Origin: Alloyangia mangrovi
GTDB taxonomy: Bacteria > Pseudomonadota > Alphaproteobacteria > Rhodobacterales > Rhodobacteraceae
Length of the DNA stretch: 64,000 nt
Direction: 5' to 3'
Assembly: GCF_002300555.2 (NCBI RefSeq)
Contig: NZ_NTHN02000002.1
Location: 1 to 64,000 of the forward strand
Within the stretch, counting starts at the first letter, position 1; every line of letters starts with the position of its first letter. Both the position numbers and the translations under genes were made by a program. Under the pieces are notes generated by a model. That model did no database searches. It was not told the DNA's origin and was given only the letters and a program-made list of their open reading frames with translations. Below are positions 1-64,000 of this stretch, in pieces.

Positions 1-723
1 GTAGGCGGCGGCACGGTCCTCGGCGTTCACCATGCCCGCAGCGGCGGCCCATTTCGGGATCAGCAGGTACTGGCCCTCGCGCAGGGTGAAGTTGGCGTCG
101 AGCCCGTTCCACTCCGCCAGCGACTTCGGCGTGACGCCGTAGAGCCGCGCCACAGTATAGGCGGTTTCGCCGCGCTGCACCTTGTGGCGGATCGGCTCGA
201 CGCCGCCGGTCTGCGCGGCGGAACTGGTCGCGCGGGTCTGGGCGCTGGTTTGCGCCGGGGCGAGCGTGGTGGTGGTCACCTCCGAGGGGCGGGCGGTGGC
301 GGGGGCGTTGTTGATCGCATTGCCGGCAAGCGTCGCGATGTCCACGTTGCCGGTCGGTACGGCGACGCCGACGCGGCTCGGCAGGGCGATGATCTCGTCG
401 GGGCGCAGCGGGTCGTTCGGCTGCATGCCGTTGTAGCGGGCGACCTCTCCGGCTGGCAGGCCGACGCGGTTGGCCACGTCCGCCACGGTGTCGCCGGTGC
501 GGGCTACGGCCACCTGGTAGGTCGGGTAGGACAGCACGCCCCGCGCATCGGGCACCGGTCGGTCGGCGGTGCTGGCCGAAAGTGCGGCCTGCGATGTGTC
601 GAGCGAGCCGCCCATGCGGCCGCGCATGTCGTAGTCGATCGGGCCGGAGCAGGCCGCCAGCATGGCGGCCGCGGCCAGCGGCCCGGCGATCCGGGTGGCG
701 GATTTGCGGAATGCGTCGTCCAT
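1..723 (-). CDS. nlpD: NlpD-like LysM lipoprotein (C-terminus off the left edge)
   Basis: Read leftward from ATG at 723; only the first ~241 residues are inside the window. The N-terminus has a lipoprotein signal with a lipobox-like LAAC just before residue 24. Two LysM peptidoglycan-binding repeats follow, the first around residues 60-105 (YQVAVARTGDT...LPSRV) and the second around residues 173-218 (HKVQRGETAYTV...LLIPK). A low-complexity Ala/Thr/Pro linker joins them. In NlpD/EnvC-type proteins a C-terminal M23 (LytM) domain follows and activates cell-wall amidases; it would lie beyond base 1. The gene sits 63 bp downstream of pcm in the surE-pcm-nlpD order common in proteobacteria. The lipoprotein and LysM calls are secure; the LytM domain is inferred. 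Confidence 0.85.
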   Translation of the reverse strand, partial: MDDAFRKSATRIAGPLAAAAMLAACSGPIDYDMRGRMGGSLDTSQAALSASTADRPVPDARGVLSYPTYQVAVARTGDTVADVANRVGLPAGEVARYNGMQPNDPLRPDEIIALPSRVGVAVPTGNVDIATLAGNAINNAPATARPSEVTTTTLAPAQTSAQTRATSSAAQTGGVEPIRHKVQRGETAYTVARLYGVTPKSLAEWNGLDANFTLREGQYLLIPKWAAAAGMVNAEDRAAAY

Positions 724-786
724 CTGTCTCGATCCTCACCTGCGCCCCTTGTCCCGGGACGTCATGTCAATTGCCGCCCGGAAAGG

Positions 787-1431
787 TCAGCTCTCCTTGG
801 CCAGACCTTCCACAAGCGGCACGAAGCGCACGGGGCGCAGCTCGTCATAGTCGAAGCCCTGTTCCGTGCGGGTCACCCGGATGAGGTGCTGCACGGTGTC
901 GGACTGCCCCACGGGCAAGACCATGATACCGCCAATCCGCAGCTGGGCCAAGAGCGGGCCGGGCGGGTCCTCTGCCGCGGCGGTCACCAAGATGCGATCA
1001 AAGGGCGCCTGGTCGGGCAGGCCGAAGCTGCCGTCTGCGGTGAAGGCGGTAATATTCGAAAGATCGAGCGCGTCAAATACCTTGCGCGCCTCAACCACGA
1101 GGCGGCGGTGACGGTCCACCGTGTAGACCCGGCGCGCCAGCTGGCTGAGGATCGCCGCCTGGTACCCCGAGCCGGTGCCGACCTCGAGCACCTTGTCGCG
1201 GTTCGACACGTTCAGCGCCTGCGTCATCAGCCCGACCACAGAGGGCTGAGAGATGGTCTGCCCGCAGGGGATCGGCAGCGGCATGTCCTCATAGGCTCGG
1301 TCGGTGAAATAGCCCTTCACGAAGAGCCCGCGGTCGATCTTCTCCATCGCCTCGAGAACGAGGCTGTCGGTCACCCCGCGCGAGCGCAGGGCGAAGAGCA
1401 GCTGCATCTTCTGTTCAGCGTCGAAACTCAT
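787..1431 (-). CDS. pcm: Protein-L-isoaspartate O-methyltransferase
   Basis: 214 residues starting MSFDAEQK, the usual size for this family. It transfers methyl from S-adenosylmethionine to L-isoaspartyl residues of damaged proteins and starts their repair. The SAM-binding motif I is visible as [15 protein letters not shown], and the family region [19 protein letters not shown] lies just before it. The ATG overlaps the surE stop codon (ATGA), which fixes this start over a longer upstream in-frame extension and shows translational coupling with surE. Confidence 0.95.
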
Positions 1432-2213
1432 GCGAAGGCCCCTTCCAGCGCCGCAAGCGCGGCGTGGTCGGTCAGGTCGGCGCGCATCGGCGTGACCGAG
1501 ATGTAGCTCTCGAGGTTCACCGCGGCATCGGTCCCGGCAGGTGCGGGGCTGCGCTGGTCGCCGCCGCGGATCCACAGGAAGCGCCGGCCCGAGGGCGAGA
1601 GGTGTGGCTCAACCGAGTAGTTGGTCTCGGCCCGCCGGCCCTGCGGCACGACGCGGGTGCCCTTGACCTCCTCCGCCGGACAGGGCGGGAAATTCACGTT
1701 CCAGAACAGCCGGTAGTCGGCATCCCTCTCGGTGCCCGCGGCGAGGATGCGGCGGATCACCTCGGCGCCATGGGTCGCGGCGGTCTCGAAGGGGTTCGTC
1801 AGGTGACGGGTGCGCGGGCCGAGGTATTGCGACAGGGCGATCGACGGCAGCCCCTGCAGCGCGCCTTCCATGGCGCCGCCAAGGGTGCCGGAGTAGAGCG
1901 CGTTCTCGGCTGAGTTGTTGCCCCGGTTCACGCCGGAGAGCACGAGGTCGGGCGGGCAGTCCTTCATCACGTCGTGCAGACCGGCCAGCACGCAGTCCGC
2001 GGGGCTGCCTTCGGCGGCCCAGCGGCGCGGTCCCATCTCGGCGATCATCATCGGGTGGGTGTAGCTGATGCAATGGGCCACCCCCGATTGCTCGAAGGCG
2101 GGCGCCACGGTCCAGACCTCTCCCTCGGGTCCGGCGAGCTCTTCGGCGATGGCCTGCAGCACCGCCAGCCCCGGGGCGTTGATGCCGTCGTCATTGGTGA
2201 TGAGAATGCGCAT
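1428..2213 (-). CDS. surE: 5'/3'-nucleotidase SurE
   Basis: 261 residues beginning [16 protein letters not shown], the signature metal-binding NDDG start of SurE survival proteins. These dephosphorylate nucleoside 5'- and 3'-monophosphates with a divalent metal. The second metal-site region is visible as [19 protein letters not shown], and the HCISYTHP segment is also typical. Length matches the family. It is the first gene of the overlapping surE-pcm pair, followed by the NlpD-like gene, an arrangement linked to stationary-phase survival in proteobacteria. Confidence 0.95.
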
Positions 2214-2444
2214 GATGGGATCCCTATTATGGACCTTCCATAGGCAATGGCCCGGTTTGGAGCAAGGCGCTGCAGGGCTACGGGGTGCCTCCGGTGCGTT
2301 CCAGGGCCAAGGTGTGACTCAGAAGTTGCGGCGAGCGCAGCAGCTTCCGCGACGTCGGCTTGTGATCACGATCTTTTGGAGAGGCTTCGCAGGGGCGCTG
2401 AACATGCTATCGTCCGCCGAAGTCGCATTTCCGAGGCCAACCCC

Positions 2445-3141
2445 ATGCCGACGCAGGAACTTGTCATACTCGTGCCCCTGGCGATCAAGTCGGTAATCGG
2501 CGCGCTGCGCGGTTGCATGGAAGAGGCCGCGGGCGTGTCACTGCGGCCGGTGCATGATCTCAACCCGGCGATCGCCGAGCGCGTCTTCTCGGGCCGGCGT
2601 GGTGACATCGGTTTGAGCAACCCGCAATACGTCCGGCAGCTCACCGACGCGGGCTACGTGGACCCTGCCGCGCACCGGGCCTTTGGCCGAGTACGGCTCG
2701 CCGTGGCCCGCAAGCACGGAACCGGCGGGCCGGTGTTGACCGGGGCCGAGGAAATCGTCGCCCTGCTGACATCGGCGCAGAGCATCGGCTACACCGGGGC
2801 TGGCACCAGCGGACGCACTTTTCTGGGCGTCTTGGGGCGGCTCGGAATCGTTGCGGATGTGGGGCCGCGCTGCCGGCCGATGGGGGGGCGGTGCTCCGGT
2901 GGCGGCGGTCGCGGCGGGAGAGATCGAACTCGCCGTCGCCCCGCTGACGACCATTCTCAGCAGCCCCGGCGTCGAGCCGGGGGCGATCTTCCCCGATGCG
3001 CTCGAAACGCATATCGACATGTCGGTCTTCGTCACGCGAACCGCCGCCGCTGAGGCGATGGCGGTTCTCGAATTCCTCACCTCGCCGGCGCTCGACGCGC
3101 AGCTCGCGGCGGCCGGGGTTTCCCGCTTCGAGCTGGGCTGA
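2445..3141 (+). CDS. ModA-like periplasmic substrate-binding protein (frameshifted as read)
   Basis: Reading opens at ATG 2445 (MPTQELVILVPLAIKS) and runs through VSLRPVHDLNPAIAERVFSG and IGYTGAGTSGRTFLG. It breaks at a run of seven G (2882-2888). Removing one G joins it to the downstream frame (GGGAPVAAVAAGEIELAVAP...FLTSPALDAQLAA, stop 3141), giving 231 residues. The layout resembles molybdate-type (ModA) extracellular solute-binding proteins. No clear signal peptide is visible, which is unusual for an ABC binding protein, and no permease or ATPase is adjacent. It may act in the cytoplasm or be an orphan. The break is probably a homopolymer sequencing error. Confidence 0.6.
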
Positions 3142-3162
3142 GGTCTGTCCGAAGCGCAGGGG

Positions 3163-3810
3163 TCAGGTGAGGCCCAGCTCGCCCAGAAGACGCGCGGCCT
3201 CGGCATAGGGCGAGGCGAGCACGGTCTTGTCCTCTCCAGGGTGGAAGACGACGCGGGTGGTGGTGTGCATCGGCTTGGGGCTTACGATCTCGACCTTGGG
3301 CCCGGTCTTGACGGTCTCGGCCTGCCAGCTCCGCGCGAGCGCGATCTGCGCGCCCTTGGTGGTGCCGTAGTGGCCGTAGAACCGTTGGCCAGCGTGGTCG
3401 TCCTCGAAGAAGACCGCACGGCCCTCTGCGCCGAGCAGCGGTGTGATGTAGGGGATCAGCACGCCGGTCGCGGTCAGGTTGGTCGCGATCGACTTCGCCC
3501 AGTCCTTCTGGTCCAGGTGATTGGCCGGGGCCAGCGGCGCGGCATGCACAGCAGTGTGCAGCCAGAGCGCAATGCCGCCCCAGCGGTCCCAGACCGAGCG
3601 GCAGAGTTGCGCCATGGCCTCGGGCTTGGTGATGTCCATGGGGGCAAGCGTCGCTGCCCCGCCCTTGGCCTTGATGCGGTCGTCGAGATCCTCGAGCCCA
3701 CCGACGGTGCGGCCGACGGCGACGATGTGGTACTCCGGCGCGAGCGCGTCGGCGAGGGCAAAGCCCAGCCCGCGCGAGGCTCCGGTGACAAGGGCGATCT
3801 TTTCACTCAT
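3163..3810 (-). CDS. SDR-family NAD(P)-dependent oxidoreductase
   Basis: 215 residues from ATG 3810. The Rossmann glycine motif TGASRGLG is at residues 9-16, preceded by IALV. The catalytic region is degenerate: YGHYGTTKGAQIALARSW holds a YxxxK (YGTTK) and RAVFFEDD takes the place of the usual Ser strand. Short-chain dehydrogenases of this form are often annotated as oxidoreductases of unknown substrate in Rhodobacteraceae, close to purF and surE. In-frame reading continues upstream but without SDR similarity, so the ATG before SEKIALVTG is chosen. Confidence 0.85.
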   Translation of the reverse strand: MSEKIALVTGASRGLGFALADALAPEYHIVAVGRTVGGLEDLDDRIKAKGGAATLAPMDITKPEAMAQLCRSVWDRWGGIALWLHTAVHAAPLAPANHLDQKDWAKSIATNLTATGVLIPYITPLLGAEGRAVFFEDDHAGQRFYGHYGTTKGAQIALARSWQAETVKTGPKVEIVSPKPMHTTTRVVFHPGEDKTVLASPYAEAARLLGELGLT

Positions 3811-3898
3811 GGCACGCCCTCTCGCCCGGACACGGGCGAATGTCAATTCGCCCGCGATGCCGCAGGCCGCGCAGTCCGGCAGCCGTGTCGTGCGGGTG

Positions 3899-4147
3899 TC
3901 AGGGCAGCTCGATCCACTCGGCGGCGCCGCCCTTGGAGAGCGCGATACGGTCCTCGTCGATGGCGACGATCTTCTGCCGGCCGAGTTGCGTGCCGACACC
4001 GACGGTCATCACCCGGCCATCCGGCAGGCGCACCAGCGCGCGTGGATCGCGGTCCGAGCGTCGCACGCCCAGCAGGGCGATGCCGCTCGGCAAGGGCGCC
4101 TGCGTGGTGGCGCTGGCGGCAACTTTAGGGGGTGTGGAATTTGCCAT
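3899..4147 (-). CDS. Small hypothetical protein, possible PilP/GspC-like domain
   Basis: 83 residues from ATG 4147. The first ~25 residues are Ala/Thr/Pro-rich. The rest is a compact beta-rich block (IALLGVRRS, ALVRLPDGRVMTVGVGTQL, KIVAIDEDRIALSKGG). That pattern resembles the small beta domains of secretion/pilus proteins such as PilP or the GspC HR domain, where a bound protein region is described by ...VRL.dGr...v.vGd.l...V..I...... . No signal peptide or membrane segment is present and no pilus gene is nearby, so the resemblance is only suggestive. It lies 89 bp upstream (in its own direction) of the SDR gene. Confidence 0.6.
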   Translation of the reverse strand: MANSTPPKVAASATTQAPLPSGIALLGVRRSDRDPRALVRLPDGRVMTVGVGTQLGRQKIVAIDEDRIALSKGGAAEWIELP

Positions 4148-4276
4148 GGCCTGCTCTCCTTGGTCTGGTTGCGGCGGATTGCAGCCAAATAAAGAAGGGC
4201 CGTGGGCATAAAAAGGGGGACGCGTCGTCACGTCCCCGTGCGCGCCGCAACGGAAGGGGTCCTGCGGCGGAAAGCG

Positions 4277-4300
4277 GCGCGCGCCTCGGCGAGGAGGCGC
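4277..4300 (-). terminator. Possible terminator after purF
   Basis: A GC-rich inverted repeat (GCGCGCCTC / GAGGCGCGC with a short loop) lies 13 bp past the purF stop. The T-tract on the leftward transcript is weak, so this could be a processing or pause hairpin instead. Confidence 0.35.
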
Positions 4301-4312
4301 GCAGAGGCTGCG

Positions 4313-5789
4313 TTACTCTGCCGCAGTCTTGAGCTTGAAGCCCTTCTCGATCATGTCGGCCGGCTCGACCGGGTACTCGCCCGAGAAGCAGGCGTCGCAA
4401 TACTGCGGGCAGGCGTTGTTGCGGCCCTCGTCGCTCGCGCCGACGGCGCGGTAGAGACCGTCGAGCGAGATGAACTTGAGGCTGTCAACGCCGAGATGCT
4501 CGCGCATCTCCTCCTCGGACATGGTCGCGGCCAGCAGCTTTTCGCGCTGGGGCGTGTCCACGCCGTAGAAGCACGGCCAGGCGGTGGGCGGCGAGGCGAT
4601 ACGGAAGTGCACCTCGGCGGCGCCAGCATCAAGGATCATCTCCTTGATCTTGCGCGAGGTGGTGCCGCGCACCACCGAGTCGTCGACCAGGATCACCCGC
4701 TTGCCGCGAATGAGCGCGCGGTTGACGTTGAGCTTGAGGCGCACACCCATGTTGCGGATCTGCTCGGTCGGCTCGATGAAGGTCCGGCCCATGTACTGGT
4801 TGCGGATGATCCCCATGCCGTAGGGAATGCCGCTCTCGTGCGCAAAGCCGATGGCGGCCGGGGTGCCGCTGTCGGGCACCGGGCAGACGAGATCGGCCTC
4901 GACCGGCGCCTCGCGGGCCAGTTCGACGCCGATCTGACGGCGCGTCTCGTAGACCGAGCGACCGCCGATGATCGAATCGGGGCGCGAGAAGTAGACGTGC
5001 TCGAAGATGCAGAACTTCGACGGCTGGGCGCGGAAGGGGCGGCGGCTCTCGACCTTGCCACCCGAGATGACGACCATCTCGCCGGGCTCGATCTCGCGCA
5101 CGAATTCCGCGCCGATGATGTCGAGCGCGCAGGTTTCGGAGCTGAGCACGTACCCGCCGTCGGCCAGCTTGCCGAGCACCAGCGGGCGCACGCCGAGCGG
5201 GTCACGCACGCCGATCAGCTTGGTGCGGGTCATGGCGACCACCGAGAAGGCGCCCTCGACCCGGCGCAGCGCGTCTTCCATGCGGGCCGGGATGTCGCGC
5301 TGCAGAGAGCGGGCCATCAGGTGGATGATGCATTCGCTGTCCGACGAGCTCTGGAAGATCGAGCCACGCTCGATCAGCTCGCGGCGCAGCGCGTCGGCAT
5401 TGGTGATGTTGCCGTTGTGGGCGATCGCGGCGCCGCCCATCGAGAATTCGCCGAAGAAGGGCTGCACGTCGCGGATCGCGGCGCCTTTGGAGCCGGCGGT
5501 CGAGTAGCGGACGTGGCCGATGGCGAGTGCACCGGGCAGGGTTTCCATCAGCGAGGCGCGGGTGAAGTTGTCGCGCACGTAGCCGAAGCGGCGGGCCGAA
5601 TTGAACCCGTCTTCGGGCGAGTAGGAGACGATCCCGCCGGCTTCCTGACCCCGGTGCTGCAGGGCGTGCAGGCCGAGGGCGACGAAATTCGCCGCGTCCG
5701 TGACGCCGATGACCCCGAACACGCCGCACTCTTCATGCAGCTTGTCGGCATCGACGGCGTCGAAATCAAAGGGATGGGCGGGGGGGCAT
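4313..5789 (-). CDS. purF: Amidophosphoribosyltransferase PurF (start region frameshifted as read)
   Basis: Catalyses the first committed step of purine synthesis, making 5-phosphoribosylamine from PRPP and glutamine. The N-terminal glutaminase domain shows the cysteine nucleophile region HEECGVFGVIGV, and the PRPP site VILVDDSVVRGTTS is in the C-terminal half. The frame as read has no ATG close to that cysteine. An out-of-frame ATG at 5789 begins MPP and hits a run of seven C (G on the top strand, 5780-5786). Dropping one C gives MPPAHPFDFDAVDADKLHEE and a 491-residue protein of normal length. The start is therefore placed at 5789 with a probable +1 homopolymer error. Downstream of radA-cvpA. 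Confidence 0.93.
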
Positions 5790-5975
5790 CTGGCGATCGG
5801 ACAAGGGCGGCTCCGAATCCATGGGGCTGGGGACAGCCCCCTCATACTGGCATGAGGGGCGCGTGTCACGGAAGCTTCGCATATGGACGCCGCGGCGCGG
5901 CGTGGCAAGACATGCGCTAACACGTCTGCGGGATTTCGTGATCATTGTGCCAGCCCCTGCGGCAGGCGGGCAACG

Positions 5976-6000
5976 AAAAAGCCGCGCCCGGAAGCGCGGC
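5976..6000 (-). terminator. Rho-independent terminator after cvpA
   Basis: On the leftward transcript: GCCGCGC, a six-base loop, GCGCGGC, then TTTTTC. It sits 27 bp past the cvpA stop and separates radA-cvpA from the purF promoter region. Confidence 0.8.
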
Positions 6001-6027
6001 CTCGGGTTCTGCCAGCGGGCTTGCGGC

Positions 6028-6600
6028 TCAGGCGTCGCCGCCAGCCGGCGCTTCGCAGATGCCCACCAGCTGCTCGTATTGCGCGGTGATCCAGCCGAGC
6101 GCGGCCTCGGGGTTCTGGTCCTCGATCTTGCCGGTGAACTGGGCAAAGACCGCAGCCGAGCGCGAATCGTCAACCATGGGGATGTCCTGCGCGGTGATCA
6201 CCGTCTCGTAGACGAAGAAGGCGATGGCCACGAGCAGCACGCCGCGCGCCACGCCGAAAAGGAAGCCGAGCCCCTGATCGAGCCCGCCGAGCGCCGAGCG
6301 CTGCACGAGGCTGGAGAACACCGGAGTGAAGAGCGACACGACGACCAGCGCCAGCGCGAAGACCGCGGCGAAGGCGGCGATGATCGACAGTTCGCAGCTG
6401 TCGGCGAGGAAGTCGCCGAGCACCGGGATTTCCTTGACCAGCGGCTGCACCTGCGGTGCGAAGACGAAGGCGAGGATCGCCGCGACGATCCAGCCCAGGA
6501 TGGCCAGCGACTCGCGCACCAGCCCGCGCGAATAGGCGAGCAGTGCCGACAGCACGATGACGAGCGCGACGACCCCGTCGATGATAGTGAATCCGTCCAT
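6028..6600 (-). CDS. cvpA: CvpA family inner-membrane protein
   Basis: 190 residues with four predicted transmembrane helices (about residues 5-22, 28-45, 68-90, 110-130). The family N-terminal pattern is present: DGFTIIDGVVALVIVLSALLAYSRGLVRESL. CvpA was first described as needed for colicin V production in E. coli, where it precedes purF; the same neighbourhood is kept here. It starts 44 bp after radA, so the two are probably one transcript, closed by a clear terminator. The molecular role remains poorly defined; envelope or membrane homeostasis is likely. Confidence 0.92.
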   Translation of the reverse strand: MDGFTIIDGVVALVIVLSALLAYSRGLVRESLAILGWIVAAILAFVFAPQVQPLVKEIPVLGDFLADSCELSIIAAFAAVFALALVVVSLFTPVFSSLVQRSALGGLDQGLGFLFGVARGVLLVAIAFFVYETVITAQDIPMVDDSRSAAVFAQFTGKIEDQNPEAALGWITAQYEQLVGICEAPAGGDA

Positions 6601-6644
6601 GCGCTTCGCGCCCCTCGTCTGATCCGGTTGATCGATGCCGGGCC

Positions 6645-8012
6645 TTAGCCGGCGCCGAACATCTCTCCCACCAGAGTGACCAGGTCGGGCATCTGGCTGA
6701 GCGACATGCCGCTCTTGCCGGTGGCCTTTCCGCCCTTTGGCAGGATCGCGTTGGAAAAACCAAGTTTTTGCGCCTCTTTCAACCTGTTTTCGGTCTGGCC
6801 GACCGGTCTCAGGGCGCCAGAGAGGCTGATTTCGCCGAAAACAACTGTTTCCGGGGGTACGGCAATGTCCTCGCGGGCGGAAAGCAGCGCAGCCGCCACC
6901 GCCAGATCCGCCGCTGGCTCGTTGATCTTCATGCCGCCGGCGACGTTGAGGTAGACGTCGAGTCCCGCGAAGGGGATGCCGCAGCGCGCCTCGAGCACTG
7001 CCAGGATCATCGCCAGACGCCCGCCGTCCCAGCCGACAACCGAACGCCGCGGCTGCGATTGCGGGGTCGGGGCGACCAGCGCCTGGAACTCGACCAGCAC
7101 CGGCCGGGTGCCCTCGATGCCGGAGAAGACCACCGAGCCGGGCGCGGGAGTGCCGCGTTCGCTGAGGAACAGCGCCGAGGGATTCAGCACCTCGGCGAGC
7201 CCCGCGCCGGTCATCTCGAAGACGCCGATCTCGTCAGCGGGGCCGAAGCGGTTCTTCACCGAGCGCAGGATGCGGAACTGGTGGCCGCGCTCGCCCTCGA
7301 AGTAGAGCACCGTGTCGACCATGTGCTCGACCACCCGCGGCCCGGCGATCTGCCCGTCCTTGGTGACATGGCCGACCATGATCACCGAGGTGCCCTGGCG
7401 CTTGGCGAAGGTGGTCAGCTCATGCGCCGCGGCGCGGACCTGCGCCACCGAACCCGGGGCGCTGGCCACGTTGTCCACCCACATGGTCTGGATCGAGTCG
7501 ACGATCACCAGCCCCGGCTTCTCGGCCTCGAGCGTGGTGAGAATGTCGCGCAGGTTGGTCTCGGCGGCGAGCTGCACCGACGCCTCGCCAAGTCCCAGAC
7601 GCTGGGCGCGCATGCGCACCTGCGCCCGTGCCTCCTCGCCCGAGGCGTAGATCACCTTCTGCCCGGCGCGGGCAAAGGCCGCGGCGGCCTGCAGCAGCAG
7701 GGTCGATTTGCCGATGCCGGGATCGCCGCCGACGAGGATCGCCGAGCCGGGCACCAGACCGCCGCCGAGCACACGGTCGAGTTCCTCGATCCGCGAGGCG
7801 GTGCGGGGCGGCGCGGCCTCGGTGGTGGCAAGATCCGACAGCGCCACCTTGCGTCCACGCGTCGCGCCCAGCGTCTTGCCGCCGGGCCCCTGCGAGAGCG
7901 GCACCTCCTCGGTGATGGAGTTCCATTCCCCGCAGGCATCGCAGCGCCCCGACCATTTCGAGGTGGCGTTGCCGCAGGACTGACAGACGAAATTTGCGGT
8001 AGCTTTGGCCAT
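6645..8012 (-). CDS. radA: DNA repair protein RadA
   Basis: 455 residues, the normal RadA/Sms length. Domains in order: a four-cysteine zinc finger at the N-terminus (FVCQSCG...GRCDACGEW), a RecA-like ATPase with Walker A GGDPGIGKST, the RadA-specific KNRFG motif (SVKNRFGPADEIG), and a C-terminal Lon-protease-like domain without a catalytic serine/lysine dyad (GLDVYLNVAGGMKI...PADLAVAAAL). RadA processes branched recombination intermediates and helps RecA-driven branch migration. It leads into cvpA. Confidence 0.97.
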   Translation of the reverse strand: MAKATANFVCQSCGNATSKWSGRCDACGEWNSITEEVPLSQGPGGKTLGATRGRKVALSDLATTEAAPPRTASRIEELDRVLGGGLVPGSAILVGGDPGIGKSTLLLQAAAAFARAGQKVIYASGEEARAQVRMRAQRLGLGEASVQLAAETNLRDILTTLEAEKPGLVIVDSIQTMWVDNVASAPGSVAQVRAAAHELTTFAKRQGTSVIMVGHVTKDGQIAGPRVVEHMVDTVLYFEGERGHQFRILRSVKNRFGPADEIGVFEMTGAGLAEVLNPSALFLSERGTPAPGSVVFSGIEGTRPVLVEFQALVAPTPQSQPRRSVVGWDGGRLAMILAVLEARCGIPFAGLDVYLNVAGGMKINEPAADLAVAAALLSAREDIAVPPETVVFGEISLSGALRPVGQTENRLKEAQKLGFSNAILPKGGKATGKSGMSLSQMPDLVTLVGEMFGAG

Positions 8013-8143
8013 GCGCGGGTTCTGCCCGCTCCGGGCGCGCTGCGCAAGTTGGGCGCTTCATCCGGGCGCAAATATCCCGGGAGGGACTGCGGTGAAGTCG
8101 CAGAGGGGGCCGTGCCCCCTCCGGTGGTTTCAGCCCGCGGCGC

Positions 8144-8941
8144 TCACTCGGCGGCGCGTGGTAGGGGCACGACGCGCTCCGGACGCGGCTCTTCCGCGAA
8201 CTCGGGGGCGGGTGCGTCCATGGTCACCGTGGCCTCGGGCAGGATCTCGGGCAGGATATCCTCGAGTTCGTCCACCAGTCGGGCAAGCTGCGCCTGCGCG
8301 ATGGCCTCGTCCAGCTCCAGCCGTTCGTGCCAGCGCCGGATCTCGACGGCGGCGGCCTTGGCCTTGTCGATGCGAATGTTGAAATCCTCGACCTCTTGCT
8401 GCCGGGCGATCAGGAAATCCTGCGCCCGCTGCACGTTGCGGTCGGAATAGGTGCGTGCGAGATCGCGCGACACGTGGCTCATTTGCGCGGCCACTTCGAG
8501 CACCGAGGGTTCGAGCTCGGCAAGGTCGGGATGGTCGCGCAGGTAGGCGATCCGCTCGCGGACCGAATCGAACTCGGATTGCAGTTTGAAAACCCCCTCG
8601 CGGTCGGCGCGGTGCGACATCGTATAGGCGCGGGCAATATCGCGCATGCCGATCTGGAACGAGCGATGCGATCGTTCCAACGCCATGACATGCGCGGCAT
8701 TGGGCAGGAAGGACACCAGTACAAGAGCAAGTCCGGCAAAGATGCATTGCACCCAAAGACCGGCATTCTCAATCGGTTGCCCACCAAGGCTGAGGTCGAG
8801 CTCGAGCCAGGGCGCAAGCCCCGCAGCCGCGGCGGCGGTCCAGATCACCAGCGCCACCCCAACGGTGGCTACGACAATGAATGCCAGTCGCTGGAGGATA
8901 TAGTGCAGGGCGAGACCTGCGTCACGAAGTTGGGACACCAT
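8144..8941 (-). CDS. Membrane-anchored coiled-coil protein of unknown function
   Basis: 265 residues from ATG 8941, preceded by GGGAG; a TTG eight codons upstream is less likely. Two hydrophobic segments lie near the N-terminus (about residues 20-43 and 60-82). A long charged alpha-helical, coiled-coil region (about 90-220) follows, then an acidic Pro/Glu-rich tail. The architecture of two membrane helices plus a cytoplasmic coil fits a scaffold or membrane-organising role, but no enzymatic motif is visible. It lies upstream of radA on the same strand. Confidence 0.7.
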   Translation of the reverse strand: MVSQLRDAGLALHYILQRLAFIVVATVGVALVIWTAAAAAGLAPWLELDLSLGGQPIENAGLWVQCIFAGLALVLVSFLPNAAHVMALERSHRSFQIGMRDIARAYTMSHRADREGVFKLQSEFDSVRERIAYLRDHPDLAELEPSVLEVAAQMSHVSRDLARTYSDRNVQRAQDFLIARQQEVEDFNIRIDKAKAAAVEIRRWHERLELDEAIAQAQLARLVDELEDILPEILPEATVTMDAPAPEFAEEPRPERVVPLPRAAE

Positions 8942-9101
8942 GGGGGACTCCCAAGAAAAAGCCAAAGAAAGAACGGTAACGAAATAGAATAGGGCGAGTG
9001 TACCGAAAGGAGAGGGAAATGTTAACTTTAATGACCGGCGCTAAGTCCGCGTGAACAATCACAGTGGCAGAATTGCAATTGTTGCGGGAAACCCGACTCG
9101 T

Positions 9102-9536
9102 TCAGTCGCCTCTATTCCGGCTCTCCAGCAGGCCTATGGCCAGCGAGGCCAGCACACAGAAGGTAAAGAGATAAAGCCCCCAGCCGGTCTCGATCCGGCC
9201 GATGCCCATGCCCTTGACCAGCGTGACATAGACCGCGACGAGAAAAATATCGGCCATGGCCAGTTTGCCGAGAGCGTTGACCAGCGGCAGCGCGCGGCGC
9301 GGCACCCGCCCGAACTGGAACAGCGCCAGCCCCCCGAGCTTCACCATGGGGGCCACCAGCGCGAAGAGCGCCACCAGCAGCGCCAGGAAGACGTCGCTGT
9401 GCCAGAGCGTGACGATGCCCGAGATGACGCTGATTTCCGACAGGCCGAAGAGCGGCAGGAGCCCGGCCCGCATCAGCGGTGCAGCCCAGGCGATGGGGTA
9501 GAGCATGAACAAGGCGAGGTTGGCGTATTTGAGCAT
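9102..9536 (-). CDS. Paraquat-inducible protein A (PqiA) domain membrane protein
   Basis: 144 residues from ATG 9536 with four transmembrane helices. The pattern LFMLYPIAWAAPLM, GLSEISVISGIVTLWHSDVF, LFALVAPMVKLGGL and ALPLVNALGKLAMADIFLVA matches a single PqiA domain (full PqiA has two). PqiA proteins work with MCE-domain PqiB in envelope lipid traffic. Here the gene sits next to an Mla-type ABC transporter, which supports a membrane-lipid role. Confidence 0.8.
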   Translation of the reverse strand: MLKYANLALFMLYPIAWAAPLMRAGLLPLFGLSEISVISGIVTLWHSDVFLALLVALFALVAPMVKLGGLALFQFGRVPRRALPLVNALGKLAMADIFLVAVYVTLVKGMGIGRIETGWGLYLFTFCVLASLAIGLLESRNRGD

Positions 9537-9626
9537 GCAATGTCTCGGGCCGGGCAAGGGGCGCTGCCCCTCTTCGCCTAGCGGCGAATTCACCCCGGCG
9601 TATTTGGAAAGAGAAGAAGGGGTGGA

Positions 9627-10028
9627 TCAGACGAAGCGCGCTGCCAACCACAGGCCGACAAGCCCCGCGATGAGCAGCATATGCAGAATGTCGATGGCGC
9701 GGAAGCGGCTGCCGGGCAGCGCTGCGCTCAGCACCAGCGGGGCGGAGGCGAGCAGCAGCGCCGGCAGCCCTTGCTGCCAGGCGAGCAAGCGGGAGACGAC
9801 GGGCAGGAGAGGGACGCCGGACAGGCCGAGGGATGCGGCGAGCGTCGGAGCGAGGCTCGCGTAGATGCCGCAGCCCGCGAGGACAAGCGAGAGCAGGGCC
9901 GCCAGCCGCGCCGGGCCGCGGGCGAAGAGACCGCGGACCAGGGCAAGCAGCGCCAGCACCTCGAGGTAGACGAAGCTCTTGAACACGATCAGCGCGATGA
10001 GCAGCGGGCTCGGCTCGAAGAGAGTCAT
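9627..10028 (-). CDS. Small integral membrane protein of unknown function
   Basis: 133 residues, nearly all hydrophobic, with about four transmembrane helices and a conserved-looking start MTLFEPSPLLIALIVFKSF. The start overlaps the stop of the MlaF-like ATPase by four bases (ATGA), so it is translationally coupled to the lipid transporter. A role as an accessory component is suggested by position only; no named family is recognised. Confidence 0.7.
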   Translation of the reverse strand: MTLFEPSPLLIALIVFKSFVYLEVLALLALVRGLFARGPARLAALLSLVLAGCGIYASLAPTLAASLGLSGVPLLPVVSRLLAWQQGLPALLLASAPLVLSAALPGSRFRAIDILHMLLIAGLVGLWLAARFV

Positions 10029-10771
10029 CGCAGCGCCTCGATCGGACCCGCCGCGTGTCCGTGGATGAACTGCTGCACGTAAGGATCTGCAGTGGCGTCC
10101 ATTTCTTCGACCGGACCTTCCCAGCGGATCTTGCCTGCATGCAGCATGGCGACGCGGTCGGCGATGGCCCTGACCGAGCTCATGTCGTGGGTGATCGTCA
10201 GCGCGGTGACGCCCATCTCGGTGACGATCTCGCGGATCAGCTCGTTGATCACCCCGGCCATGATCGGATCGAGCCCGGTGGTCGGCTCGTCGAAGAAGAT
10301 GATCTCGGGCTCGGCAGCGATGGCGCGGGCGAGGCCGACGCGCTTCTGCATGCCGCCCGAGAGCTCGGCGGGCAGGCGGTCGGCGACCTCGGGTCCGAGC
10401 CCGACGCGGCGCAGCTTTTCGATGGCGATCTCGCGGGCCTCGCGGCGGGGGCGCCTCAGCGGGCCGCGCAGAAGGCGGAAGGCGACGTTCTGCCAGACCG
10501 GCAGCGAGTCGAAGAGGGCGGCTCCCTGGAACAGCATGCCGAAGCGGGAGAGCAGGGCGTCGCGTTCGCCGCGCGTCGCGTCCTGCCCGTCGATGCTGAT
10601 GCGGCCGCTGTCGGGGGTGACGAGGCCGAGGATGCATTTCAGCAGCACCGACTTGCCGGTGCCCGAGCCGCCGATGATCACCATCGAGCTGCCCTTGGGC
10701 ACATGCAGGCTGGTGCCGCGCAGCACGGGTGCGCCGTCGAAGCTCTTGTGCAGGTCCGTGAGGGTGATCAT
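10025..10771 (-). CDS. mlaF: MlaF-like phospholipid ABC transporter ATPase
   Basis: 248 residues from ATG 10771. Walker A GGSGTGKSVLLK, signature LSGGMQKRV, Walker B IIFFDEPTTGLD and the H-loop TITHDM are all intact. LSGGMQKRVGLARA and the DEPTTGLDPI wording are typical of MlaF/TtgA/Mkl ATPases that power retrograde phospholipid or MCE-protein transport. The gene overlaps mlaE upstream (ATGA) and a small membrane protein downstream. No MCE-domain MlaD is in the window; it is probably elsewhere. Confidence 0.9.
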   Translation of the reverse strand: MITLTDLHKSFDGAPVLRGTSLHVPKGSSMVIIGGSGTGKSVLLKCILGLVTPDSGRISIDGQDATRGERDALLSRFGMLFQGAALFDSLPVWQNVAFRLLRGPLRRPRREAREIAIEKLRRVGLGPEVADRLPAELSGGMQKRVGLARAIAAEPEIIFFDEPTTGLDPIMAGVINELIREIVTEMGVTALTITHDMSSVRAIADRVAMLHAGKIRWEGPVEEMDATADPYVQQFIHGHAAGPIEALR

Positions 10772-11574
10772 GCCGAGAAGAACACCCCCGTAAGCAGGAA
10801 GTTCGCGGCGAGGATCAGGATCGCCGCTGCCTCGACCGAGGACTTGGTGGCACGGCCGACGCCCTGTGCGCCGCGGCCCGAGTGCATGCCGTAATAGCAG
10901 CCCATGAGCGCGGCGATGCCGCCGAAGGCGCAGCCCTTGGCGAGCGAGGAGAGCATGTCGAGCGGTTCGAGAAAGTTCAGCGTGTTGGCAAGGTAACCCA
11001 CTGGGTTGAAGCCGAGCGAGCTGGTGGCCACGGCGTAGCCGCCGGCGATGCCGATCACGTCGCCTACCGCCACCAGCAGCGGCACGGTGAGCAGCGCGGC
11101 CAGAAGCCGCGGAGCTACGAGGTATTTCATCGGATCGGTCGACAGGGTGACCAGCGCGTCGACCTGCTCGGTGACCTTCATCGTGGCGATCTCGGCGGCG
11201 ATCGACGAGGTGACGCGCGCCGCGATCATCAGACCCACCAGCACCGGCCCCAGCTCGCGCACCATGCCGATGGCGACGATCTGCGGCACCACCGCCTCGG
11301 CGTTGAAGCGCGCGCCGCCCGAGTAAATCTGCAGCGCCAGCGCGCCGCCGGTGAAAATCGCCGTCATGCCCACCACCGGCAGCGACAGCCATCCGATGTG
11401 AAGCAGCGCCATGCCGAACTCGCGCGGGTAGAGCGGCGGGCGGACAATGTGGCTCAGAGCCGCAAGAGCGAAGAGCGTCAGCCGTCCGGCCGCTCCCAGC
11501 GCGCGGATCACCGCGCGACCGAGCGTCCCCAGTGCCGCGGCGGGCGCGGCGACGAGGGTTCGGGTCAGGCTCAT
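10768..11574 (-). CDS. mlaE: MlaE family ABC transporter permease
   Basis: 268 residues with about five to six transmembrane helices. The family core is clear: [21 protein letters not shown] near residue 55, [24 protein letters not shown] in the middle, and [19 protein letters not shown] at the C-terminus. It forms the membrane channel partner of the MlaF-like ATPase encoded next. Its start overlaps the alr stop codon, so alr-mlaE-mlaF are tightly coupled. Confidence 0.93.
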
Positions 11575-12608
11575 GCGCCTGCGTAGACCCGCGCGTAGCG
11601 GCCCCCGAGCGAGGTGAGAATCTCGTAGCCGATGGTGTCGATGTGGTTGGCCAACTGGTCGACGCTCTGGTGCGGACCGAGCAGCTCGAGCGTGTCGGGC
11701 AGGGTGTCGACCGCGGTGACATCGACGGTGATGAGGTCCATCGAGATGCGCCCGAGCAGCTTGCAGCGGGTCTCGCCAGCCCAGAGGTAGGTCTTGGGGG
11801 CGAGCGCGCGTTGCAACCCGTCGGCGTAGCCCGCCGAGATCGTCGCGACCTTCATCGGCGAGCGGGCGACGAAGTTGTTGCCGTAGCCCACGGACTCGCC
11901 GGTCTTGACCTCGCGGGTCTGGATCACCGGGATATGCAGTGAGACCACGCGCCGGGCGTCGCGGAAGGGCATCGCGCCGTAAAGGCCGATGCCGGGGCGG
12001 GTGACGTCGAAATGGTAGTTCTTGCCCAGCAGGATGCCGCCCGTGGCCGAGAGCGAGCGCGGCGCGTCGAGCCCGTCGGTCATCTCGCGAAAATTGCGCA
12101 GCTGGTGGGCGTTCATTCCGTGGTTCGGCTCGTCGGCGCAGGCAAGGTGCGACATGATCAGTCGGGGCTTCTGCTTCATCGCCAACTCGCGAAGGGCGGC
12201 CCATTCCTCGGCCTCCATGCCGAGCCGGTTCATGCCGCTGTCGAGCTGGATGCCGAAGGGATGGCCGGGCAGCGCCTCGACGTGGCGCAGCATCTGGTCG
12301 ATGGAATTCAGCATCGGGGTTAGCCCCGCCGCCTTGATCAGCCCCGCATCCCCCGCCATATGGCCGCCGAAGACGTTGATCTCGGGGCCGTCCCCCAGAG
12401 CCTTGCGCACCGCGGCGCCTTCTTCGACCGTGGCGGTAAAGAAGCGGCGCACGCCCTCGCGGGCGAGCATCGGCGCGACGCGATCGGCGCCGAGACCGTA
12501 GGAGTTTGCCTTGACGACGGCGCCGGTCTCGCAATCGGAGAGGGCGTCGAGGGCGCGCCAGTTGGCGCGGATCGCGTCGAGATCGACGGTAAGCTGTGCC
12601 TGTGCCAT
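11571..12608 (-). CDS. alr: Alanine racemase
   Basis: 345 residues. A PLP-dependent fold-type III enzyme making D-alanine for peptidoglycan. The PLP lysine lies in [17 protein letters not shown] (residue ~34). The C-terminal catalytic tyrosine region is SVGYGNNF, and MDLITVDVT is the usual domain-interface motif. It follows dnaB in transcription direction, an order often seen in alphaproteobacteria, though here a short rightward gene lies between them. Confidence 0.96.
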
Positions 12609-12725
12609 GGCGCGTTGATTGCCGGGCGCGGGCGGGGCGTCAAGAGGGAAAGCGTTGGACCTGCGGGCCGAAGTTCTCCATCCTGAATTTTCGACAAGGG
12701 GCGGGCGGAAGCGGGAATTTCCGGG

Positions 12726-13364
12726 ATGGAAGATGTGGATATCAGGTTCTTCCTGGCCTTCCTCGCGCCGACGCTCGGCTTCCTCGTCTGGTTCGTGAAA
12801 CGGCTCATCGACGACGAGCGTGACGAGCGTCGGCGCAGGAAGCAGCAGGACAGCCTCGTGCGGGCGCTCTTTGCCGAGATCGACTTTAACACCCGGGACA
12901 TGGAGCGCTTCCTGAAGCGCTCGCCGTCGGAGGCGGACCTGCTAAAGCGCTTCCGCGAGGACCGGGCGCTGATCCCGCATATCACCGATGCTCGGCACAC
13001 CGAGATCTACCGCACGCGGATCAGCGAGGTGCACAACATCGCCGACGGGGCGCTGCACCAGACGGTGAATTTCTACGGGCTGCTGGAAAAGATCAGGGTG
13101 CAGATCGAGGGGGTTCAGCAGGCCAGCTACCTGACGCTGTCACCGGAGTCGCGGGTCAAGGTGATCGCGCTCATCATCGAGAGCGCCAGCGACGCGGCGG
13201 CCTGCGGGCAGGAGCTCCTTGGGAGTCTCGCGCATGACCACGCAGCCCTTGCGCTCGTAAGGTTTCGTTTCGACGAGACCCGGTCGCTGGTGGAATTGGC
13301 CGCGCAGAGGGTCGCGCTTGAAGGGAAGATCGAAGCATTCAGGCGGGGCTGGCCGTCAAACTAG
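12726..13364 (+). CDS. Hypothetical protein with N-terminal membrane anchor
   Basis: 212 residues on the opposite strand to all neighbours. One transmembrane helix at residues ~8-26 ([20 protein letters not shown]) is followed by a strongly basic stretch ([14 protein letters not shown]) and a helical soluble domain. No catalytic motif or named family is recognised. Its orientation between dnaB and alr, which are commonly neighbours, suggests a later insertion. Confidence 0.7.
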
Positions 13365-13386
13365 ATGAGTTGGGAGGCCAGACACG

Positions 13387-13428
13387 AAAAGGCAGCGCCG
13401 GGCCACAAAGGGCCACCGATGCGCTGCC
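13387..13428 (-). terminator. Rho-independent terminator downstream of dnaB
   Basis: On the leftward transcript GGCAGCGC pairs with GCGCTGCC, enclosing a second hairpin (GGCC-ACAAA-GGCC in top-strand terms), and TTTTCG follows. It ends the dnaB transcription unit. Confidence 0.7.
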
Positions 13429-13437
13429 CGGTGAAGG

Positions 13438-13467
13438 TCAGATGATGATGGGATCCGGTCCGGTCAT
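13438..13467 (-). CDS. Possible nine-residue small ORF between dnaB and its terminator
   Basis: ATG at 13467 encodes MTGPDPIII and stops at 13438. A strong Shine-Dalgarno-like AGGAAGGAAG lies 8-15 bases upstream on the leftward strand, and the terminator hairpin starts 10 bp past the stop. The combination of ribosome-binding site, tiny ORF and terminator suggests real translation, either of a micropeptide or as a leader-like element. There is no homology evidence. Confidence 0.35.
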   Translation of the reverse strand: MTGPDPIII

Positions 13468-13570
13468 GAGGCTCTTCCTTCCTGCTTACCCTTGGAATCT
13501 AGGGGGCGGGGGGCCGGAAATCAAGAGTCTCCTGCCCCGCACGCCTTGGCTTGGGTCCACGTCAGGCGCG

Positions 13571-15058
13571 TCAGAAATTGTCGCCTTCGCCGTTCTGCCA
13601 AGGACGCACGAGGTTGCCGAAGCGGGTGAAGCGGCCCTCGAAGCTGAGCTCCACCGTGCCGATAGGGCCGTGACGCTGCTTGCCGATGATCACCTCGGCC
13701 TTGCCGTGCAGGCGCTCCATGCGCTCCTGCCAGGCGGCCATCTCGTCGAGCCGGTCGTCCGAGGGCTTCTCGCGCTCGACGTAATATTCCTCGCGGAACA
13801 CGAACATCACCACGTCGGCGTCCTGCTCGATCGAGCCCGATTCCCGCAGGTCCGAGAGCTGCGGGCGTTTGTCCTCGCGGCTTTCCACCTGACGCGAGAG
13901 CTGCGACAGGGCGATCACCGGGATGTTGAGCTCCTTGGCGATGGCCTTGAGGCCCATGGAGATCTCGGCGATCTCGTTGACCCGGTTCTCGGCGGTGCCG
14001 CGCACCAGCTGCAGGTAGTCGACCATCAGCACGTCGAGCCCGTGCGTGCGCTTCAGGCGCCGCGCGCGGGCGGCGAGCTGGGCAATCGGGATGGCGGGCG
14101 TATCGTCGATGAACAGCGGGCAGGCCTCGAGGCTCTTCGCGGCATCGACGAAGCGGCGGAACTCGGCCTCGGTCATGTCGCCGCGGCGGATCTGCTCCGA
14201 GGGCACCTCGGCGGCTTCCGACAGGATACGCGCGGCGAGCTGCTCGGCGCTCATCTCGAGCGAGTAGAAGCCCACGACGCCGCCCTCGATCGCCCCCTCG
14301 GTGCCATCGTGGCGCGTGCCCTTCTTGTAGGCCTTGGCGATGTTGAAGGCGATGTTGGTGGCAAGCGAGGTTTTCCCCATCGAGGGACGCCCGGCGAGGA
14401 TCAGAAGGTCCGAGGGGTGCAGCCCGCCCAGCTTCTTGTCCATGTCGATGAGCCCGGTGGAGACGCCCGCCAGACCGCCCTCGCGCTGGTAGGCGGCATT
14501 GGCGACGTTCACCGCGTCGGTGACGGCGCGCAGGAAGGACTGGAAGCCGCCCTCGGTCTGGCCCTGCTCGGCAAGCTTGTAGAGCGCCTGCTCGGCCTGC
14601 ACGATCTGCTCGCGCGGCTCGGATTTCACGTCGACCTTGGTGGCCCGGTCCGAGATGTCGCGGCCAAGCCGGATGAGATCGCGGCGCACCGCAAGATCGT
14701 AGATCATCTGCGCGTAGTCGCGCACCGCGAAGCTCGAGACCGCCGCGCCGGCAAGCCGGGCGAGATAGGCCGGCCCGCCAAGCTCCTTGAGCCCCTCGTC
14801 ATCCTCCATGAACGCCTTCAGCGTCACCGGCGAGGCAAGGTTGTTCTTGGCGATGCGGGCCGCCGAGATCTCGAAGATGCGGCGGTGCACCGGGTCGTAG
14901 AAATGATGCGGGCCGAGGATGGCCGCGACCCGGTCGTAGACGTCGTTGTTGGTCAGGATCGCGCCAAGCAGTTGCTGCTCGGCCTCGATCGAATGCGGCA
15001 TCGTGTCAGCCTGCTCGACCTCGACGCCGGTGGCGTTGAATACGCTTTGATCGTTCAT
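13571..15058 (-). CDS. dnaB: Replicative DNA helicase DnaB
   Basis: 495 residues. The N-terminal DnaB domain opens with PHSIEAEQQLLGAIL. The C-terminal RecA-like motor has Walker A AGRPSMGKTSLATNIA, Walker B LDVLMVDYLQL, motif H4 SQLSRQVESREDKRPQLSDLR and the Arg-finger region SGSIEQDADVVMFV. It unwinds DNA at the replication fork as a hexamer. No intein interrupts the motor, unlike in some homologues. About 300 bp of non-coding DNA separates it from pyrE. Confidence 0.97.
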   Translation of the reverse strand: MNDQSVFNATGVEVEQADTMPHSIEAEQQLLGAILTNNDVYDRVAAILGPHHFYDPVHRRIFEISAARIAKNNLASPVTLKAFMEDDEGLKELGGPAYLARLAGAAVSSFAVRDYAQMIYDLAVRRDLIRLGRDISDRATKVDVKSEPREQIVQAEQALYKLAEQGQTEGGFQSFLRAVTDAVNVANAAYQREGGLAGVSTGLIDMDKKLGGLHPSDLLILAGRPSMGKTSLATNIAFNIAKAYKKGTRHDGTEGAIEGGVVGFYSLEMSAEQLAARILSEAAEVPSEQIRRGDMTEAEFRRFVDAAKSLEACPLFIDDTPAIPIAQLAARARRLKRTHGLDVLMVDYLQLVRGTAENRVNEIAEISMGLKAIAKELNIPVIALSQLSRQVESREDKRPQLSDLRESGSIEQDADVVMFVFREEYYVEREKPSDDRLDEMAAWQERMERLHGKAEVIIGKQRHGPIGTVELSFEGRFTRFGNLVRPWQNGEGDNF

Positions 15059-15362
15059 GCCTGTCCCCTTTGCCCTGACCCTTCGGCCCCGTCGTTGCAG
15101 CGGCGTCCCATTGGCCCGACGTCTTTTTCTGTCCCTGTGATATCCCCACCGGCTCCCCCGAGTCCCGCAGGTGCGAGCGTCTTAACGCGCCGCGGGTGGC
15201 GGACCAATCTGGAAATCTCTGTGGATTATTTCGGGATAACCGGAAATGTGCCCGGCGCCCGTTTCTGCTCTTGAAGATATCGTAGCAGACCCGGGATTTT
15301 TCGCAACATTTGGTGCGAGAAGGCGGGCAGGGCGCCGTAGCCCCCGCCCGTGCAAAATCCGC
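15059..15362. other. Intergenic region dnaB-pyrE
   Basis: 304 bp without a convincing gene. It should carry the leftward dnaB promoter near its left end. A GC-rich inverted repeat at 15323-15350 (GCGGGCAGGGC / GCCCCCGCCCG) lies just past the pyrE stop and could be its terminator, although the T-tract is short. Confidence 0.5.
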
Positions 15363-16040
15363 TTATGCGCCGTTTTCCGCCTGCCATTTGCGCGGATCCT
15401 CGAGGAAGGCCTCGACCGCAGCCAGGGTCGCGGGCTCGAAGCCGCCGCGGGCCTTGGCCTCGGCCAGAACGTCATGCCAGGTGCAGAGGTAGTGCAGCTC
15501 AACGCCATGGTCGCCGAGCGTTTTCGTGGTCTCGGGGAAGATGCCGTAGTAGAAGATCACCGCGGTGTGGGCACAGGTGGCGCCGGTCTCGCGGATGGCG
15601 TCGACGAAGCTGAGCTTGGAGCCGCCGTCGGTGGTCAGATCCTCGACCAGCAGCACGCGCTGGCCTTCGGTCATCTTGCCCTCGATGCGGGCGTTGCGGC
15701 CGTAGCCCTTGGGCTTCTTGCGCACATAGGTCATCGGCAGAGCCATGCGCTCGGCCACCAGCGCGGCAAAGGGGATGCCCGCGGTCTCGCCGCCGGCGAT
15801 GTTGTCGAAGGCCTCGAAGCCGGCGTTGCGCATGACGGTGACGGTCAGGAAGTCCATCAGGGTCGAACGGATGCGCGGGTGCGAGATCGGCGTGCGGCAG
15901 TCGATGTAGACCGGCGAGGGCAGGCCGGAGGCGAGCTTGAAGGGCTCGTCGCCCATGAAGTGCACCGCGCCGATCTCCCAGAGCATCCGGGCGGTCAGCC
16001 GGGCCATTTCTTCTTGCGAGGGATAGGACGAGGGGATCAT
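15363..16040 (-). CDS. pyrE: Orotate phosphoribosyltransferase
   Basis: 225 residues. It joins orotate to PRPP to give OMP, the fifth step of UMP synthesis. The PRPP-binding signature [14 protein letters not shown] is present. The orotate region [16 protein letters not shown] near residue 55 and [17 protein letters not shown] follow family order. It lies about 140 bp after pyrC on the same strand, and the two likely form one unit. Confidence 0.95.
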
Positions 16041-16148
16041 GGGGCAGCTCCTTTGAAAAACCGCGCCCGCCTTAGCGCGAAAGCGCGGGTTCGGGAAGGG
16101 CGCACGGCACCGCGCCGCGCTCTTTCGGCTTTTCCCGAAGTTGGGAAA

Positions 16149-16175
16149 CGCGCGGGAGCGTTGTGCCCCCGCGCG
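16149..16175 (-). terminator. Possible hairpin between pyrC and pyrE
   Basis: An eight-base inverted repeat CGCGCGGG/CCCGCGCG lies 7 bp past the pyrC stop and is followed on the leftward transcript by only three T. It may be a weak terminator or an attenuating hairpin. Confidence 0.35.
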
Positions 16176-16181
16176 ACAGGC

Positions 16182-17220
16182 TCAGGCTTCGACTCGCCAA
16201 TGCAGCGGCATGCCGGGATCGAAAACGGTCACCGGGCCGGCGCCGGTCTCGATCTTGGCGGGATAGGTGACGGGCTCGCCCTTGGTCAGGGTTACCGTCT
16301 CCTCGCTCACCGGCAGGCGGTAGAAGGACGGGCCATTGCGCGAGGCGAAAGCCTCGAGCTTGTCGAGCGCCCCGTCCTGCTCGAAGACCTCGGCGAGGAT
16401 CGACAGCGTGTTGGTCGCTGTAAAGCAGCCGGCGCAGCCGCAGGCGCTTTCCTTTGCCGGATCGGCGTGGGGGGGCGCTGTCGGTGCCCAGAAAGAAGCT
16501 CGCATCCCCGGAGGTCGCGGCCTCGCGCAGGGCCAACCGGTGCTCCTCGCGCTTTGCGACGGGCAGGCAGTAGTAATGCGGCTTGATACCGCCGACGAGG
16601 ATGTGGTTGCGATTGATCACCAGGTGGTGCGTGGTGATCGTCGCGCCCAGATCGTCGCCGCCGGCGCGGGCATAGTCGACGCCCTGCTTGGTGGTGATAT
16701 GCTCCATGACCACGCGCAGGCCCGGGGTGGCGCGGCGGATCGGGTCGAGCACGCGGTCGATGAAGACAGCCTCGCGGTCGAAGATGTCGATGTCGCTGTC
16801 AACCACTTCGCCGTGTACGCAGAGCGGGATCCCCTTTTCTGCCATCAGCTCGAGCACCGGGCGCACCTTGTCGAAGTCGCGCACGCCGGAGGCGGAATTG
16901 GTGGTGGCGCCCGCGGGATAGAGCTTCAGCGCGGTGATGAGCCCCGAGGCATGCGCCGCGGCGACATCCGCCGGGTCGGTGGTCTCGGTGAGGTAGAGCG
17001 TCATCAGCGGCGTGAAGTTGCTGCCTTCGGGCAGGGCCGTCAGGATGCGCTCGCGGTAGGCGGCGGCGTCATCCCCGGTGACCACCGGTGGCACGAGGTT
17101 GGGCATGATGATTGCCCGACCGAAGTGGCGGGCGGATTCGGGGGCGATGCCGGCCAGCATCTCGCCATCGCGGAGGTGCAGGTGCCAGTCGTCGGGGCGG
17201 CGGAGCGTGATCTGGGTCAT
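16182..17220 (-). CDS. pyrC: Dihydroorotase PyrC (frameshifted as read)
   Basis: The start [20 protein letters not shown] carries the zinc-binding HLHLRD, followed by [11 protein letters not shown] with the carbamylated lysine and the histidine loops MEHITTK and TTHHLV. After FFLGTDSAP, whose aspartate is catalytic, the frame is lost at seven C (G on the top strand, 16469-16475). Removing one gives [16 protein letters not shown] and the full C-terminus ending [10 protein letters not shown]. The repaired protein has 345 residues, the normal size for class II dihydroorotase. As pyrimidine synthesis needs it and both parts are perfectly conserved, a sequencing error is more likely than a pseudogene. 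Confidence 0.93.
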
Positions 17221-17431
17221 GCCCTGCGCGTTAGCACGCGCGCGCGCGCCGAGCCAGATGGCATGCGCAAGAGCGGGCGCGAAAGCTGGTGGGGTGGCCG
17301 CGATACGCTCGGCCGAAACCGTGCTGAAACAAACCCGGTCGCCGTTGAAACCCTTGCAACCCGACTCTGCGCGCGCCCGAACGCGCTTTGGGGTAATGTG
17401 ACCCAACGGAAACATCACAGGGAGTGAGACC

Positions 17432-18511
17432 ATGGACGCATCGACGCCCACCGAAACCATCGGCCGCGGCCGGCTCTACGACAGCATCGTCGACACCGTG
17501 GGCAACACGCCTGCCGTGCGCATCAACCACCTCGCGCCCGAAGGGGTCGAGGTCTACGTGAAGGCCGAGTTCTTCAATCCCGCCGCCTCGGTCAAGGACC
17601 GGCTCGCGATGAGCATCATCGAGACCGCCGAGAAGAACGGTACGCTGAAGCCGGGCCAGACCGTGGTCGAGGCAACCTCCGGCAACACCGGCATCGGACT
17701 TGCCATGGTCTGCGCCGCCAAGGGCTACCCGCTGGTGGTCACCATGGCCGACAGCTTTTCCATCGAGCGGCGCAAGCTGATGCGGATGCTCGGCGCCAAG
17801 GTGGTGCTGACGCCGCGCGCCGAGAAGGGCTTCGGCATGTACCGCAAGGCGGTGGAACTGGCCGAGGCAAACGGCTGGTTCCTCGCCCGCCAGTTCGAGA
17901 CCGATGCCAATGCCGCGGTGCATGAGGCCACCACCGGGCGCGAGATCGTCAACGATTTTGCTGGCAAGCGGCTCGACTACTTCGTGACCGGCTATGGCAC
18001 CGGCGGCACGGTCACCGGGGTCTCCCGCGTGCTGCGCAAGGAGCGGCCCGAGACCAGGATCGTCCTTTCGGAGCCCGCCAACGCGCAGCTCGTCGGCAGC
18101 GGCATCGCGCAGGGCCGAGCCGCGGATGGCTCGCCGACCGAGAGCCACAGCGCCTTCGAGCCGCACCCGATCCAGGGCTGGACCCCGGATTTCATCCCCG
18201 CCGTGCTGCAGGAGGGGCTCGACGCCGGCGCCTATGACGAGCTGATCCCCGTCGCCGGCCCGGATGGCATCGCCTGGGCGAAGAAGCTCGCGATGAAGGA
18301 GGGCATTCTCACCGGCGTGTCGGGCGGCTCGACCTTCGCCATCGCCATGAAGATCGCCGAGACCGCCGAGCCGGGCACGGTGATCCTCGCCATGCTGCCC
18401 GACACCGGCGAGCGCTACATGTCGACGCCGCTTTTCGAGGGTGTCGTCGAGGACATGGACGACGAGGAAAAGGCGCTGTCCCTCTCCACCCCCTCAAGCC
18501 AGATGGGCTGA
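17432..18511 (+). CDS. cysK: Cysteine synthase A
   Basis: 359 residues, PLP-dependent fold type II. The PLP lysine is in [14 protein letters not shown], the substrate-binding loop is [14 protein letters not shown], and the phosphate-binding glycine loop is [11 protein letters not shown]. It makes L-cysteine from O-acetylserine and sulfide. The protein is longer than E. coli CysK (~323) because of a ~15-residue N-terminal extension and a C-terminal tail after [15 protein letters not shown] clear GGGAG ribosome site precedes ATG 17432, and a terminator follows the stop. Confidence 0.95.
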
Positions 18512-18520
18512 GGCACGACG

Positions 18521-18554
18521 AAGGGCGCGAGAAGCCCGCGCCCTTCTTCTCTTT
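18521..18554 (+). terminator. Terminator after cysK
   Basis: AAGGGCGCG, a seven-base loop, CGCGCCCTT, then CTTCTCTTT, 10 bp past the cysK stop on the rightward strand. Confidence 0.75.
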
Positions 18555-18614
18555 CCAAATACGCACATCCCACCGCTTCAGCCGGGACTCACGCCGGGCA
18601 AGCGCGCCCTGCGG

Positions 18615-19805
18615 TCACCCCCGCGTCGCGGTAAGCGCCACGGTTACCTGCACCTCGAAGCTGAGCTGCGCCGGGTCGGCCATGCTCCCACCGATGGCGT
18701 AGTCGCGGCGGTCGAGCGTGGTGCTGCCCGTCATGCTGGCCGTATCGCCGTCGAGCGTCAGCTCGAAGGGAAGGGTGACCGGCACCTCGGCACCTTTCAG
18801 CGTGAGCGTGCCTTCGGCCTCGTAGCCCGTCTCGGCGCGCAAGATCTCGGCCTGGAAGGTGGCGGTGGGATAGTCCTCGGCAGCGAAGAAATCGGCACCC
18901 AGGGCCTGCTTGCTCACAGAGCCGAGGGTCAGCGTCGGGATGGCAATCTGTACGGTGACGTCACCTGCCTTGCCCGGCGTCTCGCGCGGCTCGAAAGCGA
19001 TCTCGGCGGTCCAGTCGGCGAAGCTGCCCTCGATCTCTTTGCCCATCTGCACGAGGCTGATGCCAAGCGTGCCCTCGGTCACCTGCCAGTCGGACTGGGC
19101 GGCTTCGAGCTTCGGTGCCTCGGGGGCCTCCTCGCTGGCGAAGAGGCCCGCGGCAGCGCCGCCGCCGATCAGCGCGGCCCAGGCCGCCAGGGCCAGGAGC
19201 AGCGGGCGGAAGACGCGGTGCCCGGCCGAAGGTGTGCCTGCCGAGGCGCCCTTCAGCATCCGTGCCAGCGTGCCGTCGCGGTCAATGACCACGTGTTTCA
19301 GCGCCCCGGCAATATGCAGCACCAGCGAGGCGACCAGCAGCCATTGCGACAGGAAGTGCACCGAGGCGGCAGTTTCCGCCACGCTGTCGGACTTGGGCAC
19401 GAAGGGCAGGTCCTGCCCGAAGGGCCAGAGGATCGGGGCGAAGCCCTCGGTCGCGGCGTGCTCGATCCAGCCCGAGAGCGGCACGATCACCAACGCCATG
19501 TAGAGCAGCCAGTGCACCGTCTCGGCGGCGATGTTCTCGGCCTTGCGCTCGGGGTGCAGCGGCGCTGGCTTGGGCTGGCTCAGCGCCCAGAGGATGCGGA
19601 GGAGGGCAAGGAAGAAGAGTGTTACGCCGATGGTCTTGTGCACCGAGAAGAGCTGCGCCTTGGTGGCGAGCTCGGCCTCGGTGGCCCAGGGCGACAGATG
19701 GGCGATCCAGCCGAGCGGGATCATGATCAGGATGCCGAGCGCGGTCAGCCAATGCAGGCTGCGTGTGACGGCACCATAGGCGGTCTTGGTGTTGGCGAGG
19801 GACAT
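18615..19805 (-). CDS. Cytochrome b561 - YceI fusion protein
   Basis: 396 residues from ATG 19805. Residues ~1-190 form a di-haem cytochrome b561 domain with four membrane helices and haem-ligand histidines in TRSLHWLTALG, SVHKTIGV, HFLSQWLL and LVLHIAGALKHV. A further helix (~215-235) is followed by a periplasmic YceI-like lipocalin domain (VTEGTLGISLVQMGKEIEGSF...LDRRDYAIGG). YceI domains bind polyisoprenoids such as quinones, so the fusion suggests electron exchange between a periplasmic quinone-like lipid and membrane haem. The substrate is unknown. Such fusions exist in alphaproteobacteria. Confidence 0.88.
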   Translation of the reverse strand: MSLANTKTAYGAVTRSLHWLTALGILIMIPLGWIAHLSPWATEAELATKAQLFSVHKTIGVTLFFLALLRILWALSQPKPAPLHPERKAENIAAETVHWLLYMALVIVPLSGWIEHAATEGFAPILWPFGQDLPFVPKSDSVAETAASVHFLSQWLLVASLVLHIAGALKHVVIDRDGTLARMLKGASAGTPSAGHRVFRPLLLALAAWAALIGGGAAAGLFASEEAPEAPKLEAAQSDWQVTEGTLGISLVQMGKEIEGSFADWTAEIAFEPRETPGKAGDVTVQIAIPTLTLGSVSKQALGADFFAAEDYPTATFQAEILRAETGYEAEGTLTLKGAEVPVTLPFELTLDGDTASMTGSTTLDRRDYAIGGSMADPAQLSFEVQVTVALTATRG

Positions 19806-19914
19806 CGGAGGTCTCCGGGCTCGGGATGAGGTTTTGCCGAAGATCGGGGATGCCGCGCCGCAGCGCAATTTGCGCGGATGCACAGACCCCGTGCGCGCGG
19901 CGTCCCGCCGGGGC

Positions 19915-20661
19915 TCAGTAGCGGTAGCCGAGCGCCGCTTCGAGGCCGAGATCGAGACGGCTGCGCAGGAAGTCCACGTCTTCGGGGGACAAATGGGCCG
20001 GGGGCTCCGGGCGCGGCTCCTCGATGGAGGGTTTGAACCGGCTGCCGAGGCGCTTGTGCACCGGGCGGTAGGGTGTGCTTCGGGGCAGGTCGAAGCGGGC
20101 TCGGAGCTCGGTCAGAAAGACCTCGGGGCGGTCCTGCACCGCCTCCAGCTGGCATAAGAGCAGCGCGCTTCCACGGTTGAAGAAGCTTGTAAGGCCGATG
20201 AGTTTCGCGCGGCGCAGGGAGAAGAGATCGGGAAAAGGCGTGCCGGTCAGCGGGTGGCGGTCGTGCTGCAGGACCTCCCCGGCGCCGCCAAGCGCCGCGA
20301 CCTGCGGGAAGTAGCGCGGTCGGTCGGCGATGGTCGCCCACTCGGCGCGGATGAAATCGGAAAAGGGCAGCCGCTGCATCTCGGGTGGGCAGTGCCAGGG
20401 CTTGGCGTGCATCGAGCGCGCCCAATCGACGGCATTGCGGATGATGCAGACGATGAGCGTGTCCCGCGGGATCGCAGTCATCTGCGGGAAGCCGTGTTTC
20501 CAGCCCAGGTCCTCGATCGGTTCGAGCGGCGTGTTGCGCCCGATCAGCCGCTTGACGAAATTGGTGCCCGAGCTGCGCTCGCCGAACACCTGGTAGCGGG
20601 TGATGCCGGGGGCGGGGCGGTGGACCTGCCAGCCGGTGCTGCTGAACTGCTGCGCGATCAT
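19915..20661 (-). CDS. Sulfotransferase-like protein
   Basis: 248 residues from ATG 20661, which has AGAGG just upstream; a GTG eight codons earlier also fits. GERSSGTNFVKRLI near the N-terminus resembles the PAPS 5'-phosphosulfate loop. VCIIRNAVDWARSMH, about 45 residues later, resembles the 3'-phosphate-binding strand and helix (R...S). The protein probably sulfates a surface glycan or small molecule. It is divergent from, and 117 bp away from, a glycosyltransferase gene, which suggests shared regulation and a cell-surface polysaccharide role. Confidence 0.7.
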   Translation of the reverse strand: MIAQQFSSTGWQVHRPAPGITRYQVFGERSSGTNFVKRLIGRNTPLEPIEDLGWKHGFPQMTAIPRDTLIVCIIRNAVDWARSMHAKPWHCPPEMQRLPFSDFIRAEWATIADRPRYFPQVAALGGAGEVLQHDRHPLTGTPFPDLFSLRRAKLIGLTSFFNRGSALLLCQLEAVQDRPEVFLTELRARFDLPRSTPYRPVHKRLGSRFKPSIEEPRPEPPAHLSPEDVDFLRSRLDLGLEAALGYRY

Positions 20662-20778
20662 CGCGGCCTCTTGGTTTTCCGGCACGATAACGAGGCTGCG
20701 CGCGATTGGCGATTCTCATTTGATGGCAAGGCGCTATGCTGTGGCCAAGGCAGGACCCGAACGAGGTGGAGTGAGCAG

Positions 20779-21651
20779 ATGCAGACCGTGGCCGCCGCCG
20801 TCACCATGGTGCGCGATGATGCGTTCTTCCTGAAGGCCTGGCTGCGCCACTACGGCCGGATGCTGGGGCGGGAGAACTGCTACATCATCAACCACGGGCG
20901 CGGCGCCGAGGTGACCAAGCTGGCCGAGGGCTGCAACGTGATCGGCATCCCGGGCGATCCGCATGCCAACTTCGACATGAAGCGCTGGCGGCTGCTCAAC
21001 GGGCAAGTCGCCGGGCTGCGCAGCTACTACCGGCATGTGATCGTCGGCGACGTGGACGAGCTGGTGGTGCTCGACCCGGCAGCGGGAAATCTGCTGGATT
21101 TCCTTGCACAGCAGCCTTTGCGCCGAGTGCTGACACCACTGGGGCTCGAGTTGATCCATCGGCCTGATCGCGAGACTGCTGCAGTGGAGGACAGCATTCT
21201 CGGGCCTCGGCGGCATCTGCGGCACGCGCCGCATTACTCGAAACCCTGCGTGGTCTCGCTGGGGACAAAGATCGCGCGGGGCGGGCATTTCACCCAGGCG
21301 TCAAAGCTTTTCACGCCGGAGCCGCTCTATCTCTTCCATCTGAAATATTGCGATTTTGCGCATTACGTCGGAGCCATGGACCGGCGCAATAAGGTGACCG
21401 AAGAGCTCGGGGTGGGGGTGAAACAGGCGGCAATCGGGCGGCACTGGTTCGCCGAGGCGCGGGGAGACGATCGGGCGGTTTTCGACGCCTTCGCGGCTTT
21501 GCCGCAGGCCGAGGCGTTCGATTTCGCGCGGGTGCGCCGGCGGATGCATCGGAGCTGGGCGCCGCGGGGCGAGACCGGCTTCTGGCACTTCGAGCGCCCC
21601 GAGCCGGATCGGCAACATATCTTGCCGGAAAGATTCTACGGGCTCTTCTGA
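20779..21651 (+). CDS. Glycosyltransferase family 2-like protein
   Basis: 290 residues from ATG 20779 with GAGGTGGAG upstream. The start AAAVTMVRDDAFFLKAWLRHYGRMLG and the VIVGDVDELVVLDP metal-binding DVDE motif match the Glyco_tranf_2_4 family (GT-A fold). FHLKYCDFAHY and HWFAEARGDD lie in the C-terminal part. It likely transfers a sugar to a surface polymer. The nucleotide-sugar donor cannot be told from sequence. It pairs divergently with a sulfotransferase-like gene. Confidence 0.8.
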   Translation: MQTVAAAVTMVRDDAFFLKAWLRHYGRMLGRENCYIINHGRGAEVTKLAEGCNVIGIPGDPHANFDMKRWRLLNGQVAGLRSYYRHVIVGDVDELVVLDPAAGNLLDFLAQQPLRRVLTPLGLELIHRPDRETAAVEDSILGPRRHLRHAPHYSKPCVVSLGTKIARGGHFTQASKLFTPEPLYLFHLKYCDFAHYVGAMDRRNKVTEELGVGVKQAAIGRHWFAEARGDDRAVFDAFAALPQAEAFDFARVRRRMHRSWAPRGETGFWHFERPEPDRQHILPERFYGLF

Positions 21652-21722
21652 GCCGGGGCCTCTTCGGGCGGGCCCTACGCGGCTGCGTCCCCGAGTCCGT
21701 GGCTTGGGGCGACGCCTACGCC

Positions 21723-22262
21723 TCAGTTGCCGAGGGAGGAGACGAAGGTTGTGCCGCTGATGTCGAGGCCGGTCGTGGCGCGCACCGAGGTGCTGGCCGA
21801 GGCGATCATCTCGCGCGAATTCTCGTTAAGCAGGCCAAGGCCGGCCACATAGGTCTGCGCGGGGATCATGCTCATCATGGCGGCGGCGGCGATACCGGCG
21901 AGGATGCCGGCGGAGTTGCTGCGGGCCGAGCCGCGGCGGCTCACCATGCGCAGCAGGTGCATCATCACCATGACGCCGGAGACGGCGAGCAGCGCGGCGA
22001 GGGCGCCGAAGACGTAGACGTGGTATTCGCGCGGGAGGCTGCCTTGAAGCAGGCTTGCTTCGATGGTCTGCTGGTTCCGGGCGACGGCAATGACCACGCC
22101 GGCCCAGAGAAAGCCGACAATGCCCGAGACGATCGGGTGCTTGGAGGTGCGGGCGACCTTGCCTGCGTCGCTTGCGCCGTGCCGGGCGAACTCAGGATCG
22201 ATGCGGCGGATGCGGGCATCGAAATCTGCGTGCGTCATTTTCCGGACTGCATAGGTTCTCAT
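21723..22262 (-). CDS. Hypothetical membrane protein
   Basis: 179 residues from ATG 22262, preceded by AGGAG at good spacing. A soluble N-terminal ~40 residues (MTHADFDARIRRIDPEFARHG) is followed by hydrophobic segments at ~45-62, ~78-103 and ~118-136 and a polar Ser/Thr-rich C-terminus. No known family is recognised. Confidence 0.65.
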   Translation of the reverse strand: MRTYAVRKMTHADFDARIRRIDPEFARHGASDAGKVARTSKHPIVSGIVGFLWAGVVIAVARNQQTIEASLLQGSLPREYHVYVFGALAALLAVSGVMVMMHLLRMVSRRGSARSNSAGILAGIAAAAMMSMIPAQTYVAGLGLLNENSREMIASASTSVRATTGLDISGTTFVSSLGN

Positions 22263-22580
22263 TGATCCTAGCTCCTTCTGCCAGATGCCGCCGGCTTTCT
22301 GCCAGCAGAGGGCTGTTCAAGCTCTCGTTGGAATCGACGCTAGGAATGGATTGTGGCGAAATGTGGCGGCGAATGTGGCTTGGAGCGGATATCTTCTTGG
22401 CGAAGTCTGGCATCCGTTCGGGCCACCAACCTATCCCTTCGGATTGGTGTGCCGAGGAGCCCTATAAACAAGGAGCTTTGGAAGTGTCGTCGGTCTGACA
22501 GGCAAGTATGAATTTTTCGTAAATGCAGCGGGTTGGCGGGGCGGAAAAACAGGCGCCCCGCCCGCAATACGGCTCAGAAA
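22263..22580. other. Intergenic region
   Basis: 318 bp without a convincing gene, between the hypothetical membrane protein and the M20 peptidase. A GC-rich inverted repeat around 22533-22563 (GGCGGGGCG / CGCCCCGCC) follows the peptidase stop but lacks a T-tract on the leftward transcript. The rest is AT-richer than its surroundings and should hold the leftward promoter for the membrane protein. Confidence 0.45.
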
Positions 22581-23978
22581 TCAGGCCGCACTGGCCATCG
22601 CGTCGAGGATCCTCGCCCAGCTGCGAATCCCCTTGTGGAAGGATTCGAGGTCGTACTTCTCGTTCGGCGAGTGCAGCTGGTCGTCATCCTTGCCCCAACC
22701 CACCAGCATCGCATCCATGCCAAGGATGTCTTTGAAGTAGCCGGCAATTGGGATCGAGCCGCCGCAGCCCGCGTAGGCCGCCGGATCGTCCCATTCGTCG
22801 CCGAGCGCCTTTCGGGCCGCCTCGAAGCCGGGGTGGCTGGTTTGCATCTCGGAGGCGGGCGAACAGCTGTGGTCCTTCCATTCGACCGAGCAGTCCGAGG
22901 GCACCTGCGCCTCGACCCAGGCGCGGAAGTTCTTGCGGATCGCGACCGGGTCCTGCGTGCCGACGAGGCGGAAGCTGATCTTGGCCGAGGCTTCGGCGGG
23001 CAGCACGGTCTTGAAGCCCGCGCCGGTGTAGCCGCCCCAGATGCCGTTGATCTCGGCGGTGGGGCGCGACCAGATCATCTCGATCGGCAGGTGATCCTTC
23101 TCGCCCGCGGGCTGCGACAGGCCGACGCCGCCAAGGAAGGCCTTGTCGTCGAAGTTCAGCGCTTTCCACTGGTCGATGATTTCCGGGGGCAGGTCCGGCA
23201 CGCCTTCGTAGATCCCGGGGACCTGGATAGTGCCGTTCTCGTCGAAGAGCCCTCCGAGGATCTTGGTCAGCACGCGGATCGGGTTCATCGCGACACCACC
23301 GTACATGCCCGAGTGTAGGTCCTTGTCGGCTGCCTTGATGGTCAACTCCTCGCCCAGGAGGCCGCGCAGGCGGGTGATGATGGCCGGGGTTTTCGACTGG
23401 AAGAGGCCAGTGTCGCAGATCAGCGCGATCTCGGCCTGCTTCAGCTCCTCGGCGTTCTCTTTCATGAAGGGGATCAGCGACGGCGAGCCGCTTTCTTCCT
23501 CACCTTCGAAGAAGAAGGTGATCTTGCAGGGCAGGGAGCCATGCACGGCCTTCCAGGCCCGGCAGGCCTCGATGAAGGTCATCAGCTGGCCCTTGTCGTC
23601 CGAGGAGCCGCGGCCGCGGATGACCTTGCCCTTGGCGGTGTCCTCGATCGCCGGATCGAAGGGATCGCGGTTCCACAGGTTCAGCGGATCCACCGGCTGC
23701 ACATCATAGTGGCCGTAGAACAGCACGTGCGGCCCCGGGCCGTCAACGTGGCCCACGACCATCGGATGGCCCGGTGTCTGGCGCTTGCTGGCCTCGACGC
23801 CTATGCTGGCGAGATCGGCCACCAGCCAGTCGGCGGCCTTGTCGCAGGCCTCCTTGTAGGCAGGGTCGGTCGAGATCGAAGGGATTCGCAGAAGCTCGAG
23901 CAGCCGGTCGAGCGCGACCGGAAGATCGGCGTCGATCTTGGTGAGGACGGTGTCCAGGGACACGTTTTCTTGAGCCAT
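22581..23978 (-). CDS. M20 family metallopeptidase / dipeptidase
   Basis: 465 residues from ATG 23978 (MAQENVSLD). The zinc ligands of the M20 fold are all present: GHYDVQPVDP, the bridging aspartate in GRGSSDDKGQ, the catalytic EGEEESGSPSL, and the later D and H in ICDTG and HSPNEKYDLES. The RPTAEINGIWGGYTGAGFKT segment is typical of the ArgE/DapE/CNDP-like dipeptidase group. It hydrolyses dipeptides or N-acyl amino acids in the cytoplasm; the substrate is uncertain. It is divergent from hemA. Confidence 0.9.
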   Translation of the reverse strand: MAQENVSLDTVLTKIDADLPVALDRLLELLRIPSISTDPAYKEACDKAADWLVADLASIGVEASKRQTPGHPMVVGHVDGPGPHVLFYGHYDVQPVDPLNLWNRDPFDPAIEDTAKGKVIRGRGSSDDKGQLMTFIEACRAWKAVHGSLPCKITFFFEGEEESGSPSLIPFMKENAEELKQAEIALICDTGLFQSKTPAIITRLRGLLGEELTIKAADKDLHSGMYGGVAMNPIRVLTKILGGLFDENGTIQVPGIYEGVPDLPPEIIDQWKALNFDDKAFLGGVGLSQPAGEKDHLPIEMIWSRPTAEINGIWGGYTGAGFKTVLPAEASAKISFRLVGTQDPVAIRKNFRAWVEAQVPSDCSVEWKDHSCSPASEMQTSHPGFEAARKALGDEWDDPAAYAGCGGSIPIAGYFKDILGMDAMLVGWGKDDDQLHSPNEKYDLESFHKGIRSWARILDAMASAA

Positions 23979-24381
23979 TGAGGGGTTCCTTCTTGCGAGT
24001 TGCGCGGAGCGTATCACCGGGCCCGCCGCTGTCCAGACCGCAAGATCTGGAAAGGCAACACGGCGGGAAGCCGCCGCGGCACCCTTGAAAACAAGGGGAG
24101 GGGGGGAGAATTGGAGAACGTGGGCAAGCGTGGCCTGAGGGGCACGAAAGCCCCTGTCGATGGCGCCGATGGGCGCCATTCGCGCAATATGGGAAACTTC
24201 GCCTTGAAACCTTAGTCCGAAAGTCTTGATTCAAATCAAGGGCGCGACGGTTAGTCTCATTCTAAAGCGTGGACATGGGGCGGCCCGAACGGTATCCATT
24301 CACGACCACGAATGCGGCCCCTTAGACCGTATAAGTGCCGCGCCGAACGCGGCCTCTGCAAGATGAAGGAAGGAGATACCG
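23979..24381. other. Divergent promoter region of M20 peptidase and hemA
   Basis: 403 bp of non-coding DNA. It has the FNR-type box at 24226-24239 and the AAGGAAGGAG ribosome site of hemA near its right end. A G7 run at 24100-24106 is in non-coding sequence, so any length error there would not show. Confidence 0.6.
24226..24239. promoter_or_regulatory. FNR/FnrL-type binding site upstream of hemA
   Basis: TTGATTCAAATCAA is a perfect match to the FNR consensus TTGAT-N4-ATCAA, 143 bp before the hemA start. In Rhodobacter, FnrL controls hemA according to oxygen supply, so the same control is likely here. The site and its position are seen; the regulator itself is not in this window. Confidence 0.8.
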
Positions 24382-25605
24382 GTGGACTACACCGCGAAGC
24401 TCGACGAAGCCCTGGACCGTCTTCACGCCGAGGGGCGCTATCGCACCTTCATCGACATCGAACGCAAGAACGGCCGTTTTCCGCATGCCACCTGGCGCAA
24501 GCCGGACGGCAGCGAGATGCCGATCACCGTCTGGTGCGGGAACGACTACCTTGGGATGGGCCAGCACCCGGTTGTGCTTGCTGCCATGCACGAAGCCATC
24601 GACGCCACCGGTGCCGGCTCGGGTGGCACGCGCAACATCTCGGGCACGACCGTCTATCACAAGCGGCTCGAGGCCGAGCTGGCAGATCTGCACCAGAAGG
24701 AGGCCGCGTTGGTCTTCTCCTCGGCCTATATCGCCAATGACGCGACGCTCTCGACACTGCCGAAGCTCTTTCCCGGGCTGATCATCTACTCGGACGAGCT
24801 GAACCACGCCTCGATGATCGAGGGGATCAAGCGCAATGGAGGCGCCAAGCGCATCTTCCGGCACAATGACGTGCAGCACCTGCGCGAGCTGTTGGAGGCG
24901 GATGATCCCACCGCGCCCAAGCTGATCGCCTTTGAATCGGTCTACTCGATGGACGGCGACTTCGGCCCGATCGAGGCGCTCTGCGATCTCGCCGACGAGT
25001 TCGGCGCGCTGACCTATCTCGACGAGGTGCACGCGGTGGGCATGTACGGCCCGCGCGGCGGCGGTGTGGCCGAGCGCGACAACCTGCTGCACCGGCTCGA
25101 CATCATCAACGGCACCCTCGGCAAGGCCTTCGGCGTCTTCGGCGGCTATATCGCCGCGTCCGAAAAGATGTGCGACGCCGTGCGCTCCTACGCGCCGGGC
25201 TTCATCTTCACCACTTCGATTCCGCCGGCGGTGGCGGCAGGGGCGGCGGCCTCGATTGCCCACCTCAAGCAGGACCAGGCGCTGCGCGAACGGCACCAGA
25301 CCCAGGCGAAGATCCTCAAGCTGCGGCTCAAGGGGCTGGGCATGCCGATCATCGACCACGGCTCGCACATCGTGCCGGTGATCGTCGGCAACCCGGTGCA
25401 CACCAAGAAGCTGTCGGACATGCTGCTCCAGGGCTACGGCATCTACGTGCAGCCGATCAACTTCCCGACCGTGCCGCGCGGCACAGAACGGCTGCGCTTC
25501 ACCCCCTCGCCGGTGCATGGTCCGAACGAGATGGACAAGCTGATCCAGGCCATGGACGCACTGTGGTCGCATTGTGCGCTCAACCGGCAGGAACTGAGCG
25601 CCTGA
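24382..25605 (+). CDS. hemA: 5-aminolevulinate synthase
   Basis: 407 residues starting at GTG 24382, six bases after AGGAG. PLP enzyme that condenses glycine and succinyl-CoA (Shemin pathway), the route used by alphaproteobacteria. Features include [26 protein letters not shown] with the PLP-ring aspartate, and the PLP lysine in [12 protein letters not shown]. The protein is of standard bacterial length. An FNR-type box upstream and a terminator downstream suggest an oxygen-controlled monocistronic unit. Confidence 0.97.
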
Positions 25606-25652
25606 ACCGCGCAGCCCGTCGCGATCTTCGGCGCTAACGCTGCGCCATTGTG

Positions 25653-25690
25653 GCCCCGCGGTTTCCAAAATCGCGGGGTCTTGCTTTGTT
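25653..25690 (+). terminator. Terminator after hemA
   Basis: CCCCGCG, an eleven-base loop, CGCGGGG, followed by TCTTGCTTTGTT, about 48 bp past the hemA stop. Confidence 0.75.
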
Positions 25691-25877
25691 CCGGAACCGG
25701 CCGCTGGGGAATGGGGAAAAGCCACGCATCCTGCGCAGAAGGGCGCCGATGACCCCCTGATTTTGTGTAATTTCAGTTGTTCTGTGCTAACGTAGCCTCA
25801 ATAAAGGCCGCGACCCGAATCGCGAGCCCGTGATTTGGCAGGCGCAGTCTGAGACGGTGGAGCACAAGGCGGAACGC

Positions 25878-27530
25878 ATGATTGGGCGTAATTCCCCTCG
25901 CATGTCCGAAGACGAAATGAACGCGGACGAAGGTCCGCGCGGCTTCGACGACTTCACGCTCGAGCTTGGCGATGTCATGCGCGGCGAGCGTGCCACCATG
26001 GGTAAATCGCTGCTCGACGTACAGCGCGAGCTGCGCATCAAGGCCAGCTACATTGCCGCGATCGAGAATTGCGATCCCTCGGCCTTTGACACGCCCGGCT
26101 TCATCGCCGGCTACGTGCGTTCCTATGCCCGCTACCTCGGCATGGATCCCGACGAATGCTACCGGCTCTTCTGCGAGGAGAGCGGCTTTGCCGTCGCCCA
26201 TGGCATGTCCGAGAAGGCCTCGACGATCCGCAAGGGGCAGGGCAACCTGCCGGCCCCGGCGGCCCGCGACATCTTCGAACAGCCCCGCATGCCTTTCGTG
26301 CCGGCCGGCGACTCCTTCTTCTCGCGCATCGAGCCGGGTGCCATCGGCTCGCTGCTGGTCCTGATCGCCCTGCTGGGCGGCATCGGCTACGGCGGCTTCG
26401 CGGTCCTGCGCGAGGTGCAGCGGGTGCAGGTCGCGCCAGTGGACCAGACGCCGCTGGTGCTGAGCGATCTCGATCCGGTGCAGGCCACCGTTACGCCCCC
26501 TTCGGAGGGCTCCGAAGATTTGGCGAGCGCCGATGGCGCGGGTCCCTTCTCGCCGCCGTCGAACGAGGCGCTTGACCGGCTCTACCGGCCCAAGGCGCTG
26601 GACGTTCCGGTGCTTGTTGCCCGCGATGCGCCGATCTCCTCGCTGGACCCGGCAACCGTGGGTGCTTTTGCCCAAGCCGAGCGCAACCAGCTGCCGCAGG
26701 TGGACACCGCCTCTGCCGAAGCCGAGATGCAGGTGGCCGGCCTTCCCGCGCCGCTGCCGATGCAGACCGCGCTCGACGCGAAGACCGTCACGCTGGTCGC
26801 CGTGCGCCCCGCGTGGGTGCGCGTGCGCGGGGCGAATGGTTCCGTGCTTTACGAGCGGGTGATGGAGCCGGGCGACACCTGGACCGTGCCCGAGGGTCAG
26901 ACCGAGGCCAGCCTCACCGTCGGCGAGTCGGGGGCGCTCTATCTCGCCACCAACGGCCAGACGCTTGGCCCGCTTGGTCCCAAGGGGCAGGTGACCCGCG
27001 ATGTGGCTCTGCTGCCCGAGGTGGTGAGTGCCGCCTACAAGCCCGCAGAGCCCGCGAAGGACGGCGACCTGCAACGCGTTCTGGCAAAGCTGAACGAAAC
27101 GCTGGTTCCCGCAACCGCACAGAGCCAGCTTGCGCAGGCTGCCCCCTCGGTGAGCCAGCCCGGCGCGCCCAAGGTGCTGCAGGACAGCGCCCCCGGCGTG
27201 ACGATGATCGCGGTGCGCCCGGCCTGGGTGCGGGTGCGTTCGGCGGACGGCTCGGTGATCTTCGAGAAGACCATGCGTGCGGGCGACACCTGGACGGCCC
27301 CGGCCATGCAGGATCCCGCCAACGTGCGGGTCGGCGAATCCGGTGCGGTCTACTTCGCGGTGAACGGGCAGACCTATGGCCCGGTCGGCGCGGCGGGCAC
27401 GGTGACCAAGAACCTGCCGCTGTCGGTCGAGCATCTGACCACGGCGTTCAAAGTCGCCGATCTCAGCCGCGATGCGGATCTGTCGCGGGTCGTGGCCGAG
27501 CTGAGCAGCGACCTGACCCAGACCGACTGA
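25878..27530 (+). CDS. RodZ-like HTH protein with two DUF4115 domains
   Basis: 550 residues from ATG 25878 (MIGRNSPRM); an ATG 24 bp later is possible. The N-terminal helix-turn-helix domain reads LGDVMRGERATMGKSLLDVQ...YIAAIENCD...FIAGYVRSYARYLG, as in RodZ, the MreB-anchoring cell-shape protein. One membrane helix (~155-178, IGSLLVLIALLGGIGYGGF) separates it from a periplasmic part. That part has two tandem copies of the DUF4115 beta domain (VAVRPAWVRVR... and IAVRPAWVRVR...), where RodZ usually has one. It lies 125 bp upstream of ispG, the usual alphaproteobacterial order. Confidence 0.88.
   Translation: MIGRNSPRMSEDEMNADEGPRGFDDFTLELGDVMRGERATMGKSLLDVQRELRIKASYIAAIENCDPSAFDTPGFIAGYVRSYARYLGMDPDECYRLFCEESGFAVAHGMSEKASTIRKGQGNLPAPAARDIFEQPRMPFVPAGDSFFSRIEPGAIGSLLVLIALLGGIGYGGFAVLREVQRVQVAPVDQTPLVLSDLDPVQATVTPPSEGSEDLASADGAGPFSPPSNEALDRLYRPKALDVPVLVARDAPISSLDPATVGAFAQAERNQLPQVDTASAEAEMQVAGLPAPLPMQTALDAKTVTLVAVRPAWVRVRGANGSVLYERVMEPGDTWTVPEGQTEASLTVGESGALYLATNGQTLGPLGPKGQVTRDVALLPEVVSAAYKPAEPAKDGDLQRVLAKLNETLVPATAQSQLAQAAPSVSQPGAPKVLQDSAPGVTMIAVRPAWVRVRSADGSVIFEKTMRAGDTWTAPAMQDPANVRVGESGAVYFAVNGQTYGPVGAAGTVTKNLPLSVEHLTTAFKVADLSRDADLSRVVAELSSDLTQTD
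26786..27452 (+). repeat. Tandem duplication of the DUF4115 coding segment
   Basis: Two copies, about 26786-27038 and 27199-27452, encode the same ~84-residue block. Shared landmarks are VRPAWVRVR, a GD-TW turn (PGDTWTVP / AGDTWTAP), VGESGALY / VGESGAVY, and NGQTLGPLG / NGQTYGPVG. They are about half identical, so the duplication is old. Confidence 0.8.
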
Positions 27531-27655
27531 GCCCACCCTCACGCCTTTGCGCTTTTGCATCTGCACTCTGACGCCGCTGGCCTCTGGCTTCATCCGGCCG
27601 CGAAGGCTATGTTGAGGCCGAATACCAACGTATGCCCTCAGGAGGCGTCCATCTC

Positions 27656-28789
27656 ATGAGCCACAACCCGATCCGCCCCTGGCGCAGCATCGAGCGCCGC
27701 AAATCCCGGCAGATCATGGTGGGCAACGTGCCGGTGGGCGGGGATGCACCGATCTCGGTGCAGACCATGACCAACACCGTCACCACCGACATCCGCGGCA
27801 CCATCGAGCAGGTACAGCGCGCCGCCGAGGCGGGGGCTGACATCGTGCGCGTCTCGGTGCCCGACGAGGCCAGCTCGAAGGCGCTGAAGGAGATCGTGCG
27901 CGAAAGCCCGGTGCCGATCGTCGCCGACATCCATTTTCACTACAAGCGCGGCATCGAGAGCGCTATTGCCGGCGCCGCCTGCCTGCGCATCAACCCCGGC
28001 AACATCGGCAGCCCCGAACGCGTGCGCGAGGTGATCGCCGCCGCCCGAGACAACGGCTGCTCGATGCGTATCGGCGTGAACGGCGGCTCGCTGGAAAAGC
28101 ACCTGCTCGAGAAATACGGCGAGCCCTGCCCCGAGGCGATGGTCGAGTCCGCCCTCGATCACATCCGCATTCTCGAGGACAACGACTTCCACGAGTTCAA
28201 GATCTCGGTGAAGGCCTCGGACGTGTTCCTCTCGGCCGCCGCCTACATGGGGCTCGCCGAAGCCACGGACAAGCCGATCCATCTCGGCATCACCGAGGCG
28301 GGCGGGCTGACCTCGGGCACCATCAAGAGCGCCATCGGCCTTGGCCAGCTCCTCTGGATGGGGATCGGTGACACGCTGCGCGTCTCGCTCTCGGCCGATC
28401 CGGTCGAAGAGGTGAAGGTCGGCTACGAGATCCTGAAATCCCTCGGCCTGCGCCACCGTGGCGTCAACATCATCTCCTGCCCGTCCTGCGCGCGGCAGGG
28501 TTTTGACGTGATCAAGACGGTCGAGGCGCTGGAACAGCGGCTCGAGCACATCAAGACGCCGATGTCGCTGTCGATCATCGGCTGCGTGGTGAACGGACCG
28601 GGCGAGGCGCTGATGACCGATGTCGGCTTCACCGGCGGTGGTGCGGGCTCGGGCATGGTCTATCTGGCGGGCAAGGCCAGCCACAAGATGTCCAACGACC
28701 AGATGATCGAGCACATCGTCGAGGAGGTCGAGAAGAAGGCCGCCCAGATCGACGCCGCGGAGGCCGCCAAAGCACGGGCCGCGGAGTAG
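27656..28789 (+). CDS. ispG: 4-hydroxy-3-methylbut-2-en-1-yl diphosphate synthase IspG
   Basis: 377 residues from ATG 27656, with AGGAGG upstream. The [4Fe-4S] enzyme of the MEP isoprenoid pathway that makes HMBPP. The TIM-barrel start is visible ([20 protein letters not shown]), and the cluster cysteines are in [13 protein letters not shown] and [13 protein letters not shown], followed by the glutamate ligand of that loop. The length is standard for the bacterial short form. The histidine kinase starts five bases after its stop. Confidence 0.97.
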
Positions 28790-28794
28790 GGCCG

Positions 28795-30172
28795 GTGCGG
28801 CAGCCCGGCGCCTTGGGTGGGATAATCCCGCCTTCCGGCCAGCTGCTGGACTTTACCGAGGTGCGGGCGCTCGAGGGAATGCGGCGCTCGCAGGGGCTTC
28901 TCAGCATCGTCATGGTCGCCGGTGCCACCCTCGCCATCTGGGCCCTGAAGGACGTGCCGCTGCTGTTGCCCTGGCTCGGGGTGATGCTGCTGAGCTTCGG
29001 CGTGCATTCCTACACCGTTCACGCACTCCCGGAGCAGGGATACCGTCGCCAGCTCCTGCTGCCGATCGCGACGCTGGTGCTGTCGGGGATCGCCTATATC
29101 GCCGGGGGGGATGATCCTCTGGGCGGAGGGTGAGCCAAGCCTGCGGATCCTGTCGCTGCTTTTCATCTTCGTGGCGCTGCTCAACACTCTGACCTACCGG
29201 GTGCGGATGCGGCTCTTGCTGGTGCTGGACCTCGCGCTGATGGGGGCAGGGGTGCTGGCGCGGGCCGGCTGGCTCTGGATCGTCGATCCCGGCACGGCGG
29301 ACACCTTGCTTGTGAGCGTGGCGCTGGTGATCTGCTACCTATTCTTCGTCCGCGTGGCCTGGACCGTGATGCGCACGCGCGAGGCGTTGGACCTCGCTAG
29401 CGGCGAAGCCCTTGCGGCGGCGCGTGGCCGCGCCATGGAGCAGCTGACCGGCGGCGTCGCACATGATTTCAACAACCTCCTGACGGCGGTGCTCGGCAAC
29501 ATGGAGCTGGCCCGGCTGTCGCCCGTTCCGGCCGAGCGCGAAGAGCTGATGGACGAGGCCGAGCGCGCAGCACGCCGCGGCGCCGAACTGACGGCGCAGC
29601 TCCTGGCCATGGCGAGCTGCGCGCGGCTCAAGCCGGTCTCGATGTCTCCCGAAGAGGCGCTTCGCGGCCTGCCCGAGCGCGCGGCGGAGCAGCTCGGGTC
29701 CGCGCATGACCTGACGATCGAGCTCGGGCCCGAGCTGCCGGACATCCGGGTCGACGGGCCCAACCTGCAGACCTGCCTGCTCGAGCTGATCTCGAACGCA
29801 CGCGATGCGATGCCGGACGGCGGGGTGATCGCGCTGCGGGTCAATGCCGCGGCACGTGTCCAGGTTCCCGGCGTCTGCTTCGAACTCAGCGATACCGGCG
29901 CCGGGATCCCCGCCGATCTCATGCCGCTGGTCTGCGAGCCCTACTTCACCACCAAGCCGGTGGGGCAGGGCTCGGGTCTCGGGCTGGCAATGCTGCGCGG
30001 CTTTGCCGAGCAGTCGGGCGGCGATTTCGAGCTTGGCACGCCGCGCTCCGGCCTCGGCACCTGCGCATGCCTCTGGTTTCCCGCCGTCGCGGACCAGGCC
30101 AAAGCCGGGCCGGGACCGACAAGCGCCGGTCCGCGGCCAAAGGCGGCGCGGGCCGCCTCTCCCGCCGAGTAG
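28795..30172 (+). CDS. Membrane sensor histidine kinase (frameshifted as read)
   Basis: Translation can start at GTG 28795. The frame ends just after SGIAYIAGG at a run of seven G (29104-29110). Removing one G continues directly into MILWAEGEPSLRILSLLF, giving a 458-residue protein. About six transmembrane helices fill the first ~200 residues, half of them on each side of the break. The dimerisation/phosphoacceptor motif is GGVAHDFNNLLTAVLGN (H). The ATPase has N-box LLELISNARDAMPDGG, G1 LSDTGAGIP, F-box YFTTKP and G2 GSGLGLAML. It resembles the hybrid-kinase core type without receiver domain. No response regulator is adjacent, so it may be an orphan. The break is probably a homopolymer error. 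Confidence 0.85.
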
Positions 30173-30175
30173 ACC

Positions 30176-30961
30176 TCAGCTCTCTTCGCGCACCTGCTTC
30201 AGGATTTGCCGCATGCCGTCGATCGGCACGTAGCCGCGCAGCATCTGGTCTCCGAAGACGAAGGTCGGCGTGCCGCTGATCTGCAGGCGCTGCGCCAGCT
30301 CGTGGGTCTCCTGGATGCGGCGGTCGACCTCGGGGTCGCTCATCTTGGCGAGGATAGCGTCCGCATCCAGCCCCAGCGTGCTTGCCAGCTTCGACAGCAC
30401 CGGCTGCGACGGTTCCTGCTTGAGCGAGATCAGCGCGTCGTGCATCTGCTTGTAGGCGTCCGGGCCCGCGACCAGCATGGTGGCGAGGGCAAAGCGGGAG
30501 GAGGTCATCGAATCCTGGCCGAGGATCGGGAATTCCTTGATGACGATGCGGATGTTGCCATCGCTCTTCACCAGCTCCTCGACCTCGGGGAAAGCCTTGC
30601 GGCAGTAGCCGCAGCGGTAGTCAGAGAACTCGACGATGGTCACGTCGCCATCCGGATTGCCGCCGAACCAGCTGTAGCCGTCGTCGAAAAGCTTGTCCGC
30701 GTTCGAGGACACCAGCTGGTCGTCAGCCGCGGCCTGCTGCTCGGCCTGCCTGGCCTCGAGCGCGTTGACCGCCTCCATGATCACCTCGGGGTTGTCGAGC
30801 AGGTACTCGCGCACCTCTGCCCGGAAGGCCTCGCGCTGCTCGGGGGTCAGCTTCTGGAGGTCGAAGTCCTGTGCCAGCGCCGGGGGCGCCATAAGGCCGG
30901 TGGCCACGGCCAGCGAAGCGGCGGTTCGGCGAAGGGCATTGCGTCGGGTCGTTGCGGTCAA
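30176..30961 (-). CDS. DsbA-family thiol:disulfide oxidoreductase
   Basis: 261 residues with a twin-arginine-like signal peptide (RRNALRRTAASLAVATG...ALAQ). An N-terminal helical region follows (TPEQREAFRAEVREYLLDNPEVI), as in ScsC/DsbG-type proteins, and then a thioredoxin fold with active site DYRCGYCRKAFPE and cis-proline SGTPTFVFG. It likely oxidises or isomerises disulfides in the periplasm. The helical extension suggests an oligomeric form, as for ScsC. It converges with the histidine kinase, three bases apart. Confidence 0.92.
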   Translation of the reverse strand: MTATTRRNALRRTAASLAVATGLMAPPALAQDFDLQKLTPEQREAFRAEVREYLLDNPEVIMEAVNALEARQAEQQAAADDQLVSSNADKLFDDGYSWFGGNPDGDVTIVEFSDYRCGYCRKAFPEVEELVKSDGNIRIVIKEFPILGQDSMTSSRFALATMLVAGPDAYKQMHDALISLKQEPSQPVLSKLASTLGLDADAILAKMSDPEVDRRIQETHELAQRLQISGTPTFVFGDQMLRGYVPIDGMRQILKQVREES

Positions 30962-31003
30962 GATCTTGTCTCCGTCGATCAGGGCGCCCGCTCGGGCATT
31001 GTC

Positions 31004-32344
31004 TCAGCGTTTCCTTGCGGCGCGTTCAGATGCGTCTAGCACATCCTGCGCGCGGTTCCACGGTGCGGATCCACGCGGCAGCAGATCCACCGCGCGTTTT
31101 GCGTGAAGTCCGGCATCCTTCATGCGCCCCTCGAGCGCGTAGCGCTGTGCCGTCGCCTCAGAGGCCATGGCGTTGTTGCCGGCGCGGGCATAGGCAACCG
31201 AGAGGTCGCGCAGGATGCGCGGATCGGCCCAATCCCGGCCACGCGCCTCCTCCAATGTCTTCAGCGCTGCCGCGAATTGGCCCGAAGCAAGTTGCGCCCG
31301 GCCGAGCCCGCCGAGCACCTGCGCATTGCGCGGAGCTAGGGCGCGGGCCTGCGTGTAGACGCGGGCTGAGTCGGCGGGGCGGCGCCCCTCGAGCAGGATC
31401 TGGCCCTTGAGGTCATGGTAGTAGGGGTCCTTGGGGCGCAGTGCGATGGCGCCGTCGATGGCCCTCAGCGCGCCGGGCAGGTCGATCTGCCTGTGCCGTG
31501 CCACCGCTTCGCGCATGAATGCGATGTCGCGGCTGCCGCTGTCCTCGAGCCGCCCAAGGGTCCAGCCGGGCGCACGAAGGAAAGCCGAAAGCTTGCCGCG
31601 GGCCCGCAGGAACCAGTAGTCGGCCGTTGGGTCATTGCGCTCGGGCACCTTCGCCGCCGCGACCAGCCCCTGCGTGGCGCGGAACCGATCGCGGGTGAGC
31701 GGGTGGCTCTGCATGTAGGGATCCTGCCGGCCGACATTCAGCGCTTCCTGCCCGAGGAAGATTTCCTGCACCTGCAAAGCCCCGCGCGGATCGATCCCGG
31801 CCTGCACCAAGGTCCGGATCGAGGCGATGTCCGCCGAGCTTTCCTCGGCGCGGGTGTGGCCGAGGAAGCTGCGCAGGGCCGAGCCCTGCGCGCCGATTGC
31901 CAGCCCCGCCGCGGCCCCGGCGTTGCCGGAGGCGGCGCCCGCCGCCGCAGCCAGCACGAGACCCAGCCCTGCCGCGTTGCGCGCCGCGCGCATGTTGTCG
32001 ACGCGCCGGGTGATGTGCCCGCCGGTGATATGCGCCGCCTCATGGGCGATCACCGCCTGCAGGGACTTGGCGTCGGGCAGCTTCAGGATTAGCCCGGAAT
32101 TGACGAAGATGCGGGTGGTGTCCGCGACGAAGGCGTTCATCCGGTCGTCCTTGATCACCAGCACGTCGACCTGCCCGGGGCTCAGCCCTGCGGCGCGCAG
32201 GACCGGCGCGGCTATCTCGGTCAGGGCATGCTCGAGGTCGGCGTCGCGCAAGAGCGTCGCCGCACGCGCGGCGGGCGCCGCGAGCAGGATCGCGAGCGCG
32301 CAAAGCGTGGCGATGAGGCGCAGCGCGGCGCGCGGTCCCGGCAT
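31004..32344 (-). CDS. M48 family metalloprotease with TPR repeats (BepA-like)
   Basis: 446 residues from ATG 32344. A signal peptide (RLIATLCALAILLAAPAARA) leads to an M48 peptidase domain with zinc motif HEAAHITGGH and the third ligand region ESSADIASI. C-terminal tetratricopeptide repeats follow at ~300-430 (ALRAIDGAIALRPKDPYYHD...AQVLGGLGRAQLASG). This is the layout of BepA/YfgC, the periplasmic protease-chaperone that helps outer membrane protein assembly. It is divergent from an aminotransferase. Confidence 0.92.
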   Translation of the reverse strand: MPGPRAALRLIATLCALAILLAAPAARAATLLRDADLEHALTEIAAPVLRAAGLSPGQVDVLVIKDDRMNAFVADTTRIFVNSGLILKLPDAKSLQAVIAHEAAHITGGHITRRVDNMRAARNAAGLGLVLAAAAGAASGNAGAAAGLAIGAQGSALRSFLGHTRAEESSADIASIRTLVQAGIDPRGALQVQEIFLGQEALNVGRQDPYMQSHPLTRDRFRATQGLVAAAKVPERNDPTADYWFLRARGKLSAFLRAPGWTLGRLEDSGSRDIAFMREAVARHRQIDLPGALRAIDGAIALRPKDPYYHDLKGQILLEGRRPADSARVYTQARALAPRNAQVLGGLGRAQLASGQFAAALKTLEEARGRDWADPRILRDLSVAYARAGNNAMASEATAQRYALEGRMKDAGLHAKRAVDLLPRGSAPWNRAQDVLDASERAARKR

Positions 32345-32411
32345 TGACCCTCCCCCGGAAGCTTCGTACTTCGCCCGAAGACGATGTGCCGAGCCACCAT
32401 GGGAGAGAGAC

Positions 32412-33557
32412 ATGCGAAACTCAAGCCGGGGGGCGGTCGATCCCTTCATCGTGATGGACGTGATGGAGCAGGCGCGCGCCGCCGAAGCCGCAGGCCGCCA
32501 CATCATCCACATGGAGGTCGGCCAGCCCAGTTCTCCCGCGCCCGAGGCCGCCCGCAAGGCGCTGGCCACCGCGATGGAGCGCGATGCGCTCGGCTACACG
32601 GTGGCGCTTGGCATCCCCGAGCTGCGGGCGCGCATCGCCCGGCTCTACGGCGAATGGTACGACGTCGATCTGAACCCGAACCGCGTGGTGGTCACCCCGG
32701 GCTCTTCGGGCGGCTTCATTCTCGCCTTCTCGGCGCTTTTCGACGCCGGGGACCGCGTGGCGCTCGGCGCGCCGGGCTACCCCTCCTACCGGCAGATCCT
32801 CAAGGCGCTGGACCTGCGCCCGGTCGAGGTGCAGACCGCCGCAGAAAACCGCTACCAGCTGACTCCGGCTGACCTTGCGGGGATCGACTACGAGGGCGCC
32901 ATGGTCGCCTCGCCCAGCAACCCCACCGGCACGATGCTCGGCAAGCCCGAGCTTTCGGCGTTGGTCGAGGCAGTGCAAGCACGCGGCGCCGCCTTCCTGT
33001 CGGACGAGATCTACCATGGCATCGATTACGACAAGAAGCCGGTCACGGCCCTGCAGGTCTCGGACGATGTCTGCGTGATCAACTCCTTCTCCAAGTATTT
33101 CTCGATGACCGGCTGGCGGGTTGGCTGGCTGGTGGTGCCCGAGGCGCAGGTCCGGCAGGTCGAGCGGCTGGCGCAGAACTTCTTCATCTGCGCGCCCAAC
33201 GCCTCGCAGGTGGCGGCGCTGGCAGCGATGGACGCGACCGAGGAGTTGCAGGCCAATCTCGCGGTCTACGCGAAGAACCGCGCGCTGATGATGGAGGGTC
33301 TGCCCAAAGCCGGCTTCGACCGCATCGCCCCGCCCGACGGCGCCTTCTACGTCTATGCCGATGTCGGTCACCTGACGGATGACAGCCGTGCCTTCGCCGC
33401 CGAGATTCTCGAGAAGGCCGGGGTGGCGGTGACGCCCGGGCTCGACTTCGATCCCGAGCGCGGCGCCGGGACGCTGCGCTTTTCCTACGCCCGTGGCACG
33501 GCGGAGATCGAGGAAGGGCTGGCGCGGCTCAAGACCTTCATGGAGACGCGGGGCTGA
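32412..33557 (+). CDS. PLP-dependent aminotransferase class I/II
   Basis: 381 residues. The substrate/PLP landmarks are present: HMEVGQPSSPAP, SPSNPTGTMLG (PLP-O3 Asn), FLSDEIYHGIDY (PLP-N Asp/Tyr) and the Schiff-base lysine in NSFSKYFSMTGWRVGW, plus LRFSYARG with the carboxylate-binding arginine. It belongs to the aspartate/alanine aminotransferase superfamily. The amino donor cannot be set from sequence. GGGAGAGAG precedes the ATG. Confidence 0.9.
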   Translation: MRNSSRGAVDPFIVMDVMEQARAAEAAGRHIIHMEVGQPSSPAPEAARKALATAMERDALGYTVALGIPELRARIARLYGEWYDVDLNPNRVVVTPGSSGGFILAFSALFDAGDRVALGAPGYPSYRQILKALDLRPVEVQTAAENRYQLTPADLAGIDYEGAMVASPSNPTGTMLGKPELSALVEAVQARGAAFLSDEIYHGIDYDKKPVTALQVSDDVCVINSFSKYFSMTGWRVGWLVVPEAQVRQVERLAQNFFICAPNASQVAALAAMDATEELQANLAVYAKNRALMMEGLPKAGFDRIAPPDGAFYVYADVGHLTDDSRAFAAEILEKAGVAVTPGLDFDPERGAGTLRFSYARGTAEIEEGLARLKTFMETRG

Positions 33558-33676
33558 GATCGCTCCGGGCGTGACCTGGGCGCGCCTCGGCCACCGGGAG
33601 GCGCCCTCCATGCCACGTGCGAATCCCGCGCCGCGCTGCTAGGGTCCTTGCCAACAACAAGAAGACAGACAGGCGG

Positions 33677-34903
33677 ATGGGCAGTTATTTCCGGATCATC
33701 ACGGCAGCGGCGCTCTGCACCGCGCTTGGCATCGGCGCGCAGGCGCAGGATCTCGCGCTTGGTGGGCAGGCGCGCTTCATCGAGGGCGCTGCGGCCGATG
33801 CGGGCTGGGGCCGAGGCACGGAGCTGACGCTCTCGATCAGCCAGGGGGTGCCCTGGCGCGCCTTCACCCTGATCGATCCGCCGCGGCTGGTGCTGGACTT
33901 CCGCGAGGTCGACTGGACTGGCGCCGACCCCGATGCCATGGACCGCTCCGATGCCATCAAGTCCCTGCATATGGGACCCTTCCGCTCCGGTTGGTCGCGA
34001 CTGGTGGCAGAACTTGCCGCACCCATGGTCCTCGATCGGGCCGAGATGAAGGTCTCCGAGGTGACCGGCGAGGCCAGTCTCGCCCTGCGCCTCGACCCCA
34101 CCAGCGCAGAGGCCATGGCCGCCCGCTCCGGCCTGCCACGCGATCCGCGCTGGGACCTGCCCGAGCCCCGTGCCAAGGCCGCCCCGCGCCGCGCCGAGAG
34201 CGCTCCTTTGCGCATCGTGCTCGACCCGGGCCACGGAGGGATAGACCCGGGCGCACAGCGCGACGGGCACAACGAGGCCGACCTCATGCTCACCTTCGCG
34301 CGCGACCTGCGCGAGGTGCTGCGCCGCGCTGGCTATGAAGTGCTGATGACCCGCGAGGCGGATGTCTTCGTCTCTCTCGAGGGACGTGTGGCCATGGCGC
34401 ATGACGCGAGCGCCGATCTCTTCCTTTCGCTGCATGCCGATGCGATCGAGCAGGGCGTGGCCCATGGCGCGACGGTCTACACGCTCGCCGACGCCGCTTC
34501 CGACGCCGCCTCGGCGGCGCTCGCCGAGCGCCACGACCGGGACGACCTGCTCGCAGGGCTCGACCTGTCGGGCTCGGACGACCGGGTGGCGAACGTGCTG
34601 TTGGACCTTGCCCGTCTCGACAACGCGCCGCGGGGCAAGGCGCTGGCCGGGCATCTGGTCGCGGGCATCCGCAACGCCGTGGGGCAGGTGCACAAGCGCC
34701 CGCAGCGGCAGGCGGGCTTTTCGGTGTTGAAGGCGGCGGACATTCCCTCGGCGCTCATCGAGGTCGGCTTCCTGTCGACAGAAGAGGATCTGCGTCACCT
34801 GCAGGACCGCGCCTGGCGCGCCTCGATGGCGGCCGGGATCCGCGACGGCATCGCCGCCTGGGCAATCGAGGACGAGGCGCTGGGGCGACTGCGCCGGAAG
34901 TAA
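33677..34903 (+). CDS. N-acetylmuramoyl-L-alanine amidase (AmiC-like)
   Basis: 408 residues from ATG 33677. A signal peptide precedes an AMIN domain (~25-150, TLSISQGVPWRAFTLIDPPRLVLDF) and a zinc amidase_3 domain from ~195 (RIVLDPGHGGIDPGAQ, EADLMLTFARDL, FLSLHADA, and the catalytic glutamate in PSALIEVGFLST). It cleaves septal peptidoglycan between N-acetylmuramate and L-alanine. The NlpD-like LysM protein at the left edge belongs to the family that activates such amidases. Confidence 0.93.
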   Translation: MGSYFRIITAAALCTALGIGAQAQDLALGGQARFIEGAAADAGWGRGTELTLSISQGVPWRAFTLIDPPRLVLDFREVDWTGADPDAMDRSDAIKSLHMGPFRSGWSRLVAELAAPMVLDRAEMKVSEVTGEASLALRLDPTSAEAMAARSGLPRDPRWDLPEPRAKAAPRRAESAPLRIVLDPGHGGIDPGAQRDGHNEADLMLTFARDLREVLRRAGYEVLMTREADVFVSLEGRVAMAHDASADLFLSLHADAIEQGVAHGATVYTLADAASDAASAALAERHDRDDLLAGLDLSGSDDRVANVLLDLARLDNAPRGKALAGHLVAGIRNAVGQVHKRPQRQAGFSVLKAADIPSALIEVGFLSTEEDLRHLQDRAWRASMAAGIRDGIAAWAIEDEALGRLRRK

Positions 34904-35284
<381 letters not shown>

Positions 35285-35786
35285 CCTTATCAATGACTTA
35301 GCGCGGTTTTTTCACCGGATGTTTCGGCTCTTGTGCCGTTACTGTGTCAAAACGATCTGCATTTTGTTCTTGCGCCGTTCCATTTTCAATCCTCGCGCGC
35401 CGATTCCCGGGGCAGTGGTGAACAGCACCAGAAAACTCTGCCCTTCGTAACAGTAGCATTGCCTCTGCCCTGTCTGCTTGCTGCAGCGCGACCTTTTGCT
35501 TCCGCTTGCACGGGAGACCGCAGTGCGCAGGTAGCGGACCTCGGGTTGGTGAGGTCCGGCCTGAAGCCACCCGGTGCTTCGGCCCACGCCGGACATTCGA
35601 ACACGGCCCGCGGAACGACCGGTTCTAACCTACATCGGCCATCGATGCGGGGCGTAGCGGGTGACCACTACCTGTCCGAAGCTTCCCTCAGTTGTTGCCG
35701 CAGTGTTGCACCACGCATCGACGAAAGGGGTAAAGAAGCGGGGGATGATCTATTGCTTGAGGAGTCTGAGGTGCGAGCATGTGTGA
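35285..35786. other. Non-coding stretch after tRNA-Arg
   Basis: 502 bp. A T6 tract at about 35308 may end tRNA transcription. Open frames here lack a ribosome site and protein-like composition, so none is called. The left attachment site is expected at the tRNA end. Confidence 0.45.
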
Positions 35787-36362
35787 CTATCGCAGGGCAT
35801 CGGCGTTTATTAGATACGTCTGTGTCGGCCAAAGCACGTGATGCCGAATACCTTTAATATCTGAAATCGTGCAATTTTTTCGGTTGAGACGACGAATGCC
35901 GTCGCTGTCAATAAGGGTGATGGAATTCTCGCTCATTGTGCCGATGCAGGTCCAATGGTCGTATCTCCCCCCGAGGCCTAGAATAACTGAACCTGGCCCA
36001 TGTTCGTCCAAATGCGTAGATGTCGTTTTCCAGAAGTGCTGAAGCCCATCGGGCGGTCGGCGGAAAGCAAGTTGACGGCAGAGGCGATGGCCACGTCTGG
36101 TTCGTAGAAAGTCACTGGCCGCATCGACCAAACGGCCCAGTGGCTGAATCGTCATTCCACTACAGAGAGCATCCTCCAGCCGCCGCTCCTCTCCTAACTT
36201 GGCAATCAGCTGACGGAACAGCTCTCTCTCCTCGTCACTATCCAACCGTGTAGGTGTCAAGTTTCTTACCGAGTTGACGACTGCATATACGCCGCAGAGG
36301 CCATCGAGGTTCCCCTGAATTCTGGCCCGTGGCAAAGACTTATGTGGCATGCCTATATCCAA
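35787..36362 (-). CDS. Predicted papain-like cysteine protease of unknown function
   Basis: 191 residues, lower GC than the host. NLDGLCGVYAVVNSVRNL has a cysteine at the start of a helix. GRYDHWTCIGT holds a histidine followed by a beta strand, and ITLIDSDGI holds an aspartate on the next strand. The order Cys-His-Asp and spacing are those of a papain/transglutaminase-like fold. No signal peptide or membrane helix is present, so it should act in the cytoplasm. It is divergent from the predicted nuclease gene at 36690, with 327 bp between them. The protease role is a prediction from motifs only. Confidence 0.6.
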   Translation of the reverse strand: MDIGMPHKSLPRARIQGNLDGLCGVYAVVNSVRNLTPTRLDSDEERELFRQLIAKLGEERRLEDALCSGMTIQPLGRLVDAASDFLRTRRGHRLCRQLAFRRPPDGLQHFWKTTSTHLDEHGPGSVILGLGGRYDHWTCIGTMSENSITLIDSDGIRRLNRKNCTISDIKGIRHHVLWPTQTYLINADALR

Positions 36363-36689
36363 TGAAACCTATGATGCGCACCTTAGCGCGTGCGGCAAGA
36401 TGCGAGCAATCGTAGACTCTGCTGCCCATTCTGACTGGCTACCCTGCCCCTGCCACCGAGTCCCATGCCCGCAGCTACGTTGTCATAGACCCGAGCTCGC
36501 GACTGCGTAGGCTCGCCTATCGGGGAAAATTCTTCCAAAGCCAGCCCTGTTCGATCAAGTCTCACAAAGTCGGCCCTGAGTTGCCGCTATGGCTACGGAT
36601 CATCGATGCGTCGCAGCTTGACTAGACTGGACTTTCGCCGCCAGAGCAGGTCAGCAGGGTGATGGTGTTTTGATCGGTGTCGGTGTTTT
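36363..36689. other. Divergent intergenic region in the island
   Basis: 327 bp between the two divergent cargo genes; no gene is seen. It should hold both promoters. Confidence 0.4.
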
Positions 36690-37902
36690 ATGGCAATTCG
36701 CAACTTGTTCTTCCAAAGGATATTCGCTTTGACCAATGAGGAAAACTCCGTACACCCGGTCACCGCCTTTGATCACCTGGTCCGTGAAGGGCAGGAGCCG
36801 GCAAGTCACCTCATTGGGAAATTTGACTACCTCAACACGTCTGGAAGGCCGGAAGCCGATGCAGTACGTGCGCTCGTCGATCAGTGGCTAGCTGACTATC
36901 CGGCTTCTCATCGACCGGAAATGATCCGCAGACTCAGGTCCCGAAACGACATTCTACACAGCAGTTCGCTGTTCGAGCTCATGCTGCACGCGTTGCTTCT
37001 GCGGCAGGGGTTTACGGTCGTCGAAATCGAACCGGCGCTACCGAATGGCCGCTCACCGGACTTTCTCGTTGAGGCGCCAAGTGGAGCGCACTTCTATTTG
37101 GAAGCAACGCTAGCTTCGGGCATGGACAATGTCGCGGTTGGCGCGGACCGGCGGATGCGGGAAGCGCTGCAGGCGATCGACGAGGTCCAATCACCCGACT
37201 TTTTCCTTCATCTTCATACTCGAGGCACGCCGACTCAGCCGGTCGCGGTAAGCGGCCTCCGGCGGTCCTTGCAGAGCTTTGTGGATGGCCTCGACTACGA
37301 GCAGGCTGTCGCCAACGAGGAGTCTGGAATGGCAGCCGCTCCGATCTGGCAGCATGACGAGCATGGCGCCCATTTTACTATCGAGCCTGTCCCGAAGAAT
37401 GTGCGGCGCATGGGCGGGCGGGCGGTCGGCAGCAGGATGCTGCCAGGCGGAGTCATCCACCCAGAAATAGCGATCAGGTCGGCGGTCAAAAAAAAAGGCC
37501 GACCATTACGGCGATGTCGATCTGCCGCTGGTAATCGCGATCAACGCACTAGAGGCATATGCTAGTATCGACGACGCAATCGACGCCCTGTTCGGCACGA
37601 CAGGCGTTATTGTCCGCGAGAACTGCGAACCGCAGGTCGACCGGCATACCGATGGGGCCTGGCGCGGACCTGCCGGCGCGGCCAATACGAGGTCGAGTGC
37701 GATCCTCTTCGTTGAGCGCCTTTCGGCTTGGAGCGTCGCCCAAAGATCACTTCGCCTAGTCGTCAATCCGTGGGCTCGTAATCCTATCGGAGATATCCCG
37801 CTAAAGGTCGAGATGCGTGAAGTGATCGATGGCCGGCTGCACACGCGAATGGGACAATCGCTCCAAGAAATTTTCAATCTGCCTGAAGGCTGGCCGGAAT
37901 AG
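36690..37902 (+). CDS. Predicted PD-(D/E)XK-like nuclease of unknown family (frameshifted as read)
   Basis: From ATG 36690 the frame is open to a run of nine A (37488-37496). Removing one A continues as AVKKKADHYGDVDLPLVIAINAL and runs to the stop at 37902, giving 403 residues. LFELMLHALLLRQGF, then RSPDFLVEAPSGAHFYLEAT, resembles the helix-E, PD and E-x-(K/T) core of restriction-endonuclease-like folds. The usual lysine position is threonine here. The C-terminal part (DGAWRGPAGAANTRSSAILF, LRLVVNPWARNP, LQEIFNLPEGWPE) recalls a conserved bacterial family of unknown function. It lies between tRNA and integrase, a usual cargo position. A nuclease or defence role is inferred, not shown. Confidence 0.6.
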
Positions 37903-38204
37903 GTCTAAAGAGAAGCACCTCTCGCTGGTGCCGACGCGCGCGCTAGCGCTTTCTATCGATCAGGAAATATATGTCGGAAGGCATGGGCAGTCGGCGCGAT
38001 TGGCAGCTTTCAGCTCTCAATGTATTTCGACCAGGTGCGCCTTGGTTTCTCCATTAAAAGTCCGCTTCTCGCTGTGACACCATCCGCTTCGCACCGGCGA
38101 CGAATGACTGGAATTCGCCCTTCGTGTCGGTGCCAGGCTTCATGCTGCGGCGAGCACGGAGGGCAGATAAGGGCTGGCTTCGGCTGAATGCCCTCGCAGT
38201 GATA
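37903..38204. other. Non-coding stretch before integrase
   Basis: 302 bp between the stops of two convergent genes. No gene or clear terminator is recognised. If the phage attachment core were not at the tRNA, it could be sought here. Confidence 0.4.
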
Positions 38205-39347
38205 TCAGGCCTTCTTGCCCTTCCGGGCCGCCGCCTCGCGCGCGCTTTCCTGCCAGTCTGGATGGTGATGCCCGTAGACGTCTTGCAGCGTCTCGACCGA
38301 GGTCGAGAAGTAGCCGGCCGCGGACCAGAAGTCCGCGCCGCTTTGCAGTGCCCATGTAATCGCCGTGTGCTTCAGCGTGTGGGGCGTCACGTCCGACAGG
38401 TTGAGCTTGATCTCCTTCTTCGCCGCCATCTCCTCGGCCAGTTCTACCGCCCGGGCCCAGCCTTTGCGGATGTCGGCAACCTGGGTCCGGGTCTTCTCGC
38501 CTTTGACGATGATGGTGCGCTCGACCACGTAACGCCGCCCGCTCTTTGCCTGCCGGCGGAGCTTGGACAGATAGGGGGTGGGCAGCCGGGCCACGCCCTG
38601 CTGCTTCTTCGTCATGACCTTGCCCTGAGGCTTGCGGTAGAGCAGGCCGTTGACCGTGTCGGCGTGCCCGCCGCTGATCGACGGCGTGTCGATGTGCAGG
38701 GCGAGCATCGTCGCCTTCCGGCTGCCGGTGTAGAGCCCGCAGACGATGAAGTCGGCCAGGTGTCGGCCGTCGCTGTTGAGGTGCCGGGCCGCGCGCAGGA
38801 GCCACGCCGCTTCCTGCCGGGTGAGCCAGCGCTCCTTCGAGTCCGGCTTCGGGGGCAGGGTGACAGACGGCGCCTCGCCGATCAGATGCCCTTCCTTGGC
38901 CGCGTGCTTGAGCGCCGCCTGAAGAGTGCCCAGCTCGCGCCGCACCGTGCCGTCCGACGCCTTCTTGCCGGTGCGCTTGTGGACCCGCTGGTTCGCGTAG
39001 CGCCGGCAGAGCGCGCCCTTCACCTCGCTGACGAAGATGCCGCCCCAGAAGGGCACGAGCGCGTCGATCGCGTAGGCGATGCGGGCCGGGTCCGCGGTGT
39101 GCGGCCCGTGCTCCTCGGCATAGATCTCCAGTACCTGCCCGATCGTCAGCTCTTCCGCCCGAGTGGGACCACTGTTGCGCTTTTTCCGGTCGAGGTAGTC
39201 TTGGAGAGCGCTTTCAGCCTCTTCGCGGCGTTCAGTGCCCGTCGAGATCCGGATTCGTCCGTTGTCGGTGTCTCGGATTTCGTAGACGCCCTTCCCGCCA
39301 GGGAGTTTTCGCCAGTGGAGGCGGGGGCCTTGGGGTCGTCTTGGCAT
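38205..39347 (-). CDS. int: Phage tyrosine integrase
   Basis: 380 residues. The N-terminal arm-binding and SAM-like core domains reach ~residue 165. The catalytic domain then shows arginine I in LYTGSRKATML, the H-x-x-K form TPHTLKHTA (the usual second arginine is replaced by lysine), and the nucleophile in SVETLQDVYGHHHPDW. It is the last gene of the leftward early operon and points at tRNA-Arg 2.9 kb away. Confidence 0.93.
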   Translation of the reverse strand: MPRRPQGPRLHWRKLPGGKGVYEIRDTDNGRIRISTGTERREEAESALQDYLDRKKRNSGPTRAEELTIGQVLEIYAEEHGPHTADPARIAYAIDALVPFWGGIFVSEVKGALCRRYANQRVHKRTGKKASDGTVRRELGTLQAALKHAAKEGHLIGEAPSVTLPPKPDSKERWLTRQEAAWLLRAARHLNSDGRHLADFIVCGLYTGSRKATMLALHIDTPSISGGHADTVNGLLYRKPQGKVMTKKQQGVARLPTPYLSKLRRQAKSGRRYVVERTIIVKGEKTRTQVADIRKGWARAVELAEEMAAKKEIKLNLSDVTPHTLKHTAITWALQSGADFWSAAGYFSTSVETLQDVYGHHHPDWQESAREAAARKGKKA

Positions 39348-39505
39348 AGCTTGCAGAGCTCCTCGAGGTCGTCAGGGTGCAGCCGCACCGCGCGGCCCAT
39401 TCTGATGGTTTTTCCGTGTTTGTCAGCCGCGGTCCGGAGCGAGCCCGGGGGGACGCCGAGCATGTTTGCGGCTTCGTTGATCGGCAAAAGTCTGGTCACT
39501 GCCAT
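39146..39505 (-). CDS. Excisionase-like HTH protein
   Basis: 119 residues from ATG 39505. The N-terminal ~55 residues (LLPINEAANMLGVPPGSLRT...RMGRAVRLHPDDLEEL) form a MerR/excisionase-like winged HTH. The C-terminal half is Ser/Thr-rich and overlaps the integrase start by 202 bp in another frame, a longer overlap than normal. It probably directs excision together with Int. Confidence 0.7.
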   Translation of the reverse strand: MAVTRLLPINEAANMLGVPPGSLRTAADKHGKTIRMGRAVRLHPDDLEELCKLCQDDPKAPASTGENSLAGRASTKSETPTTDESGSRRALNAAKRLKALSKTTSTGKSATVVPLGRKS

Positions 39506-39507
39506 GT

Positions 39508-39759
39508 CTACAATTCCCCGTCGAAAAGCGGCAGCGCCGCTGCTTCTCGCTCTACCTGCGCCTTGGTGCGAGGACGATACCCGAAATTGACCAGGTAGTC
39601 GCGCCGGGCGGCCTGCCACGCTTTCCTCGGCCAACTGCATCCGACCCAGAACGGACGCGCGGCGTCTACGATCTTCGTACGCTCGGCAAGTGGCATGTCC
39701 TTCGGCAGGTCGCGTGTGGGATCGGCGATGATCTCTGCTGCATCTTCGCGCCAGGTCAT
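39508..39759 (-). CDS. Small phage protein of unknown function
   Basis: 83 residues from ATG 39759 (MTWREDAAEIIADPTRD), overlapping the stop of the upstream zinc-motif gene. No recognised domain. It belongs to the tightly packed leftward operon. Confidence 0.65.
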   Translation of the reverse strand: MTWREDAAEIIADPTRDLPKDMPLAERTKIVDAARPFWVGCSWPRKAWQAARRDYLVNFGYRPRTKAQVEREAAALPLFDGEL

Positions 39760-39947
39760 TCCGTGCCCTCCCCATTGCATTCGTGGCAGGTCTCCCAGCT
39801 GCCGCTCTCCATGCCGACGATCTCGCCTTGGCCGCCGCAGGTCTCGCAAACCTCCGCCTCCGGCTCGCGATCATCCTCCCACGGGGCCGCGCCGCCGTAG
39901 CTGCGCTCGAACGGGTCAGGCACCCGGAAGCCGTTGTTGACGGTCAT
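39756..39947 (-). CDS. Small protein with DnaJ-type CxxCxGxG zinc motifs
   Basis: 63 residues. CETCGGQGEI and CHECNGEGTE form two CxxCxGxG-like repeats that can bind one zinc. It overlaps both neighbours by four bases. The function in the phage is unknown. Confidence 0.65.
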   Translation of the reverse strand: MTVNNGFRVPDPFERSYGGAAPWEDDREPEAEVCETCGGQGEIVGMESGSWETCHECNGEGTE

Positions 39948-40291
39948 GCCGTCACCTCATCCTGCTGCTCTCTCCAAACATCGCCGATGCCCTTCGGGCG
40001 CTCCCTTCCGGATAGCGCGAGGTAGGTGGCGATACCTTCGCTGGTCAGTCCATACCCAGCGCCCGCGACCTCGCCATCTTCGGTGAAGAGGCCAGACCGG
40101 TAGTGGCAGAGACCCTTGTCGGTGAGATCGCGCAGGACTCCGCGCGCGATCTCTCTGGTTATGCCGGGGGTGACGAAGGTGCGAAGGTGGAAGTAGGTCT
40201 CGCACACGCCGAAATCCGGGATGTAGCCGGCGAACATGACGCCGAGCACATGCTCGTCGATCGCGCGCCGGGCTGCCTCGATGTCAGTCAT
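39944..40291 (-). CDS. Small phage protein of unknown function
   Basis: 115 residues. EIARGVLRDLTDKGLCHYRSGLF...YGLTSEGIATYLAL has the look of a winged-helix DNA-binding segment (helix, helix, wing), but no family is recognised. It overlaps the next gene by four bases. Confidence 0.65.
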   Translation of the reverse strand: MTDIEAARRAIDEHVLGVMFAGYIPDFGVCETYFHLRTFVTPGITREIARGVLRDLTDKGLCHYRSGLFTEDGEVAGAGYGLTSEGIATYLALSGRERPKGIGDVWREQQDEVTA

Positions 40292-40406
40292 AGAGAGCCT
40301 CCTTCGCGTTGAAGATCAGCGCCAAAATCCAGAGCGCGCAGGCGGCGCACACGAAGAGCGCGAGAGCGCCGAATGGATGGAAAAGCGCGGCGGCTAGGGT
40401 GGTCAT
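40284..40406 (-). CDS. Forty-residue single-pass membrane protein
   Basis: MTTLAAALFHPFGALALFV followed by CAACALWILALIFNA encodes mostly one hydrophobic helix. The start overlaps the previous gene's stop and the end overlaps the next gene's start by eight bases, as expected in this operon. Confidence 0.5.
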   Translation of the reverse strand: MTTLAAALFHPFGALALFVCAACALWILALIFNAKEALYD

Positions 40407-40657
40407 CTGGTCAGTTCCTCCAGCTGCTCGCGCACGGCCTGGATGGCGTGGCGGAGCGCTTCGACCTGAAATGGGACGGGGTTGAACGAGAGGCGGTAGT
40501 TCCGCTCGGCGGTCTCAAGGACCGTCAGCGTGCGCCTGAGCGTCGCCTCCATGGTCTCGACCCGGTCGGCAGCAGCGCCGAGCACGAGCACCACCGTCCG
40601 GTGATGCGCGGGCCCGAGCTGAGCGGCCTCCCTGAGCCTATCCACGAAGGCGCTCAA
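40403..40657 (-). CDS. Small phage helical protein (start uncertain)
   Basis: Up to 84 residues, helical (AFVDRLREAAQLG...ETMEATLRRTLTVLETAE...VEALRHAIQAVREQLEELTR). No ATG lies near the upstream stop. TTG at 40657 or GTG at 40645 are the best starts; an internal ATG would give about 50 residues. The overlap with neighbours supports translation of this frame. Confidence 0.5.
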   Translation of the reverse strand: MSAFVDRLREAAQLGPAHHRTVVLVLGAAADRVETMEATLRRTLTVLETAERNYRLSFNPVPFQVEALRHAIQAVREQLEELTR

Positions 40658-40659
40658 GT

Positions 40660-40920
40660 TCAGTCCATCCCGAGGGCGGCTTTGTACATCTCGAGGACGG
40701 CTTCTTCCTCGGCGATGTCGTCCTTGTCGCGCTTGCGCAGCGCGATCACCTTGCGGATGACCTTGGTGTCGTAGCCGCGGCCCTTGGCCTCTGCCATGAC
40801 TTCCTTCTGCTGGTCGGCGATCTCGCTCTTCTCGGTCTCGAGGCGCTCGAAGCGCTCGATGAATTGCTTGAGCTCGCCGGCGGTGACGCCGTAGGCGCCG
40901 GTTTCGTTCTGTTCGGACAT
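40660..40920 (-). CDS. DUF2312 (GapR-like) protein
   Basis: 86 residues. AGELKQFIERFERLETEKSEIADQQKEVMAEAKGRGYDTKVIRKVI matches DUF2312, the family of GapR, which binds overtwisted DNA ahead of replication forks in Caulobacter. Phage copies are common in alphaproteobacteria; this one may help phage replication or act on host nucleoid topology. Confidence 0.9.
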   Translation of the reverse strand: MSEQNETGAYGVTAGELKQFIERFERLETEKSEIADQQKEVMAEAKGRGYDTKVIRKVIALRKRDKDDIAEEEAVLEMYKAALGMD

Positions 40921-40940
40921 GATGGTTCCTTCTTGGGTGG

Positions 40941-41066
40941 TCAGGTCTTCTGGTGGAATTTCTCGATCGCTCGCTGCCGGGCACGGGCCGCGGGGAGCCG
41001 CAGGAGCATGTGGACGGGGCGGATGGCGACGACGAAGATGAGGAAGGGGGTCAGAGGGTCAGTCAC
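40941..41066 (-). CDS. Small phage protein, GTG start
   Basis: 41 residues from GTG 41066 that overlaps the upstream stop (GTGA). LTPFLIFVVAIRPVHMLL forms one hydrophobic helix, followed by a basic tail. Likely a small membrane peptide. Confidence 0.45.
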   Translation of the reverse strand: MTDPLTPFLIFVVAIRPVHMLLRLPAARARQRAIEKFHQKT

Positions 41067-41326
41067 CTCCGCTCCCGGCACTTCATGGCGAGCTCTCGCA
41101 TGGTGATCTCGACCGCGCCGGCCGCGACCGCCTTCGCACGGAGCCCCATGCCGACATCGAAGTGCTCGTCGGGGGTGCCGCGCTTCTGCAGCCACTTGCG
41201 TTGCAGGCCGATCCGGTCTGCCATCTCCAGCAGCTCTTCGGTGCTGTCCGCGATCATGTGGCTCATCTTCATATGGTGGAAGCGACCCATCTCGGTGCGG
41301 TACATGTCGTCGACGTAGACGGTCAT
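41063..41326 (-). CDS. DUF4031 domain phage protein
   Basis: 87 residues starting MTVYVDDMYRTEMGRFHHMKMSHMIADS, the characteristic opening of DUF4031, seen in phages and some bacteria. The enzymatic function is unknown. It overlaps the methyltransferase stop by four bases. Confidence 0.85.
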   Translation of the reverse strand: MTVYVDDMYRTEMGRFHHMKMSHMIADSTEELLEMADRIGLQRKWLQKRGTPDEHFDVGMGLRAKAVAAGAVEITMRELAMKCRERR

Positions 41327-43530
41327 GCTGCCATCTCCCGCTCGACCACCAGGTGCGCGCAGTTCGACCGCACCAGCGCCTCGGCCAGCGGCGGGCAGAC
41401 GCTGTTCCCGACGCAGGAAACCTGCACGTCCTTCGGGAAGGCCTCGAACTCCCACTCGCCGTGCCGCCGGTGCCAGACGCCCTCGATCACGTAGTCGGAC
41501 GGGAAGCCCTGTGCGTTGAAGAGCTCGCGCGGGGTGAGCATGCGCATGCCGACATCGACGATGACAAAGGACGTGCCGCCGATATCTACGGTGACGAACT
41601 CGCGGTCATCCCAGAGGCCGTGCTGGCGTAGCAGCTCGGCCACCTGGCGGGCCCGCGGCGCGTGGCTGTCGTTGAAGGGCGGGGCCGCAAGCTCGGCCTG
41701 CATCGGGCCCATGCGGTCTTTGGTGGTGACCGTGTGCATGGGCTCATGTGCCGGGGCGCCGTCACCGGTGCCGTAGTATTTTGCCAGCCAAGCCGCGACC
41801 GGTGTCTGGTGGCTGCCCGAGCTGGTGACGGTCGAGATCGGCTCATCGGCCGGTCGGCCCGGGTGAACGCCGCGCCCGTCGTTGTTCTGCTGGGCGAGGA
41901 AGGCCGCGACCGGGTATTGCTTCACGCCGCCAGCGACGATGGTATTCAGCGGCGCGGTGATGTCGAGTGCGCGCGGCGCTTGGCCTTGGCGCTCACCGTT
42001 CCCGACGTGCACCATCGTCGCGGCGATCATGCTGTTCTGATCTTTCTTGCTCGCGCAGATGGTGTGGTGGGGATCCTTGATCGACCGGCAGCGCCCGCCT
42101 TGCTGGGCGTAGGTCAGCACAGGCGCGACGATGGCGCTGTGATTGCCTTCCGCGCAGATGGTGGGGTGTGGCTGCGCCATGGGGCCCATGCGGCGCGTGG
42201 TGCCCTTCAGGCTGGCCAGCAGCGGCGCAAGGACGCCGAGCGGTGCCGCGCCGCCCGGGCGCTTGAGGTAGCTGTTGGCGGTCACGGTGGGGAGCGTGGC
42301 GGCGATGTCGCTGCCGGTGGCTCCGGTCATGAACTTGGCGATGGACGGAGCGATAAGCGTCAGCCCTGCGCCGCCCGCCGTCACGGTGTGGGCGGGCTCG
42401 GTGACGCCTTGCCACGGCTTCCGGCTGTTGCGCATCGTGGCCATGACGGGCGCGACCACGGCATGCGAGATGCCGCCCGCCGTGACCACGCCGTGTGGCT
42501 CGGTCAGCGGGTATTCCCGGCGTCCTCCGCTGTCGCCGTGTGCGATGCTCACCAGCGACGGGATGACCAGTGCCTTCTCGCCGCGGTTCGCGCCGGTCAC
42601 GGTGCGCAGAGGATCGTCGAGATCCTCGGTCCGCGCCCCATGGGTCAGGTTGACCAGGAAGGGCCGCTCCGCGTCGAGCACGTAGCGGCGCAGCCCCTTG
42701 GCCACCCGGGCGAGGGTGTTGTCCGCGAGCGGGCGCACGGCGCGCAGCCCGTGCTTGCCCATGATCGCGGCCTTGGTGTCGAAGATGCTCGGGCAGGGCA
42801 GCGACCAGTCGATGCATTCCGCCGCGGTGCGCCAAGGCTTCAGCTTGCCCGCCTTCACCTCGTCCGAGCCCGGCGCGCCGTGGGTCGGCGCGGGCCATGC
42901 GATGGGCAGGCCGTCGAACCGGATGGCGACAAAGAGCCGCTTGCGGATCGTGGGGGCGCCGTAGTCGCAGGCGCGCAGCTCGCGGCGCTCGATCTTGCCG
43001 CCGAGCTTGCGGATCGCCTTGCACCAGGCGGCGAACGTCTCGCCCTTGCGCGCCGGGCACGGCATCAAGCCACGCTCGGTCTCGATCAGAGGTCCCCAGC
43101 CCGCGAACTCCTCGACGTTCTCCATCAGAACCACGTCGACACGCCCGCCGCTCTTCTGGATGCGCTCGATCCAGCCGGGGATGATCCACGCGAGGTCGCG
43201 GATGTTGCGCGCCACGGGCTTGCCGCCCTTGGCCTTGCTGAAGTGCTTGCAGTCCGGGCTGAACCACATCAGGCCGATGTGCTTGCCCGCGAGGTGGTCG
43301 AGCGGATCGACGCGATAGACATTCTCGGACAGGTGCAGCGTCTCGGGGTGGTTCGCCGCGTGCAGCGCCAGCGCCGCCGGGTTGTGGTTGATCGCGATGT
43401 CGGGCCCGCGGCCAAGCGCCATTTCGATGCCGGTGCTGGCCCCGCCGCCGCCGGCGAAGCTGTCGACGATCAGCGGCAGGCCGGTGAAGGCGCGGTCAGG
43501 AAGCTCGGGGAAGTCGAAGGTGTCGCGCAT
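41323..43530 (-). CDS. Phage C5 cytosine DNA methyltransferase with internal repeats
   Basis: 735 residues from ATG 43530, which overlaps the stop of the previous gene (TGATG) and is preceded by GAGGGG; a GTG nine bases upstream is less likely. SAM motif I is DSFAGGGGASTGIEMALG. The catalytic cysteine lies in MWFSPDCKHFSKAKGGKP, where PDC replaces the usual PC. ENVEEFAGWGP is the ENV motif, and LRACDYGAPTIRKRLF follows. Before the C-terminal end (LMRMLTPRELFNAQGFP) lie about nine repeats of a P-x-x-T-(V/I)-(T/C)-A unit. It probably marks phage DNA against host restriction. Confidence 0.92.
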   Translation of the reverse strand: MRDTFDFPELPDRAFTGLPLIVDSFAGGGGASTGIEMALGRGPDIAINHNPAALALHAANHPETLHLSENVYRVDPLDHLAGKHIGLMWFSPDCKHFSKAKGGKPVARNIRDLAWIIPGWIERIQKSGGRVDVVLMENVEEFAGWGPLIETERGLMPCPARKGETFAAWCKAIRKLGGKIERRELRACDYGAPTIRKRLFVAIRFDGLPIAWPAPTHGAPGSDEVKAGKLKPWRTAAECIDWSLPCPSIFDTKAAIMGKHGLRAVRPLADNTLARVAKGLRRYVLDAERPFLVNLTHGARTEDLDDPLRTVTGANRGEKALVIPSLVSIAHGDSGGRREYPLTEPHGVVTAGGISHAVVAPVMATMRNSRKPWQGVTEPAHTVTAGGAGLTLIAPSIAKFMTGATGSDIAATLPTVTANSYLKRPGGAAPLGVLAPLLASLKGTTRRMGPMAQPHPTICAEGNHSAIVAPVLTYAQQGGRCRSIKDPHHTICASKKDQNSMIAATMVHVGNGERQGQAPRALDITAPLNTIVAGGVKQYPVAAFLAQQNNDGRGVHPGRPADEPISTVTSSGSHQTPVAAWLAKYYGTGDGAPAHEPMHTVTTKDRMGPMQAELAAPPFNDSHAPRARQVAELLRQHGLWDDREFVTVDIGGTSFVIVDVGMRMLTPRELFNAQGFPSDYVIEGVWHRRHGEWEFEAFPKDVQVSCVGNSVCPPLAEALVRSNCAHLVVEREMAA

Positions 43531-43688
43531 CAGAGCCACCCCTCGAGCCAGGCCGACGCCGCGCGGATCAGGGCCGCCAGCTGCTCAACGCCGGTTGCGA
43601 TGACCCAGAGGCCCAGCAGGACCAGGATCAGGAACACTGGCACGGCGAACCACCAGCCCTCAGGGAGAAGAGGATCCTTGCGGTCCAT
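43530..43688 (-). CDS. Small membrane protein, or C-terminal part of a broken 92-residue gene
   Basis: 52 residues from ATG 43688 with a single strong transmembrane helix (FAVPVFLILVLLGLWVIATGV). Its stop overlaps the methyltransferase start. Adding one G (C on the coding strand) to the six-base run at 43730-43735 would fuse it to the upstream frame as SLPPLREYEGDGLRDKIEMDRKDPLLP, giving a 92-residue protein. Both readings are possible. Confidence 0.5.
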   Translation of the reverse strand: MDRKDPLLPEGWWFAVPVFLILVLLGLWVIATGVEQLAALIRAASAWLEGWL

Positions 43689-43807
43689 CTCGATCTTGTC
43701 CCGAAGGCCATCACCCTCGTATTCGCGCAGGGGGGCAGGCTGTCGCTCTTGCGGTACTCGCGCTCGGCAGCCCGTCCGGTGGCCCGGAGGGCGTCAAATT
43801 CTGTCAT
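43628..43807 (-). CDS. Small phage ORF, possible N-terminus of the preceding membrane protein
   Basis: From ATG 43807 (MTEFDALRATGRAAEREYRKSD). After SLPP the reading becomes Arg/Trp-rich and unlike a protein, whereas one extra base at 43730-43735 gives a sensible continuation. It should be read together with the entry at 43530. Confidence 0.4.
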   Translation of the reverse strand: MTEFDALRATGRAAEREYRKSDSLPPCANTRVMAFGTRSRWTARILFSLRAGGSPCQCS

Positions 43808-43817
43808 GCTCACTGGT

Positions 43818-44177
43818 TCAGTCCTTCCAAACGGGTGTGCCGTCGAAGCGCCGATAGCTCATCTTGCGCTTGGGCTTGGCGAGCCCGAGGTGCTTGTTGC
43901 GCTTGCGCGCCTCGGTGGCCTTCTGCTGCACGTCGGCGCGGGTCTTCGCGCGGTGGCAGGGCTTTCGGAGGGCGCGCAGGTTGTTCTCGTCGTTAGCACC
44001 GCCGAGGATCAGCGCTTGCGCGTGATCGAAATCGATCTGTTCTCCAGCCACGCCGAGCTTGACGCCGCAGCCGCATCCGCAGACGCCGCCCTGGCGGGTC
44101 ACGATGCGTGCCTTGACGCGGGCCGGTGCCGGGGTGTCGTCGGTGCGGCCGACCCATGCAGGGACAGCGCGGCTCAT
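43818..44177 (-). CDS. HNH endonuclease
   Basis: 119 residues. GGVCGCGCGVKLG and the His-containing FDHAQALILGGANDENNLRALRKPCHRAKT form an HNH fold of the phage McrA-like type. It could be involved in DNA packaging or recombination. It overlaps the next HNH gene by four bases. Confidence 0.87.
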   Translation of the reverse strand: MSRAVPAWVGRTDDTPAPARVKARIVTRQGGVCGCGCGVKLGVAGEQIDFDHAQALILGGANDENNLRALRKPCHRAKTRADVQQKATEARKRNKHLGLAKPKRKMSYRRFDGTPVWKD

Positions 44178-44653
44178 GAAACGTGCCCCCAAGTTCTACC
44201 TTCGAGGACCGCTTGCACGGTCGCGGGATGCACGTCGAAGGCTGCGGCTATCACCCTCTGTGACGCACCCTTGGAGCGCATCTCTCGGATGCGCCGAATG
44301 GCCCGAGTGTCGAGTCTCGCGTTACCCGAGCTCTCCCCGATCGGCTGGTTTCCAGCGGCACGTTTGTCTTCGTTATTCTCGGCGACGGTGCCCCAAGACA
44401 GATGGTTGGGATTGACACAGCCGAGGTGACCATTTCCGCAGCGATGCATTGCGACAGCGTCGGGGAAAGGCGGGGTTCCGTGTTTCAATTCGCACATAAT
44501 GCGGTGTGCGAGCCTCGTCGTGAAACCCGGCATCTTTGCTCGACCATATCCACCCGCATCGCGGCCGAGTGGCCAGATGAGGCAATCGTCGCCGTCGAAC
44601 TCACTCAGCTCGATGAGCTTGCGCGCGCTCTTGTTCTGCTTCGCCAAGTCCAT
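44174..44653 (-). CDS. HNH endonuclease with C-terminal HTH
   Basis: 159 residues. AHRIMCELKHGTPP, AMHRCGNGHLGCVNPNHLSWGT is an HNH_3 nuclease motif. The C-terminal RRIREMRSKGASQRVIAAAFDVHPATVQAV is a helix-turn-helix, as in free-standing homing endonucleases of phages. This may be a selfish gene within the operon. The ATG overlaps the stop of the upstream gene. Confidence 0.87.
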   Translation of the reverse strand: MDLAKQNKSARKLIELSEFDGDDCLIWPLGRDAGGYGRAKMPGFTTRLAHRIMCELKHGTPPFPDAVAMHRCGNGHLGCVNPNHLSWGTVAENNEDKRAAGNQPIGESSGNARLDTRAIRRIREMRSKGASQRVIAAAFDVHPATVQAVLEGRTWGHVS

Positions 44654-45105
44654 CACGCGAACTCCTGCTCGTACCTAAGCGCTTCGGGATCGGTCAGGCG
44701 GACCCCCTGGCTGGTCCAGTGCCTCTGCATCTGGTCCATGAACTCGGTCATCTGCTTGGCGGTCATGAGACGCGTGACCGGAAGGTCGAAAGCCTTGATC
44801 GCGTCCAGTTTTTCCTCGTAGTCGAGCTGCTTCATCGTCCGGTCATAAGAGAGCCGGAACGCCTCGTTCTCGGCGCGCAGGATCGGAACGCCTATGATCA
44901 GTTTGCACTCGGCGCGGACCTCTTCATGCGTCCTGTCGCCGAGCTGGGTGGCGACGTCCGTGAACCAGCGCCGAGCGAGCCGGTTTTGCGCAGACGAACG
45001 GGTAGCGCCCTGAGCCCAAGTGACCGTGATGGGGAGCTTGCGCCCGCCCAGCAGGAGCGCCAGCGCATCGGCATGAGCGGGCTCTCTGATGACCTTTGTC
45101 GGCAT
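44653..45105 (-). CDS. NinB-like recombination protein
   Basis: 150 residues. LPITVTWAQGATRSSAQNRLARRWFTDVA and MTEFMDQMQRHWTSQGVRLTDPEA match the outline of NinB/Orf family proteins, which bind single-stranded DNA and assist RecA-like or annealing reactions in lambdoid phages. Its place two genes from the ERF annealing protein supports this role. Confidence 0.75.
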   Translation of the reverse strand: MPTKVIREPAHADALALLLGGRKLPITVTWAQGATRSSAQNRLARRWFTDVATQLGDRTHEEVRAECKLIIGVPILRAENEAFRLSYDRTMKQLDYEEKLDAIKAFDLPVTRLMTAKQMTEFMDQMQRHWTSQGVRLTDPEALRYEQEFA

Positions 45106-45821
45106 CAGTAGGCCTCCTGCTCGGTCCAGACGCGGACGCCGGCGATTGCCCGGTCGTGATGGTTCCGGCGCACATAGTCTTCGATGAAAGCGGTCATCGC
45201 GGCGCGATCGTTCTGGGCGATGTCGTGCAGTGCGGCTCGGTGATCATCGAGCACGTAGCGAGTGACGGTGCGGAGGCCCTTGGGCTTGTCCTTGGCCGCG
45301 GCGCTGGCGCTCTTCTGCGCGGCCTTGGCGTCTTCCATCTTCTGCGCGGCATCGCGCTGCGCCTCGATATCGCCAACGTCGGCCTGCCGTGCTGCTTCCT
45401 CGGCCTCGCGGCGCTTTCGTTCAGCCTCGGCCCGCGCGGCGCGCTCGGCCCGCGCCTTCTCCTCGGCCAGCTTGACCTTGAAGTTGGAGACCAGGGCCGC
45501 GAGCCCCTTCTTCATGCGCTCGGCGTCGTCCAGCGTCGGCTTCCAGCGCGCCTTCTCGCCCTGCCAAGCCTTGTGTAGCGGGCCTACGACCTCCTTCTCG
45601 GCTTTCCCGAGCTCGGTGGCGTAGGTGCGGATCTCCTTGAGCACCGCGTCGACGGCCTTCATTTGGTCCTCGGTCTCGACCTTCTTCCCGTCGAGCCAGT
45701 TCTCGGCCTCGGCGATCGCATCGCCGTAGGGTTCGATTGCTGCGTCGATGGGGTCGATCTCCGCCGGCGGGTTGTTGTGACCGATCATCGCGATATCGCT
45801 GGTGGCGTTGTCTTTGGGCAT
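45105..45821 (-). CDS. Coiled-coil phage protein of unknown function
   Basis: 238 residues from ATG 45821. The start ATSDIAMIGHNNPPAEIDPIDAA is seen in many alphaproteobacterial phages. A long Ala/Glu/Arg coiled coil lies at ~95-165, and a C-terminal globular block ends TRYVLDDHRAALHDIAQ...VWTEQEAY. Often next to annealing proteins, but the function is not known. Confidence 0.75.
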   Translation of the reverse strand: MPKDNATSDIAMIGHNNPPAEIDPIDAAIEPYGDAIAEAENWLDGKKVETEDQMKAVDAVLKEIRTYATELGKAEKEVVGPLHKAWQGEKARWKPTLDDAERMKKGLAALVSNFKVKLAEEKARAERAARAEAERKRREAEEAARQADVGDIEAQRDAAQKMEDAKAAQKSASAAAKDKPKGLRTVTRYVLDDHRAALHDIAQNDRAAMTAFIEDYVRRNHHDRAIAGVRVWTEQEAY

Positions 45822-45832
45822 GATGCGGCTCC

Positions 45833-46699
45833 TCAGTAGGGGATTTCGTCGATGTCGCCGTAGCCGCCGCCCTGCGGGCCGCTGGCGTTGGCATCGCGCC
45901 ATTCCTGCATGGCGCGCTGGACGCGGTTCGCTTCATCCGACGCCAAGGTTTGAAGGCGGGAAAACTCTTTCCGGAAGCGTTCGTCTGCATCGACACGATC
46001 GGCGCCGACCTCACGAATGCTGGCGATCATCTTGTCGGCAACCTGCCGCGCGTTCGGCCCGCGCTGCTCTTGGTGCTGTTCGCGCCGCTGGCTGCGATGC
46101 GGCTCACGGCCCGGCCCGTTGTCTTCGATGGGGTCCGCCGCGTGGGCGTCATCGTCGACCTCCGCAGAGAGGCCGAGAGCAGCCTTCAGCGTGTAGCGCT
46201 GCAAGTAGGTGACCGCCGATCCGATGGACTGGAAGCCGTTCTTATTGCCGGAGGTGTCGGGCTGCGCGAAAAGGGACGTCTCCTCGCTGTGCCCGTCGGC
46301 GTGGGCGATGACGCAGGTCACCTTCACGCCGCCGCTCGCCTGGTCTGTGCGGAAGCGATACGAAAGGCCGTGCTCCGCCATTACTGGATCGATCACCTTG
46401 GCGATGCCCGCGAGCGTCTCATGACGGTAGTGCGTCCGGCCCTTGGCGCTGGTGAAGTCGACCATGGCGTCCTTGTGGATCGGCGGGAAGCTGGAGCGGG
46501 CGCCGGAGAGGGCCTTGGCGAAGGCAACCTTGGCGCTCTGCGCGTCCATCCGCTCCTTCATCGCGAGCATGCGCTCGAGCTTGTCGAGGTCGGCGTCGGG
46601 ATTGAGGACGATGCGCTCGATCATGGCGACCATAGGGTCGTCCTTGATGTGGACGACCTCACCGGTTGGCCGCGTCTGATGTTCAACTACCGCATTCAT
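45833..46699 (-). CDS. ERF-family single-strand annealing protein
   Basis: 288 residues. The ERF core reads AKALSGARSSFPPIHKDAMVDF, RTHYRHETLAGIAKVIDPVMAEHGLSYRF and GSAVTYLQRYTLKAALGL. These proteins anneal complementary single strands in phage recombination. The acidic/Gln-rich C-terminus has a DDEI-like end (GDIDEIPY) that recalls SSB tips. Confidence 0.92.
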   Translation of the reverse strand: MNAVVEHQTRPTGEVVHIKDDPMVAMIERIVLNPDADLDKLERMLAMKERMDAQSAKVAFAKALSGARSSFPPIHKDAMVDFTSAKGRTHYRHETLAGIAKVIDPVMAEHGLSYRFRTDQASGGVKVTCVIAHADGHSEETSLFAQPDTSGNKNGFQSIGSAVTYLQRYTLKAALGLSAEVDDDAHAADPIEDNGPGREPHRSQRREQHQEQRGPNARQVADKMIASIREVGADRVDADERFRKEFSRLQTLASDEANRVQRAMQEWRDANASGPQGGGYGDIDEIPY

Positions 46700-46863
46700 G
46701 CTGCTTGCTCCTTCTGGGAAAGAACCGCCGGCGCATCAGCGGTCGCATCCTGCAGGGCGCGTTCCGCAATGGCGGTGGTGGTTTCGGGGTAGGCGCTGGC
46801 GAAGTCGGCCAACGCGGCGTTGATGTGGCGGTTAAGCAGGCTCTGCAGGGCGCTCTCGGTCAC
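46696..46863 (-). CDS. Small helical phage protein, GTG start
   Basis: 55 residues from GTG 46863 (MTESALQSLLNRHINAALAD), ending at a stop that overlaps the ERF start (ATGA). Overlaps at both ends support it. No domain is recognised. Confidence 0.55.
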   Translation of the reverse strand: MTESALQSLLNRHINAALADFASAYPETTTAIAERALQDATADAPAVLSQKEQAA

Positions 46864-47192
46864 TTCTGGCTCCACTCGGCCATGCAGTCCTCGCAGCAGA
46901 AGACGAACTGCCTGTCGTCAATCGCGGCCATGTTGGTGTCATCCTCGGCGACTTCGCCGCACTGCTCGCAGATGGTCACTTCCTCGGCGCAGATGCCGCA
47001 GACCGGCCCGCCGTAGCGGCGTTCCACGGCGTCCAGCGTCGGCGCGTCGAACTCGGTCGGATGGCTGCGGGCCATTTCCTCTGCCCAGAGCGTGTCGTCG
47101 TTGCAGCAGGCGCAGGTGAGGGTGGCTTGGCCGAAGGCGCCCAAGGCGAGAACGCTGGTGCTGATTTCTGGCGTGCGGTGGTGAAAGCTCAT
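46860..47192 (-). CDS. Cysteine-rich zinc-ribbon phage protein
   Basis: 110 residues. Eight or more paired cysteines (TCACCND, PVCGICAEEVTICEQCGE, FCCEDCMAEW) suggest two zinc sites. It is the first gene of the leftward early operon, 56 bp from the predicted transcription start. GGGAG lies upstream of the ATG. The function is unknown. Confidence 0.7.
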   Translation of the reverse strand: MSFHHRTPEISTSVLALGAFGQATLTCACCNDDTLWAEEMARSHPTEFDAPTLDAVERRYGGPVCGICAEEVTICEQCGEVAEDDTNMAAIDDRQFVFCCEDCMAEWSQK

Positions 47193-47254
47193 CGGGTGTC
47201 TCCCTATGGAAATCCCCGCGATTGGCGTTGCCTTTGCGGCGGGGCGTAGAGAGA

Positions 47255-47309
47255 GATGTAGCGAAAATCGCTACCTCACGCAAGGGGAAATGTAGCTTTA
47301 TTCGCTACA
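47255..47309 (-). promoter_or_regulatory. Leftward early promoter PL with two CI operators
   Basis: Operator copies at 47257-47275 (TGTAGCGAAAATCGCTACC) and 47291-47309 (TGTAGCTTTATTCGCTACA), 34 bp apart. On the leftward strand TTGCGT (47278-47283), a 17-bp spacer and TACATC (47255-47260) form a promoter with the first operator inside the spacer. Repressor bound there would block RNA polymerase. Confidence 0.8.
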
Positions 47310-47370
47310 CCACTTCTCGCTATCCGACTCGGCGTGCTACACTGCCCCTGTCAGCGCTGTGCTGGCGGCA

Positions 47371-47394
47371 AAGAAAAACCCCGCCGGAGCGGGG
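47371..47394 (-). terminator. Terminator after the cI-moron transcript
   Basis: On the leftward transcript CCCCGC-TCCG-GCGGGG is followed by TTTTTCTTT. It lies 28 bp past the stop of the 310-residue gene and upstream of PL, so it isolates lysogenic transcription from the early operon. Confidence 0.88.
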
Positions 47395-47422
47395 GTAGCA
47401 AGCCTGACCGATGGATCGTTAG

Positions 47423-48355
47423 CTATGCCAGATGATCAATGGGGGCGAACGATAGCAAGTGGATACGCTTCGGTCGCAGAGCTCCGTCAGCGCCGCGATT
47501 GCACTCGACCACCAGGTTCGCGATTACACTGCGATGATTGGCAAGCTTGTCAGGGTCCACCGTTGGGTAAAGGTCCATGGGAAGTCGTTTTGGGAAACGG
47601 TCATCCCCGACTATCGCCGCGCCCCATCCCTGCTTGTGCCTGTCGCGATCAGTGCCCCTCAAGTCCAGTCGAGCGAACTCCAACTCGACATTCTCACTGT
47701 CGTCAACGGCCTCGAGATCTGCGTCATTGGGGAACTCCTGCAGTACGTCTGAAGAGATGTCGGGTGCGTTCCGCATCTCAATGGACTCACCAGGGCATTT
47801 TCGTGCTGGCCGCAAGAAGTCTGCAACTTTTGGTATAAGCGCCCTGCGTCGAGCGGGTGGCAGGCTGCGCTCGAGGGCCTTCTCGACCTGATGTTCATCG
47901 ACGCCGACGATGGCACCGATTTGCTGGATTACGACGTTGTTCTCGCCGTGGATGTGAATGGAGGGCGCATTGGACTCTTTTGATCTGGTGACGCGTTCGT
48001 ATCCGTAGCGCGCAACCATATATGTTGCGCCCAAAGCCAGTAGCGTGACCAGCCCCTCGTACTCTTGCGGTATGTCGACACCAAACATTTCTTCAATGCT
48101 GCCCGCTACTTTGTCCTCAATCTGGGTCTGATATTTGCCGTAGACTTCGACCAGGAGGTCCCAAGCCAGCGACGACGTTGTGATTGATTCTACACGTATT
48201 TTGGAGCTGTCATATCGAAAATTCTCGTCTAACTCGGAGAGAATTTTGAGCCCTTCTTCCAGCAAAGTTTTCTGAGCAGAGAGTGAGAGAATGAGTTCAT
48301 CGACTGTGAAGTCGTGACCGGTGTAACGGCCTGCATGATGAAATTGTAAACGCAC
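47423..48355 (-). CDS. Membrane protein of unknown function co-oriented with cI (lysogenic moron)
   Basis: 310 residues. The start MRLQFHHAGRYTGHDFTVDELILSL recalls a widespread uncharacterised family with an FHxAG...H opening. A single hydrophobic segment (GLVTLLALGATYMVARYGY) lies at ~105-123, next is SIHIHGENNVVIQQIG, then a charged, beta-rich C-terminal domain. It starts 70 bp after cI on the same strand with no terminator between, so it should be expressed from the resident prophage. That fits superinfection exclusion, defence or host-fitness roles. GC is lower than in the neighbours. Confidence 0.65.
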   Translation of the reverse strand: MRLQFHHAGRYTGHDFTVDELILSLSAQKTLLEEGLKILSELDENFRYDSSKIRVESITTSSLAWDLLVEVYGKYQTQIEDKVAGSIEEMFGVDIPQEYEGLVTLLALGATYMVARYGYERVTRSKESNAPSIHIHGENNVVIQQIGAIVGVDEHQVEKALERSLPPARRRALIPKVADFLRPARKCPGESIEMRNAPDISSDVLQEFPNDADLEAVDDSENVELEFARLDLRGTDRDRHKQGWGAAIVGDDRFPKRLPMDLYPTVDPDKLANHRSVIANLVVECNRGADGALRPKRIHLLSFAPIDHLA

Positions 48356-48425
48356 TAACTCGTTACCCTATGGTCGTCACTTGTCGATTTTTTTTGCTGA
48401 TACTGAAGAAGTTCAGGCGGAAATT

Positions 48426-49091
48426 TTACGCCTTCTTCGCGAGTTCGGCCGGCCAGTGCAGACGAACCCGCGCTGCCCACTTGAGGCGGACATTCCACAT
48501 CGTGTTGGCGCCGGGGTTCAGCGAGATCAGGTGAAACAGCCCTGGTTCGTCGCCAGCCTTCACCTGCTTCACCCAGCCCATTCCGGCCACATCTTCCACG
48601 ACGCAGCGATGACCGACAACTTCTTCAGGCACGCCATCGTGCGTCTCGCGGGTGTAGAAGAGCAGGTCGCCCGCGCTGTACACGGGCTCCATGCTGTCGC
48701 CGACCACCTCCACGGCAACGACACCGTGTGGCGATAGGCCGGGCGGGCATTCGACCTGAGGGCCGTCGCCCTTGGTGTAGGCGTCGAAGACGGGGACTTG
48801 CGCGCCTGCACCGACCTTGCCGGCAATCGAGATCGTGTTAGTCGCCGGGTCTTCTCCTGGCACCTCGAAGCCCGTGATCTCCGAAATGTGCAAGAGCTCC
48901 TCGGCTGAGATGGCACGTTTTCCCAGAACCATCTTGTTGATGGTCGATCGGTCAACCTTTTTGGGAACTGCCGCGTCCAGTCGCTCGGCCAGCGCAGATT
49001 GGCTAAGCCCTGAATGTTCAAGGGCTTGAGAGAGCCACTCATGGAGCGGCGTGGATATGGGGGCTCGCGCGATCATGTCGGCGAGCAACAT
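48426..49091 (-). CDS. CI-like S24/LexA-type phage repressor
   Basis: 221 residues from ATG 49091; ATG at 49112 or 49076 are alternatives and none has a good ribosome site. The N-terminal HTH reads LSQALEHSGLSQSALAERLD...DRSTINKMVLGKRAIS. The C-terminal S24 peptidase domain has cleavage region GKVGAGAQVPVF, serine in VVGDSMEPVYSAGD, and lysine in WVKQVKAG. Self-cleavage after RecA activation would induce the prophage. It is divergent from cro with two operators between. Confidence 0.9.
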   Translation of the reverse strand: MLLADMIARAPISTPLHEWLSQALEHSGLSQSALAERLDAAVPKKVDRSTINKMVLGKRAISAEELLHISEITGFEVPGEDPATNTISIAGKVGAGAQVPVFDAYTKGDGPQVECPPGLSPHGVVAVEVVGDSMEPVYSAGDLLFYTRETHDGVPEEVVGHRCVVEDVAGMGWVKQVKAGDEPGLFHLISLNPGANTMWNVRLKWAARVRLHWPAELAKKA

Positions 49092-49113
49092 AGCTGGGCT
49101 TGTGATTAGCATC

Positions 49114-49168
49114 TGTAACGAAAATCGCTACAGGCCGCCTTGCGTTGCGTAGCTAAAATCGCTACAAC
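49114..49168 (+). promoter_or_regulatory. cI-cro operator region with promoter PR
   Basis: Operator copies at 49114-49132 (TGTAACGAAAATCGCTACA) and 49148-49166 (CGTAGCTAAAATCGCTACA), again exactly 34 bp apart. TTGCGT (49140-49145), 17 bp and TACAAC (49163-49168) form PR with the second operator in its spacer. The -10 ends six bases before the cro ATG. Confidence 0.85.
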
Positions 49169-49174
49169 TGCCAC

Positions 49175-49405
49175 ATGGAACCCGCAAGCAGTATTATCTC
49201 GGCCCTTGGTGGCCCAACTGCGGTAGCCGAGGCAATCGGCATTCACCGCACACGCGTCTCGATGTGGCAGGCCCCGCGGGCTCGCGGCGGCACCAATGGC
49301 CTCATCCCCTATCGCCATGTCTCCAAGATCATGGAGTTGGCGCGCGTGAAGGGGGTCGACCTGCAGGCCGCAGATTTCATCCCGTGCGCTCAAGGCGCCG
49401 CCTGA
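49175..49405 (+). CDS. Cro-like HTH regulator (leaderless mRNA expected)
   Basis: 76 residues. IISALGGPTAVAEAIGIHRTRVSMWQAP is a YdaS/Cro-type helix-turn-helix. There is no Shine-Dalgarno site. The -10 box of PR ends at 49168, so transcription should begin at or next to the ATG. It should counter CI at the same operators after induction. Confidence 0.87.
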   Translation: MEPASSIISALGGPTAVAEAIGIHRTRVSMWQAPRARGGTNGLIPYRHVSKIMELARVKGVDLQAADFIPCAQGAA

Positions 49406-49474
49406 TCCCAAACACTGTTCCATTCCTCGAACATGGGCCAGCGCAAAACAATACAAAAGAAAACGAGGTTTCTC

Positions 49475-49876
49475 ATGCAGGTATACCGCGGCCCGGCGAT
49501 CAGAGCGCTCTACAAGCAGCTCGTCGCGGACTTCGGCGGCGTCGAGGCTGCGGCGCACCTTATAGGTTGCGAGAAGGGCACGATCTCGAAGCAGATGAAC
49601 GGCCACGCCGCGATCGGCGCCGAGCACTACGGAGCGCTCGAAGACGAGGTGGGACGCTGGCCCATCACTGAACTGATGTTCGCCCGCAGAGAGCGGAGTT
49701 CCCAAGAAGTCGAACGTGATGCCCTGATCATGAGCGCAATGCGCGAGCTGGCCGATGTTGGCCCTGCGCTGCTCGCTCTCGCAGCGAAAGGAGACGCAGC
49801 CGCGATCATGAAGGAAGGGCCAGAAGCGCTTGAAGTGCTCAATCGTCTGGTTCGCCACGTGGAGAACCAGGAATGA
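49475..49876 (+). CDS. Phage HTH regulator, possibly CII-like
   Basis: 133 residues from ATG 49475. The N-terminal region LVADFGGVEAAAHLIGCEKGTISKQMNGHAAIGAEHYGAL is a helix-turn-helix. The C-terminal half is helical. Second gene of the rightward operon, the position of cII in lambdoid phages. A CII function is not proven. Confidence 0.7.
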   Translation: MQVYRGPAIRALYKQLVADFGGVEAAAHLIGCEKGTISKQMNGHAAIGAEHYGALEDEVGRWPITELMFARRERSSQEVERDALIMSAMRELADVGPALLALAAKGDAAAIMKEGPEALEVLNRLVRHVENQE

Positions 49877-50160
49877 CCCAGACACCGGCCAATCTCCTCC
49901 TGGCCGGCCCGCGCGGTGGGGCGGTCTCCCCTCATGTGTCCCGCCGCGCACCCGAATTCCTCAGCCGTCCCGCATGCGGAGCCACTCCCGCATTTCGGAA
50001 CCCAACACGTGCAGCGGGGCCGCGTGGCGGCTGTTGGAGCCCCGCACCCATTCCGAGCCGCGCGGGAACCTATCCCCGTGAGAGCTCGCGCCACCGGGGC
50101 CGCGAGGCGGCTCAGGAAGCCCCGGAAACCTCCCTGTTGGATACTGGCCGGGGGCCCTGA
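49873..50160 (+). CDS. Doubtful 95-residue ORF
   Basis: Starts at ATG 49873 overlapping the previous stop. The translation is rich in Pro, Gly, Arg and Ser and lacks a hydrophobic core, so a real protein is uncertain. It fills the gap before ssb. Confidence 0.3.
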
Positions 50161-50203
50161 GCTCCCGGCGCCTTTCTGCAACCTCTCATTACAGGAGCGC
50201 CAC

Positions 50204-50731
50204 ATGGCCGCATCACTGAACAAAGTCATGCTCATCGGTCACCTCGGGGCTGATCCCGAAGTCCGCACGTTCCAGTCGGGAGGCAAGGTCTGCAACCTGC
50301 GCCTTGCGACGTCGAAATCGTGGAAGGACCGCAACACGGGCGAGCGCCGAGAGCGTACCGAATGGCACTCGATTGCCATTTTCGCAGATGGCCTCGTGCG
50401 GATCGCCGAGCAGTATCTGCGCAAGGGCTCCAAGGTCTACATCGAGGGCGAGCTCGAGACACGCAAGTGGCAGGATCAGTCCGGCCAGGACCGCTACACG
50501 ACCGAGATCGTGCTGCGCCCCTACGGCGGCACGCTAACCCTCCTCGATAGCCGCCAGCGCGACGGCGGCGGGGATAGCGGCTATTCCGGCGGCGGCTCCT
50601 ACGATGACGGCGGCCGTGGCGGCTATTCCGGAGGGGGTTATGACCGCGGCGATGGTTACGGCGCCGGTGGTCGAGGCGGCTCGCGCGACATCGACGACGA
50701 GATCCCCTTCAGCGCCGAATGGAGGGTCTGA
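50204..50731 (+). CDS. ssb: Single-stranded DNA-binding protein
   Basis: 175 residues from ATG 50204 with AGGAG upstream. OB fold start [17 protein letters not shown] and the [21 protein letters not shown] strand are typical. A Gly/Tyr/Asp-rich linker precedes the acidic DIDDEIPF tip that recruits partners. The tip is followed by six extra residues (SAEWRV), whereas chromosomal SSB normally ends with it. It coats phage single strands during replication. Confidence 0.95.
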
Positions 50732-50931
50732 TGCGGAAGCTTTTTCGCACATTCCGTCGCGCGGTCGACCTGCGCCCGAAGGCGGCGCTGCGTGCGCGTG
50801 CGGCCGAGATGGATCGCCTCGCCGATGAGCAGCTCGCCGAGGCGCGCCGCCGCCGGAACACCCAGGCAATCGGTCGCGCCCTGGAGGCCAAGAAAGCCGC
50901 GCGGCGCGAGATGCTGAGGGTAGGGGCATGA
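50731..50931 (+). CDS. Small basic helical phage protein
   Basis: 66 residues from ATG 50731, overlapping the ssb stop by one base (TGATG). Arg/Ala-rich helices (RAAEMDRLADEQLAEARRRR) suggest nucleic-acid or protein binding. No family is recognised. Confidence 0.6.
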   Translation: MRKLFRTFRRAVDLRPKAALRARAAEMDRLADEQLAEARRRRNTQAIGRALEAKKAARREMLRVGA

Positions 50932-51194
50932 ACGGCTGCCTGCTCACTCTCGCCGGGTTGCTCAGCGGCCCCGCACCGGGCGCCACGCTCTTCGCCATGA
51001 TGAGCCGCCCCGGCCCGTTCTCTCGGTATGGCTCGGCTGAATGCCGCGTCGTTCGGGCGCTTGGGATCGAGGGGAGCGGGCCGACATGGGACGAGGCCGC
51101 TCGCAAGTGGGCCGAAGGGGCCCGCTGGCTGGCCACCCAGCCTGAACCCGTCCGCGCTCCCGTGCAGCTAGACCTGCTGGAGTTGGCGGCATGA
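50928..51194 (+). CDS. Small phage protein of unknown function
   Basis: 88 residues, overlapping the neighbours by four bases at both ends. The short WDEAARKWAEGARWL helix and the C-terminal LDLLELAA are the only visible features. Confidence 0.55.
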   Translation: MNGCLLTLAGLLSGPAPGATLFAMMSRPGPFSRYGSAECRVVRALGIEGSGPTWDEAARKWAEGARWLATQPEPVRAPVQLDLLELAA

Positions 51195-51385
51195 GCGAGG
51201 GGCGCGGCAGCATCAAAATCGAGGGCGACATGGTGGTGATCCGCGTGCCGCTCGCCGAGGCGCACAGCCTGCGAGTGGCGCTCGAGCCGTGCCCCTGCAA
51301 AGCCACAAAATCCGCCGCGACCGCATCAATCCGGGAGCGTATCGCCAAGGGCCTCGTCTTCGCCCTGGCAGGGAGAAAGTCATGA
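51191..51385 (+). CDS. Small phage protein of unknown function
   Basis: 64 residues. SIKIEGDMVVIRVPLAEAHSL is a beta-hairpin-like segment. Overlaps of four bases with both neighbours support expression. Confidence 0.55.
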   Translation: MSEGRGSIKIEGDMVVIRVPLAEAHSLRVALEPCPCKATKSAATASIRERIAKGLVFALAGRKS

Positions 51386-52224
51386 GTGGAACGGTCAATA
51401 TCTCGCGGTCGCTCTGGGAAGATGAGGCCTTTGCCGCAGACCCATTCAGCGAGCGCGAGGCGTGGATCTGGATGATCGCAGAAGCCTCGTGGAAGCCCCG
51501 CAAGAGGCGCGTGGGTGACTACATCGTCCCGCTTGAGCGCGGACAGCTCGCCGGGTCGATCCGTTTCTTCGCGAAGGCGTGGAAGTGGACCCCAGCCAAG
51601 GCGCAACGGTTCCTTGATCGTATTCAGAAGATGGATCTCATCCGACGCGAAACCGATACAGGTGTGACAGTCGTAACTATCTGTAAGTACGACGAATATC
51701 AGTATGGGGCGAAAGCACCCGATGCACCTCCGATACAGGACCGATACACCTCCGATACAAACGAGAAGAAGGGGGAAAGAAAGGGGAAAGAAGGGAAGGA
51801 GGATACTAACGTATCCTTGCCGCCTGCCGGCGCCGACCTTCATCCCGCCAACGATCTTTCCCACGCTGTCGGTCGATACAACGCGGCGGCCGAAAAAGCT
51901 GGATGGCCTCAGGTCCAAAAGCTCAACCCGAACCGCTCCAAGCTTCTCCGAGCACGTCTCAAAGACTGCGGCGGCGTCGAAGGCTGGGAGGTGGCGCTTC
52001 GCAAGGCGTTTGACAGCGACTTCCTCCGTGGCCGCACCTCGGCTGGCTTCGTGCTCAGCTTCGATTTTCTCATCAAGGCCGCCAACTTCACCAAGCTCAT
52101 GGAGGGCAACTATGACAACCGCAGTGGCAATTTTGGACACCAGGCAGCCCGCCCAGGTGGACAAGGGTCTAGCCTTTTTGACGCGTGTGCTGCAGTCGCA
52201 GCGCGTCGTTCCGGCCGAGCGTGA
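51382..52224 (+). CDS. Phage replication protein (O/DnaD-like)
   Basis: 280 residues from ATG 51382. The N-terminal ISRSLWEDEAFAADPFSEREAWIWMI...RGQLAGSIRFFAKAWKWTPAKAQRFLDRIQKMDLI is a winged-helix replication-initiator type. A charged linker around residues 125-150 (GERKGKEGKED) precedes the C-terminal helical domain. It likely binds the phage origin and helps load host DnaB. The end overlaps the next gene by 113 bp. Confidence 0.78.
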   Translation: MSGTVNISRSLWEDEAFAADPFSEREAWIWMIAEASWKPRKRRVGDYIVPLERGQLAGSIRFFAKAWKWTPAKAQRFLDRIQKMDLIRRETDTGVTVVTICKYDEYQYGAKAPDAPPIQDRYTSDTNEKKGERKGKEGKEDTNVSLPPAGADLHPANDLSHAVGRYNAAAEKAGWPQVQKLNPNRSKLLRARLKDCGGVEGWEVALRKAFDSDFLRGRTSAGFVLSFDFLIKAANFTKLMEGNYDNRSGNFGHQAARPGGQGSSLFDACAAVAARRSGRA

Positions 52225-52657
52225 AGCGGTGCAACGCGTGGTGAACGCTCTCAGCCAACCGGCAGACCCTGTGCGCATCATGGCCCGCGTCGGCGCGCTC
52301 CTGGAACCGTACTACGACAAGGGAACTCCTCAGAGCATCCGGGAGATCGAGATGGAGGACTGGGCCGACGCGCTGGGGAAATACCCGTACTGGGCAATCG
52401 AGCGCGCCGCGAAATGGTGGAAGTCCGAAGGGAACCCTCAGCGACGCAAGCGCCCGCTCGAAGGCGACATCGCGGCCCGCTGCAAGGTCGAACTGATGGC
52501 TGTCCGCGCCGCAGAAATCCGGGAACGCGGAGGATGGCGCGGGAACTTCATGAGCCACGAGGAACGCGGTGAGCCCTGCAGCCCGGAGGCGGCCAGCGAA
52601 ATCCTCGCTCGCGCCGGCTTCACGGCCAAAACGTTCGGGCAAGAGGCGGCAGAGTGA
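52112..52657 (+). CDS. Phage protein linked to replication, unknown function
   Basis: 181 residues from ATG 52112. Helical, with EDWADALGKYPYWAIERAAKWWKSE in the middle. Similar proteins follow O-like replication genes in alphaproteobacterial phages. It overlaps the previous gene by 113 bp and the next by four. Confidence 0.65.
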   Translation: MTTAVAILDTRQPAQVDKGLAFLTRVLQSQRVVPAEREAVQRVVNALSQPADPVRIMARVGALLEPYYDKGTPQSIREIEMEDWADALGKYPYWAIERAAKWWKSEGNPQRRKRPLEGDIAARCKVELMAVRAAEIRERGGWRGNFMSHEERGEPCSPEAASEILARAGFTAKTFGQEAAE

Positions 52658-53238
52658 CCGAGAGCAAGGCATATCCCAGCCTCGAGGCGGTGCCGCTGTT
52701 CAAGTACGGGCTGATCATGGCGGACCCGCCCTGGCACTACGAGCTGAGATCGGCAGCCGGGGAGGCCAAGGCGCCGCAGGCCCAGTACGAGTGCGCGCCT
52801 CTCGACTGGATCAAAGAACTGCGCGTCGCCGACATCGCAGCGCCGGACTGCGTCCTCTGGCTCTGGGCCACCAACCCGCTCCTGCCGCAGGCACTGGAGG
52901 TGATGAGGGCTTGGGGCTTCACCTTCAAGACCGCGGGGCACTGGAGCAAGAAAACGAAGAACGGCAAGCAGGCCTTCGGCACCGGCTATCTGCTGCGCTG
53001 CGCGGGCGAGCCGTTCCTCATCGGCACGATCGGCAACCCCAAGACCTCGAAGGCGGTGCGCTCCGTCATAGAGGGGCCGATCCGCGAACACAGCCGAAAG
53101 CCGGACGAGGCGTTCGCGGCGGCCGAGCGGCTCTGCCCCGATGTCTGGCGCATCGAGCTTTTCAGCCGCCAGCGGCGCCCGGGATGGGACGTGATGGGCA
53201 ACGAAACCCACAAATTTGAGCAGGAAGAGGCAGCATGA
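52654..53238 (+). CDS. MT-A70 family adenine methyltransferase
   Basis: 194 residues from GTG 52654, overlapping the previous stop. The catalytic motif is ADPPWHY. The rest (CVLWLWATNPLLPQALEVMRAWGF, EHSRKPDEAF) matches MT-A70/IME4-like N6-adenine methyltransferases of phages. Together with the C5 methyltransferase it can give the phage two kinds of DNA mark. Confidence 0.92.
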   Translation: MTESKAYPSLEAVPLFKYGLIMADPPWHYELRSAAGEAKAPQAQYECAPLDWIKELRVADIAAPDCVLWLWATNPLLPQALEVMRAWGFTFKTAGHWSKKTKNGKQAFGTGYLLRCAGEPFLIGTIGNPKTSKAVRSVIEGPIREHSRKPDEAFAAAERLCPDVWRIELFSRQRRPGWDVMGNETHKFEQEEAA

Positions 53239-53393
53239 AACCCCCGTTTTTCAATGGTGAAATGGCGACCTACGAGAGCGTCGAGGCAGCGCTCAACGCC
53301 GGGTACAAGAGGCTCACGGGCCGAGACTTCACCGCGCAGCAGGTTCGTTCAGCGGCGGCCGCCGCGGCGTGCCGCGAGGAGGGCGACGCATGA
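53235..53393 (+). CDS. Small phage protein of unknown function
   Basis: 52 residues (MKPPFFNGEMATYESVEAALNAGYKRLTGRDF), overlapping four bases with both neighbours. No domain is recognised. Confidence 0.55.
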   Translation: MKPPFFNGEMATYESVEAALNAGYKRLTGRDFTAQQVRSAAAAAACREEGDA

Positions 53394-53575
53394 GCGAGTT
53401 TTCCAGCCTCTACGCGCTGCAGCCGCAGACAGGCCAGCGCCTCCGGCACGAGTTCGGATGGCTCTACACCTACGAGGGCGTCAACTTCGCCGGTCAGCAC
53501 TTCGGTCGCGGCGAGGATGGCATCCTCTACGCGCTCACCGAGGGCCAATTCTGGAAGAGGGAGGCCACGGAATGA
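53390..53575 (+). CDS. Small phage protein of unknown function
   Basis: 61 residues from ATG 53390. GWLYTYEGVNFAGQHFGRGEDGILYALTEGQFWKRE is a small beta-rich fold. Four-base overlaps at both ends. Confidence 0.55.
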   Translation: MSEFSSLYALQPQTGQRLRHEFGWLYTYEGVNFAGQHFGRGEDGILYALTEGQFWKREATE

Positions 53576-54141
53576 CCTGGTATTTGGGCATCACCACGAC
53601 CCGCCTGATCGCGCCCCGGCCCGGAACCGAGAAGATCCGCGGGGAATTCGCGGTCGAGCAGCAGCTCCGCGACCTCGGGATCGAGGCTCACGCTCCCCGC
53701 CGGGTGACCTTCGTCCGCTCGGGCAAGAAGCGCTACGCCGAGGCGCAGGTGGGCGCATACCTCCCTGGCTATGTCTTCGCGGACATCCCGGCGCACCTCT
53801 ATATGGACGCCGCATCCTGCCGCGGCCTGTCGCGCACCATGATGGCGATCCCGCTCAAGGAGGTGCAGAAGCAGGTGCAGACCTTCATCGCCGCGGCCGC
53901 CGAGGAAGAGGCCGAGGCCGATCGCATCCAGGCGCGCAACGACCGCGCCGCGATGAGCCAGTTCAGCTCGGGCGACGCGCTGGAGATCATCTCCGGGCCC
54001 TTCATGGATCAGGCCGTCGAGTTTCAGCGCATGGTGCAGAACGCCGAGGGCTGGCCGGAGATCATCGGCAATGCCTCGCTGTTCGGTCAGCGCGTGCGAA
54101 TCCGGATCGATCCGCTCGACGTGCGGAGGGCAGGGTGCTGA
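53572..54141 (+). CDS. NusG-like transcription antiterminator
   Basis: 189 residues. The N-terminal half (MTWYLGITTTRLIAP, VEQQLRDLGIEAHAPRRVTF, EAQVGAYLPGYVFADI) is a NusG N-terminal domain. The C-terminal FSSGDALEIISGPFMDQAVEFQRMV is a KOW-like segment. NusG paralogues act as processivity factors. Its position as the last early gene before the late operon suggests a Q-like role in late transcription. Confidence 0.85.
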   Translation: MTWYLGITTTRLIAPRPGTEKIRGEFAVEQQLRDLGIEAHAPRRVTFVRSGKKRYAEAQVGAYLPGYVFADIPAHLYMDAASCRGLSRTMMAIPLKEVQKQVQTFIAAAAEEEAEADRIQARNDRAAMSQFSSGDALEIISGPFMDQAVEFQRMVQNAEGWPEIIGNASLFGQRVRIRIDPLDVRRAGC

Positions 54142-54255
54142 TGGAATGGTGCGGATCGAGTTGGTGAATGCGCAGGTTTTTTTCGGCCTATTCTTGCAGG
54201 GGCGTGCGCATCTTTGTACTTATCCGGGAGAGAATGTTTTAAGGGGATATCTTGT

Positions 54256-55100
54256 ATGTCTGAGAAGAAATCGGGGGCAGGTTGGTTCGCGTTTCTGGCT
54301 GCCGTAATCGCTTTGGGTCTTTGGAGTTTCAACTTAGCGATTGGCCTTGGCTGGGCTGGGGGGGGGCGTGAAGGCATACGTCGGTGAGCGCGGGACGTTT
54401 GGCGACGTATTTGGCGCTGTCAACTCATTGTTTACCGGATTTGCGTTCATCGGTGTGGTCTATTCCTTCTTGTTGCAGAGGGAGGAGCTAAGGGTCTCAA
54501 GAGAGGAGTTAAGCGGAACGAAAAAAAATTCTCGCCGATCAAGAGGAAAATCAATTCGAGCAGAATCGCGCAAATAGGAAGAAGATGTTTGAAGATACAT
54601 ATTTTCAGATGTTTAGTTCCTTTGTTAACCTTTCGGAAAGTATTTCAATCCACAGGTTAGATGGAAGTCTTCTTACCGGAAAGGAGGCGCTGCGCTATGT
54701 TTTAAACCAAATTCATGCCCCCTGTTCAGATGCTCTCATTGGTGTAAAAAGTGGGGGGGTGGATGTCTTCCGGGATAAATACGATTATGTTTTTGACCGG
54801 CATGAGCAGAAGGTCTCACATTATTTCCGTGTACTCTACTCCATCGTGAAGTTTGTTGACGTATCGGACGTGGAGAATAAGCATTTCTACGTGAAACTTC
54901 TGCGTGCGCAATTGTCTGGAGCCGAAGCGGATCTTTTGATGCTTAATTATCTGTCACGGCACACCACGGAAAGATTTAACCATCTCGTGGAGAAGTACGG
55001 GCTTTTGAAGAACATAGATCTAGATGGTCGGGTGTACCGCGCTTTGTCTCACGAGATCCCGCCTGCAGCGCTCGGGCGAACTCGAATGGAGAAACTTTAG
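54256..55100 (+). CDS. Putative phage abortive-infection protein (AbiC-like), two frameshifts as read
   Basis: ATG 54256 opens MSEKKSGAGWFAFLAAVIALG, the first membrane helix. The frame breaks at nine G (54358-54366) and again at eight A (54521-54528). Dropping one base at each gives a continuous 280-residue protein: second helix (NSLFTGFAFIGVVYSFLLQ), short coiled coil (REELRVSREELSG), then FEDTYFQMFSSFVNL, GKEALRYVL, KVSHYFRVLYSIVKFVD and LRAQLSGAEADLLMLNYLS. That matches the putative AbiC family of membrane-anchored abortive-infection proteins. GC is far below the neighbours, a sign of transfer. It sits between early and late operons, a usual moron position. Confidence 0.8.
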
Positions 55101-55320
55101 GAAGACAAGATGCTCGAATGAGCTGGCAGCGCACCTTTGTTTGGTACTTGTACTCGGTTCGGCACCCAAGTATCATTATTACCTGAACTAGCCGAATTGC
55201 GCTTGCACCAGCCCGGCGGCGGTCAGGTGGCGTACCGGACGGTGAATTCCGGAACAGGCGGGGCTCGATGGCTCCGCCACAGCAGCCTTCCCCACGCGCG
55301 GCAGACGAGGTGATCCGGTC

Positions 55321-55935
55321 ATGATCCCCATGCCACCCTCCGATGTCGCGGACGCCCTCGGCGACGCCTTCGCCCCGGCGCCCAATATGGGGGTGTGGGC
55401 CCGCGAGACCTTCATCGCCGAGGGCGCCGACCTCTTGAACGAGGACCACGCGCACCTCCGCGCAGCCACGCCGGGCTTCCTCTGGACCAACGTCGGGAAC
55501 ACCAAGAAGGGGCGGATGGTCATCGGGCAGGCCGAGCCCGGCGCGCCGCAGGGGGCCATGGGCAAGTGGAGCCGCGCAAGGGCAGAGCTCCAGGTGGCCG
55601 AGTGGTTCGGCACCATCCCGGATTTCATCATCACGCTTCAGGCGGACTGGTGGCTCAGCGCCACGGACCCGCAGCGCTGCGCTCTGGTCGAGCACGAGCT
55701 CTACCACTGCGCGCAGGCAACGGACGCCTTCGGGGCGCCCAAGTTCAACAAGCAGACGGGCAGGCCCTCCTTCACCATGCGCGGGCACGACGTCGAGGAG
55801 TTCGTCGGGGTGGTCCGCCGCTACGGCGCGACGACCGCCGGAGTGCAGGAGATGGTCGACGCTGCGCTGGCGGGGCCGGAGATCGGCGAGGCCGAGATCT
55901 CGAGCATTTGCGGGGTCTGCCTGAGGGCCGCCTAA
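55321..55935 (+). CDS. Phage putative metallopeptidase
   Basis: 204 residues from ATG 55321. A zinc motif HELYHC in the stretch CALVEHELYHCAQATD, with an RGHDVEEFVGVVRRYG helix after it, is typical of phage putative metallopeptidases placed next to terminase genes. The substrate is unknown. The 220 bp upstream of it are non-coding and may hold the late promoter. Confidence 0.82.
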   Translation: MIPMPPSDVADALGDAFAPAPNMGVWARETFIAEGADLLNEDHAHLRAATPGFLWTNVGNTKKGRMVIGQAEPGAPQGAMGKWSRARAELQVAEWFGTIPDFIITLQADWWLSATDPQRCALVEHELYHCAQATDAFGAPKFNKQTGRPSFTMRGHDVEEFVGVVRRYGATTAGVQEMVDAALAGPEIGEAEISSICGVCLRAA

Positions 55936-55958
55936 ACCGGAAGGGCTCTTGAAGCGCC

Positions 55959-56417
55959 ATGGCACGAGAACGACTGACCCCAGACCAGCAGACCTACGTT
56001 GTGCAGGCGCTCGCCTGTTTCGACAGCCCGAGCACCGTGGCCGCCGCGGTCAAGAAGGATTTCGGCCTGGTGGTCTCGCCGCAGTCCATGGAGGCCTACG
56101 ACCCGACGAAGCGCTCGGGGGCCAAGCTGGCGAAGAAGTGGCGGGCTCTGTTCCACGAGACCCGCAAGGCGTTCCTCGAGGACACCAGCGCGATCGGCAT
56201 CAGCCACCGGGCGGTGCGGCTCCGTGCGCTCCAGCGGATGGCGGACAAGGCGGAGTCGCAGGGCAACATGGTCCTGGCGTCCTCGCTGCTTGAGCAGGCG
56301 GCGAAGGAGACCGGCGGCAGCTACACCAACCGCCGCGAGGTGGGGGGCTTGGGCGGCGGGCCGGTGCAGCACGAGGTCCGCAGCCTGTCGGATTTCTACG
56401 GTGGCAAGGGAGAGTAG
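55959..56417 (+). CDS. Terminase small-subunit-like DUF2280 protein
   Basis: 152 residues. TYVVQALACFDSPSTVAAAVKKDFGLVVSPQSMEAYDPTK is the DUF2280 N-terminal HTH. ASSLLEQAAKETGG follows. The gene directly precedes the large terminase and overlaps it, so it most likely recognises the phage packaging site. Confidence 0.88.
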   Translation: MARERLTPDQQTYVVQALACFDSPSTVAAAVKKDFGLVVSPQSMEAYDPTKRSGAKLAKKWRALFHETRKAFLEDTSAIGISHRAVRLRALQRMADKAESQGNMVLASSLLEQAAKETGGSYTNRREVGGLGGGPVQHEVRSLSDFYGGKGE

Positions 56418-57864
56418 CCCGCCGACGCTGAACCCGGTCCTGAGGGAGTTCTGGCTTACACCAGCCCGCGAGCGCGTCCTCTACGGGGGCCGGTCCAGCT
56501 CGAAGTCATGGGACGCGGCGGGGTTCGCGGTCTTCCTGGCCACGCAGTGCCGCATCCGCGTGCTCTGCGCCCGGCAGTTCCAGAACAAGATCGCGGAGTC
56601 GGTCTACACGCTGCTCAAGATCCAGATCGACCGCTTCGGTCTTCGGGATCAGTTCGTCATCACCGAGAACTCCATCCGGCACAAGCTGACCGGCTCGGAG
56701 TTCATGTTCTACGGCCTCTGGCGGCACATCGACGAAATCAAGTCGCTGGAAAGCATCGACATCTGCTGGATCGAGGAGGCGCACAACCTCACCGCCGAGC
56801 AGTGGGAAATCCTCGAGCCCACCCTGCGCGGCGAGGGCTCGCAGTTCTGGATCATCTTCAACCCGCGGCTGGCCTCGGACTTCGTCTATCGCAAGTTCAT
56901 CACCGGCACGCCGAGCGCGGTCATCAGCGGCAAGATCAAGGGCGTCGTCGGTGCCACCATCAAGCGGCTGATCAACTACGACGAAAACCCGTTCCTTTCC
57001 GACACCATCGTCAAGGTCATCGAGCGCAAGCGGGCCGAGGACGAGGAAGAGTACCGGCACATCTACCACGGCGAGCCCCGCCAGGACGACGACGCGGTCA
57101 TCATCAAGCGGTCGTGGCTCATGGCTGCGATCGACGCGCACAAGAAGCTCGGGCTGGAGCCCGCTGGCCGCAAGCGCGTGGGCTTCGACATCGCGGACAG
57201 CGGCGCGGATTTCTGCGCCACCGTGATTGCCCACGGCTTCCTCGCTCTCCAGTGCGACGAGTGGAAGGCGGCCGAGGACGAGCTGCTCAAGTCCGCCGGG
57301 CGCGTCCACCGGCTGGCGCGGGAATCCGGCGCGGACATCGACTTCGACAGCATCGGCGTCGGCGCCTTCGCGGGCGCTCACTTCGCCGCCCTGAACGAGG
57401 AGCACGCCGTCCAGGTCACCTACCGCGGCTTCAACGCCGGGGGCGGGGTGCTGAATCCCGAGGCGCGGGTCGACCCGCACGACACCGACCCGAACGCGCC
57501 GACCAACAAGGACTTCTACGCCAACGTGAAGGCGCAGGCCTGGTGGGACATCGCCCGCCGCCTCCGCAACACCTTCAACGCGGTCGAGAAGGGGCACCGG
57601 TACGACGCCGCCGACCTGATCGCGATCAGCAGCGAGTGCGAACACCTCGACCAACTGATCGACGAGCTGGCCACGCCCCGCAAGGACGTCGACAACGCCG
57701 GGCGCTCCAAGGTCGAGAGCAAGAAGGACCTGGCGAAGCGTGACGTCGCCTCGCCGAACAAGGCCGACGCGTTCGTCATGGCCTTCGCGCCGATCCAATC
57801 GGCCCCGACGGTCCAGATGCTGCTGAGCTCCGCGGCCCGGGCGAAACTGAAAGGCAACCGATGA
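56401..57864 (+). CDS. Phage terminase large subunit
   Basis: 487 residues from GTG 56401, overlapping the small subunit by 17 bases. The ATPase has Walker A LYGGRSSSKSWD and Walker B IDICWIEEAHNL, with the coupling region WIIFNPR. The nuclease domain shows VGFDIADSGADFCATV and DFDSIGVGA. PBSX-like family. It packages DNA into procapsids. Confidence 0.94.
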   Translation: MARESSPPTLNPVLREFWLTPARERVLYGGRSSSKSWDAAGFAVFLATQCRIRVLCARQFQNKIAESVYTLLKIQIDRFGLRDQFVITENSIRHKLTGSEFMFYGLWRHIDEIKSLESIDICWIEEAHNLTAEQWEILEPTLRGEGSQFWIIFNPRLASDFVYRKFITGTPSAVISGKIKGVVGATIKRLINYDENPFLSDTIVKVIERKRAEDEEEYRHIYHGEPRQDDDAVIIKRSWLMAAIDAHKKLGLEPAGRKRVGFDIADSGADFCATVIAHGFLALQCDEWKAAEDELLKSAGRVHRLARESGADIDFDSIGVGAFAGAHFAALNEEHAVQVTYRGFNAGGGVLNPEARVDPHDTDPNAPTNKDFYANVKAQAWWDIARRLRNTFNAVEKGHRYDAADLIAISSECEHLDQLIDELATPRKDVDNAGRSKVESKKDLAKRDVASPNKADAFVMAFAPIQSAPTVQMLLSSAARAKLKGNR

Positions 57865-59240
57865 CAGACCAGAAAGACCGCTCTGCCATCGTGAACGCGC
57901 TGGCGCTGCTCGCCAATGCCGCCAGCCGGCGCATGTCGACCATGTTCCCGGGCTACTTCAAAGAGGCCAAGCACAACCACTATCGGGACTTCGGCTGGCC
58001 GAACGAGGTCACCTTCGACCTGCTCTACGCGATGTACTGCCGGAACGGCCTTGCCCGCGCCGCGGTGAAGAAGACCGCCCGCAAGGTCTGGCAGGATCAC
58101 CCGTTCCTGGTGGAGCGCGAGGAAGCGCACAAGGAGACGACCCTCGAGGGGGAAATCCGGCAGCGTTTCGCGGACCTCCGGGTCTGGCAGCGCCTCGCCG
58201 AGGCCGATCGCCGCAGCATGGTCGGCGGCTACGCCGGGGTGATCCTCCGGGTGGCCGACGACAAGCGCTTCGCTGAGCCGGTCGCCCGCGTCGGCGGTGG
58301 GCTCGACGGGCTGGTCGAGATCATCCCCGCGTGGGAGGGGCAGCTCAAGGTCTCCACTTGGGACACGGACGAGACCTCCGACACCTACGGGCAGCCGACC
58401 ATGTTCTCGTTCAACGAGGCCGAGGTGGGCAACGACGCGCAGGGCCGCAACCGCGCCTTCGAGGTCCATCCCGACCGCGTCATCGTCTGGTCCGAGGACG
58501 GCACCGTCCATGGCCGCTCGATGCTGGAGCCGGGGTTCAACGACCTCCTCACGCTGGAAAAGATCACCGGCGCCGGGGGCGAGGGCTTCTGGAAGAACGC
58601 CAAGTCGGCCCCGGTCTTCTCGATCGAGAAGGATGCCCAGCTTGCCCAGATGGCTCAGGCCATGGGCGTGGACGTGTCGGAGATCGCCGACGCGCTGAAC
58701 ACTCAGACCGAGAACTGGCAGAAGGGCTTCGACCAGAGCCTGATGCTGCAGGGCATGAAGGCCGACACGCTGGCCATCACCCTTCCCATTCCCGAGCATT
58801 TCCGGGCGGGCGCGCTGGAGAACTTCGCCGCCTCGATCGAGATGCCCAAGAAGATCCTCACCGGCATGCAGACCGGCGAGCGCGCCAGCACCGAGGACGC
58901 CGACGAGTGGTCGCAGACCTGCATGGGCATCCGGTCGGACCGGGTGATCCCGGCCATCATGGAATTCGTGAACCGGCTGGAGCGCTTCGGCATCCTGCCC
59001 GAGCGCGACTGGTTCCTGCAGTGGGCCGACCTGACCGAGGCCAGCATCGGCGAGAAGATCGACCGGGCCGACAAGATGGCCAGCATCAACGAGCGGGCTT
59101 CCCGCACGGGCTCGGGCGAGATCGTGTTCACCTCTGACGAAATCCGCGAGACCGTCGGCAAGGAGCCCCTGAGCGACGCTGACGCGCTGCCCGATGACGA
59201 CGAGGCGGACTTGGACCCGCCCGACGACGGCGAGGAATAG
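57861..59240 (+). CDS. Phage portal protein (DUF1073)
   Basis: 459 residues. RDFGWPNEVTFDLLYAMYCRNGLARAAVKKTARKVW, GGYAGVILRV and TGMQTGERASTEDADEW are characteristic of DUF1073 portal proteins. The acidic C-terminus ends DDDEADLDPPDDGEE. It overlaps the terminase stop by four bases. Confidence 0.92.
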   Translation: MTDQKDRSAIVNALALLANAASRRMSTMFPGYFKEAKHNHYRDFGWPNEVTFDLLYAMYCRNGLARAAVKKTARKVWQDHPFLVEREEAHKETTLEGEIRQRFADLRVWQRLAEADRRSMVGGYAGVILRVADDKRFAEPVARVGGGLDGLVEIIPAWEGQLKVSTWDTDETSDTYGQPTMFSFNEAEVGNDAQGRNRAFEVHPDRVIVWSEDGTVHGRSMLEPGFNDLLTLEKITGAGGEGFWKNAKSAPVFSIEKDAQLAQMAQAMGVDVSEIADALNTQTENWQKGFDQSLMLQGMKADTLAITLPIPEHFRAGALENFAASIEMPKKILTGMQTGERASTEDADEWSQTCMGIRSDRVIPAIMEFVNRLERFGILPERDWFLQWADLTEASIGEKIDRADKMASINERASRTGSGEIVFTSDEIRETVGKEPLSDADALPDDDEADLDPPDDGEE

Positions 59241-59250
59241 GAGCTTCCCC

Positions 59251-60393
59251 ATGACGAAACGAGTTCGGGTCAACGTCCGCGCGTTGGCCAATACGAAGGC
59301 TGCCCGCCGCGAGAAGCGCAACGGGCGCGACGTGATCATCGTGCCGAGCGCCACGCTGCCCGACGACGTGGTCATGAACAACATCCTCTACCCGGCCGAC
59401 GAGATCGAGAAGAGCTTCGCCAGCCTGAACCGCACGCCGGCGCCCGCCGGTCACCCGCTGATCAACGGCAAGTTCGTCAGCGCCCGTGACCCGGAGGGCA
59501 TCAACATCGGCTGGATCGGCGCTTGGAACGAGAACGCGCGCCGCGAGGGCGGGCGGGTGCTGCTCGACAAGGTGATCGACGTGCAGACGGCGAACCAGTC
59601 CGAGCGCGGCAAGGCGGTGCTGGAGGCAGTCGACAAGGGCGAGCCGATCCACACCTCGACCGGCCTGCTGTGCAACCTCGAGGCCGCCAACGGCGACGTC
59701 GCCTACAAGCACATCGCCCGGGACATCGACTTCGACCACGACGCGATCCTGCTGGACGAGGAGGGCGCGGCCACACCCGATCAGGGCGTCGGCATGTTCG
59801 TCAACTCCGCCGGCCAGCCGGAAGAGCTCGAGGTCATCAACTCGGCCATCGACATGGCCGACCAGGAACTCGACTGGGCCGGGATGCACCTGCTCAGTGC
59901 GCTTGAGCGGCGCGAGCGCGCTTCCACGTGGGAGCGCATCAAATCCGCCATCATGGATGCCCTGCCGGGCGCCTCAGAGCGGGAACCCTCTGCAAATCAA
60001 GGAGAAGCAGACATGGCTGACGACAAGCAGCTTGAGCAGCTTTCCGCGAAGGTGAACGCCATCGAGGAAGGCCTGTCGAAGATCGGCGAAACCATCGCCA
60101 ACGCCGTGGGCGAGGCGGTGAAGCCGCTGAAGGACCACGTCGAGTCGCTCGACGCCGCCAACAAGGCCAAGGAGGACGCCGAGAAGGCCGAACTCGAGGC
60201 CAAGGTGGTCAAGGCGAACATCCTCGACGAGGAGACCGCCAAGGCGACCCCGCTGAACACCCTGCGCGCCCTGGCGCCCAAGGCCACGGCTGGCAAGGCC
60301 GCCGCGCTCAACGGCGCGTTCGGCGGCTCCAGCGACAAGGACGAGTGGGATGGCTTCAGCCTGAACGCCGCCGCCAAGCAGAAGGAGGCCTAA
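59251..60393 (+). CDS. DUF2213-type prohead protease fused to scaffold
   Basis: 380 residues from ATG 59251. The N-terminal ~200 residues (MNNILYPADEIEKSFASLNRTPAPAGHP, INIGWIGAWNENARREG) are the DUF2213-like protease domain. The C-terminal ~130 residues are helical and acidic (KQLEQLSAKVNAIEEGLSKIGE), like a scaffold. An internal start can make the scaffold alone (see 60013). Confidence 0.85.
   Translation: MTKRVRVNVRALANTKAARREKRNGRDVIIVPSATLPDDVVMNNILYPADEIEKSFASLNRTPAPAGHPLINGKFVSARDPEGINIGWIGAWNENARREGGRVLLDKVIDVQTANQSERGKAVLEAVDKGEPIHTSTGLLCNLEAANGDVAYKHIARDIDFDHDAILLDEEGAATPDQGVGMFVNSAGQPEELEVINSAIDMADQELDWAGMHLLSALERRERASTWERIKSAIMDALPGASEREPSANQGEADMADDKQLEQLSAKVNAIEEGLSKIGETIANAVGEAVKPLKDHVESLDAANKAKEDAEKAELEAKVVKANILDEETAKATPLNTLRALAPKATAGKAAALNGAFGGSSDKDEWDGFSLNAAAKQKEA
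60013..60393 (+). CDS. Nested in-frame scaffold protein (internal start)
   Basis: An in-frame ATG (MADDKQLEQLSAK) with AAGGAG eight bases upstream would make a 126-residue scaffold without the protease, like lambda Nu3 inside gene C. The ribosome site is stronger than that of the full-length gene. Inferred, not shown. Confidence 0.55.
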   Translation: MADDKQLEQLSAKVNAIEEGLSKIGETIANAVGEAVKPLKDHVESLDAANKAKEDAEKAELEAKVVKANILDEETAKATPLNTLRALAPKATAGKAAALNGAFGGSSDKDEWDGFSLNAAAKQKEA

Positions 60394-60396
60394 TCC

Positions 60397-60840
60397 ATGG
60401 CGAACGTCATCTACCGCGGCCCGATCAAGGACGAGCCGGAGACTGTCTCCGACAAGACCGTGGCGGGCGCATACCTGCCGGGCATTCTCGTGACCGAGAG
60501 CGCCACGGCCCTCACCGTCGCCACGGCGGCCGACATCGAGGCGGATCTGCTGATCCTCTCCAACCGCCGCTTCTACGACCAGGGTGTCGGCGATGCCTAC
60601 GCCTCGGGTGACACCGGCGTGGCCTACCGTCCGCGCCCCGGCGAGATCTACCAGACCCGCCTCGCAGCCGCGACCTACGCCAAGGGTGCTCCGCTCACCA
60701 TCGGCGCGTCCGGTTATCTCACCGCCGCTGCTGCCGGGGAACGCGTCGTCGCGTTCTTCGAGGGCGTGGCGGGCGCAATCACCGCCGGCACGCTGAACGA
60801 CGTTCGTATTGCGAACTCGTTCAACATCGCCGCAGCATAA
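60397..60840 (+). CDS. Head decoration/stabilisation protein (DUF2190-like)
   Basis: 147 residues. MANVIYRGPIKDEPETVSDKT and the small beta-rich, Ala/Gly body, with its place between scaffold and capsid, fit a DUF2190/lambda gpD-like decoration protein. Assignment rests on position and composition. Confidence 0.65.
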   Translation: MANVIYRGPIKDEPETVSDKTVAGAYLPGILVTESATALTVATAADIEADLLILSNRRFYDQGVGDAYASGDTGVAYRPRPGEIYQTRLAAATYAKGAPLTIGASGYLTAAAAGERVVAFFEGVAGAITAGTLNDVRIANSFNIAAA

Positions 60841-60853
60841 GGAGGACGCACAC

Positions 60854-61912
60854 ATGTTCGTCTATAACTCCCGTCACCCGATGGGCGCCGAGAGCGGCGT
60901 GGATATCCCCGACCGCCTCGCGCTCGCGACGGATGAGCAGAGCCGCGTGATCGCTGCCAACCGCGCCGCCGCCGCCCGCCGGGATACCAGCTTCGAAGAG
61001 ATGCTTGGCAACGCCGCCGGTGTCATCGGCAACGCGTCGGCCCTTCCGCGCGACGTCTGGGGCATCTGGGACCGTGAGGGCATCGAGGTGCAGCGCGAAG
61101 TGCTGGCCGTCTTCGGTGACCTGGCGGGCTCGGTGGGCATGCCCATGCAGATCGGCAAGCTGGTCCACTATTTCCAGCAGATCAGCGACTCCGGCGAGGC
61201 GCATGTCTCGATGGATGGCCGCTCCAAGGCCCGCACCGACCAGCCGCAGATCACCTACCAGGGCACCCCGCTGCCGATCGTGGACAGCACGTTCAGCTTC
61301 GGCTGGCGTCAGATGGCCGCGGCCCAGTCGGAGGGCTTCCAGCTCGACGGCGCCGCCCGCCGGAATTCCATGTTCAAGGTGGCGAAGATGCTCGAGGGCA
61401 TGGCGATCAACGGCAACAGCAAGATCGTCGTCGGCGGCGACCAGCTGTACGGTCTCGGCAACCACCCGAACCGCAACACCCGCTCGACCACCAACGACCT
61501 CTCGGCCTGCACCGGCGCCGAGTGGCTGGGGGACGTGAACGCGACCCTGAAGCTGCTGCACGGCGACAACTACCGGGTGCCCGCCACCCTGTATGTCAAC
61601 TGGGACGACTGGTTCTACGCCACCCAGACCGACTTCTCGGCGGCCTACCCGAACAAGACCATCGCGCAGCGCGTGCTCGAGAACGGTGGCGTCCGCGAGG
61701 TCATCCCGGCCTCGGACGTGCCCGCCGACACCATCTTCGCCGTGGTCAAGGACCGCCGCGTCGTGCAGGTGCTGAACGCCATGCCCATGGCCACCCGCCA
61801 GCAGTTCCGCGCCAACCCCGAGGACGACTACAACTTTGTCGTCATGGCGGCGCAGGCGCTCGAGATCAAAACCGACGCCGAGGGCAACTGCGGTATCGCG
61901 CACTCGTCGTGA
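60854..61912 (+). CDS. Major capsid protein
   Basis: 352 residues from ATG 60854 with GGAGG upstream. ALPRDVWGIWDREGIEVQREVL and the HYFQQISDSGEAHVSMDGRSKARTD region match an HK97-fold encapsulin-like capsid family of alphaproteobacterial phages. The order protease-scaffold-decoration-capsid agrees. Confidence 0.88.
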   Translation: MFVYNSRHPMGAESGVDIPDRLALATDEQSRVIAANRAAAARRDTSFEEMLGNAAGVIGNASALPRDVWGIWDREGIEVQREVLAVFGDLAGSVGMPMQIGKLVHYFQQISDSGEAHVSMDGRSKARTDQPQITYQGTPLPIVDSTFSFGWRQMAAAQSEGFQLDGAARRNSMFKVAKMLEGMAINGNSKIVVGGDQLYGLGNHPNRNTRSTTNDLSACTGAEWLGDVNATLKLLHGDNYRVPATLYVNWDDWFYATQTDFSAAYPNKTIAQRVLENGGVREVIPASDVPADTIFAVVKDRRVVQVLNAMPMATRQQFRANPEDDYNFVVMAAQALEIKTDAEGNCGIAHSS

Positions 61913-61973
61913 CCTCTGTGATGGGCCGGGTTCGCTCGGCTCATTGCCAGAGGTCATGCAAAGGAGTCTCCTC

Positions 61974-62333
61974 ATGAAGACCAAGTTCGAGATCACCAAG
62001 AAGGGCGTCGAGGGCCAGAAGGTCGGCGATATCGTCGAGTTCGACGGCGAGAAGGTGCCCGGCTTCCTGCTGAACAAGGGCCGCGTGCTGACCGAGCGCG
62101 TCGCCGTGACCAACCCGGCCACCGGTGCTGTGCAGGAGTCGGCCCAAGAGCGTCAGGCGCTGCTGGCCGAGGCTGCCAAGGTGCTTGACGACGAGCACTT
62201 CAGCGCCGAGGGCGTGCCGGACGTCCGCGAGATCAACGCTCTCCTCGACGAAGGCGTCGCCAAGTTCGCGGCCGCAGAGCGCGACCAGCTCTGGCCGGGC
62301 ATCGCTGAGGCCGTGAAGGCGGATCGCGGCTGA
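61974..62333 (+). CDS. Small head-region protein of unknown function
   Basis: 119 residues from ATG 61974 (MKTKFEITKKGVEGQKVGDIVEF). A beta-rich N-terminus and helical C-terminus. Its position after the capsid suggests a structural or assembly role. Confidence 0.65.
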   Translation: MKTKFEITKKGVEGQKVGDIVEFDGEKVPGFLLNKGRVLTERVAVTNPATGAVQESAQERQALLAEAAKVLDDEHFSAEGVPDVREINALLDEGVAKFAAAERDQLWPGIAEAVKADRG

Positions 62334-62746
62334 TGACTGCCACGGTTGAGGGATGGATCGCCTACGCCGCGGCGCGGGGCGACACGGTCGCGGATGACGC
62401 CGACAGCGCCGCGGCGCTGGTGCGCGGGTCCGACTACGTCGCACGGTTCTACCTCAACCGGCTGACCTCCTCGGCGCCCGATCAGGTCGTCGACGAGGCC
62501 ACCTACGAGGCGGCGAAGCTGGAGCTGACCAACCCGGGCTTCTTCTCGAAGACCTACACCGCCGACCAGCAGAAGGTGCTGACCAAGGTCGGGAGCATCC
62601 AGTGGACCGTGCGCGGCGACGCGAGCGGGGCCGAGGCGGCCACCCCGATCAGCACCACGATCGAGGCGATGTTCTATCCCTACATGCTGGAGCGCGGGAA
62701 GACCCCGGCTTTCCTGATGAGCATCGGCCGGAGCCCGGGCCTGTGA
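62333..62746 (+). CDS. Head-tail connector / DnaT-like protein
   Basis: 137 residues, starting on the last base of the previous stop. EGWIAYAAARGDTVADDADSAAALVRGSDYV and YMLERGKTP match the small connector-type (DnaT-like ssDNA-binding) family found after phage capsid genes. It probably forms part of the neck. Confidence 0.72.
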   Translation: MTATVEGWIAYAAARGDTVADDADSAAALVRGSDYVARFYLNRLTSSAPDQVVDEATYEAAKLELTNPGFFSKTYTADQQKVLTKVGSIQWTVRGDASGAEAATPISTTIEAMFYPYMLERGKTPAFLMSIGRSPGL

Positions 62747-63126
62747 GCGGGGCGGATATCGCCGCGGAAGTGGCTGCCGCGATCGCAGAGGCAGGGGCCG
62801 AGACGGGCGGCGGGGTGCCGCTGGTGGGGACCATCACCCGTGTGACCGGCGCCGACGAGACCACCTATCCGCCGACGCCGGGCGGCGCGACCGACTATGC
62901 CTGCACCGTGGTTCTCGACCAGTACAGCGCCCGGGACCGAGAGGGCACCCAGATCGCCGCTCAGGACGTCAAGGCGATGATCGCCCCCGACGCCGAGACC
63001 GACCCGCGCAACGGTGACGCCTTGACCGTGGCGGGCAAGACCTTCAGCATCGTGAACGTGGATGCGATCCAGCCGGGGGGCGTGGTCTTGTACTGGGAAT
63101 GCCAGGCACGAAAGGGCGAGGACTGA
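62743..63126 (+). CDS. Neck/minor head protein, GTG start
   Basis: 127 residues from GTG 62743 that overlaps the previous stop (GTGA). A beta-rich middle (VPLVGTITRVTGADE...YACTVVLDQYSARDREGTQI) and KTFSIVNVDAIQPGGVVLYWECQARK recall head-tail adaptor proteins. Confidence 0.7.
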   Translation: MSGADIAAEVAAAIAEAGAETGGGVPLVGTITRVTGADETTYPPTPGGATDYACTVVLDQYSARDREGTQIAAQDVKAMIAPDAETDPRNGDALTVAGKTFSIVNVDAIQPGGVVLYWECQARKGED

Positions 63127-64000
63127 TGGCCGACACGCGCGCTGCCTTCCTCGCAGAACTCGACAAGGTCGCGCCCCAGCTGCGCGACGCCTTCGAGCGC
63201 GCCATCCAGGACATCCGCAGCACCGCGCAGGCCCGCGCCATCGACGAAGCCATCAAGCGCGCGATCGAGACCGGCGACATCGCTGGCGGGGTGCAGCAGG
63301 TGGTCGCAGCCATCCAGCTTGGCAGCGAGTTCTTCGCCCCGCTCGATCGTGCCATTTCCGAGGCGTTCTACCAGGGGGGAGTATGGCAATTGTCCAACCT
63401 CCCAAAGCGCGTCTCGATAGGCTCGCAGGGGCCGCTGATCATTCGCTTCGACGGGCGGCACCCGAACGCGGAGGCGTGGACGCGCAGGCACAGCGCGGCG
63501 CTGATCACCGAGATCACGGACGACACCGAGAAGCTGATCCGGGAGACGCTGACTGAGGCAGTCGAGCAGGCGCGGCCCTACCGCCGTGTGACGCGCGAGC
63601 TGCTCGGGCGTACCGATGGCAACCAGAAGACCGGCGCGCTGATCGGTCTCCATTCCCGGCAGGCGCGGGCAGTGCGCGGCGCCCGGCGCGAACTGGATGC
63701 GCTGGACGTCCGCTACTTCACACGCACGCTTCGCGACAAGCGGTTCGACAGCGTCGTGCGCAAGGCGATCGAGGCGGGCCAGCCGCTGAGCGTCGCCGAC
63801 ATCGAGCGCATCACCGGGCGCTACTCAGAGCGCCTCCTGCATGCCCGGGCGAAGACCATCAGCCGGTCCGAGGGAAACCGGGCCATGAACGCCGGGCGCG
63901 CCGAGGGCGTGGTCCAGATGATCGAGCGGGGGGGAAATCCTTCCCGAGCACGTCAGCAAGCGCTGGGAAGCAACGCCCGGCCCGCGCACGAGAGACAGCC
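63126..64000 (+). CDS. Phage head morphogenesis protein (SPP1 gp7/Mu F-like), right end cut and frameshifted as read
   Basis: From ATG 63126 the frame is open to a run of seven G (63928-63934). Removing one G gives MIERGEILPEHVSKRWEATPGPRTRDS, the typical SPP1 gp7 C-terminal motif. The uncorrected frame gives RGGNPSRARQQALG, which lacks it. The helical N-terminus and ARAKTISRSEGNRAMNAGRAEG are also family features. The end is outside the window. Minor head protein that may eject or help assembly. Confidence 0.8.
   Translation, partial: MADTRAAFLAELDKVAPQLRDAFERAIQDIRSTAQARAIDEAIKRAIETGDIAGGVQQVVAAIQLGSEFFAPLDRAISEAFYQGGVWQLSNLPKRVSIGSQGPLIIRFDGRHPNAEAWTRRHSAALITEITDDTEKLIRETLTEAVEQARPYRRVTRELLGRTDGNQKTGALIGLHSRQARAVRGARRELDALDVRYFTRTLRDKRFDSVVRKAIEAGQPLSVADIERITGRYSERLLHARAKTISRSEGNRAMNAGRAEGVVQMIERGGNPSRARQQALGSNARPAHERQ

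Follow-up and report, generated by a model that had tools for sequence, protein, structure and literature searches.

In phage lambda, the early promoter PR is followed by the genes for Cro and then CII, an accessory gene lies between cI and PL, and each early promoter is served by three operators spaced by about 23 to 24 bp. In Rhizobium phage 16-3, according to its annotation (NC_011103) and to PMC12429752, there are two left and two right operators, of which one per pair lies in or over a promoter; these operators are 12 to 14 bp long, and their starts are 17 bp (OL) or 26 bp (OR) apart. The C repressor combines an HTH with an S24 domain. For the telomere phage PY54, leaderless cI and cro mRNAs have been mapped, as reported in PMC4488713.

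Here, we analysed a window of 64,000 nucleotides from Alloyangia mangrovi, in which an earlier note, made from the sequence alone, had proposed a phage immunity switch. According to our analysis, it is highly probable that the region is the immunity switch of a temperate phage of the lambda/16-3 type, in which CI bound to paired operators represses PR and PL; very probably this lysis/lysogeny switch is of an ordinary kind, with a spacing rule of its own. The gene content fits the proposal, with a CI-like repressor, a weakly matching Cro-like protein, a CII-like protein and an Erf-type annealing protein, and the operators, their 34-bp spacing and the TTG of the -35 element are conserved. The features of the region are collected in Table 1.

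Table 1. Features of the putative switch region, in order of position in the window (promoters and gene functions as predicted)
Feature	Position	Strand	Details
First gene after PL	46860..47192	-	110 aa, zinc-finger-like C-terminus; TRASH-type domain, E 3.5e-5, below Pfam cut-off
PL	47255..47283	-	TTGCGT 47283-47278, 17 bp, TACATC 47260-47255; faces leftward genes
OL1	47257..47275		Over PL; 15 bp in spacer and 4 bp in -10
OL2	47291..47309		Second left operator, 34 bp from OL1
Terminator-like hairpin with T-run	47379..47394	-	Between 310-aa gene and PL
310-aa gene between cI and PL	47423..48355	-	phrog_4506 (unknown function), E 2.9e-14
cI-like repressor gene	48426..49112	-	228 aa from first ATG
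OR2	49114..49132		34 bp from OR1; adjoins first cI start codon
PR	49140..49168	+	TTGCGT 49140-49145, 17 bp, TACAAC 49163-49168
OR1	49148..49166		Over PR; 15 bp in spacer and 4 bp in -10; kept in relatives
cro-like gene	49175..49405	+	76 aa, mRNA predicted to be leaderless
CII-like gene	49475..49876	+	133 aa from that ATG; phrog_101, E 0.0009

A search of the window for the palindrome TGTAGCGA-N3-TCGCTACA with at most three mismatches returned exactly four 19-bp near-palindromic sites, OL1, OL2, OR2 and OR1, at the starts given in the earlier note (47257, 47291, 49114 and 49148). In order of position they carry 1, 2, 1 and 2 mismatches, so that the range of 0 to 4 given there has to be corrected and none of the sites is perfect. 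The two pairs had also been called identical, which is right for the spacing, OL1 and OL2 as well as OR1 and OR2 being 34 bp apart, and wrong for their sequences, which differ. The search was extended to the whole genome (5,533,102 bases in 169 contigs) at the same threshold, and the pattern matched only these four places, all in the window; the reversed control of the pattern gave 19 matches per strand in the same genome. Dinucleotide shuffles of the window contained on average 0.19 matches, and four were reached in 1 of 100. We also built a PWM from the right-hand sites of the window and of three relatives, in which the left sites of the window played no part. With this PWM the four window sites score 24.3 to 28.5 (27.8 and 24.3 for the two left sites), and 6.3 is the score of the runner-up in the window. 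Among 200 first-order Markov resamplings, sites with a score of at least 20 occurred at 0.005 per 64 kb, and the maximum was 22.1. The three operators per early promoter of the lambda type were not found in the window or the genome, which hold four sites only. As a candidate third operator of the window class we considered an additional half-site that flanks OR2 towards cI in the relative L006; it was rejected, since it lies below the PWM threshold; the window has none. The cI-side half of OR2 is GTTAC, not GCTAC, in 9 of 10 right-hand rows of the comparison (the exception is L079), and OL2 deviates from the operator consensus in the half facing PL. Because each site keeps its own character, these departures suggest that operator affinities may be graded, as in lambda.

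Relatives of CI were collected from 38 loci in viral contigs and 24 loci in genome contigs. The names of 21 of the 24 genome records are those of genera of the Rhodobacteraceae/Roseobacter group, which makes a host from that group probable for the window too; the remaining three comprise L053, titled Nocardioides marinus, and the weakly matching L065 and L066. L053 contains a prophage of this type, and its assembly is possibly contaminated or misnamed. Scanning the full-length relatives L005, L006 and L044 with the PWM revealed exactly two 34-bp pairs in each of the three. In the viral contigs, a pattern based on these sites, with the spacing left free between 23 and 53 bp, was found in seven contigs, in six of which all pairs (10/10) are 34 bp apart; the seventh, L083, lacks such operators and is a minisatellite with a step of 30 bp. 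Four of the six contigs are new; the other two, L080 and L081, correspond to L005 and L006. Among 394 genomes of the window's family, the operator pattern occurs in 4, including the window's own genome. Taken over eight distinct prophages (the window, L005, L006, L044, G193, L078, L079 and L084), the spacing is 34 bp in 16 of 16 pairs; in this count G138 and L044 are taken as one, L082 is not counted as distinct, being identical to G193 across the right region, and L043 matches L005. A ninth prophage, G089, has its right pair 33 bp apart on a 6.2-kb contig without the left pair. The inner sites of the right and left pairs are separated by 1.8 to 7.3 kb. No such sites were found within the 12 kb examined of G128, a weak match to the N-terminus of CI, and in Ruegeria phage 45A6 the one candidate pair upstream of the repressor, with a spacing of 31 bp, is weak.

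The hexamers proposed in the earlier note for the two early promoters, with 17-bp spacers and with one promoter facing cro and the other the leftward genes, are present as positioned. The promoter-side operator had been placed within the spacer, which is correct for 15 of its 19 bases, the other 4 falling in the -10. A sigma-70 consensus scan of the region reported neither PR nor PL, and both sets of hexamers are poor matches to the consensus; the promoter claim therefore needed other evidence. In the 15-bp gap between the right operators, TTG alone is invariant in all nine rows with 34-bp spacing (which include L082 and G193, apparently one phage), and in the left gap TTGC alone is invariant in 8 of 8 rows. 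On both sides the conserved bases keep a constant offset, 17 bp upstream of the TAC of the -10. This supports a putative -35 element independently of the operators, and we think that the comparison of relatives speaks better for a switch than the promoter hexamers do. The ATG of cro lies 6 nt past the -10 in 8 of 10 right-hand rows and 7 nt past it in the other two (G089 and L079), and because this leaves a Shine-Dalgarno sequence no room, the cro mRNA is predicted to be leaderless. A convincing promoter was not found for cI. On the cI strand, GTTACAGA at OR2 is a possible -10 for PRM, and no conserved -35 was seen by eye upstream of it. For the cI-like gene, translation may truly begin at an internal ATG at 49076: G089 lacks the first ATG (49112) and has a Met near the internal one, which is kept in the others. 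With no more than a candidate -10 for the cI promoter and two candidate start codons for cI, the claim of a "near-complete description" of the CI/Cro targets goes too far.

The CI-like protein matches HTH_3 and Peptidase_S24, both above the Pfam cut-offs, as well as phrog_4. A97-G98, S140 and K182 do not vary among the 16 aligned CI proteins (16/16), which are a selection from the loci; by the roles assigned in LexA and lambda CI, we take A97-G98 to be the cleavage site and S140 and K182 the active-site positions. The protein is thus, as judged by sequence, a repressor with an HTH and an S24 self-cleavage domain, the cleavage itself being predicted. The model of CI (mean pLDDT 80, pTM 0.57) has the lambda repressor 8gmu as its best solved-fold match (E 1.1e-5), and a separate solved-structure search with CI gave nothing significant (best E 0.2). 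In the model, helix 38-48 is joined to helix 55-62 by a loop of six residues (49-54), and this loop holds an insertion missing from the other 12 aligned proteins, all of them outside the window class.

The 16 CI proteins have a nearly uniform S24 domain in common, and their N-terminal HTH regions differ strongly between groups. By eye, the HTHs fall into about six types and the operators into about twelve classes, and a single HTH type may span several operator classes. The second class (L012, L016, L017, L023 and L061) has a TTTACATAATGTAAA-like operator in the same two-plus-two layout; all five of its loci show spacings of 34 bp (PR) and 35 bp (PL), and one of the PL sites of L061 is weak. 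Ten further classes comprise 31 loci, a number that is not de-duplicated (L027 resembles L030, and L031 resembles L033) and comes from a survey in which seeds and classes were chosen by eye and L010, L040, L063 and duplicates were left out. In these classes the outer PR distance is 57-61 bp at 25 of the 31 loci, an inner PR pair at 22-25 bp is present at 17, and three PR sites pass the threshold together at 15, a single one doing so at three; the PL pair is 26-30 bp apart at 25. When all classes are taken together, the distance from the promoter-side site to the first ATG picked is 7-11 nt in 32 rows out of 41, and in the remaining 9 the automatic pick chose an earlier ATG.

A case of particular bearing on this variety is L079, whose repressor (2801-3448, minus strand) is 28% identical to the window CI and has a divergent S24 domain together with a window-like N-terminal region. 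Its operators are of the window type, 34 bp apart in both pairs, and its relative of Cro has 54% identity. The repressor is possibly a natural hybrid, and since L079 retains the 34-bp operators despite its divergent S24, operator spacing appears to be a property of the HTH/operator cassette. More generally, we give about even credence to the idea that prophages of the Rhodobacteraceae type join one S24 domain to several HTHs, each of which brings its own operators, with their own number and spacing. If operator geometry belongs to the swapped cassette, then one kind of oligomerisation domain must support several spacings. A helical-phase rule, in which 24 and 34 bp lie one turn apart and S24 demands one face of the helix, was considered and discarded; the PL pairs at 26-30 bp do not fit it. 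One conserved oligomerisation domain with varied spacings offers a way to probe what sets cooperative spacing and how immunity specificities arise, and, should the cassette idea be true, these prophages would form a natural series to gauge how far the cooperativity of one repressor stretches.

The operators over both early promoters are, by sequence, shared ones. In the switch that we propose, CI dimers would occupy the two right and the two left operators, and occupancy of the promoter-internal operator would shut RNA polymerase out of PR and PL. The second operator lies 34 bp upstream (about 3.2 helical turns), and a second dimer bound there would most likely contact the first via S24; at the right end, occupancy of OR2 would also put CI on the start of its own gene. 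Self-cleavage of CI upon damage would free PR and PL, and Cro made from PR would help to lock the lytic state. That CI is the binding protein, that Cro acts on the same sites, where transcription starts and that induction proceeds by cleavage is what we infer for this locus. Binding of CI is likewise expected to be cooperative because the operator spacing is conserved.

The part of this proposal that meets the strongest competing explanation is the role of Cro. The Cro-like gene diverges from cI and directly follows PR, a position which, with its HTH-type matches, fits cro, although these matches are weak: P22_Cro (E 0.0002; 21.4 bits, cut-off 30.2) and YdaS (E 0.0003) both remain below the Pfam cut-offs, and phrog_8008, a DNA-binding protein, is matched with E 1.8e-6. 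A solved-structure search with the Cro-like protein gave nothing significant, the best hit being 5w8y (protein XPH1, E 0.18). It is possible, if doubtful, that CI alone reads the four sites and that the Cro-like protein acts elsewhere or at one site, an explanation favoured by this weak assignment. It would also agree with what is found in other classes, where L031 and L018 have a near-identical first PR gene and differ in their operators and in the HTH domains of their CI proteins; the PR gene thus does not covary with the operators in every case, which would be odd if its protein reads the CI operators, and it need not read them there. A precedent is PY54, whose Cro binds a single operator according to PMC4488713. 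Against this explanation, all of the viral-contig loci with these operators (6/6) also carry a relative of the window's Cro, even L079 with its divergent S24.

Apart from the question of Cro, we consider it rather unlikely that the 34-bp spacing is dictated by the geometry of the promoter, with one site over the -10 and the other upstream of the -35, instead of by contact between proteins. The TTG of the -35 must indeed fit in the gap, and PR and PL are laid out alike, yet the -10 ties down the inner site only and the outer one could move; moreover, the other classes place the second PR site at 22-25 bp (17/31) and the PL pair at 26-30 bp (25/31). That the palindromes are there by chance or are structural, as hairpins or terminators, is hardly credible, for the single shuffle in 100 that reached four matches weighs little against their uniqueness in the genome and their conservation at a fixed spacing in other prophages.

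Besides cI and the Cro-like gene, the switch that we propose is flanked by genes that suit a temperate phage: an SSB gene also lies rightward of the Cro-like gene, and the leftward genes downstream of PL include the one for the Erf-type annealing protein. Among eight prophages (the window, L005, L006, L044, L072, L078, L079 and L084), the stretch from cI to PL differs in length and gene content, and some of its genes run opposite to cI. In the window, the 310-aa gene occupies the position of the lambda rex genes; its protein has no Pfam match, no PADLOC match and no relative in the phage collection, and one relative was found among the viral contigs. We scanned 12 interval proteins from six prophages (10 of them from five relatives), and in three of the six prophages a PADLOC candidate defence family was matched. 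Matches in the interval are DUF1828/PDC-M24B in L006, SocA/Panacea in L084, PDC-M41A/B with DUF5131 in L079, a protein kinase like PD-T4-6 in L044, which perhaps reflects the kinase fold alone, and, in L005 as well as in L044, proteins with RTX repeats. The interval has the look of a slot for cargo, perhaps of defence genes. Terminator-like sites in the region number 2 against a shuffle mean of 2.1, which is not above chance. Elsewhere in the window, a DNA methyltransferase-like gene at 52654-53238 (plus strand) is MT-A70 by Pfam, and 41323-43539 (minus strand) is, as we assume from its sequence motifs, also DNA methyltransferase-like.

Compared with lambda, the locus is alike in the fold of its repressor, for which 8gmu is the best match in the PDB, in having operators over PR and PL, and in the order of its genes, with a Cro-like and then a CII-like gene after PR and an accessory gene between cI and PL; it has two operators per promoter, 34 bp apart, instead of three, and, unlike in lambda, cro is predicted to be leaderless. 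Leaderless cro is shared, as a prediction here, with PY54, from which the window differs in phage, host and operators. Phage 16-3 likewise pairs its operators on the left and on the right, with one member of a pair in or over a promoter, and has a repressor with HTH and S24, so that the two-plus-two layout is not new; its operators, however, have another sequence, length and spacing, and its C protein aligns with the window CI over 34 residues of S24 only (E 0.002 in a single comparison), homology along the full length not being found. Closer in its repressor is Paracoccus phage vB_PyeM_Pyei1 (MK291445), whose CI-like protein has an S24 domain with 55% identity to the window CI over residues 86-227. 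Its candidate sites of the GGGGAA type lie at 3713 and 3739, with a weaker one at 3773 (L075), that is, 26 and 34 bp apart, the last of them falling inside the annotated start of cI. We found no earlier account of such operators in prophages of the Roseobacter group in a literature search that had most subscription papers outside its reach, and the papers that come closest, PMC7305329 and PMC8224337, do not use the word "operator" in their main text. Set beside these systems, the locus appears to be new in the sequence of its operators, in a 34-bp spacing that is conserved and equal on both sides, and in belonging to a prophage family in which one S24 domain is reused; it provides a precise and testable operator set for such a family.
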